Source of the DNA: Goekera deserti | GTDB taxonomy: Bacteria > Actinomycetota > Actinomycetes > Mycobacteriales > Geodermatophilaceae | NCBI RefSeq assembly: GCF_010685995.1 | Contig: NZ_JAAGWK010000005.1 | Coordinates: 62,001 to 126,000 of the forward strand | Length of the DNA stretch: 64,000 nucleotides | Direction: 5' to 3' | Shown: one piece after another, positions 1 to 64,000 of the stretch | Numbering within the stretch: the first letter of the stretch is position 1 | Layout: each line of letters starts with the position of its first letter | Program-made: the position numbers and the translations under genes | Notes under the pieces: generated by a model | Told to the model about the DNA's origin: nothing | Seen by the model: the letters and a program-made list of their open reading frames with translations, nothing else | The model's database searches: none

Positions 1-278
1 ACGACGTCGACCACGTTGTAGGTGTTCCGGCCCTCGGCGTCGACCGAGTCGCAGTACCGCAGCGCGCTGATGTCGTCCACCCCGGCGATGACTCCCTCGG
101 TGGCCAGGAAGCCGTGCACCAGGTCGAAGTCGTGGCCGGGGGTGCGCATGGTGACCGCGAGCGGTGTCCCGTCGAGCCGGATCTCCAGCGGCTCCTCGGC
201 CGCCACCGTGTCCGGCCGGGTGCTGCGCTGCGACCCGCGGATGCGCAGCACCGGTGTCCTGCTCGTGACTCGTCCCAC
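1..278 (-). CDS. fdhD: FdhD, sulfurtransferase/formate dehydrogenase accessory protein (N-terminal part; gene runs off the left edge)
   Basis: The minus strand reads a GTG start followed by MGRVTSRTPVLRIRG, then RPDTVAAEEPLEIRLDGTPL and AVTMRTPGHDFDLVHGFLAT, the characteristic N-terminal half of FdhD. FdhD carries sulfur from a cysteine desulfurase to the molybdenum cofactor of formate dehydrogenases and acts in the cytoplasm. About 92 residues are visible; the C-terminal two thirds lie outside the window. GTG at 278 is preferred over the in-frame GTG at 296 because the family normally begins MGRVT and because a TACCGT hexamer lies exactly 7 nt upstream, which suggests a leaderless mRNA. It is divergent from mobA, another cofactor gene. 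Confidence 0.9.
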   Translation of the reverse strand, partial: MGRVTSRTPVLRIRGSQRSTRPDTVAAEEPLEIRLDGTPLAVTMRTPGHDFDLVHGFLATEGVIAGVDDISALRYCDSVDAEGRNTYNVVDV

Positions 279-285
279 CCGGGCG

Positions 286-312
286 ACGGTACCCACCGCC
301 AGCGCCTACGGT
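286..312. promoter_or_regulatory. Back-to-back leaderless promoters for fdhD and mobA
   Basis: Only 41 bp separate the two divergent starts. On the plus strand TACGGT (307-312) ends 7 nt before the mobA ATG at 320. On the minus strand TACCGT (291-286) ends 7 nt before the fdhD GTG at 278. TAnnnT hexamers at this distance place the transcription start on the start codon, the usual leaderless arrangement in actinobacteria. No Shine-Dalgarno sequence or good -35 box is visible for either gene. The call is inferred from spacing alone. Confidence 0.5.
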
Positions 313-319
313 GCGCAGC

Positions 320-922
320 ATGACCGACCGCCCCCCGTTCGCCGCCGTCGTGCTGGCCGGCGGGAAGTCCGCTCGGCTGGGCGGCCAGCACAAGCCCCAG
401 CTGGAGGTCGGCGGGCGCACGATGCTGGCGGCCGTGCTGGCCGCCGTCGAACACGCCGCGCCCCGCGTCGTGGTCGGCCCGCCGCAGCCGGTGCCGGACG
501 GCGTCCTGCTGGTGCGCGAGCAGCCGCCGCGCGGCGGGCCCGTGCCGGCGCTGCGGGCCGGTCTCGCCGCCGTGGACGCCGAGGTCGTCGCGGTGCTGGC
601 CGCCGACCTGCCGTTCCTCACCGCCGACCTGGTCGACGCGCTGGCCACCGAGCTGGTCGGCCGCGGCAGCAGCGACGGGGTGCTCGTCGTGGACGGGGCC
701 GGACGGGACCAGTACCTGCTCGGCGTCTGGCGCACCGCCACGCTGCGGGCGGCGGTCGGTGCAGTGCACGGCCCTACGTCGATGCGCGCGCTGCTGACCC
801 CGCTGGCCGTGCACCGGCACCGCCCGACGCCGGTGGCCGGGCGACCGGTGCCCTGGACCGACTGCGACACCCCCGCGGAACTGGCCCGGGCCCGCGCCGC
901 CGCACCGCGTCCCGCCGACTGA
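320..922 (+). CDS. mobA: Molybdenum cofactor guanylyltransferase (MobA-like NTP transferase)
   Basis: The 200-residue protein opens with AAVVLAGGKSARLGGQHKPQ, the nucleotide-binding LAGGxSxRxGxxK signature of MobA and other MobA-like NTP transferases, and continues with VAVLAADLPFLTADLV, matching the metal-binding DxPF segment. MobA joins GMP to molybdopterin to make the guanine dinucleotide cofactor. The neighbouring divergent fdhD supports a cofactor role rather than sugar nucleotide synthesis. ATG at 320 is chosen over the in-frame GTG at 311 because the family starts just before the glycine-rich loop and because a TACGGT -10 hexamer sits 7 nt upstream. The length is normal for the family. 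Confidence 0.85.
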   Translation: MTDRPPFAAVVLAGGKSARLGGQHKPQLEVGGRTMLAAVLAAVEHAAPRVVVGPPQPVPDGVLLVREQPPRGGPVPALRAGLAAVDAEVVAVLAADLPFLTADLVDALATELVGRGSSDGVLVVDGAGRDQYLLGVWRTATLRAAVGAVHGPTSMRALLTPLAVHRHRPTPVAGRPVPWTDCDTPAELARARAAAPRPAD

Positions 923-950
923 TCGCGACCCGACCGGGTAGCCCGCGCCC

Positions 951-1616
951 ATGGACATCGTCATCGCCGGCGCCCACGGCCAGGTCGCCCGCCGCCTCAC
1001 CCGCCTGCTCGCCGCCCGCGGGGACACCGTCACCGGGATCGTCCGCGACTCCCGGCAGGTGGCCGACCTGGAGTCCGACGGCGCGCGGCCGCTGGTCCTG
1101 GACCTGGAGCACGCCGACGTCGGCGAGCTCGCCGCGGGCCTACGCGGCGCCGACGCGGTGGTGTTCGCCGCGGGAGGCGGTCCGAACAGCGGGATCGCCC
1201 GCAAGGACACCGTCGACCGGGCCGCGGCGGTGCTGCTGGCCGACGCCGCCGAGGCGGCCGGGGTGCGCCGCTACCTGCTGGTGTCCTCGATGGGCACTGA
1301 GCAGGTCGCCGGCGGTGCCACCCCCGACGGGGTGGACGAGGTGTTCGTCGCCTACCTGCGGGCCAAGCTCGCCGCCGAGGAGGCGCTGCTGCCCCGGCCG
1401 GGGCTGGACACCGTGGTGCTGCGCCCCGGCCGGCTCACCGACGACCCGGGCACCGGGCACGTCATGCTGGACCGGCACGTCGAGCGGGGTGACGTCACCC
1501 GCGACGACGTCGCCGCCGTGCTCGCCGCGCTGCTCACCCGGCAGCACCACGAGGGCGTGCTCGAGCTGACGAACGGTCCCACCCCGGTCGAGGACGCGGT
1601 CGCCGCCCAGCTCTGA
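951..1616 (+). CDS. NAD(P)-binding atypical short-chain reductase (NmrA/YwnB-like)
   Basis: The 221-residue protein begins MDIVIAGAHGQVARRLTRLL, a GxxGxxG Rossmann dinucleotide-binding loop, and has VRRYLLVSSMGTEQ near the middle, typical of SDR_a5/NmrA-like proteins. It lacks a convincing YxxxK active site, so it may be a redox sensor or an epimerase-like enzyme; the substrate is unknown. It follows mobA by 28 bp on the same strand and could be co-transcribed with it. It converges on truA, with only 12 bp between the two stop codons and no obvious terminator. No signal peptide or membrane segment is seen. Confidence 0.75.
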   Translation: MDIVIAGAHGQVARRLTRLLAARGDTVTGIVRDSRQVADLESDGARPLVLDLEHADVGELAAGLRGADAVVFAAGGGPNSGIARKDTVDRAAAVLLADAAEAAGVRRYLLVSSMGTEQVAGGATPDGVDEVFVAYLRAKLAAEEALLPRPGLDTVVLRPGRLTDDPGTGHVMLDRHVERGDVTRDDVAAVLAALLTRQHHEGVLELTNGPTPVEDAVAAQL

Positions 1617-1628
1617 GGACAGCGGCCC

Positions 1629-2471
1629 TCAGCAGCACCCAGAGTGCCCCGCGGCCGGTGCGTCGCGGCGGGCCCGGGTCACCAGCGCGCGATCGGCCAA
1701 CTCGTCGTCGGCGGGGTAGTCCACCCGGACCAGGGTCAGGCCCGCGGCCGGTGCCACCGGGACGTCGTCGGCGCGGCTGGTCCGGGTCAGCAGCGACGCC
1801 GGCCAGTCCGGGGCCCGGCGACCCTCCCCCACGGCCAGCAGCGCACCGACCAGGCTGCGCACCATCGAGTGGCAGAACGCGTCGGCGCCGGCCCGGACCT
1901 CCACCCGCTGCGGCCCGCCCTCGTCGTCGTCCACCCGCCGGACGTCGAGCACCAGCAGGGTGCGGATGGTGGTCGCGCCCTCCCGCCGCCGGCAGTACGC
2001 CGCGAAGTCGTGCTGCCCGAGCAGCGGCCCAGCGGCCTGCTGCATGAGCGAGGTGTCCAGCTGCCGCGGCCAGCCGACCACGTCCACCCGGCGCAGCGGA
2101 GACGGCCCGGAGTCGGCGTCGGTCAGCCGGTAGACGTAGTGCCGGCGCAGCGCCGCGAACCGGGCGTCGAAGTCCGCGGGCACCGCCCGCGCCGAGGTCA
2201 CGACGACGTCGGGGGCGAGCACGCCGCGCAGCCTGCGGAGCAGCCGTCCCCGCGCCGACTCCCACAGGCCGGCGGGCAGGTCCAGGTGGGCGACCTGGCC
2301 GGTGGCGTGCACCCCGGCGTCGGTGCGGCCGGCGACGGTCAGGTCGACGTCGTGCCGGAGCACCGTGGACAGTGCCAGCTCCAGCTCGCCCTGCACCGTC
2401 CGCTGTGCCGGCTGGCGGGCCCATCCGTGCAGGGCCGTCCCGTCGTAGCCGAGGTCCAGCCGAACGCGGAC
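1629..2471 (-). CDS. truA: tRNA pseudouridine(38-40) synthase TruA; non-canonical start codon
   Basis: The protein contains [37 protein letters not shown] with the catalytic Asp, and [20 protein letters not shown], all hallmarks of TruA, which isomerises uridines in the anticodon arm. It is last in the rpoA-rplQ operon, as in many actinobacteria, although no rplM-rpsI follows. The start is a problem. Reading upstream from the first conserved residues there is no ATG, GTG or TTG until about 300 nt earlier, inside rplQ in another frame. I set the start at GTC (2471-2469), giving VRVRLDL; CTG at 2459 or CTC at 2474 are alternatives. A sequencing error or a frameshift fusion to the rplQ end is also possible. 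The N-terminus coincides with a strong hairpin. Confidence 0.8.
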
Positions 2472-2504
2472 GAGCCCGCCACCGGTGGGGGTGGCGGGCT
2501 CGTC
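2469..2504 (-). terminator. Perfect 15-bp hairpin between rplQ and truA
   Basis: The arms at 2469-2483 and 2490-2504 are exact complements (GACGAGCCCGCCACC and its reverse complement) around a 6-nt loop. The hairpin lies 26 nt after the rplQ stop and overlaps the first codons of truA. With no U-tract it resembles the GC-only hairpins of actinobacteria. It could attenuate transcription into truA or occlude its start. Confidence 0.65.
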
Positions 2505-2529
2505 GCTGTCGTGCGGGTGGTTCAGCGGA

Positions 2530-3309
2530 TCACTTGGGGTCGCGCTCGGACTCGCCGCCGGGTGCCTGGCGGCCGGCGGTCGCGGCGTCGCCCAGCTCGG
2601 CGGCCTCGACCTCGGCGGCAGCTGCGGCGGCCACCTCCGGCGAGATGGCCTCGTCGTCCACGACCGCGGCGTTCTCACGCTTCGGCTCGGGGGTGACGGC
2701 GGTGTCGTCCTGGGTCTCGCCGTCCGGGGTGAAGACGTCGGTGACGACGGCCTGGGCGTCGTCGACACCTTCGGAGCCCTCGGTCACGTCCGGGCTGGTG
2801 TCGCCACCGGGGCCCGTCGTGCCGCCGGCATCGGTGAGGGCGGCGGTGTCGGCGGTGACCTCACCGGCGGCCGACGAGCCACCGCTGCGCGGGGTGGCGA
2901 ACCGGGTGCCGCGAGCGCGCTCGGCCTCGCCGACGGCCTGCTGGGCCACGGTCAGCGCCTCGACCATCTCGATGACCGCCATCGGGGCGTTGTCGCCCTT
3001 ACGGGGACCCACCTTGACGATGCGGGTGTAGCCACCGGGCCGGTTCTCGTAGCGAGGACCGATCTCGGCGAAGAGGTGGTGGACGACGTTCTTGTCGCGG
3101 ATGGTCGTCATGACCTGACGGCGAGCGTGCAGGTCACCACGCTTGGCGAAGGTCACCAGCTTCTCGGCCAGCGGGCGCAGTCGCTTCGCCTTGGCCTCGG
3201 TCGTGGTGATCTTGCCGTGCTCGAACAGCGAGGTGGCCAGGTTCGCCAGCATCAGCCGCTCGTGCGCGGGGGACCCGCCGAGGCGGGGACCCTTGGTGGG
3301 GGTGGGCAT
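2530..3309 (-). CDS. rplQ: Large ribosomal subunit protein bL17 with long acidic C-terminal tail
   Basis: Residues 1-125 match bL17 throughout ([20 protein letters not shown], then [20 protein letters not shown]), a protein near the exit of the polypeptide tunnel. The family usually has 120-200 residues; this one has 259. The extra ~130 residues are a low-complexity tail rich in Ala, Glu, Asp, Thr and Gly with no recognisable domain, probably disordered. The gene follows rpoA after a 285-bp spacer full of repeats and precedes truA. The start ATG is preceded by GAGGAAGGACCGAC. Long acidic L17 tails occur in other high-GC actinobacteria, so it is unlikely to be a fusion. Confidence 0.97.
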
Positions 3310-3378
3310 GTCGGTCCTTCCTCAGGCGGCCGGGCGGGGCGTCGCCGGCTGCATCTCAGCGGGTGGTGCGGTCAGGCT

Positions 3379-3594
3379 CCGCTGCAGCCTCCCACGACGC
3401 GACGAGCGCGTCGTGGGAGCCACAGCGGCGGCCCCGCTGCAGGGTCCCACGGCGTGCGGAGCACGTCATGAGCTGCAGCGGCGGCCCCGCTGCAGGGTCC
3501 CACGGCGTGCGGAGCACGTCATGAGCTGCAGCGGCGGCCCCGCTGCAGGGTCCCACGGCGTGCGGAGCGCGTCGTGGGGGGCAGCGGGGTCCTT
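3379..3594 (-). repeat. Tandem array of the stop-linked hairpin repeat in the rpoA-rplQ spacer (three 53-bp units plus a diverged fourth)
   Basis: Units begin at 3431, 3484 and 3537, a period of exactly 53 bp. Each carries CCCCGCTGCAGGGTCCCACG, a GCGTGCGGAGC core and a closing GCAGCGG arm. The first two plus-strand units are near-identical; the last (3537-3594) changes after the core and ends with the AAGGACC box directly after the rpoA TAG. A fourth unit (3379-3427) keeps only the fold: CTCCCACGACGCG and its exact complement around a 5-nt loop, inside CCGCTG/CAGCGG arms. The spacer from 3310 to 3378 holds no gene I can support. Confidence 0.85.
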
Positions 3595-4665
3595 CTAGAG
3601 CTGCTCGGTCTCCCGGAAGTCGCCCTCTGCGGCGTACTCCTGGCCTTCGGCGTACTCGGTGACACCCTGGTAGGCGTCGGTCTCGTAGCCCTCGTCGTAG
3701 CTCTCCACCGAGGTGGGGACGAACCCGGGCGGGCTGTCCTTGAGCGCCAGGCCCATGGCCGCGAGCTTCAGCTTGACCTCGTCGATCGACTTGGCACCGA
3801 AGTTGCGGATGTCCAGCAGGTCGGCCTCGGAACGGGTGACGAGCTCACCGACGGTGTGCACACCTTCGCGCTTGAGGCAGTTGTAGGACCGGACGGTGAG
3901 GTCCATGTCCTCGATCGGCATCGAGAAGTTCGCGATGTCGGCGGCCTCGGCCGGGCTGGGCCCGACCTCGATGCCCTCGGCGTCGACGTTGAGCTCGCGG
4001 AGCAGGCCGAACAGCTCGACCAGGGTGGAGCCGGCACTGGCGATCGCGTCGCGCGGGTCCATCGACGGCTTGGTCTCGACGTCGACCACGAGGCGGTCGA
4101 AGTCGGTGCGCTGCTCGACGCGGGTGGCCTCGACGGCGTAGGTGACCTTCAGGACCGGCGAGTAGATCGAGTCGACGGGGATCCGTCCGATCTCCTGGCC
4201 GGGCTGCTTGTTCTGGGTCGCCGGCACGTAGCCGCGGCCACGCTCGACGACCAGCTCGATCTCGAGCCGGCCCTTCGCGTTCAGCGTGGCGATGTGCAGC
4301 TCGGGGTTGTGCACCTCGACACCGGCCGGGGGCGCGATGTCGGCGGCGGTGACCTCACCGGGGCCCTGCTTGCGCAGGTACATGGTGACCGGCTCGTCGG
4401 AGTCGGAGCTGACGACCAGGCCCTTGAGGTTCAGGATGAGCTCGGTGACGTCCTCCTTGACGCCCGGCACGGTGGTGAACTCGTGCAGGGTGCCCTCGAT
4501 GCGGATGCTGGTGACAGCCGCGCCGGGGATGGAGGACAGCAGGGTCCGCCGCAGCGAGTTGCCCAGGGTGTACCCGAAGCCGGGCTCCAGGGGCTCGATG
4601 ACGAAGCGGGACCGAGAGGCGTCGATCGTCTCCTCGGTCAGGGTGGGGCGCTGTGCGATGAGCAT
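3595..4665 (-). CDS. rpoA: DNA-directed RNA polymerase subunit alpha
   Basis: The 356-residue protein matches RpoA end to end. The N-terminal dimerisation domain contains [20 protein letters not shown] and [20 protein letters not shown]. The C-terminal domain contains [20 protein letters not shown] and [20 protein letters not shown], the surfaces that contact UP elements and activators. A ~40-residue Glu/Tyr/Asp-rich tail follows the last helix. It lies downstream of rpsD across a 97-nt gap holding a hairpin, so its dosage may be set partly by attenuation. It ends with TAG, immediately followed by the AAGGACC box of the repeat array. Confidence 0.98.
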
Positions 4666-4721
4666 GGTTCTCCTTCAGGTCCTCCGGCGACCGCCATATG
4701 ACGCCGTGAGGTGGTGGTGCA

Positions 4722-4753
4722 GGCGGGGCGGACATCTGTCCGCCCACCCCGCC
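4722..4753 (-). terminator. GC-rich hairpin between rpsD and rpoA
   Basis: GGGCGGAC (4726-4733) pairs with GTCCGCCC (4738-4745) around a 4-nt loop, extended by outer G/C-rich arms to about 4722-4753. It starts 9 nt after the rpsD stop. Because rpoA has to be transcribed from upstream, this is more likely a partial terminator or processing site than a full stop. Confidence 0.5.
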
Positions 4754-4762
4754 GTCCTTCTG

Positions 4763-5389
4763 CTACTTCGAGTACAGCTCGACGATCAGCTGTTCCTGGA
4801 CCGGGGTGTCGATCACCTGACGGGCCGGGATGCTGTGCACCAGCACCTTCAGCTGCGTGCTGATGACCTCGAGCCACGGCGGCACGGGACGGCTGCCGGC
4901 CTTGGCCTGGGCGAGCTGGAACGGAGCCATCTCGGCGGACTTCGCGGCCACCTCGATGATGTCGTTCGCGCTCACGCGGTAGGAGGGGATGTCGACCTTG
5001 CGGCCGTTCACCTTGATGTGGCCGTGACGCACCAGCTGGCGCGCCATGTCGCGGGACTCGGCGAAGCCGGCCCGGTAGACCACGTTGTCCAGCCGCGACT
5101 CCAGGATCTGCAGGAGGACCTCACCGGTCTTGCCCTGCTTCTTGTTGGCTTCCTGGTAGTAGCCGCGGAACTGCTTCTCCAGCACGCCGTAGATGCGGCG
5201 GGCCTTCTGCTTCTCGCGCAGCTGGAGCAGGTACTCGCTGTCCTTGCTGCGGCCACGGCCGTGCTCGCCCGGCGGGTAGGGCCGGATCTCGATCGGGCAC
5301 TTCGCGGACTCGCACTTGCTGCCCTTGAGGAACAGCTTCATCTTCTCGCGCCGACACAGGCGGCAGTCGGCTCCGGTGTAACGGGCCAC
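4763..5389 (-). CDS. rpsD: Small ribosomal subunit protein uS4, zinc-binding form
   Basis: The 208-residue protein begins MARYTGADCRLCRREKMKLF and has C9, C12, C26 and C31, the four-cysteine zinc site of C+ S4 proteins. The S4 RNA-binding domain is clear (ESRLDNVVYRAGFAESRDMA, then RQLVRHGHIKVNGRKVDIPS). S4 nucleates assembly of the 30S body and controls fidelity with S5 and S12. It sits in the alpha operon between rpsK (35 bp upstream) and rpoA. Autoregulation by S4 is known in other bacteria; no leader structure is identified here. Length and start are normal. Confidence 0.98.
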   Translation of the reverse strand: MARYTGADCRLCRREKMKLFLKGSKCESAKCPIEIRPYPPGEHGRGRSKDSEYLLQLREKQKARRIYGVLEKQFRGYYQEANKKQGKTGEVLLQILESRLDNVVYRAGFAESRDMARQLVRHGHIKVNGRKVDIPSYRVSANDIIEVAAKSAEMAPFQLAQAKAGSRPVPPWLEVISTQLKVLVHSIPARQVIDTPVQEQLIVELYSK

Positions 5390-5423
5390 GTCAGTTACTC
5401 CTAGATCGTCTCGTCAGTACCGG

Positions 5424-5828
5424 TCAGACCCGGCGGCGCTTCTTGGGCCGGCAGCCGTTGTGCGGCTGCGGCGTCACGTCCTGGATCTGGCCGACCTCGA
5501 GGCCAGTGGCCTGCAGCGACCGGATGGCGGTCTCCCGACCCGAGCCCGGGCCCTTGACGAAGACGTCGACCTTGCGCATGCCGTGCTCCTGCGCCTTGCG
5601 GGCGGCGTTCTCGGCAGCCATCTGCGCCGCGAACGGCGTGGACTTGCGCGAGCCCTTGAACCCGACGTGCCCGGCCGAGGCCCAGCTGATCACGTTGCCC
5701 GTGGGGTCGGTGATGGACACGATGGTGTTGTTGAAGGTGCTCTTGATGTGCGCCGCACCGTGAGCGACGTTCTTCTTCTCCTTGCGGCGCACCTTCTTGG
5801 CACCTGCCGCGCGGGCCCTGGGAGGCAT
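5424..5828 (-). CDS. rpsK: Small ribosomal subunit protein uS11
   Basis: The 134-residue protein contains [60 protein letters not shown] and the terminal [13 protein letters not shown], all universal in uS11, which binds the 16S platform near the mRNA exit. The gene lies between rpsM and rpsD in the alpha operon. The 225-bp spacer upstream of it (5829-6053) is unusually long for this operon. It holds a stop-linked repeat behind rpsM and a 7-bp hairpin (5910-5930), and no other gene. Confidence 0.98.
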
Positions 5829-5998
5829 GTCTCTCCGGTCTGTGTTGTTCGTGGCCTGGGATCGTGCTGGGTGGGGCAGCGCACCCGTCGCCCCCTCTGC
5901 GGAGCTGGGCCGCCCGCCCTCGTCGGGCGGCGGCGCACCGGCCCCCTACCGGGAGCGCAGCAACGGTGCACTCGGCCCCGGTGCAGTACCGGAGCCGG

Positions 5999-6055
5999 CC
6001 TCGGCGCAGGGTCCCGAGCCGCGCGGAGCGTGGCTCGGGGGGCGCCGAGGTCCTT
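5999..6055 (-). repeat. Stop-linked two-stem repeat, rpsM copy
   Basis: On the minus strand the element begins inside the rpsM stop (TAAGGACC). The outer stem CCTCGGCGC/GCGCCGAGG is perfect. The inner stem CCGAGCC/GGCTCGG is perfect around the invariant loop ACGCTCCGCGC. A constant GGGACCCT follows the inner stem. It lies in the rpsM-rpsK spacer. Confidence 0.8.
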
Positions 6056-6434
6056 ACTTCTTGCCGGCCTTCTTCTTGCCGGCGATGGTCTTGCGCGGGC
6101 CCTTGCTCGAGCGCGCGTTGGTCTTCGTCCGCTGACCGTGGACGGGCAGGCCCCGGCGGTGCCGGATCCCCTGGTAGCAGCCGATCTCCACCTTGCGGCG
6201 GATGTCGCCGGCCACCTCCCGTCGCAGGTCACCCTCGACGCGGAAGTGCTCGTCGATGTAGTCGCGGAGCTTCAGCAGGTCCTCGTCGGTCAGGTCCTTG
6301 GTGCGGAGGTCGGGGCTGATGCCCGTCGCCGCCAAGGTGGCCTGCGCGGAGGTCTTGCCGATGCCGTAGATGTACGTGAGCGCGATCTCCATGCGCTTGT
6401 CGCGCGGGAGGTCGACGCCAGCCAGACGTGCCAT
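6054..6434 (-). CDS. rpsM: Small ribosomal subunit protein uS13
   Basis: The 126-residue protein begins [20 protein letters not shown], has [20 protein letters not shown] and ends in the lysine-rich tail [15 protein letters not shown] typical of uS13. It contacts the 50S subunit (bridge B1) and P-site tRNA. It opens the alpha operon 13 bp after rpmJ, matching the infA-rpmJ-rpsM-rpsK-rpsD-rpoA order of actinobacteria. Its TAA stop overlaps the first bases of a stop-linked hairpin repeat. Length and start are normal. Confidence 0.98.
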
Positions 6435-6447
6435 GTCAGGTACTCCC

Positions 6448-6561
6448 TCAGCCCTGGCGCTGCTTGTGCCGGGCGTTGTCGCAGATGACCATGACCCGGC
6501 CGTGCCGGCGGATCACCTTGCACTTGTCACAGATCTTCTTCACCGACGGCTGGACCTTCAC
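6448..6561 (-). CDS. rpmJ: Large ribosomal subunit protein bL36, zinc-binding form
   Basis: Translating the minus strand gives [20 protein letters not shown] then [17 protein letters not shown], 37 residues, a complete bL36. C11, C14, C27 and H32 form the usual zinc site, so this is the zinc-dependent form. The GTG start at 6561 has GAGGG about 9 nt upstream. An in-frame ATG five codons earlier (6576) has no good ribosome-binding site and would add MRAAP. The gene lies between infA and rpsM. It is too short for most ORF callers but is not in doubt. Confidence 0.95.
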
Positions 6562-6600
6562 CGGTGCCGCCCTCATTCCTGTCAGGTCGTGGGCCCTGGC

Positions 6601-6637
6601 CGGCCCTGGGGCCGACCGGACGTGGTCGGCAGGGCCG
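6601..6637 (-). terminator. Hairpin between infA and rpmJ
   Basis: CGGCCCT (6601-6607) and CCGACC (6612-6617) pair with GGTCGG (6624-6629) and AGGGCCG (6631-6637) around a 6-nt loop, with a small internal loop. It starts about 12 nt after the infA stop and could reduce transcription from infA into the alpha operon. Confidence 0.4.
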
Positions 6638-6648
6638 ACCGGGACTGG

Positions 6649-6870
6649 TTACTTGTAGCGGTAGACGATGCGGCCGCGGGTCAGGTCGTAGGGCGAGAGC
6701 TCCACGACCACGCGGTCCTCGGGCAGGATGCGGATGTAGTGCTGGCGCATCTTGCCGCTGATGTGGGCGAGCACCCGGTGTCCGTTCTGCAGCTCGACCC
6801 GGAACATCGCGTTGGGCAGCGGCTCGACGACACGACCTTCGACCTCGATGGCCCCGTCCTTCTTTGCCAT
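6649..6870 (-). CDS. infA: Translation initiation factor IF-1
   Basis: The 73-residue protein begins [20 protein letters not shown], then [20 protein letters not shown] and ends [11 protein letters not shown], a complete S1/OB-fold IF-1. It blocks the A site during initiation and helps IF-2 and IF-3 select the initiator tRNA. The gene is separated from map by about 280 bp containing a plausible promoter (7033-7062), so infA probably heads its own transcript through rpmJ into the alpha operon. Length is exactly that of the family. Confidence 0.98.
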
Positions 6871-7032
6871 GCCCTACACGGCCCCTCTCGGTCTTCGCAG
6901 TACTCGGTGTCCACGCCTGAGCAGGCGCGGACAGTCGTGCAGGATTGCTTGGAGCGTCCGGCGGTATCGCAGAGGGCGCTCGTCGCGATGCGGCCACAGC
7001 ACGGCGACGGAGCGGCGCTAACGCCGTCGGCC

Positions 7033-7062
7033 ACTGTACCCCGACGTCAGACGGCGGACCAA
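7033..7062 (-). promoter_or_regulatory. Probable housekeeping sigma promoter upstream of infA
   Basis: The minus strand reads TTGGTC (7062-7057), an 18-nt spacer, then TACAGT (7038-7033), a reasonable match to the sigma70/HrdB consensus. It lies in the 284-bp map-infA spacer and would give a leader of about 155 nt. The rest of the spacer holds no gene I can support. Confidence 0.45.
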
Positions 7063-7154
7063 CCCAGCCCCCTCCCCGGGGGCGAGGCCCCGGCCACACC
7101 ACGCAGGCCGACGCGGGCGGCAGCACGCGGCCCCGCGGCGCGGCGGGTGCTCCG

Positions 7155-7958
7155 TCAGGAGCGGGCGGTGACGCCGAATGGTGCGAGCCCGGAGACGCCG
7201 CCGTCCTCGGCGGTTAGGACCCAGGGGCCCTCGGGCGTGATGGCGACGGTGTGCTCGAAGTGCGCGGCACGGGACCCGTCCTTCGTGATCACGGTCCACC
7301 CGTCCTCGAGTTCCACCGTGGTCGGGTCCCCGACGGTGACCATCGGCTCGATCGCCAGGCAGAGGCCTGGGACGAGCTTGGGCCCGCGGCCGGCACGTCC
7401 GTAGTTCAGCACGTGCGGGTCCTGGTGCATCTCGGTGCCGATGCCGTGACCACCGTAGTGGTCGACGATGCCGTACTCGTGCTCCTCGGCGAGCACGGCC
7501 TCCTCGACGGCGTGGCTGATGTCGGTCAGCCGGCCGCCGACGACCGCCCGCGCCAGCCCGGCCCACATGGAGCGCTCGGTCACGGCCATCAGGGCGGCGT
7601 CCTCGGTGGAGGGCTCCCCGACCGTGACGGTGATCGCCGAGTCACCGTGCCAGCCGGCGAGGATGGCCCCGCAGTCGATGGAGATGTTGTCCCCGGCGGC
7701 GAGGGCACGGCCCCGGTCGGGGATCCCGTGCACGATCTCCTCGTTGATCGAGGCGCAGATGCTCCCGGTGAAGCCCCGGTAGCCGAGGAACGAGGGGATC
7801 GCCCCCGCGCTGCGGATGTGGTCCTCGGCGACGGCGTCGAGCTCGCCGGTGGTGACCCCCGGCCGGACCTCGGCGCGCACCGCCGCCAGCGCCCCGGCCA
7901 CGACGAGGCCGGCGCCGCGCATCAGTTCGATCTCGTGTGCCGTCTTGATCTGGATCAT
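7155..7958 (-). CDS. map: Methionine aminopeptidase, type I
   Basis: The protein begins MIQIKTAHEIELMRGAGLVV and carries SINEEIVHGIPD, ISIDCGAILAGWHGDSAIT, GIVDHYGGHGIGTEMHQDPH and LAIEPMVTVG. These hold the five metal ligands (two Asp, His, two Glu) of the pita-bread peptidase fold. It removes the initiator methionine from nascent proteins. I start at ATG 7958, giving 267 residues, because the family begins at MIQIKT and GGAG lies upstream; an in-frame start at 8012 would add 18 unrelated residues. It follows adk by 66 bp, completing the secY-adk-map order. GCTCC/GGAGC arms flank the stop codon. Confidence 0.95.
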   Translation of the reverse strand: MIQIKTAHEIELMRGAGLVVAGALAAVRAEVRPGVTTGELDAVAEDHIRSAGAIPSFLGYRGFTGSICASINEEIVHGIPDRGRALAAGDNISIDCGAILAGWHGDSAITVTVGEPSTEDAALMAVTERSMWAGLARAVVGGRLTDISHAVEEAVLAEEHEYGIVDHYGGHGIGTEMHQDPHVLNYGRAGRGPKLVPGLCLAIEPMVTVGDPTTVELEDGWTVITKDGSRAAHFEHTVAITPEGPWVLTAEDGGVSGLAPFGVTARS

Positions 7959-8024
7959 GCGTCCACTCCACTTCGCGAGCAGCGGCACGCGGGACAGCAG
8001 GCCGGTGCCCATGGAGACCGGCCC

Positions 8025-8636
8025 TCAGCCCTCGTCCGACTGCTCGGTTCGTCGTTCGGCCTCCCGGAGCGCCGCCAGGGCCCGCTGGGTCACCTCGTCC
8101 ACGGCTCCGACGGCGTCGATCCGGGCCAGCAGCCCGGCCGACTCGTAGAAGCCGGACAGCGGCGCCGTCTGCGCCCGGTAGACGTCCAGCCGGTGCCGCA
8201 CCGTCTCCGGCTTGTCGTCGCCGCGCTGCACCCAGACACCGTCGACGAGCATGCGGCGACCCGACAACCGGCGCACCAGCTCGTCGGTCTCGACGACGAG
8301 CTCGAGCACGCAGTCCAGCCGCTGGCCACGCTCGGCGAGGCTGTCGCGCAGCTGCTCGGCCTGGGCGATCGTCCGGGGGAAGCCGTCCAGCAGGAAGCCG
8401 TCCGTGGCGTCCGCCTCGGCCAGCCGGTCGGACACCATGGCCACGGTGATCTCGTCGGGCACGAGGTCCCCGGCGTCCATGTACGACTTGGCCTGCTGGC
8501 CGAGCTCGGTCTGACCGCTCACGTTCGCCCGGAAGATGTCCCCCGTCGAGATGGCCGGGATGGACAGCTCCTTGGCGATGACCTGCGCCTGGGTGCCCTT
8601 GCCGGCACCGGGCGGGCCCAGCATGACGACGCGCAC
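8025..8636 (-). CDS. adk: Adenylate kinase, short-LID zinc-free type
   Basis: The 203-residue protein starts [20 protein letters not shown] (P-loop), then has [17 protein letters not shown] (AMP-binding lid) and [12 protein letters not shown] followed by RHRLDVY. The LID is short and has no cysteines, so it cannot bind structural zinc. The enzyme interconverts ATP, AMP and ADP. The GTG start overlaps the last base of the secY TAG stop (TAGTG), a translational coupling point. Its place between secY and map is standard in actinobacteria. Confidence 0.96.
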
Positions 8637-9946
8637 TAGCGGAGGAACCCTTCGTAGTTGCGCTGGTTGAGCTGCGTCTCGATCTGCTTCACCGTCTCCA
8701 AGCCCACTCCCACCATGATCAGTACCGCGGTCCCGCCGAACGGGAAGTTCTGGTTCTGCCCCTCCTGCGTCACCGACAGGAAGAAGTTGGGCAGCACCGC
8801 CACGAGCCCCAGGTAGATGGAGCCGGGCAGCGTGATCCTCGAGAGCACGTACTGCAGGTACTCGGCCGTGGGCCGGCCGGGGCGGATGCCGGGGATGAAG
8901 CCGCCGTAGCGCTTCATGTCGTCGGCTCGCTCTTCGGGGTTGAACGTGATCGACACGTAGAAGTACGTGAAGAAGATGATCAGTGCGAAGTAGACCGCGA
9001 TGTGCACCGAGCTGGTCTGGTCGACCAGGTAGTCCTCCACGAACCTCCGGACGGCGCCGGTGCTGTCACCCTGCAACTGGGTGAGCAGCTGGGGCAGGTA
9101 CAGCAGCGACGACGCGAAGATGACCGGGATGACGCCGGCCTGGTTGACCTTCAGCGGGAGGTACGTCGACGTGCCGCCGTACATCCGCCTGCCGACCATC
9201 CGCTTGGCGTACTGCACCGGGATCCGGCGCTGCGCCTGCTCCACGTAGATCACCGAGGCGATGATCAGCACGGCCAGCACGCAGACCAGGGTGAAGATCA
9301 GCCCGCCGCGGGACTGCAGGATGGCGCCGCCCTCGGCCGGGATGCGGGCCGCGATCGAGGTGAAGATCAGCACGGACATGCCGTTGCCGATCCCCTTCTC
9401 GGTGAGCAGCTCGCCCAGCCACATGATGACGGCGGTACCGGCGGTCAGCGAGATGACCAGGACGATCGTGGTCCAGATGGAGTTCGACGGGATCAGTTCC
9501 TGGGCGCAGCCCGGGAAGAGCTGCCCGCTGCGCGCGAGGGCGATGATGCCGGTGCTCTGGAGCACCGCGAGCGCGATCGTCAGGTAGCGGGTGTACTGGG
9601 TCAGCTTGGCCTGACCCGACTGCCCTTCCTTCTTCAGCATCTCGAAGCGCGGGATGACCACCACCAGCAACTGCACGATGATGCTCGCCGTGATGTACGG
9701 CATGATGCCCAGCGCGAACACCGACAGCCGCAGCAGCGCGCCGCCGGAGAACAGGTTGACCAGCGAGTAGACGTCCTGCTGGGCGCCGCTGTTGGCCTGG
9801 TCGAGACAGCTGTTGATCGCCGGCACCGAGACGCCCGGCCCGGGCACGCTGGCACCGAGCCGGTAGACGGCGATGATCGCCAGGGAGAACAACAGCTTGC
9901 GCCGGAGGTCTGGCGTCCGGAACGCCGCGGCGAAAGCCTGCAGCAC
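8636..9946 (-). CDS. secY: Preprotein translocase channel subunit SecY
   Basis: The 436-residue membrane protein has ten hydrophobic segments and SecY signatures: [49 protein letters not shown] and [20 protein letters not shown]. It forms the plasma-membrane protein-conducting channel with SecE, which is also in this window. GTG at 9946 ([14 protein letters not shown]) is chosen because GGGAGGG lies 4 nt upstream and the family begins there; an upstream in-frame extension to 10024 is not conserved. A hairpin separates it from rplO, and adk follows with a one-base overlap. Confidence 0.97.
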
Positions 9947-10066
9947 GTGCCCTCCCCGAGTAGGTCCTGTGAGCGTGACGACGACAGGGGACCCCCCGGC
10001 GCTCGCGTGCCCGCAGCGGGACACTACAGGGGGCCGGCCGGGGGTCCTCCGGTCGAGTGGAGAGCA

Positions 10067-10104
10067 GACGACCCCCGGACGCGGGTGCGTCGGCGGGGGT
10101 CGTC
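10067..10104 (-). terminator. Perfect 11-bp hairpin between rplO and secY
   Basis: GACGACCCCCG (10067-10077) and CGGGGGTCGTC (10094-10104) are exact complements around a 16-nt loop that can itself fold. It begins 6 nt after the rplO stop. A TAGTGT hexamer at 10026-10021 could be the -10 of a separate secY promoter, but no good -35 box accompanies it. Confidence 0.5.
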
Positions 10105-10110
10105 GGCTGT

Positions 10111-10554
10111 TCAGAGCTGGGTGGTGCTGCCCCCGGCCGCGCCGATCTTGTCCTCGGCGGACTTGGAGAAGGCGTGCGCGTGCACCTGGACGGTCACGCC
10201 GCCGAGGTCGCCGGAGCCGAGGACCTTGACCGGGTGGCCCCGGCGGACGGCGCCGGCGTCGGCGAGCGAGTCCGGGTTCACGGCCCCGCCCTGGGGGAAG
10301 AGCGCCGCGATCCGGTCGAGGTTCACGACCTGGAACACGACCTTGTTGCGGGGGGTGAAGCCCGAGAGCTTGGGCAGGCGCATGAACAGCGGCGTCTGAC
10401 CACCCTCGAAGCGTGCGGAGACCTGAACGCGCGCGCCCGAGCCCTTCGTGCCACGGCCGGCGGTCTTGCCCTTGCTGCCCTCACCACGACCCACACGGGT
10501 CTTCTTGGTGTGGGCGCCGGGTGCCGGACGCAGGTGGTGGACCTTGAGAGTCAT
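10111..10554 (-). CDS. rplO: Large ribosomal subunit protein uL15
   Basis: The 147-residue protein begins [20 protein letters not shown] and has [39 protein letters not shown] and [18 protein letters not shown], a full uL15. It is a late-assembly protein of the 50S subunit. It ends the ribosomal part of the spc operon, 16 bp after rpmD, and is followed by a hairpin before secY. No anomaly is seen. Confidence 0.98.
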
Positions 10555-10570
10555 GTGTGTGTGCCCCTGC

Positions 10571-10753
10571 TCAGCTGACTTCTTCGACGCGCACCAGATG
10601 CGGCACCGTCGCGACCATCCCGCGGAGTTCGGGACGGTCCTCCTGGACGACCGAGTCGTTGATCCGCTTCAGCCCGAGCGAGCGCAGCGTCGCGCGCTGG
10701 TTCTGCTTGCAGCCGATGGACGACTTGATCTGGGTGACCTTGAACTGCGCCAT
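10571..10753 (-). CDS. rpmD: Large ribosomal subunit protein uL30
   Basis: The 60-residue protein begins [20 protein letters not shown] and ends [16 protein letters not shown], a complete bacterial uL30. The ATG at 10753 lies one base after the rpsE TGA stop, so the two are translationally coupled. The gene takes its usual place between rpsE and rplO. No regulatory signals of its own are seen. Confidence 0.96.
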
Positions 10754-10754
10754 G

Positions 10755-11390
10755 TCAGACCCCCTGACCGGCACGCGCCCGCAGCATGGCCGCGGGAGCG
10801 ACGTCCTCCAGGGGCAGACCGCGGCGGGCCGCGATCTCCTCGGGACGGACGAGGTCCTTGAGCGCCTGCATGGTCGCGTGGACGATGTTGATCGGGTTCG
10901 AGGACCCGAGGCTCTTGGAGAGCACGTCGTGGATCCCGGCGCACTCCAGCACGGCGCGCACCGGACCGCCGGCGATGACGCCGGTACCCGGGCTGGCCGG
11001 CTTGAGCAGCACGACGCCGGCCGCCGCCTCACCCTGCACGGGGTGCGGGATGGTGCTGGCGATGCGAGGCACCTTGTAGAAGTGCTTCTTGGCCTCCTCG
11101 ACGCCCTTGGCGATGGCCGCGGGCACCTCCTTGGCCTTGCCGTAGCCGACACCCACGGTGCCGTCGCCGTCGCCGACGATCACCAGCGCGGTGAAGCTGA
11201 AGCGCCGGCCTCCCTTGACGACCTTGGAGACGCGGTTGATGGCGACCACGCGCTCCATGAAGTTGCTCTTCTCGGCCGGGGCGCCGCCGGGCCCCCGACC
11301 GCCGTCACGACGGTCGCGCCGGTCGTTGCCGCCGGCCGCGCCGCCGGGGCCGGCGCCGGTGCCGCCGCCGCGTCGCTGTGGTCCGGGCAT
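10755..11390 (-). CDS. rpsE: Small ribosomal subunit protein uS5 with Gly/Arg-rich N-terminus
   Basis: From about residue 45 the protein is a standard uS5: [40 protein letters not shown] and [19 protein letters not shown]5 sits at the mRNA entry channel and affects decoding accuracy. The first ~43 residues are a Gly/Arg/Asp low-complexity extension that probably contacts rRNA loosely; such extensions are common in actinobacterial S5. The total of 211 residues exceeds the 165 of E. coli. ATG at 11390 is the only start consistent with this architecture, and it lies 64 bp after rplR. Confidence 0.97.
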
Positions 11391-11454
11391 CAGACGTCCC
11401 TCTCGATCATCAGGCCGTGAACGGCCCTGTGCGAAACCTGCGTGGTGGTGTGCA

Positions 11455-11871
11455 TCAGAAGTCCAGCCCCGCCTCGCGGGCGGCGTCGGCGAGCGCGGCG
11501 ATCCGGCCGTGGTAGCGGTTGCCGCCACGGTCGAAGACGACAGCGGTGATGCCGGCGGCCTTGGCGCGCTCGGCGACCAACACACCCACCTGGCGGGCCA
11601 GCGCGGACTTGTCGCCCTCGGCACCCCGCAGGCTGGCGTCCAGCGTCGAGGCGTTCACCAGCGTGCGGCCGACGGTGTCGTCGACGACCTGCACGTGGAT
11701 GTGCCGGCTGGAGCGCTTGACCACCAGGCGAGGACGAGCGGTCGTGCCCGTGACGCGCTTGCGCAGGCGGTTGTGACGACGGAGCCGGGAGACCCGGCGC
11801 GCCGTGCTGACATCGGTGCCGACCGGCTTGTGCACCCGGGCGGCCTTCTCGGTCTGTGCCTTGGCTGCCAT
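11455..11871 (-). CDS. rplR: Large ribosomal subunit protein uL18
   Basis: The 138-residue protein contains [37 protein letters not shown] and the end [20 protein letters not shown], matching uL18, which with L5 and L25 binds 5S rRNA. The ATG at 11871 overlaps the rplF TGA stop (TGATG), so the two genes are translationally coupled; a GTG one codon earlier is possible but less likely. Order and length are normal. Confidence 0.97.
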
Positions 11872-12410
11872 CACTTGCCCGTCTTCCCGACCTTGCGCTT
11901 GATGACCTCGCCCGCGTAACGCACGCCCTTGCCCTTGTACGGGTCGGGCTTGCGGATCTTGCGGATCTTGGCCGCTTCCTCTCCCACCAGCTGCTTGTCG
12001 ATGCCGCTCACCCGCAGGCGGGTGGGCGCGTCGACCGTGAAGGTGATCCCCTCGGGGGCCTTCACCAGCACCGGGTGGCTGAAGCCCAGTGCGAACTCGA
12101 GGTCGGAACCCCGGGCCTGGACCCGGTAGCCGACGCCGACGATCTCGAGGGACTTGGTGTAGCCCTCGGTGACGCCGGTGATCATGTTGGCGATCAGCGT
12201 GCGGGACAGCCCGTGCAGTGCGCGGCTCTCCCGCTCGTCGTCGGGACGCTGCACCAGGAGCGTGCCGTCCTCGGCCCGCTCGACGGTGATGGGCGCTGCG
12301 ACCGTGTGCGAGAGCTGGCCCTTGGGGCCCTTCACGTTCACCGTCCGGCCGTCGATGGCGATGTCCACGCCACCCGGCACGGGGACGGGGAGTCGTCCGA
12401 TCCGTGACAT
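11871..12410 (-). CDS. rplF: Large ribosomal subunit protein uL6
   Basis: The 179-residue protein begins [20 protein letters not shown] and ends [20 protein letters not shown], diagnostic for uL6. Two repeats of the uL6 fold are visible, and the C-terminal loop contacts the sarcin-ricin region used by elongation factors. It follows rpsH by 15 bp in the spc operon. Start and length are standard. Confidence 0.98.
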
Positions 12411-12425
12411 CTCTGCTCGCTCCTC

Positions 12426-12836
12426 TTACCAGACGTAGGCGAGGACTTCCCCACCCACGCCCTTCTTGTTCGCCTGCTTGTCGGTCAGCAGACCGGTCGA
12501 GGTGGAGATGATCGCCACCCCGAGGCCGCCGAGGACCTTGGGCAGTGCGGTGGACTTGGCGTAGACGCGCAGACCGGGCTTGGACACCCGCCGGATGCCG
12601 GCGATGCTCCGCTCACGGTTGGGGCCGTACTTCAGGTCGACCACCAGCTCCTTGCGGACGTGGCCGTCGACCTCGACGTCGTTGACCTTCCAGCCGGCGA
12701 TGTACCCCTCCTGCTGGAGGATCTCGCAGACCTTGGTCTTGAGCTTCGACGACGGCATGGCCGCTGCGTCGTGGTAGGCCGAGTTCGCGTTCCGCAGCCG
12801 CGTGAGCATGTCTGCGATCGGGTCGGTCATCGTCAT
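12426..12836 (-). CDS. rpsH: Small ribosomal subunit protein uS8
   Basis: The 136-residue protein begins [20 protein letters not shown] and ends [26 protein letters not shown], characteristic of uS8, an early 16S-binding protein and the classical spc-operon repressor in E. coli. ATG at 12836 is used; ATG at 12830 is an equivalent alternative. It is separated from rpsN by 186 bp, unusual for this operon, and that spacer carries a stop-linked repeat. Confidence 0.97.
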
Positions 12837-12966
12837 GGTGTCGTGGTGCCTCTCTCGCAGTGGTTCCTCGTGCGCCGGGTCATCGGACTTGGCGCACAGG
12901 CCTTCAGCGATCGGTGGTGCATGAGGGGGACTGCAGCCGGACCGCCCGGCTGCTGTCTGGAACCGG

Positions 12967-13024
12967 CCCCCTCCCAGGGTCCCGCGGCGCGCGGAGCGCG
13001 TCGTGGGCAGGGAGGGGGTCCTTC
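12967..13024 (-). repeat. Stop-linked two-stem repeat, rpsN copy
   Basis: Directly after the rpsN TGA the minus strand reads AGGACC, then a perfect outer stem CCCCCTCCC/GGGAGGGGG. The interior keeps CGCTCCGCGCG and GGGACCCT but its inner stem is degenerate. The remaining spacer to rpsH (12837-12966) holds no gene I can support. Confidence 0.75.
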
Positions 13025-13208
13025 ACCAACTGGACTTGGTGACGCCGGGGAGCTCCCCGGCGTGTGCCATCTCCCGCAGGCAGATCCGGCACAGGCCGAA
13101 CTTGCGGAAGACGGCGTGCGGACGCCCGCAGCGCTGGCAGCGGGTGTACGCACGGACGGCGAACTTGGGCTTGCGGTTCGCCTTGTTGACGAGCGCCTTC
13201 TTGGCCAT
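13023..13208 (-). CDS. rpsN: Small ribosomal subunit protein uS14, zinc-binding type Z
   Basis: The 61-residue protein begins [20 protein letters not shown] and contains CQRCGRP and [18 protein letters not shown]24, C27, C40 and C43 make the zinc knuckle of the short C+ form. Actinobacteria often carry an additional zinc-free S14 elsewhere; none is in this window. It follows rplE by 19 bp. Its stop codon runs directly into a stop-linked repeat. Confidence 0.97.
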
Positions 13209-13227
13209 GTCTTCTCCTCGCCCGGAC

Positions 13228-13848
13228 TCAGCGGGCCGTGGTCACGGGTTCGAACCCGGCGAAGGGGAAGCCGAGCAGCTTCAGCAGCTCGCGACCCTCC
13301 TCGTCGTTGGTCGCGGTGGTCACCAGGGTGATGTCCATGCCGCGGGGCCGGTCGATCTTGTCGACGTCGATCTCGCGGAACATCGACTGCTCGTTGAGAC
13401 CGAAGGTGTAGTTGCCGTGGCCGTCGAACTGCTTCGGGTTCAGGCCACGGAAGTCGCGGATGCGGGGCAGGGCGAGGGCCAGCAGGCGGTCCAGGAACTC
13501 CCACATGCGGTCACCGCGCAGCGTGACCTTGCAGCCGATCGGCATGCCCTCGCGCAGCTTGAACTGGGCGATCGACTTGCGCGCCCGGACGACCTGCGGC
13601 TTCTGGCCGGTGATCGCCGTCATGTCGCGGACGGCGCCGTCCATGAGCTTGGCGTCGCGGGTGGCCTCGCCGACGCCCATGTTGACCACGATCTTCACGA
13701 GACCGGGGATCTGCATGACGTTGGCGTAGTCGAACTCGGCCCGCAGCGCCGGCGCGATCTCCGCGCGATAGCGGGCGAGCAGGCGGGGCAGCTCACGGTC
13801 GTGCGAGCTGGTCTGGGTCTGGGTCTGGGTCTCGGTCATCGGGTTCAC
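13228..13848 (-). CDS. rplE: Large ribosomal subunit protein uL5
   Basis: From about residue 18 the protein matches uL5: [60 protein letters not shown] and [20 protein letters not shown]. It binds 5S rRNA and contacts P-site tRNA. The first residues are a TQTQTQT run encoded by repeated hexanucleotides (about 13808-13835); a 6-bp unit keeps frame if it slips. GTG at 13848 overlaps the rplX stop (GTGA) and has AAGGA upstream; ATG at 13839 is an alternative start. Confidence 0.97.
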
Positions 13849-14186
13849 AGGTCCTTGCCGGTACGCCGCGAGACCCGGATGCTGCGGCCTTCCTCGTCCT
13901 TGCGGTAGCCGACCCGGGTCGGCTTGTCCTCGCTGTCGATGACCATCACGTTGCTCACGTGGATGGCCGCCTCCTGCGTGACGATCCCGCCCTGCTGCGA
14001 ACCGCGCTGGCTGGTGCTCGTGCGGGTGTGCTTCTTCACCCGGCCGATGCCCTCGACGAGGACACGCTGGGCCTTCGGGAAGGCCGCGATCACCCGCCCC
14101 TTGGCACCCTTGTCCTTGCCGGACAGCACCAGCACGGTGTCGCCCTTCTTGACCTTCAGCGAAGGCGTCTTCTCAGCCATGATCAC
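13845..14186 (-). CDS. rplX: Large ribosomal subunit protein uL24
   Basis: The 113-residue protein contains [20 protein letters not shown], a KOW motif, followed by [20 protein letters not shown], typical of uL24, an assembly initiator of the 50S subunit near the tunnel exit. GTG at 14186 overlaps the rplN stop (GTGA) and has GGAGG about 6 nt upstream; ATG at 14180 ([14 protein letters not shown]) is also possible. Order rplN-rplX-rplE is universal. Confidence 0.96.
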
Positions 14187-14551
14187 AAGACCTCCGGGGC
14201 CAGGGAGATGATCCGCATGAACCGCTTGTCGCGCAGCTCGCGACCGACAGGACCGAAGATGCGTGTCCCGCGCGGGTCACCGCTGTCACGGATGATCACT
14301 GCTGCGTTCTCGTCGAACCGGATGTAGGAACCGTCGGGACGACGGCGCTCCTTCACCGTGCGGACGATGACGGCCTTGACCACATCGCCCTTCTTCACGC
14401 CGGCGCCGGGCAAGGCGTCCTTCACGGTGGCGACGATGACGTCACCGATGCCCGCGTAGCGCCGCCCGGAGCCACCGAGAACCCGGATGCACAAGATCTC
14501 CTTGGCTCCGGTGTTGTCGGCGACTCGAAGCCGCGACTCCTGCTGGATCAC
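14183..14551 (-). CDS. rplN: Large ribosomal subunit protein uL14
   Basis: The 122-residue protein begins [20 protein letters not shown] and continues [20 protein letters not shown], an unmistakable uL14, which forms intersubunit bridges B5 and B8. GTG at 14551 has GAGGAGC upstream; an in-frame extension to 14629 is not conserved. It is the first gene of the spc operon, separated from rpsQ by 210 bp with two hairpins, so an independent promoter is likely although I cannot point to one with confidence. Confidence 0.97.
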
Positions 14552-14622
14552 TTCTGAGCTCCTCGTACTAGTGGTGACAGCCGGGCCGGATCGGTGAAGC
14601 GGCTGTCCGGTCCACACGTGCG

Positions 14623-14656
14623 GACGCACCGGCTGCGAGTGCTGCCGGTGCGTCCG
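14623..14656 (-). other. Hairpin in the rplN leader
   Basis: GGACGCACCGGC and its exact reverse complement flank a 10-nt loop at about 14623-14656. It lies between the rpsQ terminator and rplN, so it may be a leader structure for the spc operon (possible S8 or transcription control) or a second terminator arm. Confidence 0.4.
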
Positions 14657-14713
14657 TACACGGGTCCGGGGATCGGCGCGGCCCTCAGGCTGCGCCAGTC
14701 GTCCAGGGTACCC

Positions 14714-14749
14714 GGTGACCAGGCCGACCTGCTGGTCGGCCTGGTCACC
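14714..14749 (-). terminator. Perfect 16-bp terminator hairpin after rpsQ
   Basis: The arms 14714-14729 and 14734-14749 (GGTGACCAGGCCGACC and its complement) are perfect around a TGCT tetraloop, 13 nt after the rpsQ stop. This is the clearest boundary between the S10 and spc operons. Confidence 0.75.
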
Positions 14750-14761
14750 CCGGGACAGTGA

Positions 14762-15052
14762 CTACTTGGCCTTCTCGACGATCGACACCAGGCGCCAGCG
14801 CTTGGTGGCCGAGGTGGGACGCGTCTCCATGATCTGGACCCGGTCGCCGATCCCGGCGGTGTTCTCCTCGTCGTGCGCCTTCAGCTTGCTGGTGCGGCGG
14901 AGGACCTTGCCGTAGAGCGCGTGCTTGACGCGGTCCTCGACCTCCACCACGACCGTCTTGTCCATCTTGTCGCTCACCACGAGGCCCTCGCGGACCTTGC
15001 GGTACCCGCGACCGCCCGCTGCCGGGCCGGCGGCCTGCTCCGACTCGCTCAT
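14762..15052 (-). CDS. rpsQ: Small ribosomal subunit protein uS17
   Basis: From residue 17 the protein reads [40 protein letters not shown] and [20 protein letters not shown], a standard OB-fold uS17. It adds a short Ser/Glu/Ala-rich N-terminal leader, common in actinobacteria, for 96 residues in total. The ATG overlaps the rpmC stop by 4 nt (ATGA), and a strong hairpin follows, marking the end of the S10 operon. Confidence 0.97.
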
Positions 15053-15282
15053 GCCACACCCTCACTCGGGGCGACCGAGAGACCCAGCTCGCGCTCGCGC
15101 ATGATCGTGTAGATCCGGGCGATGTCGCGGCGGACGGTCTGCAGTCGCCGGTTGTTGTCCAGCTGGCCGGTGGCCACCTGGAAACGCAGGTTGAACAGTT
15201 CTTCCCTCGACTCACGCAGCCGCGTGGCGAGCTCGTCGACCGAGAGCTCGCGCAGCTCGGGTGCGGACAGACCGGCTGCCAT
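15049..15282 (-). CDS. rpmC: Large ribosomal subunit protein uL29
   Basis: The 77-residue protein contains [20 protein letters not shown] and [20 protein letters not shown], the two-helix uL29 fold at the nascent-chain exit where SRP and trigger factor dock. ATG at 15282 overlaps the rplP stop (TGATG). A GTG one codon upstream (15285) is an alternative. The adjacent genes are also coupled by overlaps. Confidence 0.97.
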
Positions 15283-15698
15283 CACACCTCTCCTTCACGG
15301 GTCACGAAGCGGCACTTCATGGGGAGCTTGTGGATGGCGCGACGCATGGCCTCGCGGGCCACGGGCTCGGCGACACCGGACAACTCGAACATGATGCGAC
15401 CGGGCTTCACGTTGGCGACCCACCACTCGGGCGAGCCCTTGCCGGAACCCATGCGGGTCTCGGCGGGCTTCTTGGTGAGCGGACGGTCCGGGTAGATCGA
15501 GATCCACACCTTGCCGCCACGCTTGATGTGGCGGGTCATGGCGATACGAGCGGACTCGATCTGACGGTTGGTGACGTACGCCGGCTCAAGGGCCTGGATG
15601 GCGTACTCGCCGAAGTTGATCTCGGTACCGCCCTTGGCAGCACCCGAACGGCTCGGGTGGTGCTGCTTGCGGTGCTTGACCCTGCGCGGGATCAGCAT
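15282..15698 (-). CDS. rplP: Large ribosomal subunit protein uL16
   Basis: The 138-residue protein begins [20 protein letters not shown], followed by [20 protein letters not shown] and [20 protein letters not shown], a full uL16. It helps organise the A site and peptidyl transferase centre. It is coupled to rpmC by stop-start overlap and starts two bases after rpsC. No unusual feature. Confidence 0.98.
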
Positions 15699-15700
15699 GA

Positions 15701-16633
15701 TCAGGCCCCCTGTCCCTGCGAGGTGTTCTCGTCGACGGCCGGGGCCGTCGCGGCGGTCGCGGGGGCCGTCGACTCGGCGGCCTCGCTGACGGTCTGGGTG
15801 GTGTCCACGTCACCAACGGTGACGGCGACGGTCGAGTCCGCCGGCGCCTCGGCCGGGACCTCGGGACCGCCCTCGGCGAACGCACGCCCGGCCTCGGTGC
15901 CACCGGCGGTCGTGCCCGAGGAGCCCGAACGGCGCGGGCGCTGGGCGCGCTCACGACGCTGCTGACGCTGGGCGAGGGCCTCGAGTGCCTCGCGCTCGGC
16001 ACGTGAGCCGCTCGCGTCGCCCTTGTAGATCCACACCTTGACGCCGATCCGACCGAAGGTCGTGCGGGCCTCGTAGATGCCGTAGTCGATGTTCGCGCGC
16101 AGGGTGTGCAGCGGCACGCGCCCCTCGCGGTAGAACTCCGACCGGCTCATCTCCGTGCCGCCGAGGCGACCGGAGCACTGCACGCGGATGCCCTTGACCT
16201 GCGGGCTGCGCTGCGCGGACTGCATCGCCTTGCGCATGGCCCGGCGGAAGCTGACCCGGGAGGAGAGCTGCTCGGCAACACCCTGGGCGACCAGCTGCGC
16301 GTCGCTCTCGGGGTTCTTGACCTCGAGGATGTTCAGCTGCACCTGCTTGCCGGTGAGCTTCTCGAGCTCGCCGCGGATGCGGTCTGCCTCGGCGCCACGG
16401 CGGCCGATGACGATGCCGGGACGGGCGGTGTGGATGTCGACGCGGACGCGGTCACGGGTGCGCTCGATCTCGACCTTCGAGATGCCGGCGCGCTCCATGC
16501 CCTTGCCCATCAGCTTGCGGATCGCCACGTCCTCCTTGACGTAGTCCGCGTACAGCTTGTCGGCGTACCACCGGGACTTGTACTCGGTGGTGATGCCCAA
16601 CCGGAACCCGTGCGGGTTGACCTTCTGACCCAC
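15701..16633 (-). CDS. rpsC: Small ribosomal subunit protein uS3 with disordered C-terminal tail
   Basis: Residues 1-215 are a standard uS3: [20 protein letters not shown], the KH domain [20 protein letters not shown], and [21 protein letters not shown]3 lines the mRNA entry tunnel and acts as a helicase there. About 80 further residues form a low-complexity Ala/Thr/Glu/Val tail, giving 310 residues against 233 in E. coli. The GTG start overlaps the rplV stop by one base (TAGTG). The tail is probably dispensable and disordered. Confidence 0.97.
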
Positions 16634-17097
16634 TAGCGGGTCCCTCCCCTCGTGTTGCTCTTCTGCTGGACGGCCGGGCCGGACTGCCCGGTCTCGCGAC
16701 GAGCCTTGCGCGACCGCAGTGCCAGCGTGTCGCTGGTGGTCACCTCGGTCACCTCGACGGTGATGTGGCTGGTCCGCTTGTTGATGCGGAACGCCCGGCC
16801 CTGTGCCCGCGGACGGATCCGCTTGAGCGTCGGGCCCTCGTCGACGTAGGCCGCGCTGATGACGAGCGCCTGCGGGTCGAGCTGCAGGTTGTGCTCGGCG
16901 TTGGCGACGGCGCTCGCGACGACCTTGGCCACGGGCTCGCTGGCGGTCTGCGGCGCGAAGCGCAGCAGGGCCAGGGCCTCGTCGGTCGGCAGGTAGCGGA
17001 TCATGTCCACCACCCGGCGTGCCTTCATGGGCGTGACGCTGACGAACCGGGCCTGGGCCCGGGCGGTCGGGGCGTCCACCCCTGATGGGGAAGTCAT
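16633..17097 (-). CDS. rplV: Large ribosomal subunit protein uL22
   Basis: The 154-residue protein contains [40 protein letters not shown] and [20 protein letters not shown], typical of uL22, whose hairpin lines the exit tunnel. ATG at 17097 follows GAGGAG; the longer in-frame start at 17157 adds residues overlapping rpsS and is rejected. A basic C-terminal extension of ~25 residues is present. The stop overlaps the rpsC start. Confidence 0.97.
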
Positions 17098-17116
17098 GGT
17101 GTCTGTCTCCTCGCCG

Positions 17117-17398
17117 TCAGCCGCGCCGCGACCGGCGGTCGTCCTTGATGTGCCCACGGAAGGTGCGCGTGGGCGCGAACTCGCCGAGCTTGTGCCCGAC
17201 CATCGCCTCGGTGACGAACACCGGGACGTGCTTGCGGCCGTCGTGCACGGCGATCGTGTGCCCGAGCATGTCGGGGATGATCGTCGAACGCCGCGACCAC
17301 GTGCGGATGACGGTCTTGGTGCCCTTCTCGTTCTGGACGTCCACCTTGGCGAGCAGGTGGTCGTCGACGAACGGGCCCTTCTTGAGGCTGCGTGGCAT
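17117..17398 (-). CDS. rpsS: Small ribosomal subunit protein uS19
   Basis: The 93-residue protein begins [20 protein letters not shown] and contains [20 protein letters not shown], a complete uS19 that pairs with S13 in the 30S head. It lies between rplB and rplV in the S10 operon with 19-23 bp spacers. Nothing unusual is seen. Confidence 0.98.
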
Positions 17399-17421
17399 GT
17401 CTGTCGGACTCCTCTACCCGC

Positions 17422-18255
<834 letters not shown>

Positions 18256-18324
18256 GGTTCCTCTGAGTCCCTGTCTTCTCTCTGGTCCGGATCGGTGGTC
18301 GAGTGCGTGTGACGGTGGTGACCG

Positions 18325-18627
18325 TCAGGCGCCCGGACCGCCGAAGAGCTCGATGCGATCGCCGGGGGCGACGGAGACGATGGCGCGCTTGGTGTCCTTG
18401 CGCTTGCCCATCACAGCGCCCTTGGAGCGCTTCCTCTTCCCCTGGCGGTTGAGCGTGTTCACAGACAGCACCTTCACGTTGAAGACCTGCTGCACTGCGA
18501 TCTTGATCTGGGTCTTGTTCGCGTCCGGCCGGACGATGAACGTGTACTTGTTCTCGTCGAGCAGGCCGTAGCTCTTCTCGGAGATCACCGGGGACAGCAG
18601 GACGTCCCGGGGGTCGCGGACGCTCAT
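18325..18627 (-). CDS. rplW: Large ribosomal subunit protein uL23
   Basis: The 100-residue protein has [20 protein letters not shown] and [40 protein letters not shown], matching uL23, the tunnel-exit protein that docks trigger factor and SRP. Its ATG overlaps the rplD TGA by 4 nt (ATGA), so the two are coupled. Length is normal. Confidence 0.97.
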
Positions 18628-19397
18628 GCCTTCTCCTCGGTGGTGTCCTCGGCAGCGATCGACGGGACGACGTCCTCGACCAGCTCGGTGTGCAGGTCGG
18701 GGCCGTTGCCGGCGCCGCGCGCCTTGTGGCTGCGAGCCGGCCCGGCGACGAACTCGGCGAGCGCGGCCTCGGTGAAGACGACCTCGTCGGAGCAGAGCAC
18801 GTCGTAGGTGTTCAGCTGACCCGACTCGATCAGGTGGACCTCGGGGACGTTGCGCAGGCTGACCCAGCCGAGCGCGTCCTCGCGGTCCAGGACGACCAGC
18901 ACGCGCTTGGCGGAGCTGATGCCCTGGAGCACCTTCAGCGCGGTCTTGGTCGAGGGCACGTCACCGTCGACGAACGAGGAGACGACGTGCACGCGGTCCT
19001 CGCGGGCCCGGTCGGAGAGGGCACCGCGCAGGGCGGCGGCCTTCATCTTCTTCGGGGTCTTCTGCTCGTAGTTGCGCGGCTGCGGGCCGTGGGCGATGCC
19101 ACCGCCGGCGAACTGCGGCGCACGCAGCGAGCCCTGACGGGCCCGGCCGGTGCCCTTCTGGCGGTAGGGCTTGGCGCCCGTACCGCTGCGCTGCGCCCGC
19201 GTCTTGGTCGCGTGCGTGCCCTGGCGCGCGGCGGCCAGCTGGGCCACCACGACCTGGTGCATCAGCGAGACGTTGGCGTTCGCGTCGAACAGGTCACCGG
19301 GAAGCGTGGCGGACCCGGAGGTCCCGCCCGCCGGCGTCCGGACGTCGACCGTGCGGTCTGCGCGAACCGTCGCCTTGGTGCTGGACGGACTGGTCAC
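18624..19397 (-). CDS. rplD: Large ribosomal subunit protein uL4
   Basis: The 257-residue protein contains [20 protein letters not shown], the tunnel loop [20 protein letters not shown], and [20 protein letters not shown], typical of uL4. The N-terminal ~35 and C-terminal ~30 residues are extensions rich in Thr/Ala and Glu/Asp respectively. In E. coli L4 represses its own operon; no equivalent leader is recognised here. Both ends overlap neighbours by 4 nt (rplC and rplW). Confidence 0.97.
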
Positions 19398-20059
19398 TTC
19401 GTGTCACTCCCCACAGAGCCGCCCTTGACCGCAGTGCGGACCAGGACGAGCCCACCGCGCGGACCGGGGACGGCGCCCTTGATCAGGATCAGCCCCTTCT
19501 CCGCGTCCACCTTGTGCACCTTGAGCGACAGCGTCGTCGTGCGCTCGCCACCCATGCGGCCCGCCATGCGCATGCCCTTGAACACGCGACCCGGGGTGGA
19601 GCAACCACCGATCGAGCCGGGCGAGCGGTGCTTGCGCTGGGTGCCGTGGCTGGCGCCGAGTCCCTTGAAGCCGTGACGCTTCATGACACCGGCGGTGCCC
19701 TTGCCCTTGCTGGTGCCGATCACGTCGACCGAGGCGCCGTCGGTGAACACGTCGGCGTTGAGCTCCTGGCCGACCGTGTAGTCCGAGGCGTCCTTGGTGC
19801 GCAGCTCGACCAGGTGACGCCGCGGCGTCACGCCCGCCTTGGTGAAGTGCCCACCTGCGGGCTTGTTCACCTTGCGGGGGTCGATCGCGCCGAAGCCGAG
19901 CTGGACGGCCGAGTAGCCGTCGACCTCGGGGGTGCGCACCTGGGTGACCACGCACGGACCCGCCTTGACGACGGTGACCGGCACGATGCGGTTGTTCTCG
20001 TCGAATACCTGGGTCATCCCCAGCTTCTCGCCGAGGAGACCACGGAATGTGCTCGCCAT
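19394..20059 (-). CDS. rplC: Large ribosomal subunit protein uL3
   Basis: The 221-residue protein contains [60 protein letters not shown] and [19 protein letters not shown], all strongly conserved in uL3, which reaches the peptidyl transferase centre. It is 13 bp downstream of rpsJ. The Gln of the GASHGTQ loop, the methylation site in E. coli, is present. Start and length are standard. Confidence 0.98.
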
Positions 20060-20072
20060 TGTCTGCGCGCCC

Positions 20073-20378
20073 CTACTGGATGTTGACGTCGACCGAGGCC
20101 GGCAGGTCGATGCGCATGAGCGCGTCGACCGTCTTCGGCGTCGGGTCGAGGATGTCGATGAGCCGCTTGTGCGTACGCATCTCGAAGTGCTCCCGCGAGT
20201 CCTTGTACTTGTGCGGGGAGCGGATGACGCAGTACACGTTCTTCTCGGTCGGCAGCGGCACCGGGCCGACGACGCGCGCTCCGGTCTTGGTCACCGTCTC
20301 CACGATGCGCCGCGCCGAGGCATCGATGGCCTCGTGGTCGTAGGCCTTGAGCCGGATGCGGATCTTCTGTCCCGCCAT
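20073..20378 (-). CDS. rpsJ: Small ribosomal subunit protein uS10 (NusE)
   Basis: The 101-residue protein begins [20 protein letters not shown] and ends [32 protein letters not shown], a complete uS10. It is part of the 30S head and, as NusE, bridges NusG and the ribosome in antitermination. ATG at 20378 is preferred over the in-frame ATG at 20411. It heads the S10 operon after the tuf terminator, so an independent promoter is expected in the 74 bp between 20379 and 20452; none stands out. Confidence 0.97.
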
Positions 20379-20452
20379 CGCCTGTGTTCGCTCCTGCCGA
20401 TCGGTGTTCATGTAAGTCAGTGGTGGTGCGCTGTGGGTCGGTTGACCCGGGT

Positions 20453-20489
20453 GGGCAGGGCGGCGGCCGGTGCGGCCGCCGCCCTGCCC
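20453..20489 (-). terminator. Perfect 16-bp terminator hairpin after tuf
   Basis: GGGCAGGGCGGCGGCC (20453-20468) pairs perfectly with 20474-20489 around a 5-nt loop, starting 6 nt after the tuf stop. It separates the str operon from the S10 operon. Confidence 0.75.
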
Positions 20490-20495
20490 GGGGTG

Positions 20496-21689
<1,194 letters not shown>

Positions 21690-21777
21690 AGTGGGTTCCT
21701 CTCCTCGTGTCTTCGCAGTCGTTCGCGTGTCTTGGGGGGTACGGGCAGTCTCGATGGTGCCGGACGAGCGGGCTCGC

Positions 21778-23877
<2,100 letters not shown>

Positions 23878-23963
23878 TCCCTACTCCTCTTCTCGTCTGT
23901 CCGTGCGCGGTGGCCGGGGGTGGCCCGTCGTCACCGCGGGCAGCGGTCGCAGGTGGACTGTTG

Positions 23964-24434
23964 TCACCAGCGGTAGTGCGCGAAGGCCTTGTTCGACTCG
24001 GCCATCTTGTGCGTGTCCTCGCGGCGCTTCACCGCGGCACCGAGGCCGTTGCTGGCGTCGAGGAGCTCGTTCATGAGGCGCTCGGTCATCGTCTTCTCGC
24101 GACGGCCGCGGCTGTACTGGATGAGCCAGCGCAGGCCCAGGGTCGTGCTGCGCGAGGGGCGGACCTCGATCGGCACCTGGTAGGTCGCGCCACCGACGCG
24201 GCGGCTGCGGACCTCGAGGGCCGGCTTGACGTTGTCCAGCGCGCGCTTGAGCGTCACGACCGGGTCGGTGTCGCTCTTCGCCCGGGCGCCCTCGAGCGCG
24301 CCGTAGACGATCGCCTCGGCGACGGAACGCTTGCCGTCGACGAGCACCTTGTTCACCAGCTGGGTGACCAGGGGCGAGTTGTAGACCGGGTCGGCGATGA
24401 GCGGACGCTTCGGCGCGGGTCCCTTGCGAGGCAT
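23964..24434 (-). CDS. rpsG: Small ribosomal subunit protein uS7
   Basis: The 156-residue protein begins [20 protein letters not shown] and contains [20 protein letters not shown] and [20 protein letters not shown], matching uS7, which organises the 30S head and contacts E-site tRNA. The ATG lies one base after the rpsL stop, so the two are coupled. In E. coli S7 regulates the str operon; no equivalent site is identified here. Confidence 0.98.
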
Positions 24435-24435
24435 G

Positions 24436-24810
24436 TCAGCTCTTCTCCTTCTTCGCGCCGTAACGGCTGCGAGCCTGCTTGCGACCGCGGACGGCCTGGG
24501 TGTCCAGCGAGCCGCGGATGATCTTGTAGCGGACGCCGGGGAGGTCCTTCACCCGGCCGCCACGCACGAGCACCATCGAGTGCTCCTGCAGGTTGTGACC
24601 GACACCCGGGATGTAGGCGGTGACCTCGACCCCGCTGGTGAGCCGGACACGCGCGACCTTGCGCAGCGCGGAGTTCGGCTTCTTGGGGGTCGTCGTGTAG
24701 ACCCGCGTGCACACGCCACGACGCTGAGGGGAGCCCTTCAGCGCCGGGGTCTTGGTCTTCTCGACCTTGTCCTCGCGGCCCTTGCGGACCAGCTGGTTGA
24801 TCGTGGGCAT
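24436..24810 (-). CDS. rpsL: Small ribosomal subunit protein uS12, streptomycin-sensitive sequence type
   Basis: The 124-residue protein begins [20 protein letters not shown] and contains [20 protein letters not shown] and [17 protein letters not shown]. The two lysines at which resistance mutations arise (K43 and K88) are both wild type. S12 monitors codon-anticodon pairing. It heads the str operon, about 340 nt downstream of a strong promoter (25155-25183). Confidence 0.98.
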
Positions 24811-25517
24811 GAGCGGCCTGGATCTCCTACCTGAGCTGGGTGGTGCAGTGGATGAGTGGTGCCGTGCGCGTCGCTGTGCTGCTGTGTCGTCGTCGTGCTG
24901 GTCCGACCGTGCGCCTGACCTGCGCCTACGTGCGGCCCGTGTCGCTCGTCCGACCCACGCGGTCGGGCGTGTTGACCTTGCCCGGACCGGCTGGCCGTCA
25001 GGCCGAGTCGATCACCCCTGTCGTCGGCCACACCGGCCTGCCGTCGACCTGAGCCGGCGGGCGGAGCCTGGGGGCCGAGTGGTACGAGGACCACCGGGAC
25101 TCGGGTGCACCGCGATGAGGGAGCAGCCCAGATCGTTCCTGGGCACGGCTGACCACGATACCCGGGCGTTGGGACCCGGTCAAAGCCGGGTCCGTCACGC
25201 CAGTGCGGACACCTCGAGGACGCCGTCACCCCGGTGTCCGGCGACTGCTCCGAGGAGGCCCACCGGGACGGGGTGGCGACGGCTCCGTGGTGCCCGGCCG
25301 CAGCGAGGCGGTCGCGAGACCTCCGGGCAGCGGCCGGCCGGGACCGTACCGCCGTCGAATGTACCCCTGTCCCCCTGTCACCGGCCGCGCAGGGGTGGGT
25401 GCACCCGGTCGTCTCGCTGCTGTCGTACCCGGCCCCTACGGTGAGTACTGACCCGCACACAGCCAGCCGCCGGCGCTTCGTCACCGGTGGGCGGCGCCGG
25501 CACCACGAGGAGGACCC
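24811..25517. other. Divergent intergenic region: str operon leader and upstream of the protease gene
   Basis: These 707 bp contain no gene I can support on either strand. The left half is the leader of the str operon transcript. The right half (25201-25517) precedes the plus-strand protease gene; a TACGGT hexamer near 25437 is a possible -10 but has no partner -35. GTG at 25518 is preceded by GAGGAGGA, a strong ribosome-binding site. Confidence 0.6.
25155..25183 (-). promoter_or_regulatory. Strong housekeeping promoter of the str operon
   Basis: The minus strand reads TTGACC (25183-25178), a 17-nt spacer, then TATCGT (25160-25155), the best sigma70/HrdB match in the window. The start of transcription would be near 25148, giving a 5' leader of about 337 nt before rpsL, long enough for translational or attenuation control. 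Confidence 0.65.
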
Positions 25518-26525
25518 GTGCTCCCAGACTCCGCACGAGCACTGAAGGCAGAGCTCTCCCAGCGGCTGGCCGAGGTGCCCCCGGGCGCCGTCGTGGCCCG
25601 TGGCTCGGTCGACGGCTCCGGCTGGTCCGGCGTCGCGCTCGGACTCGCCCCCGTCGCCCCCGGCCAGGTGCACCTGGCCGTCCGCCTCCTGGCCCGCGCG
25701 GACGCGGAGGTCGTCCTGCGCGGGCTGGGCGCCGCGGCCCTGGCCGAGGTGGACGTGCGGGTCATCGGCCCGGTGCGCCCGCTCACCGCTCCCCCGCCCA
25801 CCGGTGACGACGACCGCTGGTCGCCCGCCCGGTTGCAGCAGCGGTCGCGGCCCCTGCGGCCGGGCATCTCGATCGGCCACCCGGACGTGACGGCGGGGAC
25901 GCTCGGCGGCTTCGTCCGGGCGCCCGGCCGCCCCGGGCTGCTGGCACTCAGCAACGACCACGTGCTGGCGGCCAGCGACGCCGCCCAGGTGGGGGACGCC
26001 GTCCTGCAGCCCGGACGCGCCGACCGCGGCACGCCCGCCGACCGGGTGGGCACGCTGACCGCCTTCCAGCCCTTCTCCCCCACCGGCGCCAGCCTGGTCG
26101 ACGCCGCGGTGGCGGCCCTCGACGACGGCGTCCAGGCCGACCCGGGCGACTACCCGGGCGGGCCGCTCGCCCCGCGGGTGTCGGACGCCCTGGACGTCGA
26201 CCCGGACGAGCTGGTGGAGAGGGTCGGGCGGACGACCGGACACACCCGCGGGCGGATCTCCGCCGTGGAGGTGGACGGGGTGGGCGTCCAGTACGAGACG
26301 GCGGTGTTCACCTTCGACGACCAGGTGGAGATCGAGGGCCTCACGGGTGGGTTCAGCGACGGTGGCGACTCCGGCTCGGTCATCTGGCGCAGCCGCGACC
26401 GGGTGCCCGTGGGACTGCTGTTCGCGGGCAGCTCGACCGGGGGCAGTGCCGGCGGCGGGGTCACCTTCGCCAACCCGCTGGCCACCGTGCTGTCCACCCT
26501 GGGCGTGGCCTGGCCCGAGAGCTGA
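25518..26525 (+). CDS. Trypsin-fold serine protease (NAL1-like), cytoplasmic, with N-terminal prodomain-like segment
   Basis: The 335-residue protein has an apparent chymotrypsin-fold triad: H148 in LLALSNDHVLAA, D195 in GASLVDAAVAAL and S285 in DGGDSGSVIW. The GDSGS oxyanion motif is intact, so it is probably active. There is no signal peptide or membrane segment, which fits the NAL1-like intracellular group rather than secreted trypsins. Residues 1-90 form a separate domain ending VDVRVIGPVRPL. The pattern ARALKAELSQRLAEVP near its start and the domain end recur in the 71-residue protein encoded 112 bp downstream. The start is GTG with GAGGAGGA upstream. The substrate is unknown. Confidence 0.75.
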   Translation: MLPDSARALKAELSQRLAEVPPGAVVARGSVDGSGWSGVALGLAPVAPGQVHLAVRLLARADAEVVLRGLGAAALAEVDVRVIGPVRPLTAPPPTGDDDRWSPARLQQRSRPLRPGISIGHPDVTAGTLGGFVRAPGRPGLLALSNDHVLAASDAAQVGDAVLQPGRADRGTPADRVGTLTAFQPFSPTGASLVDAAVAALDDGVQADPGDYPGGPLAPRVSDALDVDPDELVERVGRTTGHTRGRISAVEVDGVGVQYETAVFTFDDQVEIEGLTGGFSDGGDSGSVIWRSRDRVPVGLLFAGSSTGGSAGGGVTFANPLATVLSTLGVAWPES

Positions 26526-26637
26526 CCCTCGGCGGTGCCTGCGAGCCCGCCCCCGGGGACCGCCCGGGCTCACGAGTCCGGAGGAGACCGGGCTGCTCCT
26601 GCTGTCCAGGAGGCCCGCAGAGGCGCACCATGGGGAG

Positions 26638-26853
26638 GTGAGTGATCGCGCAGCCGCCCGGGCGGCCAAGTCGTCCCTGGTCCACCAGCTCGGCGCCGTG
26701 CCCGGCGTGGCCGGCGTCGGGCTGGCCCGGCGGGACGCCGAGTACGTGGTCAAGGTGGACCTGGTCGACGCAGCGACCGCTGCGCAGGTGCCGTCGGCGG
26801 TCGACGGCGTCCGGGTGGTCACCCAGGTCGTCGGCACCGTCCGCGCCCTCTGA
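26638..26853 (+). CDS. Small protein resembling the free N-terminal domain of the upstream protease
   Basis: GTG at 26638 (GGGGAG just upstream) opens a 71-residue frame: MSDRAAARAAKSSLVHQLGA, then VPGVAGVGLARRDAEYVVKV and VDGVRVVTQVVGTVRAL. ARAAKSSLVHQLGAVP aligns without gaps to ARALKAELSQRLAEVP of the protease (residues 6-21), and VVGTVRAL matches VIGPVRPL at that domain's end. GVAGVGL and the closing GVRVV pattern also resemble the leader domain of NAL1-like proteases. It could be an inhibitor or folding partner acting in trans. The homology is read by eye; the function is inference. A GC hairpin follows near 26872-26893. Confidence 0.65.
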   Translation: MSDRAAARAAKSSLVHQLGAVPGVAGVGLARRDAEYVVKVDLVDAATAAQVPSAVDGVRVVTQVVGTVRAL

Positions 26854-27010
26854 CGGCCGGGCTGACCCCGCCGGCCCCGGCAGGAGGCCGGGGCGGCCGC
26901 GCCGCCCCCCGCTACGGTCAGCCGGAGAGCGTCGACGCCGGAGTCGACGCCCCGGCCGCGCCCGGTCCGCCCCATGGCGGACCCGCGGCCACCGGACGCG
27001 AGGAGAGCAC

Positions 27011-28051
27011 GTGCGCATCGGGATCCAGGCCGCCTACGCCGGGGACTTCCAGCAGACCGCCAGTGAGCTGAAGGACCTCGAGTCCGCCGGCCTGGACCTC
27101 GCCATGTGCGCCGAGGTCTACACCTTCGACGCGGTCAGCCAGCTCGGCTACCTCGCCGCGGTGACCGAGCGGGTGGAGCTGATGAGCGGCATCCTGCCGA
27201 TCTACAGCCGCACCCCGGCCCTGACCGCGATGACCGCGGCGGGTCTGGACTTCGTGTCCGGCGGCCGTTTCACCCTCGGCCTGGGTGCCAGCGGTCCGCA
27301 GGTGATCGAGGGCTGGCACGGCGTCCCGTACGACGCCCCCCTGCAGCGCACCCGCGAGGTCGTGGAGATCTGCCGTCAGGTGTGGCGCCGGGAGAAGCTC
27401 CAGCACGAGGGCAAGAAGTACAGCGTCCCGCTGCCGGCCGACCAGGGCACCGGCCTGGGCAAGCCGCTGAAGCTGATCAACACCCCGGTGCGCGAGCGCA
27501 TCCCGGTCATGCTGGCAGCGCTGGGCCCGAAGAACGTCGAGCTCGCCGCGGAGATCGCCGAGCTCTGGGAGCCCATCTTCTTCATGCCCGAGCGGGCCGG
27601 TGACGTCTGGGGCGACGCCCTGGCCGCCGGGCGGGCCAAGCGTGACCCCGCGCTCGGCGAGCTGCAGGTCGTCACCGGCGTCCCGGTCGCCATCGGGGAG
27701 GACGCCGAACAGCTGCTCGACGCCGTCCGCCCGGGGATCGCGCTGTACGTCGGCGGCATGGGCGCCAAGGGCAAGAACTTCTACAACGACCTCGCCCGTC
27801 GGTACGGCTTCGAGGCGGAGGCCGAGACGGTGCAGGACCTCTACCTCGCCGGCAGGAAGGACGAGGCTGCGGCCGCCCTGCCCGAAGAGCTCATCCGTGC
27901 GACGTCGCTGATCGGCCCGGAGTCCTACGTCGCCGAGCGCATCGCCGCCTTCGCCGAGGCCGGGGTGACCACCCTGGTCCTGCAGCCGCTCGACGGCAGC
28001 CCCCAGGGTCGCCTGCGCACCGTGGAGACCATGCGCCGCCTGGCCGGCTGA
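27011..28051 (+). CDS. LLM-class (probably F420-dependent) oxidoreductase
   Basis: The 346-residue protein begins MRIGIQAAYAGDFQQTASEL and contains VELMSGILPIYSRTPALTAM, GGRFTLGLGASGPQVIEGWH and PVMLAALGPKNVELAAEIAE. These are signatures of the bacterial luciferase-like TIM-barrel family, in which actinobacterial members mostly use coenzyme F420. The substrate cannot be inferred from context. GTG at 27011 has AGGAGAG 5 nt upstream. It converges on rpoC across a bidirectional terminator. F420 use is inferred from the subfamily (MRIGI start, GxSGPQVIEGWxG motif), not from a solved binding site. Confidence 0.85.
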   Translation: MRIGIQAAYAGDFQQTASELKDLESAGLDLAMCAEVYTFDAVSQLGYLAAVTERVELMSGILPIYSRTPALTAMTAAGLDFVSGGRFTLGLGASGPQVIEGWHGVPYDAPLQRTREVVEICRQVWRREKLQHEGKKYSVPLPADQGTGLGKPLKLINTPVRERIPVMLAALGPKNVELAAEIAELWEPIFFMPERAGDVWGDALAAGRAKRDPALGELQVVTGVPVAIGEDAEQLLDAVRPGIALYVGGMGAKGKNFYNDLARRYGFEAEAETVQDLYLAGRKDEAAAALPEELIRATSLIGPESYVAERIAAFAEAGVTTLVLQPLDGSPQGRLRTVETMRRLAG

Positions 28052-28130
28052 CCCGCGCCGCCACCCCTGACCGCTCCTGGTTCCGTCACGTGACGGCCAG
28101 GGGTGCCGGGGGTCGGGGTGCCGGTGAACG

Positions 28131-28166
28131 GGAGGGCCCCCGGTGCTGGTGCACCGGGGGCCCTCC
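28131..28166. terminator. Bidirectional 16-bp terminator between the LLM oxidoreductase and rpoC
   Basis: GGAGGGCCCCCGGTGC (28131-28146) pairs perfectly with 28151-28166 around a TGGT tetraloop. It lies 18 nt after the rpoC stop and 79 nt after the plus-strand stop and would serve both convergent transcripts. A separate perfect palindrome CCGTCACGTGACGG lies at 28083-28096. Confidence 0.75.
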
Positions 28167-28184
28167 TGTCACTCGCTCAGCCGA

Positions 28185-32093
<3,909 letters not shown>

Positions 32094-32154
32094 CTGATTA
32101 CCCCTTTCCGGGGTTCGTAACGAAACGCTTCATGCAATGTCTTGGTCGGAGAGG

Positions 32155-32213
32155 CCCCCGTGCAGGGCCCCGCCCCGCGCGGAGCGTGGGGCGGGGGGCA
32201 CGGGGGTCCTTCC
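32155..32213 (-). repeat. Stop-linked two-stem repeat, rpoB copy
   Basis: Just after the rpoB TGA the minus strand reads GGAAGGACC. The outer stem CCCCCGTGC/GCACGGGGG is perfect, the inner stem CCGCCCC/GGGGCGG is perfect, and the loop is the invariant ACGCTCCGCGC. It occupies most of the rpoB-rpoC spacer, so it must be transcribed through. Confidence 0.85.
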
Positions 32214-35714
<3,501 letters not shown>

Positions 35715-35918
35715 GATGCGTCCTTCCAAGGACCTCACGACGTACGGGCGGTCGGTGCTGGTCGTCCTGGGTCGTCGTCGGCGGTGTCGGCGCGCCTGCC
35801 CCGGGAACAGCTGACGGAGCCTCTTCGGCCGGTCAGCGGGGGTGGGCCGGACTCCTCCGGGCACCCCTGGTGACCCGTCTCGGCGGGCGACAGTTGTCAG
35901 AGGGCAGCGCAACAGGAG

Positions 35919-35947
35919 ACCCTACCCTCGCTCCGGGCCCGTGTCCA
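35919..35947 (-). promoter_or_regulatory. Probable promoter of rpoBC
   Basis: On the minus strand TGGACA (35947-35942) and TAGGGT (35924-35919) are separated by exactly 17 nt. Transcription would start near 35912, about 198 nt upstream of the rpoB start. Confidence 0.6.
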
Positions 35948-36160
35948 CGCGGGTACCGCGCGGGCGACGAGGACCACACCCGCGCGGGGGGCGACCCTGG
36001 CCGGCCACGACGGCCCGCGGACGGCGGGACGGGGGTGGTGCCGCCGGAGATGATGCCAGCGACGGCGCCCGCCGGCAGCCGCCACGCCGCTCGCTGTGGA
36101 CGGCCTGCCCCTCTGAGCCCCATCCGCCCCACGGACCCGCTCCACACCTGCGCAGACGAC

Positions 36161-36196
36161 CCGAGGGCCGGCCCGCATACGCGGACCGGCCCTCGG
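36161..36196 (-). terminator. Terminator hairpin downstream of rplL
   Basis: The 16-nt arms 36161-36176 and 36181-36196 pair with one mismatch around an ATAC loop. It lies ~95 nt after the rplL stop, beyond the stop-linked repeat, showing that the repeat and the terminator are separate elements here. Confidence 0.65.
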
Positions 36197-36234
36197 TGTG
36201 CTGCTCTTCCCGGCGTCTAGTGCCGAGCGTTCGG

Positions 36235-36292
36235 CCTCGTCGCAGGGTCCCGCACCGCGCGCAGCGTGGTGTGGGGGGCGACGAGGTCCTTC
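36235..36292 (-). repeat. Stop-linked two-stem repeat, rplL copy
   Basis: The rplL TGA runs straight into AGGACC. The outer stem CCTCGTCGC/GCGACGAGG is perfect. The inner stem CCACACC/GGTGCGG has one A-C mismatch, and the loop is ACGCTGCGCGC, one base from the common form. Confidence 0.8.
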
Positions 36293-36680
36293 ACTTGACG
36301 GTGACGGTGGCGCCGGCGGCCTCGAGGGACGCCTTGGCCTTCTCGGCAGCGTCCTTGGCGACCTTCTCCAGGACGGGCTTGGGTGCGCCGTCGACCAGGT
36401 CCTTGGCCTCCTTGAGGCCCAGGGACGTCAGGCTGCGCACCTCCTTGATGACCTGGATCTTCTTGTCGCCGGCGGCCTCGAGGATGACGTCGAACTCGTC
36501 CTGCTCGGGCTCGGCCTCGGCGGCGGCAGCGCCACCGCCGCCACCGGCGGCAGCGACGGCGACCGGCGCGGCGGCGGTGACGTCGAAGGTGGTCTCGAAC
36601 TGCTTCACGAAGTCCGACAGCTCGAGGAGGGTCATCTCCTTGAAGGCGTCGAGGAGGTCGTCGGTGGAGAGCTTGGCCAT
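36291..36680 (-). CDS. rplL: Large ribosomal subunit protein bL12 (L7/L12)
   Basis: The 129-residue protein begins [20 protein letters not shown], has an Ala/Gly-rich hinge and ends with the factor-binding domain [20 protein letters not shown] and [20 protein letters not shown]. It forms the stalk dimers that recruit elongation factors. ATG at 36680 is 16 nt after the rplJ stop with AGAAGGAG upstream; the longer open frame upstream is rplJ out of frame. The stop is fused to a stop-linked repeat. Confidence 0.98.
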
Positions 36681-36696
36681 GGTGGCTCCTTCTGGG

Positions 36697-37338
36697 TCAG
36701 TCGGCGCTGACCGCGGAGTCCGCGGCAGCAGTGTCGGGGGTGGTGGTGGCAGCAGAGGTGTCGTCGGCAGGAGCGTCCGCAGCGGCCGTGTCCGCTGCGA
36801 CAGCAGTCGCGGCGGGGCCACCCTCGGACTCCTTCTTCTCCTGCAGTGCGGCGGCGAGGCGGGCGACCTGCGACAGCGGGGCCTGGAACAGGCCGGCGGC
36901 CTTGGTCAGGTTGCCCTTCATCGCGCCGGCCAGCTTGGCCAGCAGGACCTCACGGCTCTCGACGTCGGCGAGGCGGGTGACCTCGGCGGCGTCGACCGTG
37001 CGGCCCTCGACCACACCGCCCTTGACGACGAGCAGCGGGTTGGCCTTCGCGAAGTCGCGGATGGCCTTCGCGGCCTCGACCGGGTCGCCCTGGATGAAGG
37101 CGATCGCGGTGGGGCCGTTGAGCAGCGGGGCGAGGTCGGAGTGACCGACCGCGTCCGCCGCCCGCTTCGTCAGGGTGTTCTTGACGACGGCGTAGCTGCT
37201 GCCCGCACCGAGGGAACGGCGCAGCGTGGTCAGCTGCGCCACGGTCAGCCCGCGGTACTCGGTGAGCACGGCTGCGCTGGACTCCTGGAACCGCGTGGTG
37301 ATCTCGTCGATCACAGCGGCCTTCGCCTGCGTGGGCAT
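36697..37338 (-). CDS. rplJ: Large ribosomal subunit protein uL10 with Ala/Thr-rich tail
   Basis: The 213-residue protein begins [20 protein letters not shown] and contains [20 protein letters not shown] and [20 protein letters not shown], typical of uL10, the base of the L12 stalk. About 45 residues of Ala/Thr/Asp low-complexity tail follow the L12-binding helix. ATG at 37338 has AGGAGG 4 nt upstream. It begins a transcript separated from rplA by two opposite-strand genes, so it must have its own promoter; TAGCTT at 37579-37574 is a candidate -10 without a clear -35. Confidence 0.97.
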
Positions 37339-37681
37339 GGGCCTCCTCTCGTCGGTCGGGCGACCGTCGGACAGGACGCGGTCCGGCGCGAGCGAGGGGC
37401 CCGGAGACGAGGAACGCCCCGGCGCGAGGCGCACGGGGCGAGGGACGCGGGCGCGAGCACTGCTCGGCGACGCGGACGTCGTACCGTCCTCCTGCGCGGG
37501 TCGCCCGGTGACACCGGGACCTTCGATCACACGTGGACGTGCGACGACCGAGCGGTCTGGGGGGAACGACACCAAGCTACCACCGCCGGTGCACGCCCGC
37601 CCCGGCCGGGGCCATCCGGCAGCCCGGCCCACCGCGAACACCGCAGGACCCGTGCCGCCCCCGACGACCCCAGGAGCACCC
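37339..37681. other. Divergent intergenic region between rplJ and the methyltransferase gene
   Basis: These 343 bp hold no gene I can support. On the rplJ side there is a long leader with a CCCGGT/ACCGGG hairpin (37504-37518). An L10-type autoregulatory leader would be expected here, but I cannot identify its kink-turn by eye. A candidate rplJ -10 (TAGCTT) is at 37579-37574. Confidence 0.4.
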
Positions 37682-38998
37682 GTGCCCACCTCAGTCCCCC
37701 GCCGCGACCGGACCGTCGCCGGCACCCTGGCCGGCCTCGTCGGGGAGGTCTTCGGCGGCACCGTGCCGGTGCGCATCCGCGCATGGGACGGCTCCGAGGC
37801 CGGCCCGGCCGACGCGCCGGTCGTCGTCCTGCGCAGCCGGACGGCGCTGCGCCGGCTGCTGTGGGACCCGAACGAGCTGGGCCTGGCGCGGGCCTACGTC
37901 GCGGGGGAGATCGACGTGGAGGGCGACCTGTCCGTCGGGCTGTCCCGGGTGTGGAGCCTGGTGCGGGCCCGCCCGCCGGTGCTCCCGGGCCGCCGGGACC
38001 AGCTGCGCTGGGCCGGGACCGCGCTGCGGCTGGGCATCGTCGGTCCGCGGCCGCCGGCACCGCCGGAGGAGGCGGTGCTGGACGGGGAGAAGCACAGCAC
38101 CGGCCGGGACAGCGAGGCGATCAGCTACCACTACGACCAGAGCAACGCCCTGTACGCGACGCTGCTGGACGAGCACATGGCCTACTCCTGCGCCTACTAC
38201 CGCCAGGACCCGGCCACCGACCCCGGCGCCGCGGACGGCAGCTACGGCGTCACCGAGGCGCAGCGGGACAAGCTGGAGCTGGTCTGCCGCAAGCTGGGCC
38301 TGGAACCGGGGATGCGCCTGCTGGACGTCGGCTGCGGCTGGGGCTCGATGATCCTCTACGCGGCCGAGCACCACGGCGTGCACGCCACCGGTGTGACCAT
38401 CTCCGCCCAGCAGCGCGACCACATCGAGAAGCTGGTGGCCGAGCGGGGCCTGGCCGACCGGGTCACGGTGCGGCTGCAGGACTACCGCGACGTCCCGGTC
38501 CCGGTCGAGGGCCCCTACGACGCGATCTCCTCGATCGAGATGAGCGAGCACGTCGGTCAGGAGCAGTACCCGGTGTACGCCGCGACCCTGTACCGGCTGG
38601 TGCGGCCGGGTGGGCGGGTGCTGGTGCAGGCGATGAGCCACCCCAGCGCCCCCGGCGGCGGGGCGTTCATCGAGCGGTACGTCGCCCCCGACATGCACAT
38701 GCGGCCCACCTGGGGGACCGCTGCGATGCTGGCCCGCCCCGGGCTGGAGCTGCGCGACGTGGAGAGCATCCGGGAGCACTACGTCTGGACCGTGCGTGCC
38801 TGGGCGGACACCCTGGAGCGGCGCTGGGACGACGTCGTGGCCGAGATCGGGGTGGCCGGGGCTCGCATCTGGCGGCTGTACCTCGCCGGCGGCGGGCTGA
38901 CCTTCGCGGAGAACCGGATGGGCGTGGACCAGTTGCTGTTCGTCCGGCCGCTGCCGGACGGGCGCAGTGGCATGCCCGCCACCCGGCGAGGCTGGTGA
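37682..38998 (+). CDS. Cyclopropane-fatty-acyl-phospholipid synthase family methyltransferase
   Basis: The 438-residue protein has [16 protein letters not shown], the lipid-binding N-terminal domain, [20 protein letters not shown], the SAM-binding [20 protein letters not shown] and [20 protein letters not shown], all typical of CFA synthases. It transfers a methylene or methyl group from SAM to unsaturated phospholipid acyl chains at the membrane. It could make cyclopropane or 10-methyl fatty acids. GTG at 37682 is the start that gives the family's usual N-terminus. It and the next gene sit on the opposite strand inside the ribosomal protein block. Confidence 0.9.
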
Positions 38999-39014
38999 CG
39001 GGTCCGACAGCTCG

Positions 39015-39070
39015 AGGACCCGACTGCCCCCCACGCCACGCTCTGCGCGCCGCGGGACCCTGCAGCCGGG
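39015..39070 (+). repeat. Stop-linked two-stem repeat, plus-strand copy after the methyltransferase gene
   Basis: AGGACC (39015-39020) begins 17 nt after the stop at 38998. The outer stem CCCGACTGC/GCAGCCGGG has one mismatch, the core CCACGCTCTGCGCG is close to the common loop, and GGGACCCTGC is intact. The orientation follows the plus-strand gene, so the element tracks gene direction. Confidence 0.65.
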
Positions 39071-39128
39071 CCGACAGGACAGACTGCCCAGCGAGGCCGA
39101 CGGCGAGGTGGAACGGAAGGAGATGGGC

Positions 39129-39962
39129 ATGGACTGGGCTGCGCTGGGCCTGAACGCGCTGCTCACCCTGGGCGTCACCCTGGCGGTCTTCACGGCCACC
39201 TGGCTGCTGGCGCTGCGGTTGGGGCGGCACTCGGTCGTCGACGTCGTCTGGGGGTCGGGCTTCGTCGTCGTCGCGCTGGTGAGCCTGCTGGCGGCGCAGG
39301 CGGGTGGCCACGGCGACCTCGGCCGCTGGCTGCTCACCCTGGGCCTGACGGCCGCCTGGGGGCTGCGGCTGGCCGTGCACATCGGGGTGCGCAACGGCAG
39401 CCGGGAGGACCCGCGCTACGTGGACATCCTCGCCCGGGCGACCGGGTCGCCGGCGGCGCACGTCTACCGCCGGGTCTACCTGCCGCAGGCGGCGGTGCTG
39501 TGGTTCGTCTCGCTGCCGCTGCAGGTGGCCGCGTACCAGGAGGGCCCGCTGTGGTCCGGGGCGTCGCTGGCTGTCACCGTGCTGGCGATCGTGGTGTGGG
39601 CGGTCGGGCTGTACTTCGAGGCCGTGGGCGACTGGCAGCTGGAGCGCTTCAAGGCCGACCCGGCGAACGCCGGACTGGTCAACGACCGTGGCCTGTGGCG
39701 CTACACCCGGCACCCGAACTACTTCGGCGACGCCACCGTCTGGTGGGGGTTGTGGCTGCTGACGGCCACGCACTGGTCGGGCTGGGTGTTCGTGCTGTGC
39801 CCGATCGCCATGACGCTGAACCTGGTCAAGGGCAGCGGCGCGGCCATGACCGAGCGCCGGATGGCCAGCAGCCGCCCCGGTTTCGCGGAGTACGTGGCCC
39901 GCACGAGCGGCTTCGTGCCGCTGCCGCCCCGCACCGAGACGCCGAACGGCGCCGCCCGGTAG
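39129..39962 (+). CDS. DUF1295 integral membrane protein (steroid 5-alpha-reductase-like)
   Basis: The 277-residue protein has about six or seven hydrophobic segments. It contains the family motifs RNGSREDPRYVDIL, GLWRYTRHPNYFGDATVWWG (the RHPNYFG signature) and the terminal YVARTSGFVPLPP. DUF1295 proteins resemble the NADPH-dependent C-terminal domain of steroid 5-alpha-reductases and isoprenylcysteine methyltransferases. In actinobacteria they often adjoin CFA synthases, as here, suggesting a role in lipid modification. ATG at 39129 has GGAAGGAG 6 nt upstream; the ATG at 39123 would leave no spacing. Confidence 0.85.
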   Translation: MDWAALGLNALLTLGVTLAVFTATWLLALRLGRHSVVDVVWGSGFVVVALVSLLAAQAGGHGDLGRWLLTLGLTAAWGLRLAVHIGVRNGSREDPRYVDILARATGSPAAHVYRRVYLPQAAVLWFVSLPLQVAAYQEGPLWSGASLAVTVLAIVVWAVGLYFEAVGDWQLERFKADPANAGLVNDRGLWRYTRHPNYFGDATVWWGLWLLTATHWSGWVFVLCPIAMTLNLVKGSGAAMTERRMASSRPGFAEYVARTSGFVPLPPRTETPNGAAR

Positions 39963-39977
39963 GGGACGGCGCCGTTC
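39944..39977 (+). terminator. Hairpin spanning the DUF1295 gene stop codon
   Basis: GAACGGCGCC (39944-39953) and GGCGCCGTTC (39968-39977) pair perfectly; the 14-nt loop contains the TAG stop. It would end the two-gene plus-strand transcript before the convergent rplA. Confidence 0.5.
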
Positions 39978-39986
39978 GCACGTAGG

Positions 39987-40046
39987 CCCCGCTACAGGGT
40001 CCCGCACCGCGCGGAGCGTGGCGTGGGGGCAGCGGGGTGCTCCTTC
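39987..40046 (-). repeat. Stop-linked two-stem repeat, rplA copy
   Basis: The rplA TGA is followed by AGGAGCACC. The outer stem CCCCGCTGC/GTAGCGGGG has one mismatch, and the loop is ACGCTCCGCGC. The inner stem CCACGCC/GGTGCGG contains a mismatch and a wobble. This copy lies at the end of the rplKA transcript. Confidence 0.75.
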
Positions 40047-40764
40047 AGTTGGCGGGCTCGTCCACCAGCAGGTTGCGGGTGCGGTTCGGGTCGACGGGGA
40101 TGCCCGGGCCCATGGTCGTGGAGACGGTGACCTTGCGGACGTACCGGCCCTTGGCCGCGGACGGCTTGGCGCGGAGGACCTCGTCGAGGGCGGCGGCGTA
40201 GTTCTCCACCAGCTTCTCCTCGTCGAAGGAGGTCTTGCCGATCACCAGGTGCAGGTTCGACTGCTTGTCCACGCGGAAGTTGATCTTCCCGCCCTTGATG
40301 TCGTTGACCGCCTTGGTGACGTCCGGGGTCACGGTGCCGGTCTTCGGGTTCGGCATCAGGCCGCGGGGGCCGAGGATGCGGGCGATCCGGCCGACCTTGG
40401 CCATCTGGTCCGGGGTGGCGATGGCGGCGTCGAAGTCCAGGAAACCGCCCTGGATGCGCTCGATCAGGTCCTCGGAGCCCACGACGTCCGCGCCGGCGGC
40501 CTCGGCCTCGGCGGCCTTGTCACCGGTCGCGAAGACGATGACGCGGGCGGTCTTGCCGGTGCCGTGCGGCAGGTTGACGGTGCCGCGCACCATCTGGTCG
40601 GCCTTGCGCGGGTCGACACCCAGGCGCATGGCGACCTCGACGGTGGCGTCGTAGGACGTGGTCGACGTCTTCTTCGCCAGGCCGGCGGCCTGCAGCGGGG
40701 AGTAGAGCGCGTCCTTGTCGACCAGCTCTGCTACGGCGCGGTACTTCTTGCTGTGCTTGGCCAT
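40045..40764 (-). CDS. rplA: Large ribosomal subunit protein uL1
   Basis: The 239-residue protein begins [20 protein letters not shown] and contains [40 protein letters not shown] and [20 protein letters not shown], a complete uL1. It forms the mobile L1 stalk over the E site and in many bacteria represses its own operon. ATG at 40764 is preceded by AGAGAGGACC. It is coupled in order to rplK (141 bp upstream). A stop-linked repeat follows, then convergent plus-strand genes. Confidence 0.98.
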
Positions 40765-40849
40765 GATGGTCCTCTCTCGGGGGCTGCTGCCCCACTCCTG
40801 TGGTGAACGGGCCTGGCCGGCCCTCCCACGACTACACGTGATGGAACGG

Positions 40850-40907
40850 CCTTGGTGCAGGGTCCCGACCCGCGCGGAGCGTGGGTCGGGGGGCACCAAG
40901 GTCCTTC
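40850..40907 (-). repeat. Stop-linked two-stem repeat, rplK copy (type example)
   Basis: The rplK TGA is followed by AGGACC. Outer stem CCTTGGTGC/GCACCAAGG and inner stem CCGACCC/GGGTCGG are both perfect, around the loop ACGCTCCGCGC and followed by GGGACCCT. Compared with the rpsM copy, base changes are compensated on both sides of each stem. Confidence 0.85.
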
Positions 40908-41334
40908 ACTTGACGGTGATGCCCATCGACCGGGCGGTGCCGGCGATGATCTTCTCGGCCTGGTCCAGGTCGTTGGCGTTGAGGTCGGCCATCTTGGTGG
41001 TGGCGATCTCGCGGACCTGGTCCCGGGTGATGGTGGCGACCTTGGTCTTGTGCGGCTCGCCCGAGCCCTTCTCGACACCGGCGGCCTTGAGGATCATCCG
41101 CGCGGCCGGCGGGGTCTTGGTGACGAAGGTGAACGAGCGGTCCTCGTAGACCGAGATCTCGACCGGGATGACGTTGCCGCGCTGCGACTCCGTCTCGGCG
41201 TTGTAGGCCTTGCAGAACTCCATGATGTTCACGCCGTGCTGACCGAGGGCGGGGCCCACGGGCGGCGCGGGGGTCGCGACACCGGCGTTGATCTGGAGCT
41301 TGATGACCGCGGTCAACCGCTTCCTGGGGGGCAT
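40906..41334 (-). CDS. rplK: Large ribosomal subunit protein uL11
   Basis: The 142-residue protein begins [20 protein letters not shown] and contains [20 protein letters not shown], the proline-rich thiopeptide-binding N-terminal domain, and ARSMGITVK at the end. It forms the L11 stalk base used by elongation factors and RelA. It lies between nusG (112 bp upstream) and rplA. Both the upstream and downstream spacers carry stop-linked repeats. Confidence 0.98.
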
Positions 41335-41384
41335 GACTTTCCTTCGTGAGTGACGTGACGGACGTGCGTGGTCTGGACTGGAAC

Positions 41385-41446
41385 GGCCTCGGCGCAGGGA
41401 CCCTTCCCGCGCGGAGCGTGGGGAGGGGGGCGCCGAGGCCCTTCCG
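41385..41446 (-). repeat. Stop-linked two-stem repeat, nusG copy
   Basis: After the nusG TAG the minus strand reads CGGAAGGGCC, a variant box. The outer stem GGCCTCGGCGC/GCGCCGAGGCC is perfect over 11 bp. The inner stem CCTCCCC/GGGAAGG has one mismatch around ACGCTCCGCGC. It fills most of the nusG-rplK spacer. Confidence 0.8.
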
Positions 41447-42382
41447 CTACAGCTTCTGGACCTGGCTGAAGGAGAGCTCGACGGGGGTCTCGCGACCGAA
41501 GATCGAGACGAGCACCTGCAGCTTCTGCTGCTCGGCGTTGATCTCGTTGATCGTGGCCGGCAGCGTGGCGAACGGACCGTCCATGACGGTGACCGACTCG
41601 CCGACCTCGAAGTCGACGAGGGGGGCCGGGGAGGAGCTGGTCTGGGTCTCGGTGGCGGCCGCGGCCTTGGGCGTGGTGGCCGGGGCGAGGATCTTGACGA
41701 CCTCGTCGAGGGTCAGCGGCGAGGGCCGGGACGTCGCACCCACGAAGCCGGTGACGCCGGGGGTGTTGCGCACCGCGCCCCAGGACTCGTCGACCAGGTC
41801 CATGCGCACCAGCAGGTACCCGGGGAAGACCTTGCGGTTGACCTGGGTGCGCTTGCCGTTCTTGATCTCGGTGACCTCTTCGGTCGGGACCTCGATCTGG
41901 AAGATGTAGTCCTCCATGTCCAGCGACTGGATGCGGGACTCGAGGTTGGTCTTCACCTTGTTCTCGTACCCGGCGTAGGAGTGCACGACGTACCAGTCAC
42001 CGGGGGCGGTGCGCAGGGCGTTGCGCAGCGCCTCGACCGGGTCCTCGTCGGCCTCCTCGGCCGCCTCGAGGGTCTCGGTCACGAGCGGGTCGTGGTCCGG
42101 CGCCGGCTCGGCCAGCGGGTCGGCCACGAGGGCGGGGTCGACCGAGCCACGGGAGTTGCCCGCGCCCCCGGCGACGGCGTCGGCCACCGGGTTGTCGGCG
42201 GTCAGGTCGGCGGTGTCCACGGAGCCCTCGGCGGCGCCGGTCTCGCGCACGCCGGTCTCGACGTCGACGGACCCGGCCTCGTCCACGACCGCGTCGTCGA
42301 GGTCGGGGGCGTCGAGGTCGACGGCCTCGCCCACGGTGGTGTCCTCGTCGGGCTGGCGGGGGTCGGTCACGGGGTGGGTCAC
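41447..42382 (-). CDS. nusG: Transcription termination/antitermination factor NusG with long acidic N-terminus
   Basis: From about residue 126 the protein reads [40 protein letters not shown] and the KOW domain [20 protein letters not shown], a standard NusG. It binds RNA polymerase across the cleft and links it to Rho or S10. The first ~125 residues are an Asp/Glu/Ala/Val-rich disordered region. This makes 311 residues against 181 in E. coli; actinobacterial NusG commonly has such a leader. The start is GTG at 42382. It follows secE by 37 bp. Confidence 0.97.
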
Positions 42383-42419
42383 TTCCTTCTGGTGGTGGCG
42401 CTCGGGATGGGCAGGGGGA

Positions 42420-43031
42420 TCAGCCGAAGACGGCGATCACGCCCTGGGCGAAGAGGACGTCGAGACCGGCGACCAGCGCCACCATGAACGACACGAAGAT
42501 GATCACGACCGTGGTGTAGGTGATCAGCTCACGGCGACCCGGCCAGATGACCTTGCGCAGCTCGGCGACGACCTCGCGCAGGAACCGGCCGATGCTGCGC
42601 TTGTCCTTGAACTCCGCAGCGCGGGCACGCTCGGCCGCGGCGCGGGAACGGGTGCCTGCCGGCTCGGCCGAGGGCTCCGACCCGCGGGACCGCTGGGGCG
42701 CGGTACCGGCGCCGGCGGCGGTGGCTCCACCGGCGGGGCGGGCGCCCCGGCGGGTGCGCGGGCTCTCGTCGTCGTCCTCGTCCTCGGCGCCGTCGGCGAC
42801 GATCCGGCCGCGACGACGGCGGGTGGGCGTCGCGACGACCTTGTCCTCGTCCTCGGAGGCCTCGGCCGCGATCGCGTCCTCGGCCGCCTCGAGCTCGCCG
42901 GCGTCCTCGACGCCCGGGGTCTCGGCGTCGATCTGCTCGTCGGTGAGACCGGCGTCGTCCGCTGCGTCGGCGCCCTCGGCGCGGGACGGGCGGGGCTGCC
43001 CGTTCTCGTCGCCCGGCTTCTCGTCGCTCAC
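42420..43031 (-). CDS. secE: Preprotein translocase subunit SecE with long acidic N-terminus
   Basis: The last ~60 residues are Sec[21 protein letters not shown] followed by a single membrane segment [20 protein letters not shown]. It clamps the SecY channel. About 140 preceding residues are low-complexity Asp/Glu/Ala/Arg sequence, including TRRRRGR, giving 203 residues. I start at GTG 43031 ([12 protein letters not shown]) with GAGGCGAGG upstream; an in-frame ATG at 43076 lacks conservation. It lies 94 bp after tRNA-Trp and 37 bp before nusG, the standard order. Confidence 0.95.
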
Positions 43032-43125
43032 TGCGCCTCGCCTCGTCGTCGTCCGGTCGTGGGGTGTGCTGGTCACGTGCTCTGCAGCGCGTGGTGCACG
43101 GTGCCCACCCGGTGGGCGGCACGGG

Positions 43126-43198
<73 letters not shown>

Positions 43199-43275
43199 AG
43201 GGCCGGCCGGCTGCTGCTCCGGCGGCCCGGGTCCGGTGGACTCCGCCACCCGGTGCGGACACTGCCTCCGCCAGG

Positions 43276-43305
43276 AGATCGTGGGCACGCCGGTGGCGGG
43301 GTCAA
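43276..43305 (-). promoter_or_regulatory. Possible promoter of tRNA-Trp/secE-nusG
   Basis: On the minus strand TTGACC (43305-43300) is followed after 18 nt by CGATCT (43281-43276), about 78 bp upstream of the tRNA. The -35 is good and the -10 is weak. Confidence 0.4.
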
Positions 43306-43405
43306 CGGACCCGCAGAAGAGCATACGTGACGCCGGAGCGGGGCGACGACCACCGCCGGGCACGCTGCCGCGACCCGGCCCACAGCCACCTGGGAGGATC
43401 CCCCC

Positions 43406-44659
43406 ATGACCGCCACGTCACCGTCGCAGTCCACCCCGTCGACCGCCCAGCCGCAGCAGCGGCGGCGCGTGTCCCAGCGGATCGGCTCGATCGCCGAGTC
43501 GGCGACGCTGGCGGTCGACGCCAAGGCCAAGGCGCTCAAGGCCGCCGGGAAGCCGGTCATCGGTTTCGGCGCCGGTGAGCCGGACTTCCCGACGCCGGAC
43601 TACGTGGTCGAGGCCGCGATCGAGGCCTGCCGCACCCCGGCCTACCACCGCTACACCCCGGCCGGGGGGCTGCCGCGGCTCAAGGAGGCCATCGTCGCCA
43701 AGACCGCCCGGGACTCCGGCCTGCAGGTCGCGGTGAACCAGGTGCTGGTGACCAACGGCGGCAAGCAGGCGGTCTACGAGGCGTTCGCCGCCCTGCTGGA
43801 CCCGGGCGACGAGGTCGTCCTGCCCGCACCGTTCTGGACGACCTACCCGGAGGCGATCCGGCTGGCCGGCGGCGTCCCGGTGCCGGTGGTCGCCGACGAG
43901 GAGAGCGGCTACCTCGTGTCGGTGGGCCAGCTCGAGGCCGCGCGCACCCCGCGCACGAAGGTCCTGCTGTTCTGCTCCCCCAGCAACCCGACCGGCGCGG
44001 TGTACCCGCCGGAGCAGGTCGAGGAGATCGCCCGCTGGGCGCTGGAGCACGGCATCTGGGTGGTCACCGACGAGATCTACGAGCACCTGGTCTACGGCGG
44101 CGTCACCGCACCGTCGATGCCGGCACTGGTCCCGGAGATCGCCGGGCAGTGCGTCGTCGTCAACGGGGTGGCCAAGACCTACGCGATGACGGGCTGGCGG
44201 GTGGGCTGGGTGCTCGGCCCCGCCGACGTGGTCAAGGCCGCCACCAACCTGCAGTCGCACGCGACCTCCAACGTGGCCAACGTGTCCCAGGCGGCCGCCA
44301 TCGCCGCGCTGGAGGGCGACCTGTCGGCGGTGGCGACCATGCGCACGGCGTTCGACCGGCGGCGGCAGACGATCGTGTCGATGCTGCGCGAGATCCCCGG
44401 CGTCGCCTGCCCCGAGCCGCAGGGTGCGTTCTACGTCTACCCGTCGGTCAAGGCCCTGCTGGGGCGGCCGATCGCCGGGCGCACGGCGAGCAGCAGCGTG
44501 GAACTGGCCGAGATCATCCTGGAAGAGGCGGAGGTCGCCGTCGTCCCCGGTGAGGCCTTCGGGACGCCGGGCTACATCCGGATGTCCTACGCGCTGGGGG
44601 ACGACGACCTGGTCGAGGGCGTCAGCCGGATGCAGCGGCTGCTGACCCAGACCGCCTAG
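43406..44659 (+). CDS. Pyridoxal-phosphate aminotransferase, aspartate aminotransferase type
   Basis: The 417-residue class I aminotransferase has [58 protein letters not shown] and the PLP lysine in [16 protein letters not shown]. The arginine that binds the substrate carboxylate is in [10 protein letters not shown]. It most resembles bacterial AspC-like aspartate aminotransferases (Ib subgroup), which transfer amino groups between aspartate and 2-oxoglutarate. The first ~20 residues are Ser/Thr/Gln-rich. It is on the plus strand between tRNA-Trp and the peptidase. Its TAG overlaps the convergent TAG stop in a shared CTAG. Confidence 0.9.
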
Positions 44660-46098
44660 TCCGTCGGTGTGGCCGGGCCGCCCGTCGATCCGGCCACGCC
44701 CGCGGGCAGGTCGTCCTCGTCGAGGGCACCGGCCCGCACCAGCACGTCCAGGGCCGCCGGCAGCCCGGCCAGCGCCGCGGCGAGGTCGTCCGGCGTGGCG
44801 GTGGTCCAGGCCTGCGCGTCGACGTAGCAGCGCAGCGCAGCGTCGAAGGCGGGCCCGCCGGCGGCCGCACGGGCCGCCAGCAGCGCGGCCGCGCCCTTGC
44901 CGTAGACCAGGCGCAGGTAGCCGTCGTCGTCGGACTGGTCGGCCATGGAGCCGCCGACGTCGCCCGCGCCGTCCAGGGCGTCGGACGGATCTGCCGCGCC
45001 GTCGACGAGCGCCTCGGCGTAGGTCGCGAACGCCTCGTCCAGCCATGGGTCGCGGAACTGGTCGTCGCCGACCATCCCGTAGAACCACATGTGGGCCACC
45101 TCGTGCACCAGGACGTCGGTGCGCGGGCTCGCCATCAGGATCGACGAGGGGTACTCGATCCCGCCGCCGTAGGGCGGCAGCAGCGGCACTGTGAGCGTCG
45201 CGTAGGGGAACGGGCCGAAGCGGTCGGCCAGGGCACGGACCGCCTCGGCGGTGCGCTCGGCGAGCTGCCGGGGGGTCAGCTCGGCACCCGGCAGCACCCC
45301 CGCGGTCACCCGGACGCCGTCCACGTCGAGCTCGGCGGTGCCGAACCGGCCGACGGCGACGCTGACGTCCCGTGCCACCGGCTCGGTGGACGTCCAGGTG
45401 CGGCGGCCGTCCACGACCGGAGACGGCGGGGCCTGGTCACCGGTCATCAGCACCACCAGGCCGTCCGGGACGCTCACCCGCACGGTCGTGTCGGCGACCG
45501 GGCTGGACGCGGTCTCCCCGATCACGCCGACGAACGGTGCGCGCGACCACCCGACGCCGGGCTCCCACGCCAGCAGCGGGGCACCGCTGGCCCACCAGGC
45601 GAGCCCGTCGTCGGAGCCGACCCGGTCGAAGCCGGCCGAGCCGAGGTCGAGGGTGAAGTCCAGCGTGACCTCGGTGGTCTCCCCCGGCTCGAGCTCCCGG
45701 TCCAGCCGCACCACGTAGAGCCCACCGGGGTCGGCCGCGCCCGCGCGCTCCACGACGCCCCGGTCCACGTCGTCCCCGCGGACGCCGTCGACCACCAGCC
45801 GGCTGCCCCGGGCGGCGGTGTCCGGGTTGTTCGGCACGAGCCGGAACACCAGCTCCGCGGTGGGCAGGTCGGGGGTGAAGCGGACGGTCTCGGTGCCGGT
45901 GACGCGCCGGAGGTCGTCGTCCAGGGTGAGGTCCAGCTGCACCACCGGCCGGTCGGGGTCGGGTACCGCGCGGGTCCCCGGGCAGCCCGTCGCCGAGGCG
46001 ACCGGGGCGACCGGTGCCGTCTCGGTGAACGAGGTGCAGCCGCCGAGCAGCAGGGCCGCCGCCAGTGCCGCTGCGGCGGGCCGGCAGCCGCGGGTCAC
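44656..46098 (-). CDS. Lipoprotein metallopeptidase, M1-like gluzincin
   Basis: The 480-residue protein starts with a lipoprotein signal ([13 protein letters not shown], lipidated Cys 21), so it should sit on the outer face of the membrane. It has an M1-like beta domain, then [10 protein letters not shown] (311-320, equivalent to GxMEN) and HEVAH (332-336) with the third zinc ligand E355 in [11 protein letters not shown], so it is probably catalytically active. The usual long C-terminal helical domain of aminopeptidase N is short. GTG at 46098 overlaps the stop of the upstream dehydratase (GTGA), suggesting co-transcription. The substrate is unknown. Confidence 0.85.
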
Positions 46099-46523
46099 GA
46101 CAGGTCGACGACGGCCCGGGCGAGGGAGAGCACCTTGTCGCCACCGCTGGTCACGGTCAGGTCGACGCGGACACGGCCGTCCTCGAGCAGCGCCGACACC
46201 CGCCCGCGGACGACGACCTCGGCGCCGGCGTCGTCGTCGGGGACGACGACCGGCCGGCTGAACCGCACGTGGTACTCCACCAGCGCGCCGGGGTCGCCGG
46301 CCCACGCGGTGACCGAGCGGGCCGCCAGGCCCATGGTCAGCATGCCGTGGGCGATGACACCGGGCAGGCCGACCTCGAGGGCAACGCGCTCGTTCCAGTG
46401 GATGACGTTGAGGTCACCGGACGCCCCCGCGTAGCGCACCAGGTCCGCCCGGGTGACCCGGTGGACCTGCTCGGGCAGCTCGGTGCCCTTCTCGACGTCG
46501 GCGAGGACCGGGCGGGGGCTCAC
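46095..46523 (-). CDS. MaoC/HotDog (R)-specific hydratase, HadB-like
   Basis: The 142-residue protein contains ADLVRYAGASGDLNVIHWNE, the hydratase motif with the catalytic Asp and His, followed by GLPGVIAHGMLTMGLAARSV. These match HadB-type 3-hydroxyacyl-ACP dehydratases. In mycobacteria HadB pairs with HadA or HadC in FAS-II. Here it overlaps the upstream HadA-like gene by 4 nt (ATGA), implying one heterodimeric enzyme. No hadC follows; the next gene is a peptidase. The exact acyl substrate is unknown, as mycolic acids are not expected in this organism. Confidence 0.88.
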   Translation of the reverse strand: MSPRPVLADVEKGTELPEQVHRVTRADLVRYAGASGDLNVIHWNERVALEVGLPGVIAHGMLTMGLAARSVTAWAGDPGALVEYHVRFSRPVVVPDDDAGAEVVVRGRVSALLEDGRVRVDLTVTSGGDKVLSLARAVVDLS

Positions 46524-46966
46524 GAGGCGCCCCGGCCGACCAGCATCGACGTGGCGGTGCAGACGGGCTCGCCGTCGTCGGTGGACACGTCGACGCGGGT
46601 GGTGAGCATGTCGTTGCCGGCGACCGAGCGCACGGCGTCGATCGTGGCGGTGCAGACCAGCCGGTCGCCCGCGCGGATCGGTCGGTGGTGGGTGAAGCGC
46701 TGCTCGCCGTGCACGACCCGGCTGTAGTCGATGCCGACGTCCGGGTCGTCCAGCACGACGGACCCGGCCCCCATCGTCACGACGATGGCGAAGGTGGGCG
46801 GTGCGATCACGTCGGGGTGGCCCAGGGCCCGCGCCGCTGCCTGGTCCCGGTAGGCCGGGTCCGGGTCGCCGATCGCGGTGGCGAACTCGGCGATCTTCTC
46901 CCGCCCGACCTCGTAGACGGCAGAGGGCGGGTAGCTGCGCCCGACCAGTCCTGCGTCCAGCGTCAT
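46520..46966 (-). CDS. HotDog-fold dehydratase, HadA-like (FAS1-like domain)
   Basis: The 148-residue protein begins MTLDAGLVGRSYPPSAVYEV and has GREKIAEFATAIGDPDPAYR, VIAPPTFAIVVTMGAGSVV and DYSRVVHGEQRFTHHRPIRA. It matches the non-catalytic MaoC-N subunit (HadA), which supplies acyl-chain binding to HadB. It follows rpmG by 28 bp in the same order as Rv0634B-Rv0635-Rv0636 of M. tuberculosis. It overlaps the HadB-like gene by 4 nt. Confidence 0.88.
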   Translation of the reverse strand: MTLDAGLVGRSYPPSAVYEVGREKIAEFATAIGDPDPAYRDQAAARALGHPDVIAPPTFAIVVTMGAGSVVLDDPDVGIDYSRVVHGEQRFTHHRPIRAGDRLVCTATIDAVRSVAGNDMLTTRVDVSTDDGEPVCTATSMLVGRGAS

Positions 46967-46994
46967 GCTCCCCGCCCTCGTCTCGCCGCTGCGG

Positions 46995-47159
46995 TCAGCG
47001 GGTCTCGCGGTGGACCGTGTGCTTCCGGTCGGTCGGGCAGTACTTCTTCAGCTCGAGCCGGTCGGGGTCGTTGCGCCGGTTCTTGCGGGTGATGTAGTTG
47101 CGGTTCTTGCACTCCTGGCAGGCCAGGGTGATCTTCGGACGTACGTCAGTGGCTGCCAT
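46995..47159 (-). CDS. rpmG: Large ribosomal subunit protein bL33 with incomplete zinc site
   Basis: Translation gives [20 protein letters not shown], then [20 protein letters not shown] and [14 protein letters not shown], 54 residues, a full actinobacterial bL33. The first CxxC pair (C14, C17) and C41 are present, but the fourth cysteine of the usual second CxxC is Asp 44. This is neither the C+ nor the fully cysteine-free C- form. Zinc binding could persist with an Asp ligand or be lost. It follows tRNA-Met by about 86 bp and precedes the hadA/hadB pair, as in mycobacteria. Confidence 0.95.
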
Positions 47160-47214
47160 GAGCTTCCTCGCCTTGTTCTCGGTCGTTCAGTCCCCGACGG
47201 GTGCCGGACACGGC

Positions 47215-47240
47215 GACGGGCCCCGAGATCGGGGCCCGTC
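47215..47240 (-). terminator. Hairpin between tRNA-Met and rpmG
   Basis: GACGGGCCCC (47215-47224) pairs perfectly with GGGGCCCGTC (47231-47240) around GAGATC, 5 nt beyond the 3' end of tRNA-Met. It may be a terminator for the tRNA transcript or a processing signal. Confidence 0.5.
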
Positions 47241-47245
47241 ATGAG

Positions 47246-47319
47246 TAGCGGTGACCGGACTTGAACCGGTGACACAACGATTATGAGCCGTTTGCTCTAC
47301 CAGGCTGAGCTACACCGCC
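47246..47319 (-). tRNA. tRNA-Met, elongator (anticodon CAT)
   Basis: A 74-nt minus-strand tRNA: GGCGGTG acceptor with a G-U first pair, D-arm GTAGCTCAGCCTGGTAGAGC, anticodon loop GCTCATAATC (CAT) and T-arm CCGGTTCAAGTCCGG. The sequence and its place beside tRNA-Thr and rpmG match mycobacterial metT, so an elongator Met is preferred over an initiator or a lysidine-modified Ile tRNA. Confidence 0.92.
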
Positions 47320-47365
47320 ACGATGACCTCACGGCCCGGTCGTGGCGACTGGACCGGCTGGTCGG

Positions 47366-47438
47366 AGCCCCTTTACGGAATCGAACCGTAGACCTTCTCC
47401 TTACCATGGAGACGCTCTGCCGACTGAGCTAAAGGGGC
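47366..47438 (-). tRNA. tRNA-Thr (anticodon GGT)
   Basis: A 73-nt minus-strand tRNA: acceptor GCCCCTT/AAGGGGC, D-arm TAGCTCAGTCGGCAGAGC, anticodon loop ATGGTAA closed by CTCC/GGAG, and T-arm ACGGTTCGATTCCGT. GGT decodes ACC, an abundant codon here. It is first in the tRNA-Thr-tRNA-Met-rpmG group. Confidence 0.95.
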
Positions 47439-47563
47439 CTGCTCCGAGGAGCCGAAGAGCACTCTACCCGACCCCGTCCGCGCCCGTCGCGGGGACCCGC
47501 CCGGAGCATGCGGGGCACCCGTGGGCCGCGCCGCTGCGGGTGTCCAGGGCCGGGCCCCACCGC

Positions 47564-50107
47564 TCAGGAGCGGACGAAGAGGCGGCGGTGGGTCGCCCCG
47601 GGCGCGGCGGAGCGCACCCCGGCCCGGGCCAGCAGCCAGCTCTCCAGCCGGTCCTCCGGCAGCGGGCGGCTGACCAGGAAGCCCTGCAGCTTGTCGCAGC
47701 CCATCTCGGCCAGCAGGTCCCGGGTCAGCTCGTCCTCGACGCCCTCGGCGACCACGCGCAGCCCCAGGTTGTGCGCCAGCTCCACGATCGACCGGGCGAT
47801 GAACGACTCGCTCTGGCTGGTGGACATGCCGAGCACGAAGGACTTGTCGATCTTCAGCTCGTCGATCGGCAGCTGGCGCAGCTGGGAGAGGCTGGAGTAG
47901 CCGGTGCCGAAGTCGTCCATCGACAGCCGCAGGCCGAGGCCGTGCAGGTCGGCCAGCACGGTGGAGTTGCGTACCGAGTCGTCCACGACGCTGCCCTCGG
48001 TGAGCTCGAGGATGAGCAGCTCCCCGGGCACGCCGTGGCGGCGCAGCGCCTGGCTGACCCGGTCGACGAGGTCGGGCTCCATGAGGCAGCGTGCGGACAG
48101 GTTCACGGCCACGGACAGCGCGATGTCGTCGTCCAGCCAGCGGCGGCAGCGGGCCAGCGCCAGGTCGAGGACGAAGTCGGTGAGCGCGCCGATCCGGCCG
48201 ATCTGCTCGGCCAGGCCGATGAAGTCGTCCGGGGAGATGTTGCCGTAGCGCGGGTGCGCCCACCGGGCCAGCGTCTCCACCGAGACGATGTCGGAGGTCT
48301 TCGCGTCGACGATCGGCTGGAACACCACGCTGATCTGACCCTCGGCCATCGCCGACTCGATCTCGGTGCCCAGCTGCAGCCGGCGCAGGCTCTGCTGGTC
48401 GAGCACGGGGTGGTAGGTGGCCACGCCGCCGCTGCTGGCCCGGGCGGCGAGCAGGGCGACGTCGGCGCGCTGCATCAGCGTGCCGGAGTCCCCGCCGTGC
48501 ACCGGGGCCGCGGCGACGCCGATGGCCAGGCTGACCTCGAGGTCGAGGCCGGCCACCCGGGCGCGGGTCGCCGCCGCCTCGCGCAGCCGGCGGGCCGCGC
48601 GCTCGGTGGCGGCCAGCGACAGCCCCGGCAGCAGGATGGCGAAGCGCTCGCCCTCCATCCGGGCCAGGACGGCCTGCGGGGGCGCGTGCTCGCGCAGCAG
48701 GCCTGCGGTGACCAGCAGCAGCTCGTCGCTGGCCGCGTGCCCGAGCGTGTCGGTGATGTCGGTGTAGTTGTCCAGCGCGGCCAGCACCAGGCCGACCCGC
48801 GTGGTGGCGTCGGCCGACCCGAGCAGGTCGTCGATCTCCAACGCCAGCCGCTGCCGGTTCGGCAGCCCGGTCAGCCGGTCGTGGTCGGCGTCGTAGCGGA
48901 TCTGGGTGAGCAGCTGCTGCTGCCGGATCGCTGCGTTCACGTGGGTGAGCATCGATGCCAGCACGGCGCGGTCACCGTCGGAGAACGAGACCGAAGCCAT
49001 CCCGGCCCGGTCGCAGACCTCCAGGTAACCGGGCTCGCCGGCAGCGGTGGGGACCGCGGCGCCGAAGAGCTCCCGTGCGCCCCGGCGGTCCAGCGCTGCT
49101 CGCTCCCACTCGTCGGCGCGCGCGTGGGTCAAAAACACCGGGCCACCTGATGCCGCGAGAGCGGAGCGGCGGATGTGGTCGTCCGGGTCGCCAGGCCCGT
49201 CGAACCAGTCGGCCCCGTCGACCGAGTCGACGACCAGTCGCGGCGCCTCATCGAGGTACGGCGGCAGCCAGAGCGCCACCCGGTCGGCATTGAGCAGTGC
49301 GCGTACGGAGCGGACGATCGCCCGCGTGCCCGCCTCGTCCGGGGTCACGTCCTCGACGCGCCGGGCGAAGTCGTAGACCTTCTGCACGTCCCGGCGACCC
49401 CGGCTCGACTTCTCGTACACCCGGAACGCCGTGACAGCGGCCAACACGAGCGGGACTACGAGGACCCAAGCCCAAGGAGTCGCATCGGCGAGCACGAGTG
49501 CGATCACCCCGACGATCACACTGAGCAGCACTGTGACCGGCAGCGGCAGCAGGCCTACGGCCCACCAGCGCAAGCCGGGCCACTCGGCCGTGGTCGCGAT
49601 CGCCAGTCCGACCATGGCGACGCTCGTCGCCCCCGTGACCAGCAAGGCCAGCGCGAGGGCCAGCCAGGTGAGCGGATCAGAGATGTCGTCGGTCGAGAAC
49701 GCTGAGAGGACCGCAGTGGCCACAGCGACCTCAAGGACGCTGAGTGCCAGGTTGAACGCGAACTTCGCTGCAGGCGTCCGACTCGACGCCAGGACTACGG
49801 CCGCCGCAACGACGCGAGCAACGGCGGTCCACACACCGCCCACCTCGACGAGGCCGACGACGAAGGCGACCTCGTTCGCCGAGATCGTGATCCCGTGCTG
49901 CCGGAACTCGACGGAGATCTGGACCCTCTCGGTGACCCAGAAGGCCCCGAAGACCGCCAGCATCGCGAGAGGTGACGGAACTCCGCCCGCGGAGGGGAAG
50001 ACGAGTGCCGCTGTCACCAGCGCCAGGACCGTCGCCAGAGCAGCAGGGAGCCACGGACGTAGCCATGGCTGCTGCGGTGGGAACGTCTCTTCCTGGAGCT
50101 CGGCCAA
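47564..50107 (-). CDS. Membrane-anchored GGDEF/EAL protein, probable cyclic-di-GMP phosphodiesterase
   Basis: The 847-residue protein has about seven hydrophobic segments (20-230), a GAF-like linker (240-400), a GGDEF domain (405-575) and an EAL domain (590-820). GGDEF is degraded to EGERF (485-489), so cyclase activity is unlikely. The EAL residues are intact: E611 (ETLARW), N669, E701 (ELTE), DD731-732 (DDFGTGYSSL), K752 (KIDKSF), E788 (AEGVED) and Q808. It therefore probably hydrolyses cyclic-di-GMP. Codon third positions are clearly less GC-biased in the membrane/GAF part than in the EAL part. Confidence 0.88.
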   Translation of the reverse strand: MAELQEETFPPQQPWLRPWLPAALATVLALVTAALVFPSAGGVPSPLAMLAVFGAFWVTERVQISVEFRQHGITISANEVAFVVGLVEVGGVWTAVARVVAAAVVLASSRTPAAKFAFNLALSVLEVAVATAVLSAFSTDDISDPLTWLALALALLVTGATSVAMVGLAIATTAEWPGLRWWAVGLLPLPVTVLLSVIVGVIALVLADATPWAWVLVVPLVLAAVTAFRVYEKSSRGRRDVQKVYDFARRVEDVTPDEAGTRAIVRSVRALLNADRVALWLPPYLDEAPRLVVDSVDGADWFDGPGDPDDHIRRSALAASGGPVFLTHARADEWERAALDRRGARELFGAAVPTAAGEPGYLEVCDRAGMASVSFSDGDRAVLASMLTHVNAAIRQQQLLTQIRYDADHDRLTGLPNRQRLALEIDDLLGSADATTRVGLVLAALDNYTDITDTLGHAASDELLLVTAGLLREHAPPQAVLARMEGERFAILLPGLSLAATERAARRLREAAATRARVAGLDLEVSLAIGVAAAPVHGGDSGTLMQRADVALLAARASSGGVATYHPVLDQQSLRRLQLGTEIESAMAEGQISVVFQPIVDAKTSDIVSVETLARWAHPRYGNISPDDFIGLAEQIGRIGALTDFVLDLALARCRRWLDDDIALSVAVNLSARCLMEPDLVDRVSQALRRHGVPGELLILELTEGSVVDDSVRNSTVLADLHGLGLRLSMDDFGTGYSSLSQLRQLPIDELKIDKSFVLGMSTSQSESFIARSIVELAHNLGLRVVAEGVEDELTRDLLAEMGCDKLQGFLVSRPLPEDRLESWLLARAGVRSAAPGATHRRLFVRS

Positions 50108-50194
50108 CGGATGCCTGTCTGTCGGGGCAGGTACGCAGGCCGAACGCTAACAGTGAGTGATCGAGAGTCCGAGTTGACTCACTCGCACGGAGCA

Positions 50195-50234
50195 TGATCC
50201 AGGGCGGTCGACCTGTGCCGACCGCCCTGGATCA
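50195..50234 (-). terminator. Perfect 16-bp terminator after the candidate small ORF
   Basis: TGATCCAGGGCGGTCG (50195-50210) pairs perfectly with 50219-50234 around an 8-nt loop. It lies 15 nt after the stop of the 20-codon ORF at 50250-50312 and 88 bp before the EAL gene. Confidence 0.7.
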
Positions 50235-50249
50235 CGGGGCCTGGAGCGC

Positions 50250-50312
50250 TCAGCCCCAGCGCACGGTGCGGACGGAACGGGGCGACGTACGGGCGGAACG
50301 GGTGGCGGACAT
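50250..50312 (-). CDS. Candidate 20-residue basic peptide with its own ribosome-binding site and terminator
   Basis: The minus strand reads ATG with GAGGAGG 5 nt upstream and encodes MSATRSARTSPRSVRTVRWG, then TGA. The peptide has six arginines, no acidic residues and ends in Trp-Gly. A perfect terminator follows 15 nt later and a GCATGGAC/GTCCATGC hairpin precedes the Shine-Dalgarno sequence, so this is a compact transcription unit. I do not recognise the peptide. It could be a small functional protein, a leader peptide, or part of a regulatory RNA. The case rests on the signals, not on homology. Confidence 0.5.
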   Translation of the reverse strand: MSATRSARTSPRSVRTVRWG

Positions 50313-50523
50313 GGTGCCTCCTCAGGCATGGACGGACCTCGGTGAGCGGCAGCCTGTCCATGCGGGGGCAGAGCAGAGTTCGGCTGAGAACCGCTGCTCA
50401 CAGTCTGCGACCAGGTACCCGATCGAGCAAGGTCCTGGAGATCACCATCGGGTGACGACGCTCGAACGAGTCACGGTCCGTCACCTCGGACTCACCATCG
50501 CCACACGAACGGGTGAGCGGAGC
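50313..50523 (-). other. Leader of the small ORF and spacer to the large helical protein gene
   Basis: This 211-bp stretch holds no other gene I can support. It contains the GCATGGAC/GTCCATGC leader hairpin (about 50326-50363). A possible promoter on the minus strand reads TTGCTC, 17 nt, CAGACT; it is weak and unsupported by other evidence. Confidence 0.35.
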
Positions 50524-52656
50524 TCAGTTGTCGGTGACGCGGATGCCGTCAGCGGCCGTGGCCCGCTCGTCACCGTCGTCGGCCTCCAGACCCAGTTGCT
50601 GGGCGATCTCGCCGTACCCGTCGGCCGCGGTGCCCCGTACCGCGTCCCACACGGAGACACGCACGCCGATCGGGAGGCGCGCCTCGTAGCTGCTCCCCGT
50701 TTCCAACAGCTCCGCCGGCGACGCGTCGGGCCCGGGGTCGGGCAGGGCCCCGGCAGCCACCAGGCCGGGCAGCGCGGCTGCGATGGCCATCAACTTTGCG
50801 TCGGCGGCGCCCGTGCTGGGTGTCAGCTCGAGGGCCTCGCCCACGACACCCGACAGGTCCTCCGGGGCCAGCAGCGGGGCTGCCAGGGCGAAGAGCTTGC
50901 CCACGGCGTCGCCGGTCTTGCCCGGGAGGAAGCCGAGAGGCATCGTCGCAATGGCGAACGCACGCTGCCCGGCCTCGATCGAGCGTCTCCGACCGAGCAC
51001 GTGCAGCTGGTCGGCCACGTGCTCGCCCCCGGCGACCGCGGCGACGAACGAGCCCTGCGCGTAGCTGGCCGGTCGCAGGTCCGCCCCCGCGACCACGGGA
51101 GCCTGCATCGCTCGCGAGGTCACCGCCAGCATCAGGGTCTCGCGGGCCCCGGAGTCGATGGCCACCAACCCGATCCCCCGGACCACCTGCAGCTCCGCCG
51201 GGGTCAGCGCCCGGCTCGGGACACCGAGACCACCGGCACCTGCGACCAGGAGCGGCTCGATGGCGTCCAGGTGCGAGGCGAGCAGCACGGCCACGTCGCC
51301 CGACAGCACCGCCAGAGCCTCCTGTGTCCGGTCACCGGGGCCAGTCCCGTCCAGCATCGACTGCAGGGACCCACCCGCGCCCTGGAGCGCCGCGAGCGCC
51401 ACGGCCTCGGTCAGCGCCGGATCGGACTGCCTCACGGCAACGAGCACCGAGCTCAGGGAGGCGGCACCGTCGCTCCAGGGGCGACCGAGCAGGTGCCGCC
51501 ATTCATGTGACTGGTCCAGGAAGGCCGCGGCAGCGGCAGGGTCACGGGCCAACTGGGTCAATCCGGCCTCCACCAGGCCCGCGGGCGGTACGGCCTCCGG
51601 GTCGGCTCCTCGGCGTTGCAGTGCCTGCTCCCTGTCGAGTGCCTGCCGGGTCCACGCGGCGGCTGTCGCCGAACTCACCCAACCGGTGCAGAGCACCCGC
51701 GCCATGCCCGCCATGACGTCTCGGTCCGCCACGCTGCCGGTACTCCGAGCGTCAGTCGGCAGGACCGTGGCGGTCAGCACGGCCGACGCAGCGCGACCGT
51801 CGCCACGAGCAGCGGCGCCCAGCACCCGACCCAGGACGCCCGGGAGCACGTCGTCACGATCGGGCAGCAGGCACCCCACCCGTTGCAGCAGGACGACGAG
51901 ACCGTCGACGCCCAGACGCGCGATCAGTGCCACGGCGAAGGCCGGCTCGTCGAGGTAGGCCGCGTACTCCGCGGCAGTGGCGGACAGGTCTTCCGCCGTC
52001 TGCGGCATGACGAGCGCCGAGGCCGCCTCGAACCCCAGATCGGTCAGCTCCGGCGTACCCCAGCCGGGCAGGACCCCGGCCAGGTGCGCCGTCACGGCGG
52101 CCGCGCCCCGCGCTCCCCCGGAGACGGGGGCGAGCGCGGTCGTCAGCTCGGCGGCGGCCGCGGTGGCGTCGTCGGCGAGCTCCTGCACCAGGTCCGCGTG
52201 CCTCGTGGCACGGCCGGCGTCGCGCTCCCGGTATCCGTCCCGCACCACCTGGGCCGACGCCAACAGGGTGGGGTCGGTGGCCAGCTCGACCCCCGCGGTC
52301 GAGGGCATCCGGGCGGCGCACACGGCGCGGTCGGCGTCCTGCTCCTCCCGCAGCGCCGACAGCTGCGCCCGCACGTCCTCCATCAGCTCCCGGTGCCGGT
52401 CCAGCCGGGTGGCACCGGTGCTGAGCGCCAGGTACAGGTCACCGGCGACCACGCGAGTGGTGGCGAGCTGGACGGCGGCGGCCTCCGCATCGGTGCCCTG
52501 CCAGCCGGGTGTGGCGGCCACCGGCGCGGCGAGCCGGACGTCGAGCACCCAGGCGTCGAGCGCCGCGGCCCGCACCCCGTCGACGACGTCGCCGAGCAGC
52601 TGTGGTGAGCCCGGCGGGTCCGGCAGGGGGACGGCGTCCGGCAGGTCGAGGGTCAC
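50524..52656 (-). CDS. Large mostly helical protein of unknown function (DUF6571-like), ESX-type context
   Basis: The 710-residue protein has no signal peptide or clear membrane segment and is dominated by Ala/Leu-rich helices. These include LATTRVVAGDLYLALSTGAT, ALIARLGVDGLVVLLQRVGC and the C-terminal LPIGVRVSVWDAVRGTAADG. The LGVDGL-type repeat and overall plan recall DUF6571 proteins found beside WXG100-like genes in actinobacteria, but I cannot verify this. GTG at 52656 overlaps the stop of the WXG100-like gene (GTGA), so the two are one operon. Codon bias relaxes toward the C-terminus. It may be a secreted or polymorphic effector; this is inference. Confidence 0.6.
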   Translation of the reverse strand: MTLDLPDAVPLPDPPGSPQLLGDVVDGVRAAALDAWVLDVRLAAPVAATPGWQGTDAEAAAVQLATTRVVAGDLYLALSTGATRLDRHRELMEDVRAQLSALREEQDADRAVCAARMPSTAGVELATDPTLLASAQVVRDGYRERDAGRATRHADLVQELADDATAAAAELTTALAPVSGGARGAAAVTAHLAGVLPGWGTPELTDLGFEAASALVMPQTAEDLSATAAEYAAYLDEPAFAVALIARLGVDGLVVLLQRVGCLLPDRDDVLPGVLGRVLGAAARGDGRAASAVLTATVLPTDARSTGSVADRDVMAGMARVLCTGWVSSATAAAWTRQALDREQALQRRGADPEAVPPAGLVEAGLTQLARDPAAAAAFLDQSHEWRHLLGRPWSDGAASLSSVLVAVRQSDPALTEAVALAALQGAGGSLQSMLDGTGPGDRTQEALAVLSGDVAVLLASHLDAIEPLLVAGAGGLGVPSRALTPAELQVVRGIGLVAIDSGARETLMLAVTSRAMQAPVVAGADLRPASYAQGSFVAAVAGGEHVADQLHVLGRRRSIEAGQRAFAIATMPLGFLPGKTGDAVGKLFALAAPLLAPEDLSGVVGEALELTPSTGAADAKLMAIAAALPGLVAAGALPDPGPDASPAELLETGSSYEARLPIGVRVSVWDAVRGTAADGYGEIAQQLGLEADDGDERATAADGIRVTDN

Positions 52657-52934
52657 CGCGGCAGCGCCGTGCCGCGCGCGGGCAGCAGCGAGCCGTCGAG
52701 CCCGAGCCACGAGTCGGCGACCCCGGCCACGGTGTCGCCCAACCAGCCGAGCTCGCCCGCCAGCGCCCCGGCTGCCGCCCGCGCCCCGGCGGTGAACTCC
52801 TCGACGGCGGCCTGGAGCGGCCCCCCGAAGGACTCCGGCAGCAGCGGGCCCTGGACGTCCAGCGCCAGCTCGGAGCCCGCGCGCAGGGTGTCGGCGAGGG
52901 CGTACAGCTCCTCCGGGAGGACCTCGATCGTCAT
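52653..52934 (-). CDS. Small helical WXG100/EspC-like protein
   Basis: The 93-residue protein begins MTIEVLPEELYALADTLRAG and has AAVEEFTAGARAAAGALAGE then LGWLGDTVAGVADSWLGLDG. Its size, its two predicted helices and a WLG turn resemble type VII secretion-associated small helical proteins (WXG100/EspC). The conserved YxxxD/E C-terminal signal is not clear. It overlaps the large downstream gene by 4 nt and probably forms a pair with it. No ESX secretion genes are in this window, so secretion is inferred. Confidence 0.6.
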   Translation of the reverse strand: MTIEVLPEELYALADTLRAGSELALDVQGPLLPESFGGPLQAAVEEFTAGARAAAGALAGELGWLGDTVAGVADSWLGLDGSLLPARGTALPR

Positions 52935-53032
52935 GCCGGGCAGTGTGACGCTGCCGGCAGCCCGCGCGGGGCCTCCTTCCACAGGGTGTGGACGGCTGCC
53001 GCAGGCACCCCGGACGCCCGTACCCTGCGCCG

Positions 53033-53461
53033 GTGGACCGCTGGGAGCAGGAACCGGAGCGCGGCTCCACGCTGCCCTTCGTGCTGGTCTGCTGGCTGGT
53101 CGCCGCCCTCATGGCCTTCGGGGCGATCTGCGCCTCGGACGCGTTCCTCGCCCAGCAGGAGGTGCAGTCGGTCTGCGACGGGGCAGCCGTCGCCGCGGCC
53201 AACCAGACCGACGAGGGCCTCGTCTACCGCGCCGGCGTCGGCGACGAACTGCCGCTGACCGCGGCGAGCACCGCGGCTGCGGTCGCGGACGAGCTGGCCG
53301 ACGGCGGCCAGGCGCTCGACGCCTGGAGCACCGAGACCGACGGCGCCGAGGTGACGGTGCGCTGCTCGCGGTCGGTCGAGGTCGCCTTCGGCTGGCTCTT
53401 CCTGGGCGGGCAGCCGCTGGAGCGCACCGCCGTCGCCAGTGCCCGGGCGCCGACCGGGTAG
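53033..53461 (+). CDS. TadE/TadG-like single-pass membrane protein
   Basis: The 142-residue protein starts with a short charged N-terminus, RGSTLPFVLVCWLVAALMAF, then GAICASDAFLAQQEVQSVCD GAAVAAANQ. This is the arrangement of Tad pilus pseudopilin-like proteins (Rv3660-type), with one membrane helix followed by an extracytoplasmic domain with two conserved cysteines. GTG at 53033 is the start. It is alone: no tadA/B/C or flp gene is in the window, so it may be a helicase/secretion-neighbour remnant or act with distant tad genes. A perfect terminator follows. Confidence 0.65.
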   Translation: MDRWEQEPERGSTLPFVLVCWLVAALMAFGAICASDAFLAQQEVQSVCDGAAVAAANQTDEGLVYRAGVGDELPLTAASTAAAVADELADGGQALDAWSTETDGAEVTVRCSRSVEVAFGWLFLGGQPLERTAVASARAPTG

Positions 53462-53472
53462 TGGGCGCATGA

Positions 53473-53509
53473 CGACGGCCCCCGACCTCGGTGAGGTCGG
53501 GGGCCGTCG
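53473..53509. terminator. Perfect 17-bp terminator between the TadE-like gene and tRNA-Tyr
   Basis: CGACGGCCCCCGACCTC (53473-53489) pairs perfectly with 53493-53509 around a 3-nt loop. It lies 12 nt after the plus-strand stop and 10 nt beyond the 3' end of the minus-strand tRNA, so it can serve both. Confidence 0.75.
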
Positions 53510-53518
53510 CACCGGGCG

Positions 53519-53600
53519 TGGCGGGTGAAGGATTCGAACCTTCGTAGGCTAAGCCGACGGATTTACAGTCCGCTCCCATTGGCCACTCGGGCAACCCGCC
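53519..53600 (-). tRNA. tRNA-Tyr (anticodon GTA)
   Basis: An 82-nt class II tRNA on the minus strand: acceptor GGCGGGT/ACCCGCC, anticodon loop CTGTAAA with GTA, a long variable arm (TCGGCTTAGCCTACGA region) and T-arm GAAGGTTCGAATCCTTC. The discriminator is A. CCA is not encoded. Confidence 0.96.
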
Positions 53601-53691
53601 GTGCGGTTGGTGCCTGGTGAGCTTACAAGAGGACGTGGGCGTCGTCCCGGGGGCACCCGGGCGCGTCCCGATGACGAGAGGAGACACACCG

Positions 53692-54183
53692 ATGGCCGAC
53701 GCATCGTTCGACGTCGTCAGCAAGGTCGACCGCCAGGAGGTGGACAACGCCCTGAACCAGGCCGGCAAGGAGCTGTCGCAGCGCTTCGACTTCCGCGGCA
53801 CCAACGCCACGATCGTCTGGGCCGGCGAGGAGGGCGTGACCCTGCAGGCCGACACCGAGGAGCGGGTCGCCGCCGCCCTGGACGTGTTCAAGGAGAAGCT
53901 GGTCAAGCGGGGCATCTCGATGAAGGCGATCGACGCCGACGACCCGCAGCACTCCGGCAAGGTCTACAAGATCACCGCGAAGATCCAGCAGGGCATCGCC
54001 TCGGACAAGGCCAAGGAGATCGCCAAGGCGATCCGCGACGAGGGCCCCAAGGGCGTCCAGGCCCAGATCCAGGGCGACCAGCTCCGGGTCAGCGGCAAGA
54101 AGCGCGACGACCTGCAGGCCGTCCAGCAGCTGCTCAAGGGCAAGGACTTCGAGATCGCCCTGCAGTTCGACAACTACCGCTGA
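53692..54183 (+). CDS. yajQ: YajQ family nucleotide-binding protein
   Basis: The 163-residue protein begins [20 protein letters not shown] and has [20 protein letters not shown] and [20 protein letters not shown], ending [16 protein letters not shown], a complete YajQ with two tandem ferredoxin-like domains. E. coli YajQ binds nucleotides and tRNA, and a Xanthomonas homologue binds cyclic-di-GMP. The EAL protein 3.6 kb away makes a signalling link conceivable but unproven. ATG at 53692 has GAGGAG upstream. Confidence 0.92.
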
Positions 54184-54223
54184 CCTGACGGACGACCCCG
54201 TCGTGCGACACGGCGGGGGTACG

Positions 54224-55096
54224 TCACCCCAGATCGCGGGCCATGGCCTCCAGCCGGGCGATGCGCCGCGGCATCGGCGGGTGCGTGGCGAACATCGACG
54301 CCATGCCGGCGCCGCGGAACGGGTTGGCGATCATGAGGTGGCTCTGGGCCACGAGCCGGTCCTCCTGGGGCAGCGGGCGGGCGGTGACGCCCCGCTCCAG
54401 CTTGCGCAGCGCGTCGGCCAGGGCCATCGGGTCGCGCGACAGCGCGGCACCGGAGGCGTCGGCCTGGTACTCACGGCTGCGGCTCACCGCGAGCCGCACC
54501 AACCCGGCCGCGATCGGGCCGAGCACGATCAGCAGGAGGCTGCCGAGGGCGCTGCCGCCGCCCCGGTCGTCCTCGGATCGGCCGCCGAACAGCGAGGCGA
54601 ACATCTCCATGTGCGACAGGTAGGTGACCACGGTGGCCATGGCCCCGGCCACCGAGCTGATCAGGATGTCGCGGTTGTAGACGTGCGACAGCTCGTGGGC
54701 CAGCACGCCGCGCAGCTCGCGGGCGTCCAGCAGTTCCAGGATGCCCTGGGTGCAGCAGACGGCAGCGTTGCGCGGGTTGCGCCCGGTGGCGAAGGCGTTG
54801 GGCTGGTCGGTGGGGCTGACGTAGAGCCGCGGCATCGGCTGGCGGGCCTCGGTCGCCAGCTCGCGCACGATGGCGTACATCTGCGGTGCCTGGGTCTCGG
54901 TCACCGGGAACGCCCGCATGGCCCGCAGCGCCAGCTTGTCGGAGTTGACGTAGGCGTAGCCGTTCACCCCGAGTGCGATCAGCAGCGCGACGAACAGTCC
55001 GCCGCGGCCACCGATGACGGCGCCTGCGGCCAGGATGACCCCGCCCATGAGGCCGAGCAGCAGGGCGGTCTTCAGACCGTTGTTCCAGCGGTGCAC
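54224..55096 (-). CDS. htpX: Membrane zinc metalloprotease HtpX
   Basis: The 290-residue protein begins with two hydrophobic segments ([20 protein letters not shown]), then [20 protein letters not shown], the HExxH zinc motif in [20 protein letters not shown], two further membrane segments and [13 protein letters not shown] (third ligand Glu). It degrades damaged membrane proteins, with its active site on the cytoplasmic face. GTG at 55096 gives [14 protein letters not shown], the usual start; the open frame extends upstream without conservation. It ends 40 bp from the convergent yajQ. Confidence 0.93.
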
Positions 55097-55296
55097 GTGG
55101 ACCTCAACGTGCTCTGACCAGCGCCCGTTCCCCGTCGCCGGCCACCCACCCCCCGGGGGTGCGGGCCGCCGGGACCACCCGCACCGTGTCATCGGAGGAC
55201 ACGCGGGCACCCTGTGTGCCTTGCCTCACGGTCGGCTCTCACCGGCCCCCCGACCGCAACAGGCCCGTAACCTCGACGGGTGGAGGTACACCACTG

Positions 55297-57272
<1,976 letters not shown>

Positions 57273-57276
<4 letters not shown>

Positions 57277-58397
57277 CCACCCTGCCCGACCCCTTGCTGT
57301 CACACCCCGACCCCACCGCCGGGCACGTCCACGACCTGGGCATGCCGGCCGCCGACCCGATCGCCGCAGCGGTCGCTGCTGGCGGGGACAAGCAGACGGC
57401 CCTCAAGGCCAAGGACTTCAAGACCGACCAGGAGGTGCGCTGGTGCCCCGGGTGCGGTGACTACGTCATCCTCAACGCGGTCCAGAGCTTCCTGCCCAGC
57501 CTCGGGATCGCCCGCGAGGACATGGTCATCGTCTCGGGCATCGGCTGCTCCTCGCGCTTCCCGTACTACATGAACACCTACGGGATGCACTCCATCCACG
57601 GCCGGGCGCCGGCCATCGCCACCGGGCTGGCCGCCTCCCGCCCCGACCTGTCGGTGTGGGTGGTCACCGGTGACGGCGACGCGCTGTCGATCGGCGGCAA
57701 CCACCTGATCCACACGCTGCGGCGCAACGTGAACCTGACGATCCTGCTGTTCAACAATCGGATCTACGGCCTCACCAAGGGCCAGTACTCCCCCACCAGC
57801 GAGATCGGGAAGGTCACCAAGTCCACCCCGATGGGCTCGCTGGACCACCCGTTCAACCCGATCTCGCTGGCCCTCGGTGCCGACGCGACCTTCGTGGGCC
57901 GGGCGATGGACTCGGACAGGAAGGGCCTCACCGAGGTGCTGCGCCAGGCGGCGGAGCACCAGGGCACGTCGCTGGTGGAGATCTACCAGAACTGCAACAT
58001 CTTCAACGACGGCGCCTTCGACCTGCTCAAGGACCCGGCCACCGGCGCTCAGTGGTCGATCCCGCTGGTTCACGGCCAGCCGCTGGTCTTCGGTCCCGAC
58101 GGCGGCGCCTGCGTCGTCCGGGACGAGTTCGGCGGGCTGCGGATCGCCGAGACCAACCAGGTGGACGCCGCGCAGATCGTGGTGCACGACGCGCACCGCG
58201 AGGACCCGTCGTACGCGTTCGCACTGTCCCGGCTCTCGCACCAGGACCTGCGGTACACCCCGATGGGCGTGTTCCGCTCGGTGCAGAAGCCGGTCTACGA
58301 GCGGATGATGGCCGATCAGCTCGAGGACGCCCGCGCCGAGCAGCCGGCCGACCTCGGTGCCCTGCTCAGCGGCAACGACAACTGGGTCGTCGCCTGA
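57273..58397 (+). CDS. korB: 2-oxoacid:ferredoxin oxidoreductase beta subunit (KorB-type)
   Basis: The 374-residue protein has the iron-sulfur and TPP motifs VRWCPGCGDYVILNAVQSFL, SGIGCSSRFPYYMNTYGMHS and WVVTGDGDALSIGGNHLIHT, and QNCNIFNDGAFD. It binds thiamine diphosphate and a 4Fe-4S cluster and pairs with KorA. Residues 1-50 are an unconserved leader. GTG at 57273 overlaps the korA stop. The TGA stop is followed by TGGAGGACC, the box of a stop-linked repeat, in the plus orientation. Confidence 0.94.
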
Positions 58398-58453
58398 TGG
58401 AGGACCCCCTGCCCCCCACCACTCGCAGGTTCGTGGCGGGACCATGCAGGGGG
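58398..58453 (+). repeat. Stop-linked two-stem repeat, plus-strand korB copy
   Basis: One base after the korB TGA comes GGAGGACC, then an outer stem CCCCCTGC/GCAGGGGG (58403-58453), an inner CCACCAC/GTGGCGG pair with one mismatch, and GGGACC. The inner loop (TCGCAGGTTC) differs from the common ACGCTCCGCGC, so this copy is diverged. It follows the direction of the upstream gene. Confidence 0.65.
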
Positions 58454-58480
58454 CCGGGGGTGATGGCGGACCGCGCTGGC

Positions 58481-59911
58481 TCACCGTGCGCGGTCCTGGC
58501 GCCGCGCTGAACCGGGCTCTTTCGGGACGGTGGCGGTCAGCACGTCGGTGAGGATCGCCAGCGCGCCGACAAGCTCGGTGCGGGACGGGGCCGCCCAGCC
58601 CAGCACCATGCCCGACCGGCGCGGGCCGGCGGGCGACGCGTGGTGGCGGGCCAGGCCGTCCAGCAGCACACCCCGCTGCTCCGCAGCCGCCAGCACGGCC
58701 GCCTCGGTGGCCGCGTCGGGCAGCGGGACGACGACGTGCGCCCCGGCCAGGTCACCGTGCGCCACTGCCCCACCGGCCTCGACGGCCGCGAGGACCAGTG
58801 CCCGACGGGCCACCAGCTCGCGGCGCAGCCGGCGCAGGTGCCGGGACAGGTCGCCGCTGGTGGCCAGCGCGGCGAGCACCCGCTGCCCGGCGCGGGGCGG
58901 CCGGGTGCCGGTCCGTGCCCGCCGCTCGACCAGTCCGTCCCGCAACGGCCCGGGGGCCACCATCCAGCCCACGCCGAGCGTCGAGGACAGCACCTTGCTC
59001 GCGGTGCCCAGATGCACCACGACGTCCGGCCCCAGTGCGGCCAGCAGCGGCAGCGGCGCCACGTCGTAGCGCAGCTCGCCGTCGTAGTCGTCCTCCAGCA
59101 CCCACCAGCCCTCGGTGCGGGCCCGGGCCACCAGCGCCGACCGCCGGGGCGCCGACAGCCGCCGGCCCAGCGGGTACTGGTGCGCCGGCGTGCAGTAGAC
59201 GGCCGCCAACCGGTCCGGCAGCGCGTCGACGACCAGGCCGTCGTCGTCCACGGGCACCGGGACGACGGTGACACCGCGGTCGCGCAGCGCGCCGACAGCC
59301 CGCTGGTACCCCGGCTCCTCGACGGCGACCCGGGCACCCGCCGGCAGCAGCGCGGCGATCTCAGCGACCGCGGCGGAGGTGCCGCTGGTCGCCAGCACGT
59401 CGTCCGGTCCGGCGACCAGACCCCGGTGCCGCAGCAGGTGCTCGGCCACCGCAGCGCGGAAGCCCGGGTCGCCGTGCCCGTCCGGACGCCCGTCCGGGGC
59501 CAGGTCACCGGCGGCCCGCCAGGCCCGCCGCCACGCCGCCCGGTCGAGCACCTCCAGGCAGGGCGAGCCGGCCCGCAGGTCGACGTGCCCGGCCCCGCCG
59601 GCCGGTGCCGGGGTCACCGCCGCCGGCAGCACGGGCGGAGCTGCCGCGGGGCCGACCCCGGGGGTGCCGACCACGAAGGTGCCCACCCCGCGGCGGCCCT
59701 GCACCCAGCCCTCGGCCAGCAACTGGTCGTAGGCGGCGGCGGTGACCGTGCGACTCACGCCGAGTACGGTCGCCAGCTCCCGGGTGGAGGGCAGCCGGTC
59801 CCCGGGGCGCAGCGAACCGCCGACCGTCGCCCGGCGCAGCCCGTCGGCCAGCTGCACGGCGAGCGGCGCCGCAGCCGACCGGTCCAGCAACACCGGTGGC
59901 ACCTCGGGCAC
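58481..59911 (-). CDS. MocR-type (PdxR-like) transcriptional regulator: GntR helix-turn-helix fused to an aminotransferase
   Basis: The 476-residue protein has an N-terminal winged helix (LADGLRRATVGGSLRPGDRL, RELATVLGVSRTVTAAAYDQ) and a class I aminotransferase domain with the PLP lysine in HLGTASKVLSSTLGVGWMVA and DDYDGELRYD. MocR proteins use bound pyridoxal phosphate as a signal and usually control vitamin B6 genes. It is divergent from an FMN-binding split-barrel gene. GTG at 59911 (VPEVPPVLLDRSA) has GGAGG 5 nt upstream. The same frame stays open through a (CGGGG)n tract upstream, so an earlier start cannot be excluded. Confidence 0.85.
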   Translation of the reverse strand: MPEVPPVLLDRSAAAPLAVQLADGLRRATVGGSLRPGDRLPSTRELATVLGVSRTVTAAAYDQLLAEGWVQGRRGVGTFVVGTPGVGPAAAPPVLPAAVTPAPAGGAGHVDLRAGSPCLEVLDRAAWRRAWRAAGDLAPDGRPDGHGDPGFRAAVAEHLLRHRGLVAGPDDVLATSGTSAAVAEIAALLPAGARVAVEEPGYQRAVGALRDRGVTVVPVPVDDDGLVVDALPDRLAAVYCTPAHQYPLGRRLSAPRRSALVARARTEGWWVLEDDYDGELRYDVAPLPLLAALGPDVVVHLGTASKVLSSTLGVGWMVAPGPLRDGLVERRARTGTRPPRAGQRVLAALATSGDLSRHLRRLRRELVARRALVLAAVEAGGAVAHGDLAGAHVVVPLPDAATEAAVLAAAEQRGVLLDGLARHHASPAGPRRSGMVLGWAAPSRTELVGALAILTDVLTATVPKEPGSARRQDRAR

Positions 59912-59946
59912 CTCGACCTCCGTCTCTGACCCACCCCGATCCCGAC

Positions 59947-59990
59947 CGACCCGCCCCGCCCCGCCCCCGCCCCGCCCCGCCCCGCCCCGC
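59947..59990. repeat. CCCCG pentanucleotide tract upstream of the mocR gene
   Basis: Eight or so near-perfect CCCCG units run from about 59947 to 59990, 36-80 bp upstream of the mocR start and next to the 23-bp repeats. A 5-bp unit can change spacing or frame if it slips. Confidence 0.7.
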
Positions 59991-59994
59991 CAAG

Positions 59995-60060
59995 ATGGCC
60001 ATCTGGGCGGCGCCCTAATGGCCATCTTGGCGGCGCCTTGTTGGCCATCGTGGCGGAGCG
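59995..60060. promoter_or_regulatory. Three direct repeats with 23-bp period: probable MocR operator
   Basis: ATGGCCATCTGGGCGGCGCC (59995), ATGGCCATCTTGGCGGCGCC (60018) and TTGGCCATCGTGGCGGAGCG (60041) start exactly 23 bp apart, about two helical turns. They lie between the divergent regulator and the FMN-binding gene. MocR dimers are known to bind paired direct repeats on one face of the helix, and three sites would allow cooperative binding. A TAGATT hexamer at 60074-60079 may be the -10 of the plus-strand gene. Confidence 0.7.
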
Positions 60061-60145
60061 AGGGGTCGCGACGTAGATTGTGGCCTGGTGAGATGACCGT
60101 GTATTGGCCGTTGGACCAGGCCACGGTGGCACGCAGGATGGTCCA

Positions 60146-60871
60146 GTGACCAGCTCATCCGTGCCCACCACCCCGCCCCGTCCCCCGACGGGGCAGCCCG
60201 CGGCGGCGGCGCTCTCGGCGACACCGCGCAGCACGATCCGGCGCGGTGCCCGGCGGGCGCGGACCGACCGCGCCGAGCTGTACGCCGTGCTCGACGCGGG
60301 GCTGGTCGGTCACCTGGGCGTGAGCGTCGACGGCAGCCCGTACGTGCTGCCCACCGGCTACGGCCGGGACGGCGACACGCTGTACCTGCACGGCTCGACC
60401 GGTGCGGCGACGCTGCGGGCGGCGGCCGCGGGCACCCCGGTCTGCTTCACCGTCACGCACGTCGACGGCGTGGTCTACGCCCGCTCGGCGTTCCACCACT
60501 CGATGAACTACCGCTGCGCCGTGGTGCACGGGGCGGCGAGGGTGGTCACCGACCCGGCGGAACGGCTGCTCGGCCTGCAGGTGCTCACCGACCACCTCGC
60601 GCCCGGCTCCTGGGCGGCCACCCGGCAGCCGGACCGGCGGGAGCTGGCGGCCACGGTGGTGCTGGCCCTCGACCTGGCCGAGGCCAGCCTCAAGGTCCGC
60701 ACCGGCCCACCCGGGGACGACGAACGGGACGTGGCCGCGAACGCCGGCGACTGGGCCGGCGTCCTGCCGGTCAGCACGGTGCTGGGCGCCCCGGAGCCCT
60801 GCCCGCTGCTGCCGGACGGCGTCCCCGTGCCCGCCCGGGTGCGCGAGCGCGGGCTCAGCCGGCCGGGGTGA
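60146..60871 (+). CDS. FMN-binding split-barrel protein (pyridoxamine 5'-phosphate oxidase-like family)
   Basis: The 241-residue protein contains DRAELYAVLDAGLVGHLGVS, VDGSPYVLPTGYGRDGDTLY, LHGSTGAATLRAAAAGTPVC and SAFHHSMNYRCAVVHGAARV. This is the PF12900-type (Pyridox_ox_2/NimA-like) split barrel that binds FMN or F420. It is divergent from a MocR regulator across three operator-like repeats, so it is probably controlled by it and linked to vitamin B6 or detoxification; the substrate is unknown. GTG at 60146 is the likely start. Its 3' end overlaps the convergent lipoprotein gene by 17 bp. Confidence 0.82.
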   Translation: MTSSSVPTTPPRPPTGQPAAAALSATPRSTIRRGARRARTDRAELYAVLDAGLVGHLGVSVDGSPYVLPTGYGRDGDTLYLHGSTGAATLRAAAAGTPVCFTVTHVDGVVYARSAFHHSMNYRCAVVHGAARVVTDPAERLLGLQVLTDHLAPGSWAATRQPDRRELAATVVLALDLAEASLKVRTGPPGDDERDVAANAGDWAGVLPVSTVLGAPEPCPLLPDGVPVPARVRERGLSRPG

Positions 60872-62066
60872 CCCGCAGGACCTCGTCGGCGCCGCCGCCG
60901 TTGTCGGTGGTCACGTACAGGGCGCCGTCCACGCCGGTCTGCACGGTGCGGATCCGGCCGCGGCTGTCCTCCAGCTCGGGCAGCCGGAACTGCTCCACCA
61001 GCCCGCCGGAGCCGTCCAGCCGCAGGGCGAGCACACCGGTGTCCTTCTGCACGCCGAGCAGCAGCAGCCCGTCGTAGCTCCCCCACTGCGGGCCGTCGAG
61101 GAAGGTGGCACCGCTGACCGCGATCGTCGGCTCGCCGGAGGCCCAGGCGGCCGGCAGCACGTCGGCGGTCTCCGGGTCGGTCATCGGCACGCTCTCGTCG
61201 TAGACGCCCTGACCCACCGGGTCGTAGCCGCCGTTGCCGCCCGGGCGCAGCTGGGTCACCTCGTCGTCGCGGTCGGTGCCCTGCTCGGCGGCGAACACCG
61301 TGCCGGTGCCGGGCTGCACGGCCAGGCCCTGCACGTTGCGGTGCCCGGTGGTCCAGAGGTACGGGGACACGTCGGACCGGCCGAGGAACGGGTTGCCGTC
61401 CGACGGCTGACCCGTGCGCGGGTCCAGCCGCAGCACCTTGCCGGCCAGCGAGGTCAGGTCCTGCGGGTTGGTGCCCAGCGCGTTGTCCCCGGTGCCGACC
61501 AGCAGCTGGCCGGTGGGGTCGATGCGCAGCCGGCAGCCGCCGTGCCGGCCGGAGGCCTCGTTGACCGGGATGTCGTCGAGCACGGGGCGGGCACCGCGGG
61601 TGGCCGTCGTCCAGCCGGCGGACACCGTCCAGGACAGCACCGCGATCCGGGTGCCGTCGTCGTCGGTGATGCCCTGGCAGGTGTAGAAGGTGCGGGTGCC
61701 GGCGAAGTCGGGGTCCAGCACCAGCCCCATCAAGCCGGTCTCCCCGTCGGCGAACAGGTCGTCCATGTCGGCCTGCACCTGCTGCACGGTGCCGTCGGGC
61801 AGCACGGCACTGAGCCGGCCGTCCCGCTCGTCGACCAGCAGGGTGCCGTCGGGGGCCTGGGCGACGTCCCACGGGTGGTCCAGCCCGTCGGCGACCACCT
61901 CGACCTGCAACGCGGGTGCCCCGGCCGGCGCCGGATCCGGGGCGGCCGGGGGTGGGCCGCCGGTGGCCGCACTGGGCGACCCCGGCTGGTCGCTGCTGCA
62001 GCCGGCGAGCAGGACGCCGACGGTGAGGGCGGCCAGGGGCGCGGTGAGGCGTCGGGGCAGGTGCAT
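60855..62066 (-). CDS. PQQ-dependent sugar dehydrogenase-like lipoprotein
   Basis: The 403-residue protein begins with a lipoprotein signal (LAALTVGVLLAGCSSD) and a Pro/Ala linker, then a six-bladed propeller of the soluble glucose/sorbosone dehydrogenase family: ADGLDHPWDVAQAPDGTLLV, GETGLMGLVLDPDFAGTRTF, ASGRHGGCRLRIDPTGQLLV (catalytic-His region) and WTTGHRNVQGLAVQP. It would act outside the cytoplasmic membrane. Many members, including hedgehog-interacting-like ones, have no proven PQQ activity. ATG at 62066 (MHLPRRLTAPLAALT) is preferred to ATG at 62078. Confidence 0.85.
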   Translation of the reverse strand: MHLPRRLTAPLAALTVGVLLAGCSSDQPGSPSAATGGPPPAAPDPAPAGAPALQVEVVADGLDHPWDVAQAPDGTLLVDERDGRLSAVLPDGTVQQVQADMDDLFADGETGLMGLVLDPDFAGTRTFYTCQGITDDDGTRIAVLSWTVSAGWTTATRGARPVLDDIPVNEASGRHGGCRLRIDPTGQLLVGTGDNALGTNPQDLTSLAGKVLRLDPRTGQPSDGNPFLGRSDVSPYLWTTGHRNVQGLAVQPGTGTVFAAEQGTDRDDEVTQLRPGGNGGYDPVGQGVYDESVPMTDPETADVLPAAWASGEPTIAVSGATFLDGPQWGSYDGLLLLGVQKDTGVLALRLDGSGGLVEQFRLPELEDSRGRIRTVQTGVDGALYVTTDNGGGADEVLRVTPAG

Positions 62067-62133
62067 GCACCCCAGCATCCCCGGTCCCGACCCGTGCCGG
62101 GGCCGGCCACGGACGCGTCCGGCGCCGCGGGCC

Positions 62134-63201
62134 TCAGGAGCTGCGGGTCACCACGTAGTCGCAGAGGGCCGAGAGCGCGTCGCGCACCTCGCCGTCGGGC
62201 AGGGCGGTGAGCCGGGCACGGGCTCGGCCGGCGTACTCCTCGAGCATCCGGGTGGCCCGGGCCAGCGATGCGGAACCGCGCAGCAGGGCGAGCGCCTCGG
62301 CGTGCTCGGCGTCGTCGGTGACGGGGCGGGCCACCAGCTCGCGCAGCCGGGCCTCGGCCGGGTCGGTGCCGGCCAGGGCCAGCAGCGCGGGCAGCGTGGC
62401 GATGCCCTCGCGCAGGTCGGTGCCCGGCGCCTTGCCCGACGTGCCGCCCTGGCTGACGATGTCCAGCAGGTCGTCGGACAGCTGGAAGGCGATGCCGACG
62501 TCCTCGCCGAACGCGGTGAGCTCCTCGACCAGTGCGGCCGGCGCGCCGGCGAACGAGGCGCCGAAGCGGGCCGAGGTGGCCACCAGCGAGCCGGTCTTGT
62601 CACCCAGCACGGCCAGGTAGTGCGCCACCGGGTCCTCACCCGGGGTGGCGCCGACGGTCTCCCGGATCTGGCCGGTGACCAGCCGCTCGAAGGTGCGCGC
62701 CTGGATGCGCACCGCCTCGGGGCCGAGGTCGGCCAGCAGGTCCGAGGCGCGGGCGAACAGGAAGTCCCCGGCCAGGATGGCGATGCTGTTGCCCCAGCGG
62801 CTGTTCGCGCTGGGCGCCCCGCGCCGCAGGTCGGCCTCGTCCATGACGTCGTCGTGGTAGAGCGTGGCCAGGTGGGTCAGCTCCACCACGACCGCGGCCG
62901 GCACCACGCCGGGGGCGTGCGGGTCACCGAGCTGCGCGGCCAGCAGGGTGAGCAGCGGGCGGAAGCGCTTGCCCCCGGCGAGCATCAGGTGCCCGGCGGC
63001 CTCGGTGACGAAGGCGTGCTCGCTGGTGACCGCCGACTCCAGCGCCGACTCGACCACGCCGAGGGCGTCGGACAGCGCGTCGCCGAGCTCACCGTCGGGC
63101 AGCCACGGGCCGATCGTGGAGGCCGGTGGGGCCGTCCGGTGCCACAGCTGCGTCGTGCCCTCGGTCGCGTCGTGCGCTGCCGCGGCGGCGTTCCCGGTCA
63201 T
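62134..63201 (-). CDS. Polyprenyl diphosphate synthase (trans-isoprenyl; menaquinone side chain likely)
   Basis: The 355-residue protein has GGKRFRPLLTLLAAQLGD, THLATLYHDDVMDEADLRRG (first Asp-rich motif DDVMD), NSRWGNSIAILAGDFLFARA and IAFQLSDDLLDIVSQGG (second motif DDLLD). It condenses isopentenyl diphosphate into a long all-trans chain. Its position after nuoN, coupled by TGATG overlap, points to quinone synthesis, most likely heptaprenyl to nonaprenyl diphosphate for menaquinone. The product length cannot be read from the sequence. Confidence 0.9.
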   Translation of the reverse strand: MTGNAAAAAHDATEGTTQLWHRTAPPASTIGPWLPDGELGDALSDALGVVESALESAVTSEHAFVTEAAGHLMLAGGKRFRPLLTLLAAQLGDPHAPGVVPAAVVVELTHLATLYHDDVMDEADLRRGAPSANSRWGNSIAILAGDFLFARASDLLADLGPEAVRIQARTFERLVTGQIRETVGATPGEDPVAHYLAVLGDKTGSLVATSARFGASFAGAPAALVEELTAFGEDVGIAFQLSDDLLDIVSQGGTSGKAPGTDLREGIATLPALLALAGTDPAEARLRELVARPVTDDAEHAEALALLRGSASLARATRMLEEYAGRARARLTALPDGEVRDALSALCDYVVTRSS

Positions 63202-64000
63202 CAAGCGCCGAAGATAGCCGCACGTTCGGCGAGCTCCAGCACCGCCCCGGGCACGACCCCGAGGACCAGCGTCGCCGACACGGTCACGGCCAGCACGATC
63301 GTCGTCGGCAGGCCGGGCACGCCGACCGTGGGGCCGTCCTCGGCCGGGTCGGAGAAGTACATCAGCACGACCAGCTTCAGGTAGTAGAACGCCGCGATGG
63401 CGCTGGCCACCAGGGCGACCACGACCAGCGGCCACGCGCCCTGCTCGATCGCCGCGCGGAACACGGTGAACTTGCCGATGAAGCCGCTGGTGAGCGGGAT
63501 GCCGGCCAGGGCGAGCAGGAAGAGGGTCATGATGGCGGCGGTCAGCGGCGAGCGGCGGGCCAGCCCGGCCCACTGCGACAGGTGCGTCGCCTCGCCGTCC
63601 CCGTCGCGCACCAGGGTGACCACGGCGAAGACCCCGACGGTGCTGATGCCGTAGGCGAGCAGGTAGAACATCGTGGCCTGCAGCCCGGAGCCCGTGCCAC
63701 CCGGCCCGAGGCCCAGCACACCGGTGAGCAGGAAGCCGGCGTGCGCGATCGAGGAGTAGGCCAGCATCCGCTTGACGTCGGTCTGGGTGAGCCCGAGCAC
63801 CGCGCCCACCAGCATCGACACGATCGCGATGCCGTAGACCAGCGGCCGCCACGTCCACTCGCTGTCGCCGAAGGCCACGTAGAGCAGCCGCAGGATGGCC
63901 CCGAAGGCGGCGACCTTGGTGCACGCGGCCATGAAGGCGGTGACCGGGGTGGGGCTGCCCTGGTAGACGTCCGGCGTCCAGGTGTGGAAGGGGGCGACGC
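63201..64000 (-). CDS. nuoN: NADH-quinone oxidoreductase subunit N (C-terminal part; gene runs off the right edge)
   Basis: The visible ~266 residues include APFHTWTPDVYQGSPTPVTA, FMAACTKVAAFGAILRLLYV, TDVKRMLAYSSIAHAGFLLT and GIPLTSGFIGKFTVFRAAIE, typical of NuoN, an antiporter-like proton-pumping subunit of complex I. Several membrane helices are evident. The conserved Lys and His residues of the half channels (AACTK, SSIAH) are present. The N-terminal part and the other nuo genes lie outside the window. The stop overlaps the start of the polyprenyl synthase gene. Confidence 0.95.
   Translation of the reverse strand, partial: VAPFHTWTPDVYQGSPTPVTAFMAACTKVAAFGAILRLLYVAFGDSEWTWRPLVYGIAIVSMLVGAVLGLTQTDVKRMLAYSSIAHAGFLLTGVLGLGPGGTGSGLQATMFYLLAYGISTVGVFAVVTLVRDGDGEATHLSQWAGLARRSPLTAAIMTLFLLALAGIPLTSGFIGKFTVFRAAIEQGAWPLVVVALVASAIAAFYYLKLVVLMYFSDPAEDGPTVGVPGLPTTIVLAVTVSATLVLGVVPGAVLELAERAAIFGA

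Follow-up and report, generated by a model that had tools for sequence, protein, structure and literature searches.

A tandem array of a stop-codon-anchored hairpin repeat in the rpoA-rplQ spacer of a Geodermatophilaceae genome

The spacer between rpoA and rplQ holds, at 3375-3595 on the minus strand, a four-unit tandem array of a hairpin repeat that begins on the rpoA stop codon. Coordinates refer to the window, by which we mean the whole 64,000-nucleotide stretch analysed (positions 62001-126000 of contig C19 in a 4.84-Mb genome of 61 contigs). The units belong to one element family that has a covarying fold, is anchored at stop codons and comes and goes between related genomes, exchange for unrelated hairpins included. 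We read the array as the local tandem expansion of a REP-like, mobile, stop-anchored hairpin that has taken over the role of a post-stop hairpin, and we put the probability of this reading at about one half, with the role itself proposed from sequence comparison. The array and its flanking genes, read along the minus strand, are as follows.

rpoA: 3595..4665, minus strand, 356 aa, stop TAG, Pfam RNA_pol_A_bac, RNA_pol_L and RNA_pol_A_CTD
Unit 1: 3535..3595, minus strand, full-length element, model positions 1-61, the best genome match of covariance model R1 (86.8 bits)
Unit 2: 3483..3535, minus strand, 53 bp, without the GAAGGACC head, model positions 9-56 at 3487-3534
Unit 3: 3430..3482, minus strand, 53 bp, model positions 9-56 at 3434-3481
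Unit 4: 3375..3429, minus strand, 55 bp, diverged, weak model match (L127:1282-1331, E 0.31)
rplQ: 2530..3309, minus strand, open reading frame with an RBS-like GAAGGACC upstream at 3320-3313

The original prediction had placed a tandem amplification at 3379-3594, which is the right location, the array reaching a few bases beyond it at each end. Its description of three units with a 53-bp period, followed by a fourth that keeps only the fold with a 13-bp stem, agrees with the Tandem Repeats Finder result, the register of the copies and the stem. The array (3375-3587, period 53, 4.0 copies) has a score of 296, the highest of the 15 Tandem Repeats Finder rows in the window, the second being 89, and its copies stand in register at 3375, 3430, 3483 and 3536, with spacings of 55, 53 and 53. 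Base 1 of unit 1 is the third base (G) of the rpoA stop TAG (3597-3595). Units 2 and 3, which had been predicted to be nearly identical, match at 53/53 positions, and this identity supports the expansion in place that had been proposed for them. Unit 1 matches unit 2 at 47/53 positions and unit 4 matches it at 22/53 (ungapped), only the fold being retained in unit 4 as a perfect 13-bp inner stem (3389-3401/3407-3419). The stems of units 2-4 are more perfect than that of unit 1, which would fit hairpin-templated correction. The assembled rpoA-rplQ spacer measures 288 bp between the rpoA stop and the rplQ start. As RNA, the spacer has a predicted fold of -178.9 kcal/mol, compared with a mean of -143.1 kcal/mol for dinucleotide shuffles (z -6.6; 0/200 shuffles as low).

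The open reading frame at 2530..3309 is one that we take to be rplQ (L17) from its N-terminal start, MPTPTKG. Its ribosome-binding region (3309-3325) has the sequence TGAGGAAGGACC, 12 letters that also make up the most frequent stop-plus-head combination of the element, and a near-identical stretch precedes rplQ in the majority of the 90 related genomes described below. The RpoA protein shares 92-94% identity with 11 records that bear the names Blastococcus, Geodermatophilus or Trujillonella and 82% with a Geodermatophilaceae MAG, and identity reaches 97% to several other genomes of the family, with G104 and G088 as the best.

A DNA search with the spacer gave 43 matches in the genome, the rpoA-rplQ locus included. 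Alignment of the copies revealed a common 61-nt core with GAAGGACC as its head and GGGGCC as its 3' end; it folds into an inner stem and an outer one that has a bulged A. The covariance model R1, built from 34 copies over 61 positions, finds at least 136 matches in the genome at E ≤0.01, a lower bound in that 150 of 14355 first-look candidates were scored, and these merge into 129 sites. The stems covary strongly. Across 128 distinct copies, standard pairs fill 97.0% of the pair cells in an alignment fitted to the same structure, double-changed pair cells number 312 against a shuffle mean of 92, and pairing falls to 44-50% when the structure is slid by 1-3 columns. By type, the pair cells comprise 2100 G-C, 183 A-U and 27 G-U (alignment A2, the 128 copies of this genome). 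This scarcity of G-U, with nearly all stem changes being full exchanges, may mean that the arms are corrected at the DNA level and not by stepwise selection on RNA.

At about 28 of the 129 sites (by a loose criterion) the core is followed by an optional 16-nt 3' tail, GTTCCAGCACGTCACC. The exact 20-mer of GGCC plus tail is present in 75/112 family genomes and its reversed reading in none; with the tail, the full element is therefore ∼77 nt long, and it has polarity. Past the tail, the sequence differs among the 30 loci that were read, except for at least five (L291, L301, L306, L313 and L316), and we therefore reject a longer autonomous element that shares the 3' tail. In these five loci a partial further unit, from the loop or the 3' arm to the tail, directly follows the tail; in L301 it makes up a tandem unit of 46 bp, which sets it apart from the 52-53-bp arrays in the present genome (G000).

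The element is characteristic of Geodermatophilaceae. With 48 candidates scored per genome, 101/112 genomes of the family have matches at E ≤1e-4, and of 249 genomes drawn from across the order (21 candidates scored per genome) 41 match, 38 of which belong to the family. The other three come from ∼210 genomes of other families, a set that may include a few more of Geodermatophilaceae, and have 1-2 matches each. Numbers per genome differ widely: ten chosen genomes, with up to 150 candidates scored, gave 0, 0, 4, 2, 9, 5, 53, 145, at least 150 and at least 150 matches, the two without any being G001 and G029.

That the unit is a dispersed repeat linked to stop codons, as the original prediction held, is evident from its placement in the genome. 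Taking coding stops and gene contexts from a GC3 heuristic and not from gene calls, we find that a coding stop begins at -12 to +4 of element position 1 at 95/129 sites, compared with 61/4000 random positions and 15/129 sites on the reverse strand. Within the wider range of -60 to +12 there are 103 sites with a stop; at 53 of these it lies at exactly -4, so that TGA plus one base is followed by the head, and at only eight is it farther upstream than -12. In further common classes the stop codon is completed by bases of the element, at offsets of -2 (seven sites; five TAG, one TAA and one TGA), -1 (10 sites, all TGA) and 0 (10 sites; six TGA and four TAA). The linked stops comprise 86 TGA, 12 TAG and five TAA, the last two of which lead us to reject TGA alone as the target. 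A pre-existing head as target is likewise rejected, the closest-compared element-free spacer (that of G044) having no GAAGGACC beside the stop. Outside -12 to +4 lie 34/129 sites, eight with a stop farther off and 26 with none by the heuristic test; one of these 26 (C18:25358) has TGA at -4, a second ground for rejecting TGA alone as the target. A similar pattern is seen in relatives, where 26/40 sites in 80-kb stretches of five genomes are stop-linked, 12 of them at offset -4, and 14/40 are not linked. By the same heuristic, 54 of the 95 linked sites lie before a co-directional gene, 31 are convergent, nine are neither and one is too short to assign. One copy (L045, G000:C16:101093-101153), which has no coding stop nearby on its own strand, sits between 25-bp direct repeats, and another (G000:C5:40141-40201) ends 4 bases before the end of its contig, so the repeat may break assemblies.

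The window holds 10 element sites. Besides the rpoA array these are the following single copies.

5996..6056, minus strand, on the rpsM stop TAA
12964..13024, minus strand, on the stop of the S14 gene
32152..32212, minus strand, behind rpoB
36232..36292, minus strand, behind rplL (L7/L12)
39013..39073, plus strand, behind a cyclopropane-synthase-like gene whose stop lies at -17
39984..40046, minus strand, behind rplA (L1)
40847..40907, minus strand, behind rplK (L11)
41384..41444, minus strand, behind nusG, stop TAG
58399..58456, plus strand, behind a TPP-enzyme gene

Because the window is a ribosomal-gene cluster, the eight transcription and translation genes among these neighbours are no proof of enrichment.

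The same spacer was read in 90 genomes of the family, from 102 with an rpoA match among 112 searched, the 12 left out being those of the g5-g7 genomes (seven) and of five genomes whose matches were split or partial. Of the 90 spacers, 28 carry the element and 62 lack it. The carriers are a hand list of 27 spacers with E ≤0.003 plus L151 (E 0.022, by eye), from which L131, L140, L143 and L144 (E 0.014-0.08; short hairpins with GGACC at the start) and L207 (found on the right strand only in another search, as L231, E 0.027) are excluded. Whether or not the element is there, a hairpin nearly always is: in 87/90 spacers (26/28 carriers and 61/62 non-carriers) the rpoA stop is followed, at a distance of no more than 15 nt, by the start of a stem of 5 bp or more. 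Relatives with and without the element keep a post-stop hairpin, a point that the original prediction had missed, so the rpoA array is one way of filling a place where a hairpin stands in any case. The first 75 nt reach z < -2 against mononucleotide shuffles in 60/62 non-carriers and in 10/28 carriers, and this lack of unusual stability in the carriers, relative to shuffles of their own composition, counts against the explanation by a hairpin role. Several carriers retain another hairpin right behind the element (as in G057 compared with G044, 213 and 160 bp). The rpoA stop is TAG or TAA in 5/28 carriers and in 0/62 non-carriers, all of which have TGA (p 0.002, descent ignored); recounting the five borderline spacers, all TGA, as carriers gives 5/33 and 0/57 (p ∼0.005, by hand arithmetic). 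The restriction of non-TGA stops to carriers fits a junction inside the stop codon. As a separate observation, a motif like CACACTG, possibly a promoter piece, lies behind the hairpin ∼65-128 nt before the rplQ start in 62/90 spacers (loose pattern) and is absent from the present genome.

Copy number at this site, which the original prediction had proposed to compare among strains, is not constant across the species compared, the relatives all coming from outside its genus, and takes the values none, one, nested two and four. More than one coding-strand model match in the spacer occurs only in the present genome (L127) among the 90, and the 53-bp array likewise. In L129, L170 and L181 one copy is nested within the inner part of another (by eye), and what appear to be decayed versions of this nesting are seen in L171 and L174. 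In L145, L151 and L178 the copies have collapsed and lack the inner stem (by eye). Tandem growth is also seen at other loci, as listed here.

L010: array with period 53, 3.6 copies
L009: array with period 52, 2.4 copies
L036: array with period 52, 2.3 copies
L263: array with period 63, 2.0 copies
L023: array with period 88, 2.1 copies

Five of six groups of neighbouring matches consist of a full first unit followed by headless units (model positions 7-58 at most), whereas in the sixth (L023) both units are full length. These same-kind arrays, which have other sequences, are one reason why we consider it very improbable that the rpoA array is an assembly artefact hiding a true locus of one or two units. 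The array is moreover internal to a 373.6-kb contig, ordinary read pairs are able to bridge its 213 bp, and units 1 and 4 differ from units 2 and 3. An artefact would find some support in the identity of units 2 and 3, in the 61 contigs of the genome, one of which (C5, 40205 bases) breaks off 4 bases after a copy, and in the lack of a comparable array among the other spacers of the 90.

Turnover extends beyond this site. Counting a stop without a model match as absent, so that decayed copies count as absent too, the element is missing in the sister at 6/7 orthologous stops for G044 and G057 and at 2/6, in both directions, for G064 and G065. At one stop (G064:68998 of the joined stretch) it replaces an unrelated simple hairpin, and elsewhere its stem sequence differs between sister genomes. 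MITEs are marked by terminal inverted repeats with a target-site duplication and by a matching autonomous element. Here the ends of the element pair with each other, while the filled and empty sites, compared by eye, show no evident duplication and often a replacement. At gene ends without the head motif, the sole feature by which element-free ends were sorted, a strong fold lies within the first 60 nt after the stop in 94/447 cases, in the next 60 nt in 24/447 and in the last 60 coding nt in 22/447. From these counts, post-stop hairpins are common in this setting, the element being one of their sources.

Such turnover could also be that of a selfish or drifting functionless repeat that lands at gene ends, where the harm is small, with the array arising by neutral slippage or template switching. 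The range from 0 to at least 150 matches between genomes of one family is what this explanation leads one to expect, as are the nested (L129, L170, L181) and collapsed (L145, L151, L178) copies and the other arrays with a period of 52-53 (L009, L010, L036). However, the anchoring seems too sharp for it, with 53/103 stops at exactly -4 and only eight upstream of -12, and the post-stop stem is kept in 61/62 element-free genomes, so we hold this explanation to be possible and, on balance, doubtful.

The preferred reading, that of a mobile hairpin taking over a post-stop role and expanding locally, is favoured by the counts of stop linkage (95/129 here and 26/40 elsewhere), the covariation, the kept post-stop stem, the strong folds behind element-free gene ends (94/447), the turnover and the orientation. 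Against it count the unlinked sites (34/129 and 14/40), the lack of any match in G001 and G029, the fact that no mobilising enzyme was found and the few G-U pairs, which might reflect arm correction at the DNA level in place of stepwise selection on RNA. Mechanistically, dispersal would be REP-like and non-autonomous, and the element, once in place, would provide the upstream message with a hairpin at its RNA 3' end. The stem begins ∼5-8 nt past the stop, so the terminating ribosome would meet it at its leading edge and may be slowed or uncoupled by it; the hairpin might also shield the upstream cistron from 3'-5' decay. The outcome would be a leaky barrier (partial attenuation) that lets only part of the transcription or RNA reach rplQ; additional units would either strengthen this barrier, giving a graded effect of unit number by which copy number could tune rplQ against rpoA, as the original prediction suggested, or be nearly neutral.

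A sharper effect on rplQ would follow if the hairpin were a U-less (I-shaped type) terminator or a hairpin for 3'-end processing that lowers the transcription of rplQ compared with that of rpoA, more strongly with more units. The GC-rich hairpin right behind genes and the 31/95 convergent sites (heuristic) suit this idea, and U-less structured ends, termed HS-U-lack TEPs, or I-shaped terminators, likewise form a GC-rich gene-end stem-loop without a U-tract in the available text of PMC8269248, in which 353/535 highly structured transcript ends of Streptomyces clavuligerus lack a U-tract. According to the same portion of that source, these U-less ends have higher read-through than U-rich ends, and HS-U-lack TEPs are a class of 3' ends, not one repeated dispersing element. 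A U-tract intrinsic terminator is rejected here: no U-run (five or more T within 8 nt) follows the stem at any of the 129 sites, and a consensus scan of window positions 3200-3700 gave neither a terminator-like nor a sigma-70-like site, the promoter negative being weak evidence in an actinobacterium. Efficient stops within the alpha operon would starve the essential rplQ, so that a strong terminator between rpoA and rplQ is unlikely unless rplQ has its own promoter, and we regard the U-less alternative as conceivable, if unlikely.

Among known systems, the integron attC site also lies immediately downstream of stop codons and is likewise an imperfect palindrome of comparable length; it has R-box consensus motifs. 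Neither of two R-box motifs occurs in any of the 128 copies, and attC identity is rejected; the element, in contrast, is dispersed over the genome as single copies and not as a cassette array. A cmscan of the window against Rfam at the gathering score returned four tRNAs only, so membership in an Rfam family is rejected for the window.

The closest likeness is to the GTAG REPs with RAYT/TnpAREP of E. coli, Pseudomonas and Stenotrophomonas, with which the element shares a high-copy, imperfect, bulged palindrome, polarity and a position at gene ends; it seems to behave as a REP close to the stop would, by an analogy that extends to function only as a proposal. In the accessible parts of PMC3733652, GTAG REPs are mostly found downstream of genes, no more than 20 bp from the end of the preceding ORF in the genomes shown as diagrams, and their termini often supply a TAG stop, while PMC8266576, in its available portion, describes a bulge in REP palindromes. 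REPs are taken to be palindromic, extragenic and present in more than 100 copies, and here at least 136 matches were found at 129 sites with 97.0% of pair cells paired. The element is longer, however (61-77 nt compared with 20-40 bp), and its host is an actinobacterial family, of a phylum that the parts of PMC3733652 at hand, which place tagged REPs mainly in Proteobacteria, do not name for them. Membership in either GTAG or CGTC REPs is rejected by the tag and transposase tests: GTAG occurs within 10 nt of either end in 1/128 copies, CGTC at either end of 0/128 core copies, and the Y1 (HUH) transposase PF01797 in 0/112 family genomes, with a control positive in 5/14 known genomes. The CGTC-tagged REPs are presented in the accessible text of PMC3733652 as palindromic repeats without a dedicated transposase; in the element, by comparison, a CGTC lies in the tail, ∼10 nt from the stem foot, in only ∼28/129 copies. 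We found no description of the repeat in the open-access literature, including that on repeats or hairpins of Geodermatophilaceae, and the available parts of PMC3035280 (the G. obscurus genome) and PMC4681348 do not mention it. The thousands of loosely defined palindromes reported, in the portion seen of PMC12306157, for three Actinomycetota genomes concern none of Geodermatophilaceae.

A bolder and, in our view, improbable proposal is that the element is a mobile hairpin guided by the stop codon itself, accepting any of TGA, TAG and TAA in any frame without a Y1 transposase. Its spread would be tied to translation termination or to the 3' end of the mRNA (RNA-mediated copying being one example) and would recreate the stop at every insertion; it would repeatedly replace the 3' hairpins of the family, and the rpoA array would be a visible stage of in-place growth.

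The effects of post-stop hairpins are known from few cases. Here a high-GC family carries a covarying, stop-anchored hairpin repeat, without RAYT and with 0 to at least 150 matches per genome, and the view across 90 genomes of one essential site takes in filled, nested, collapsed, amplified and empty states. Together these make it testable in soil bacteria what role a hairpin behind the stop codon has and how repeats find gene ends.
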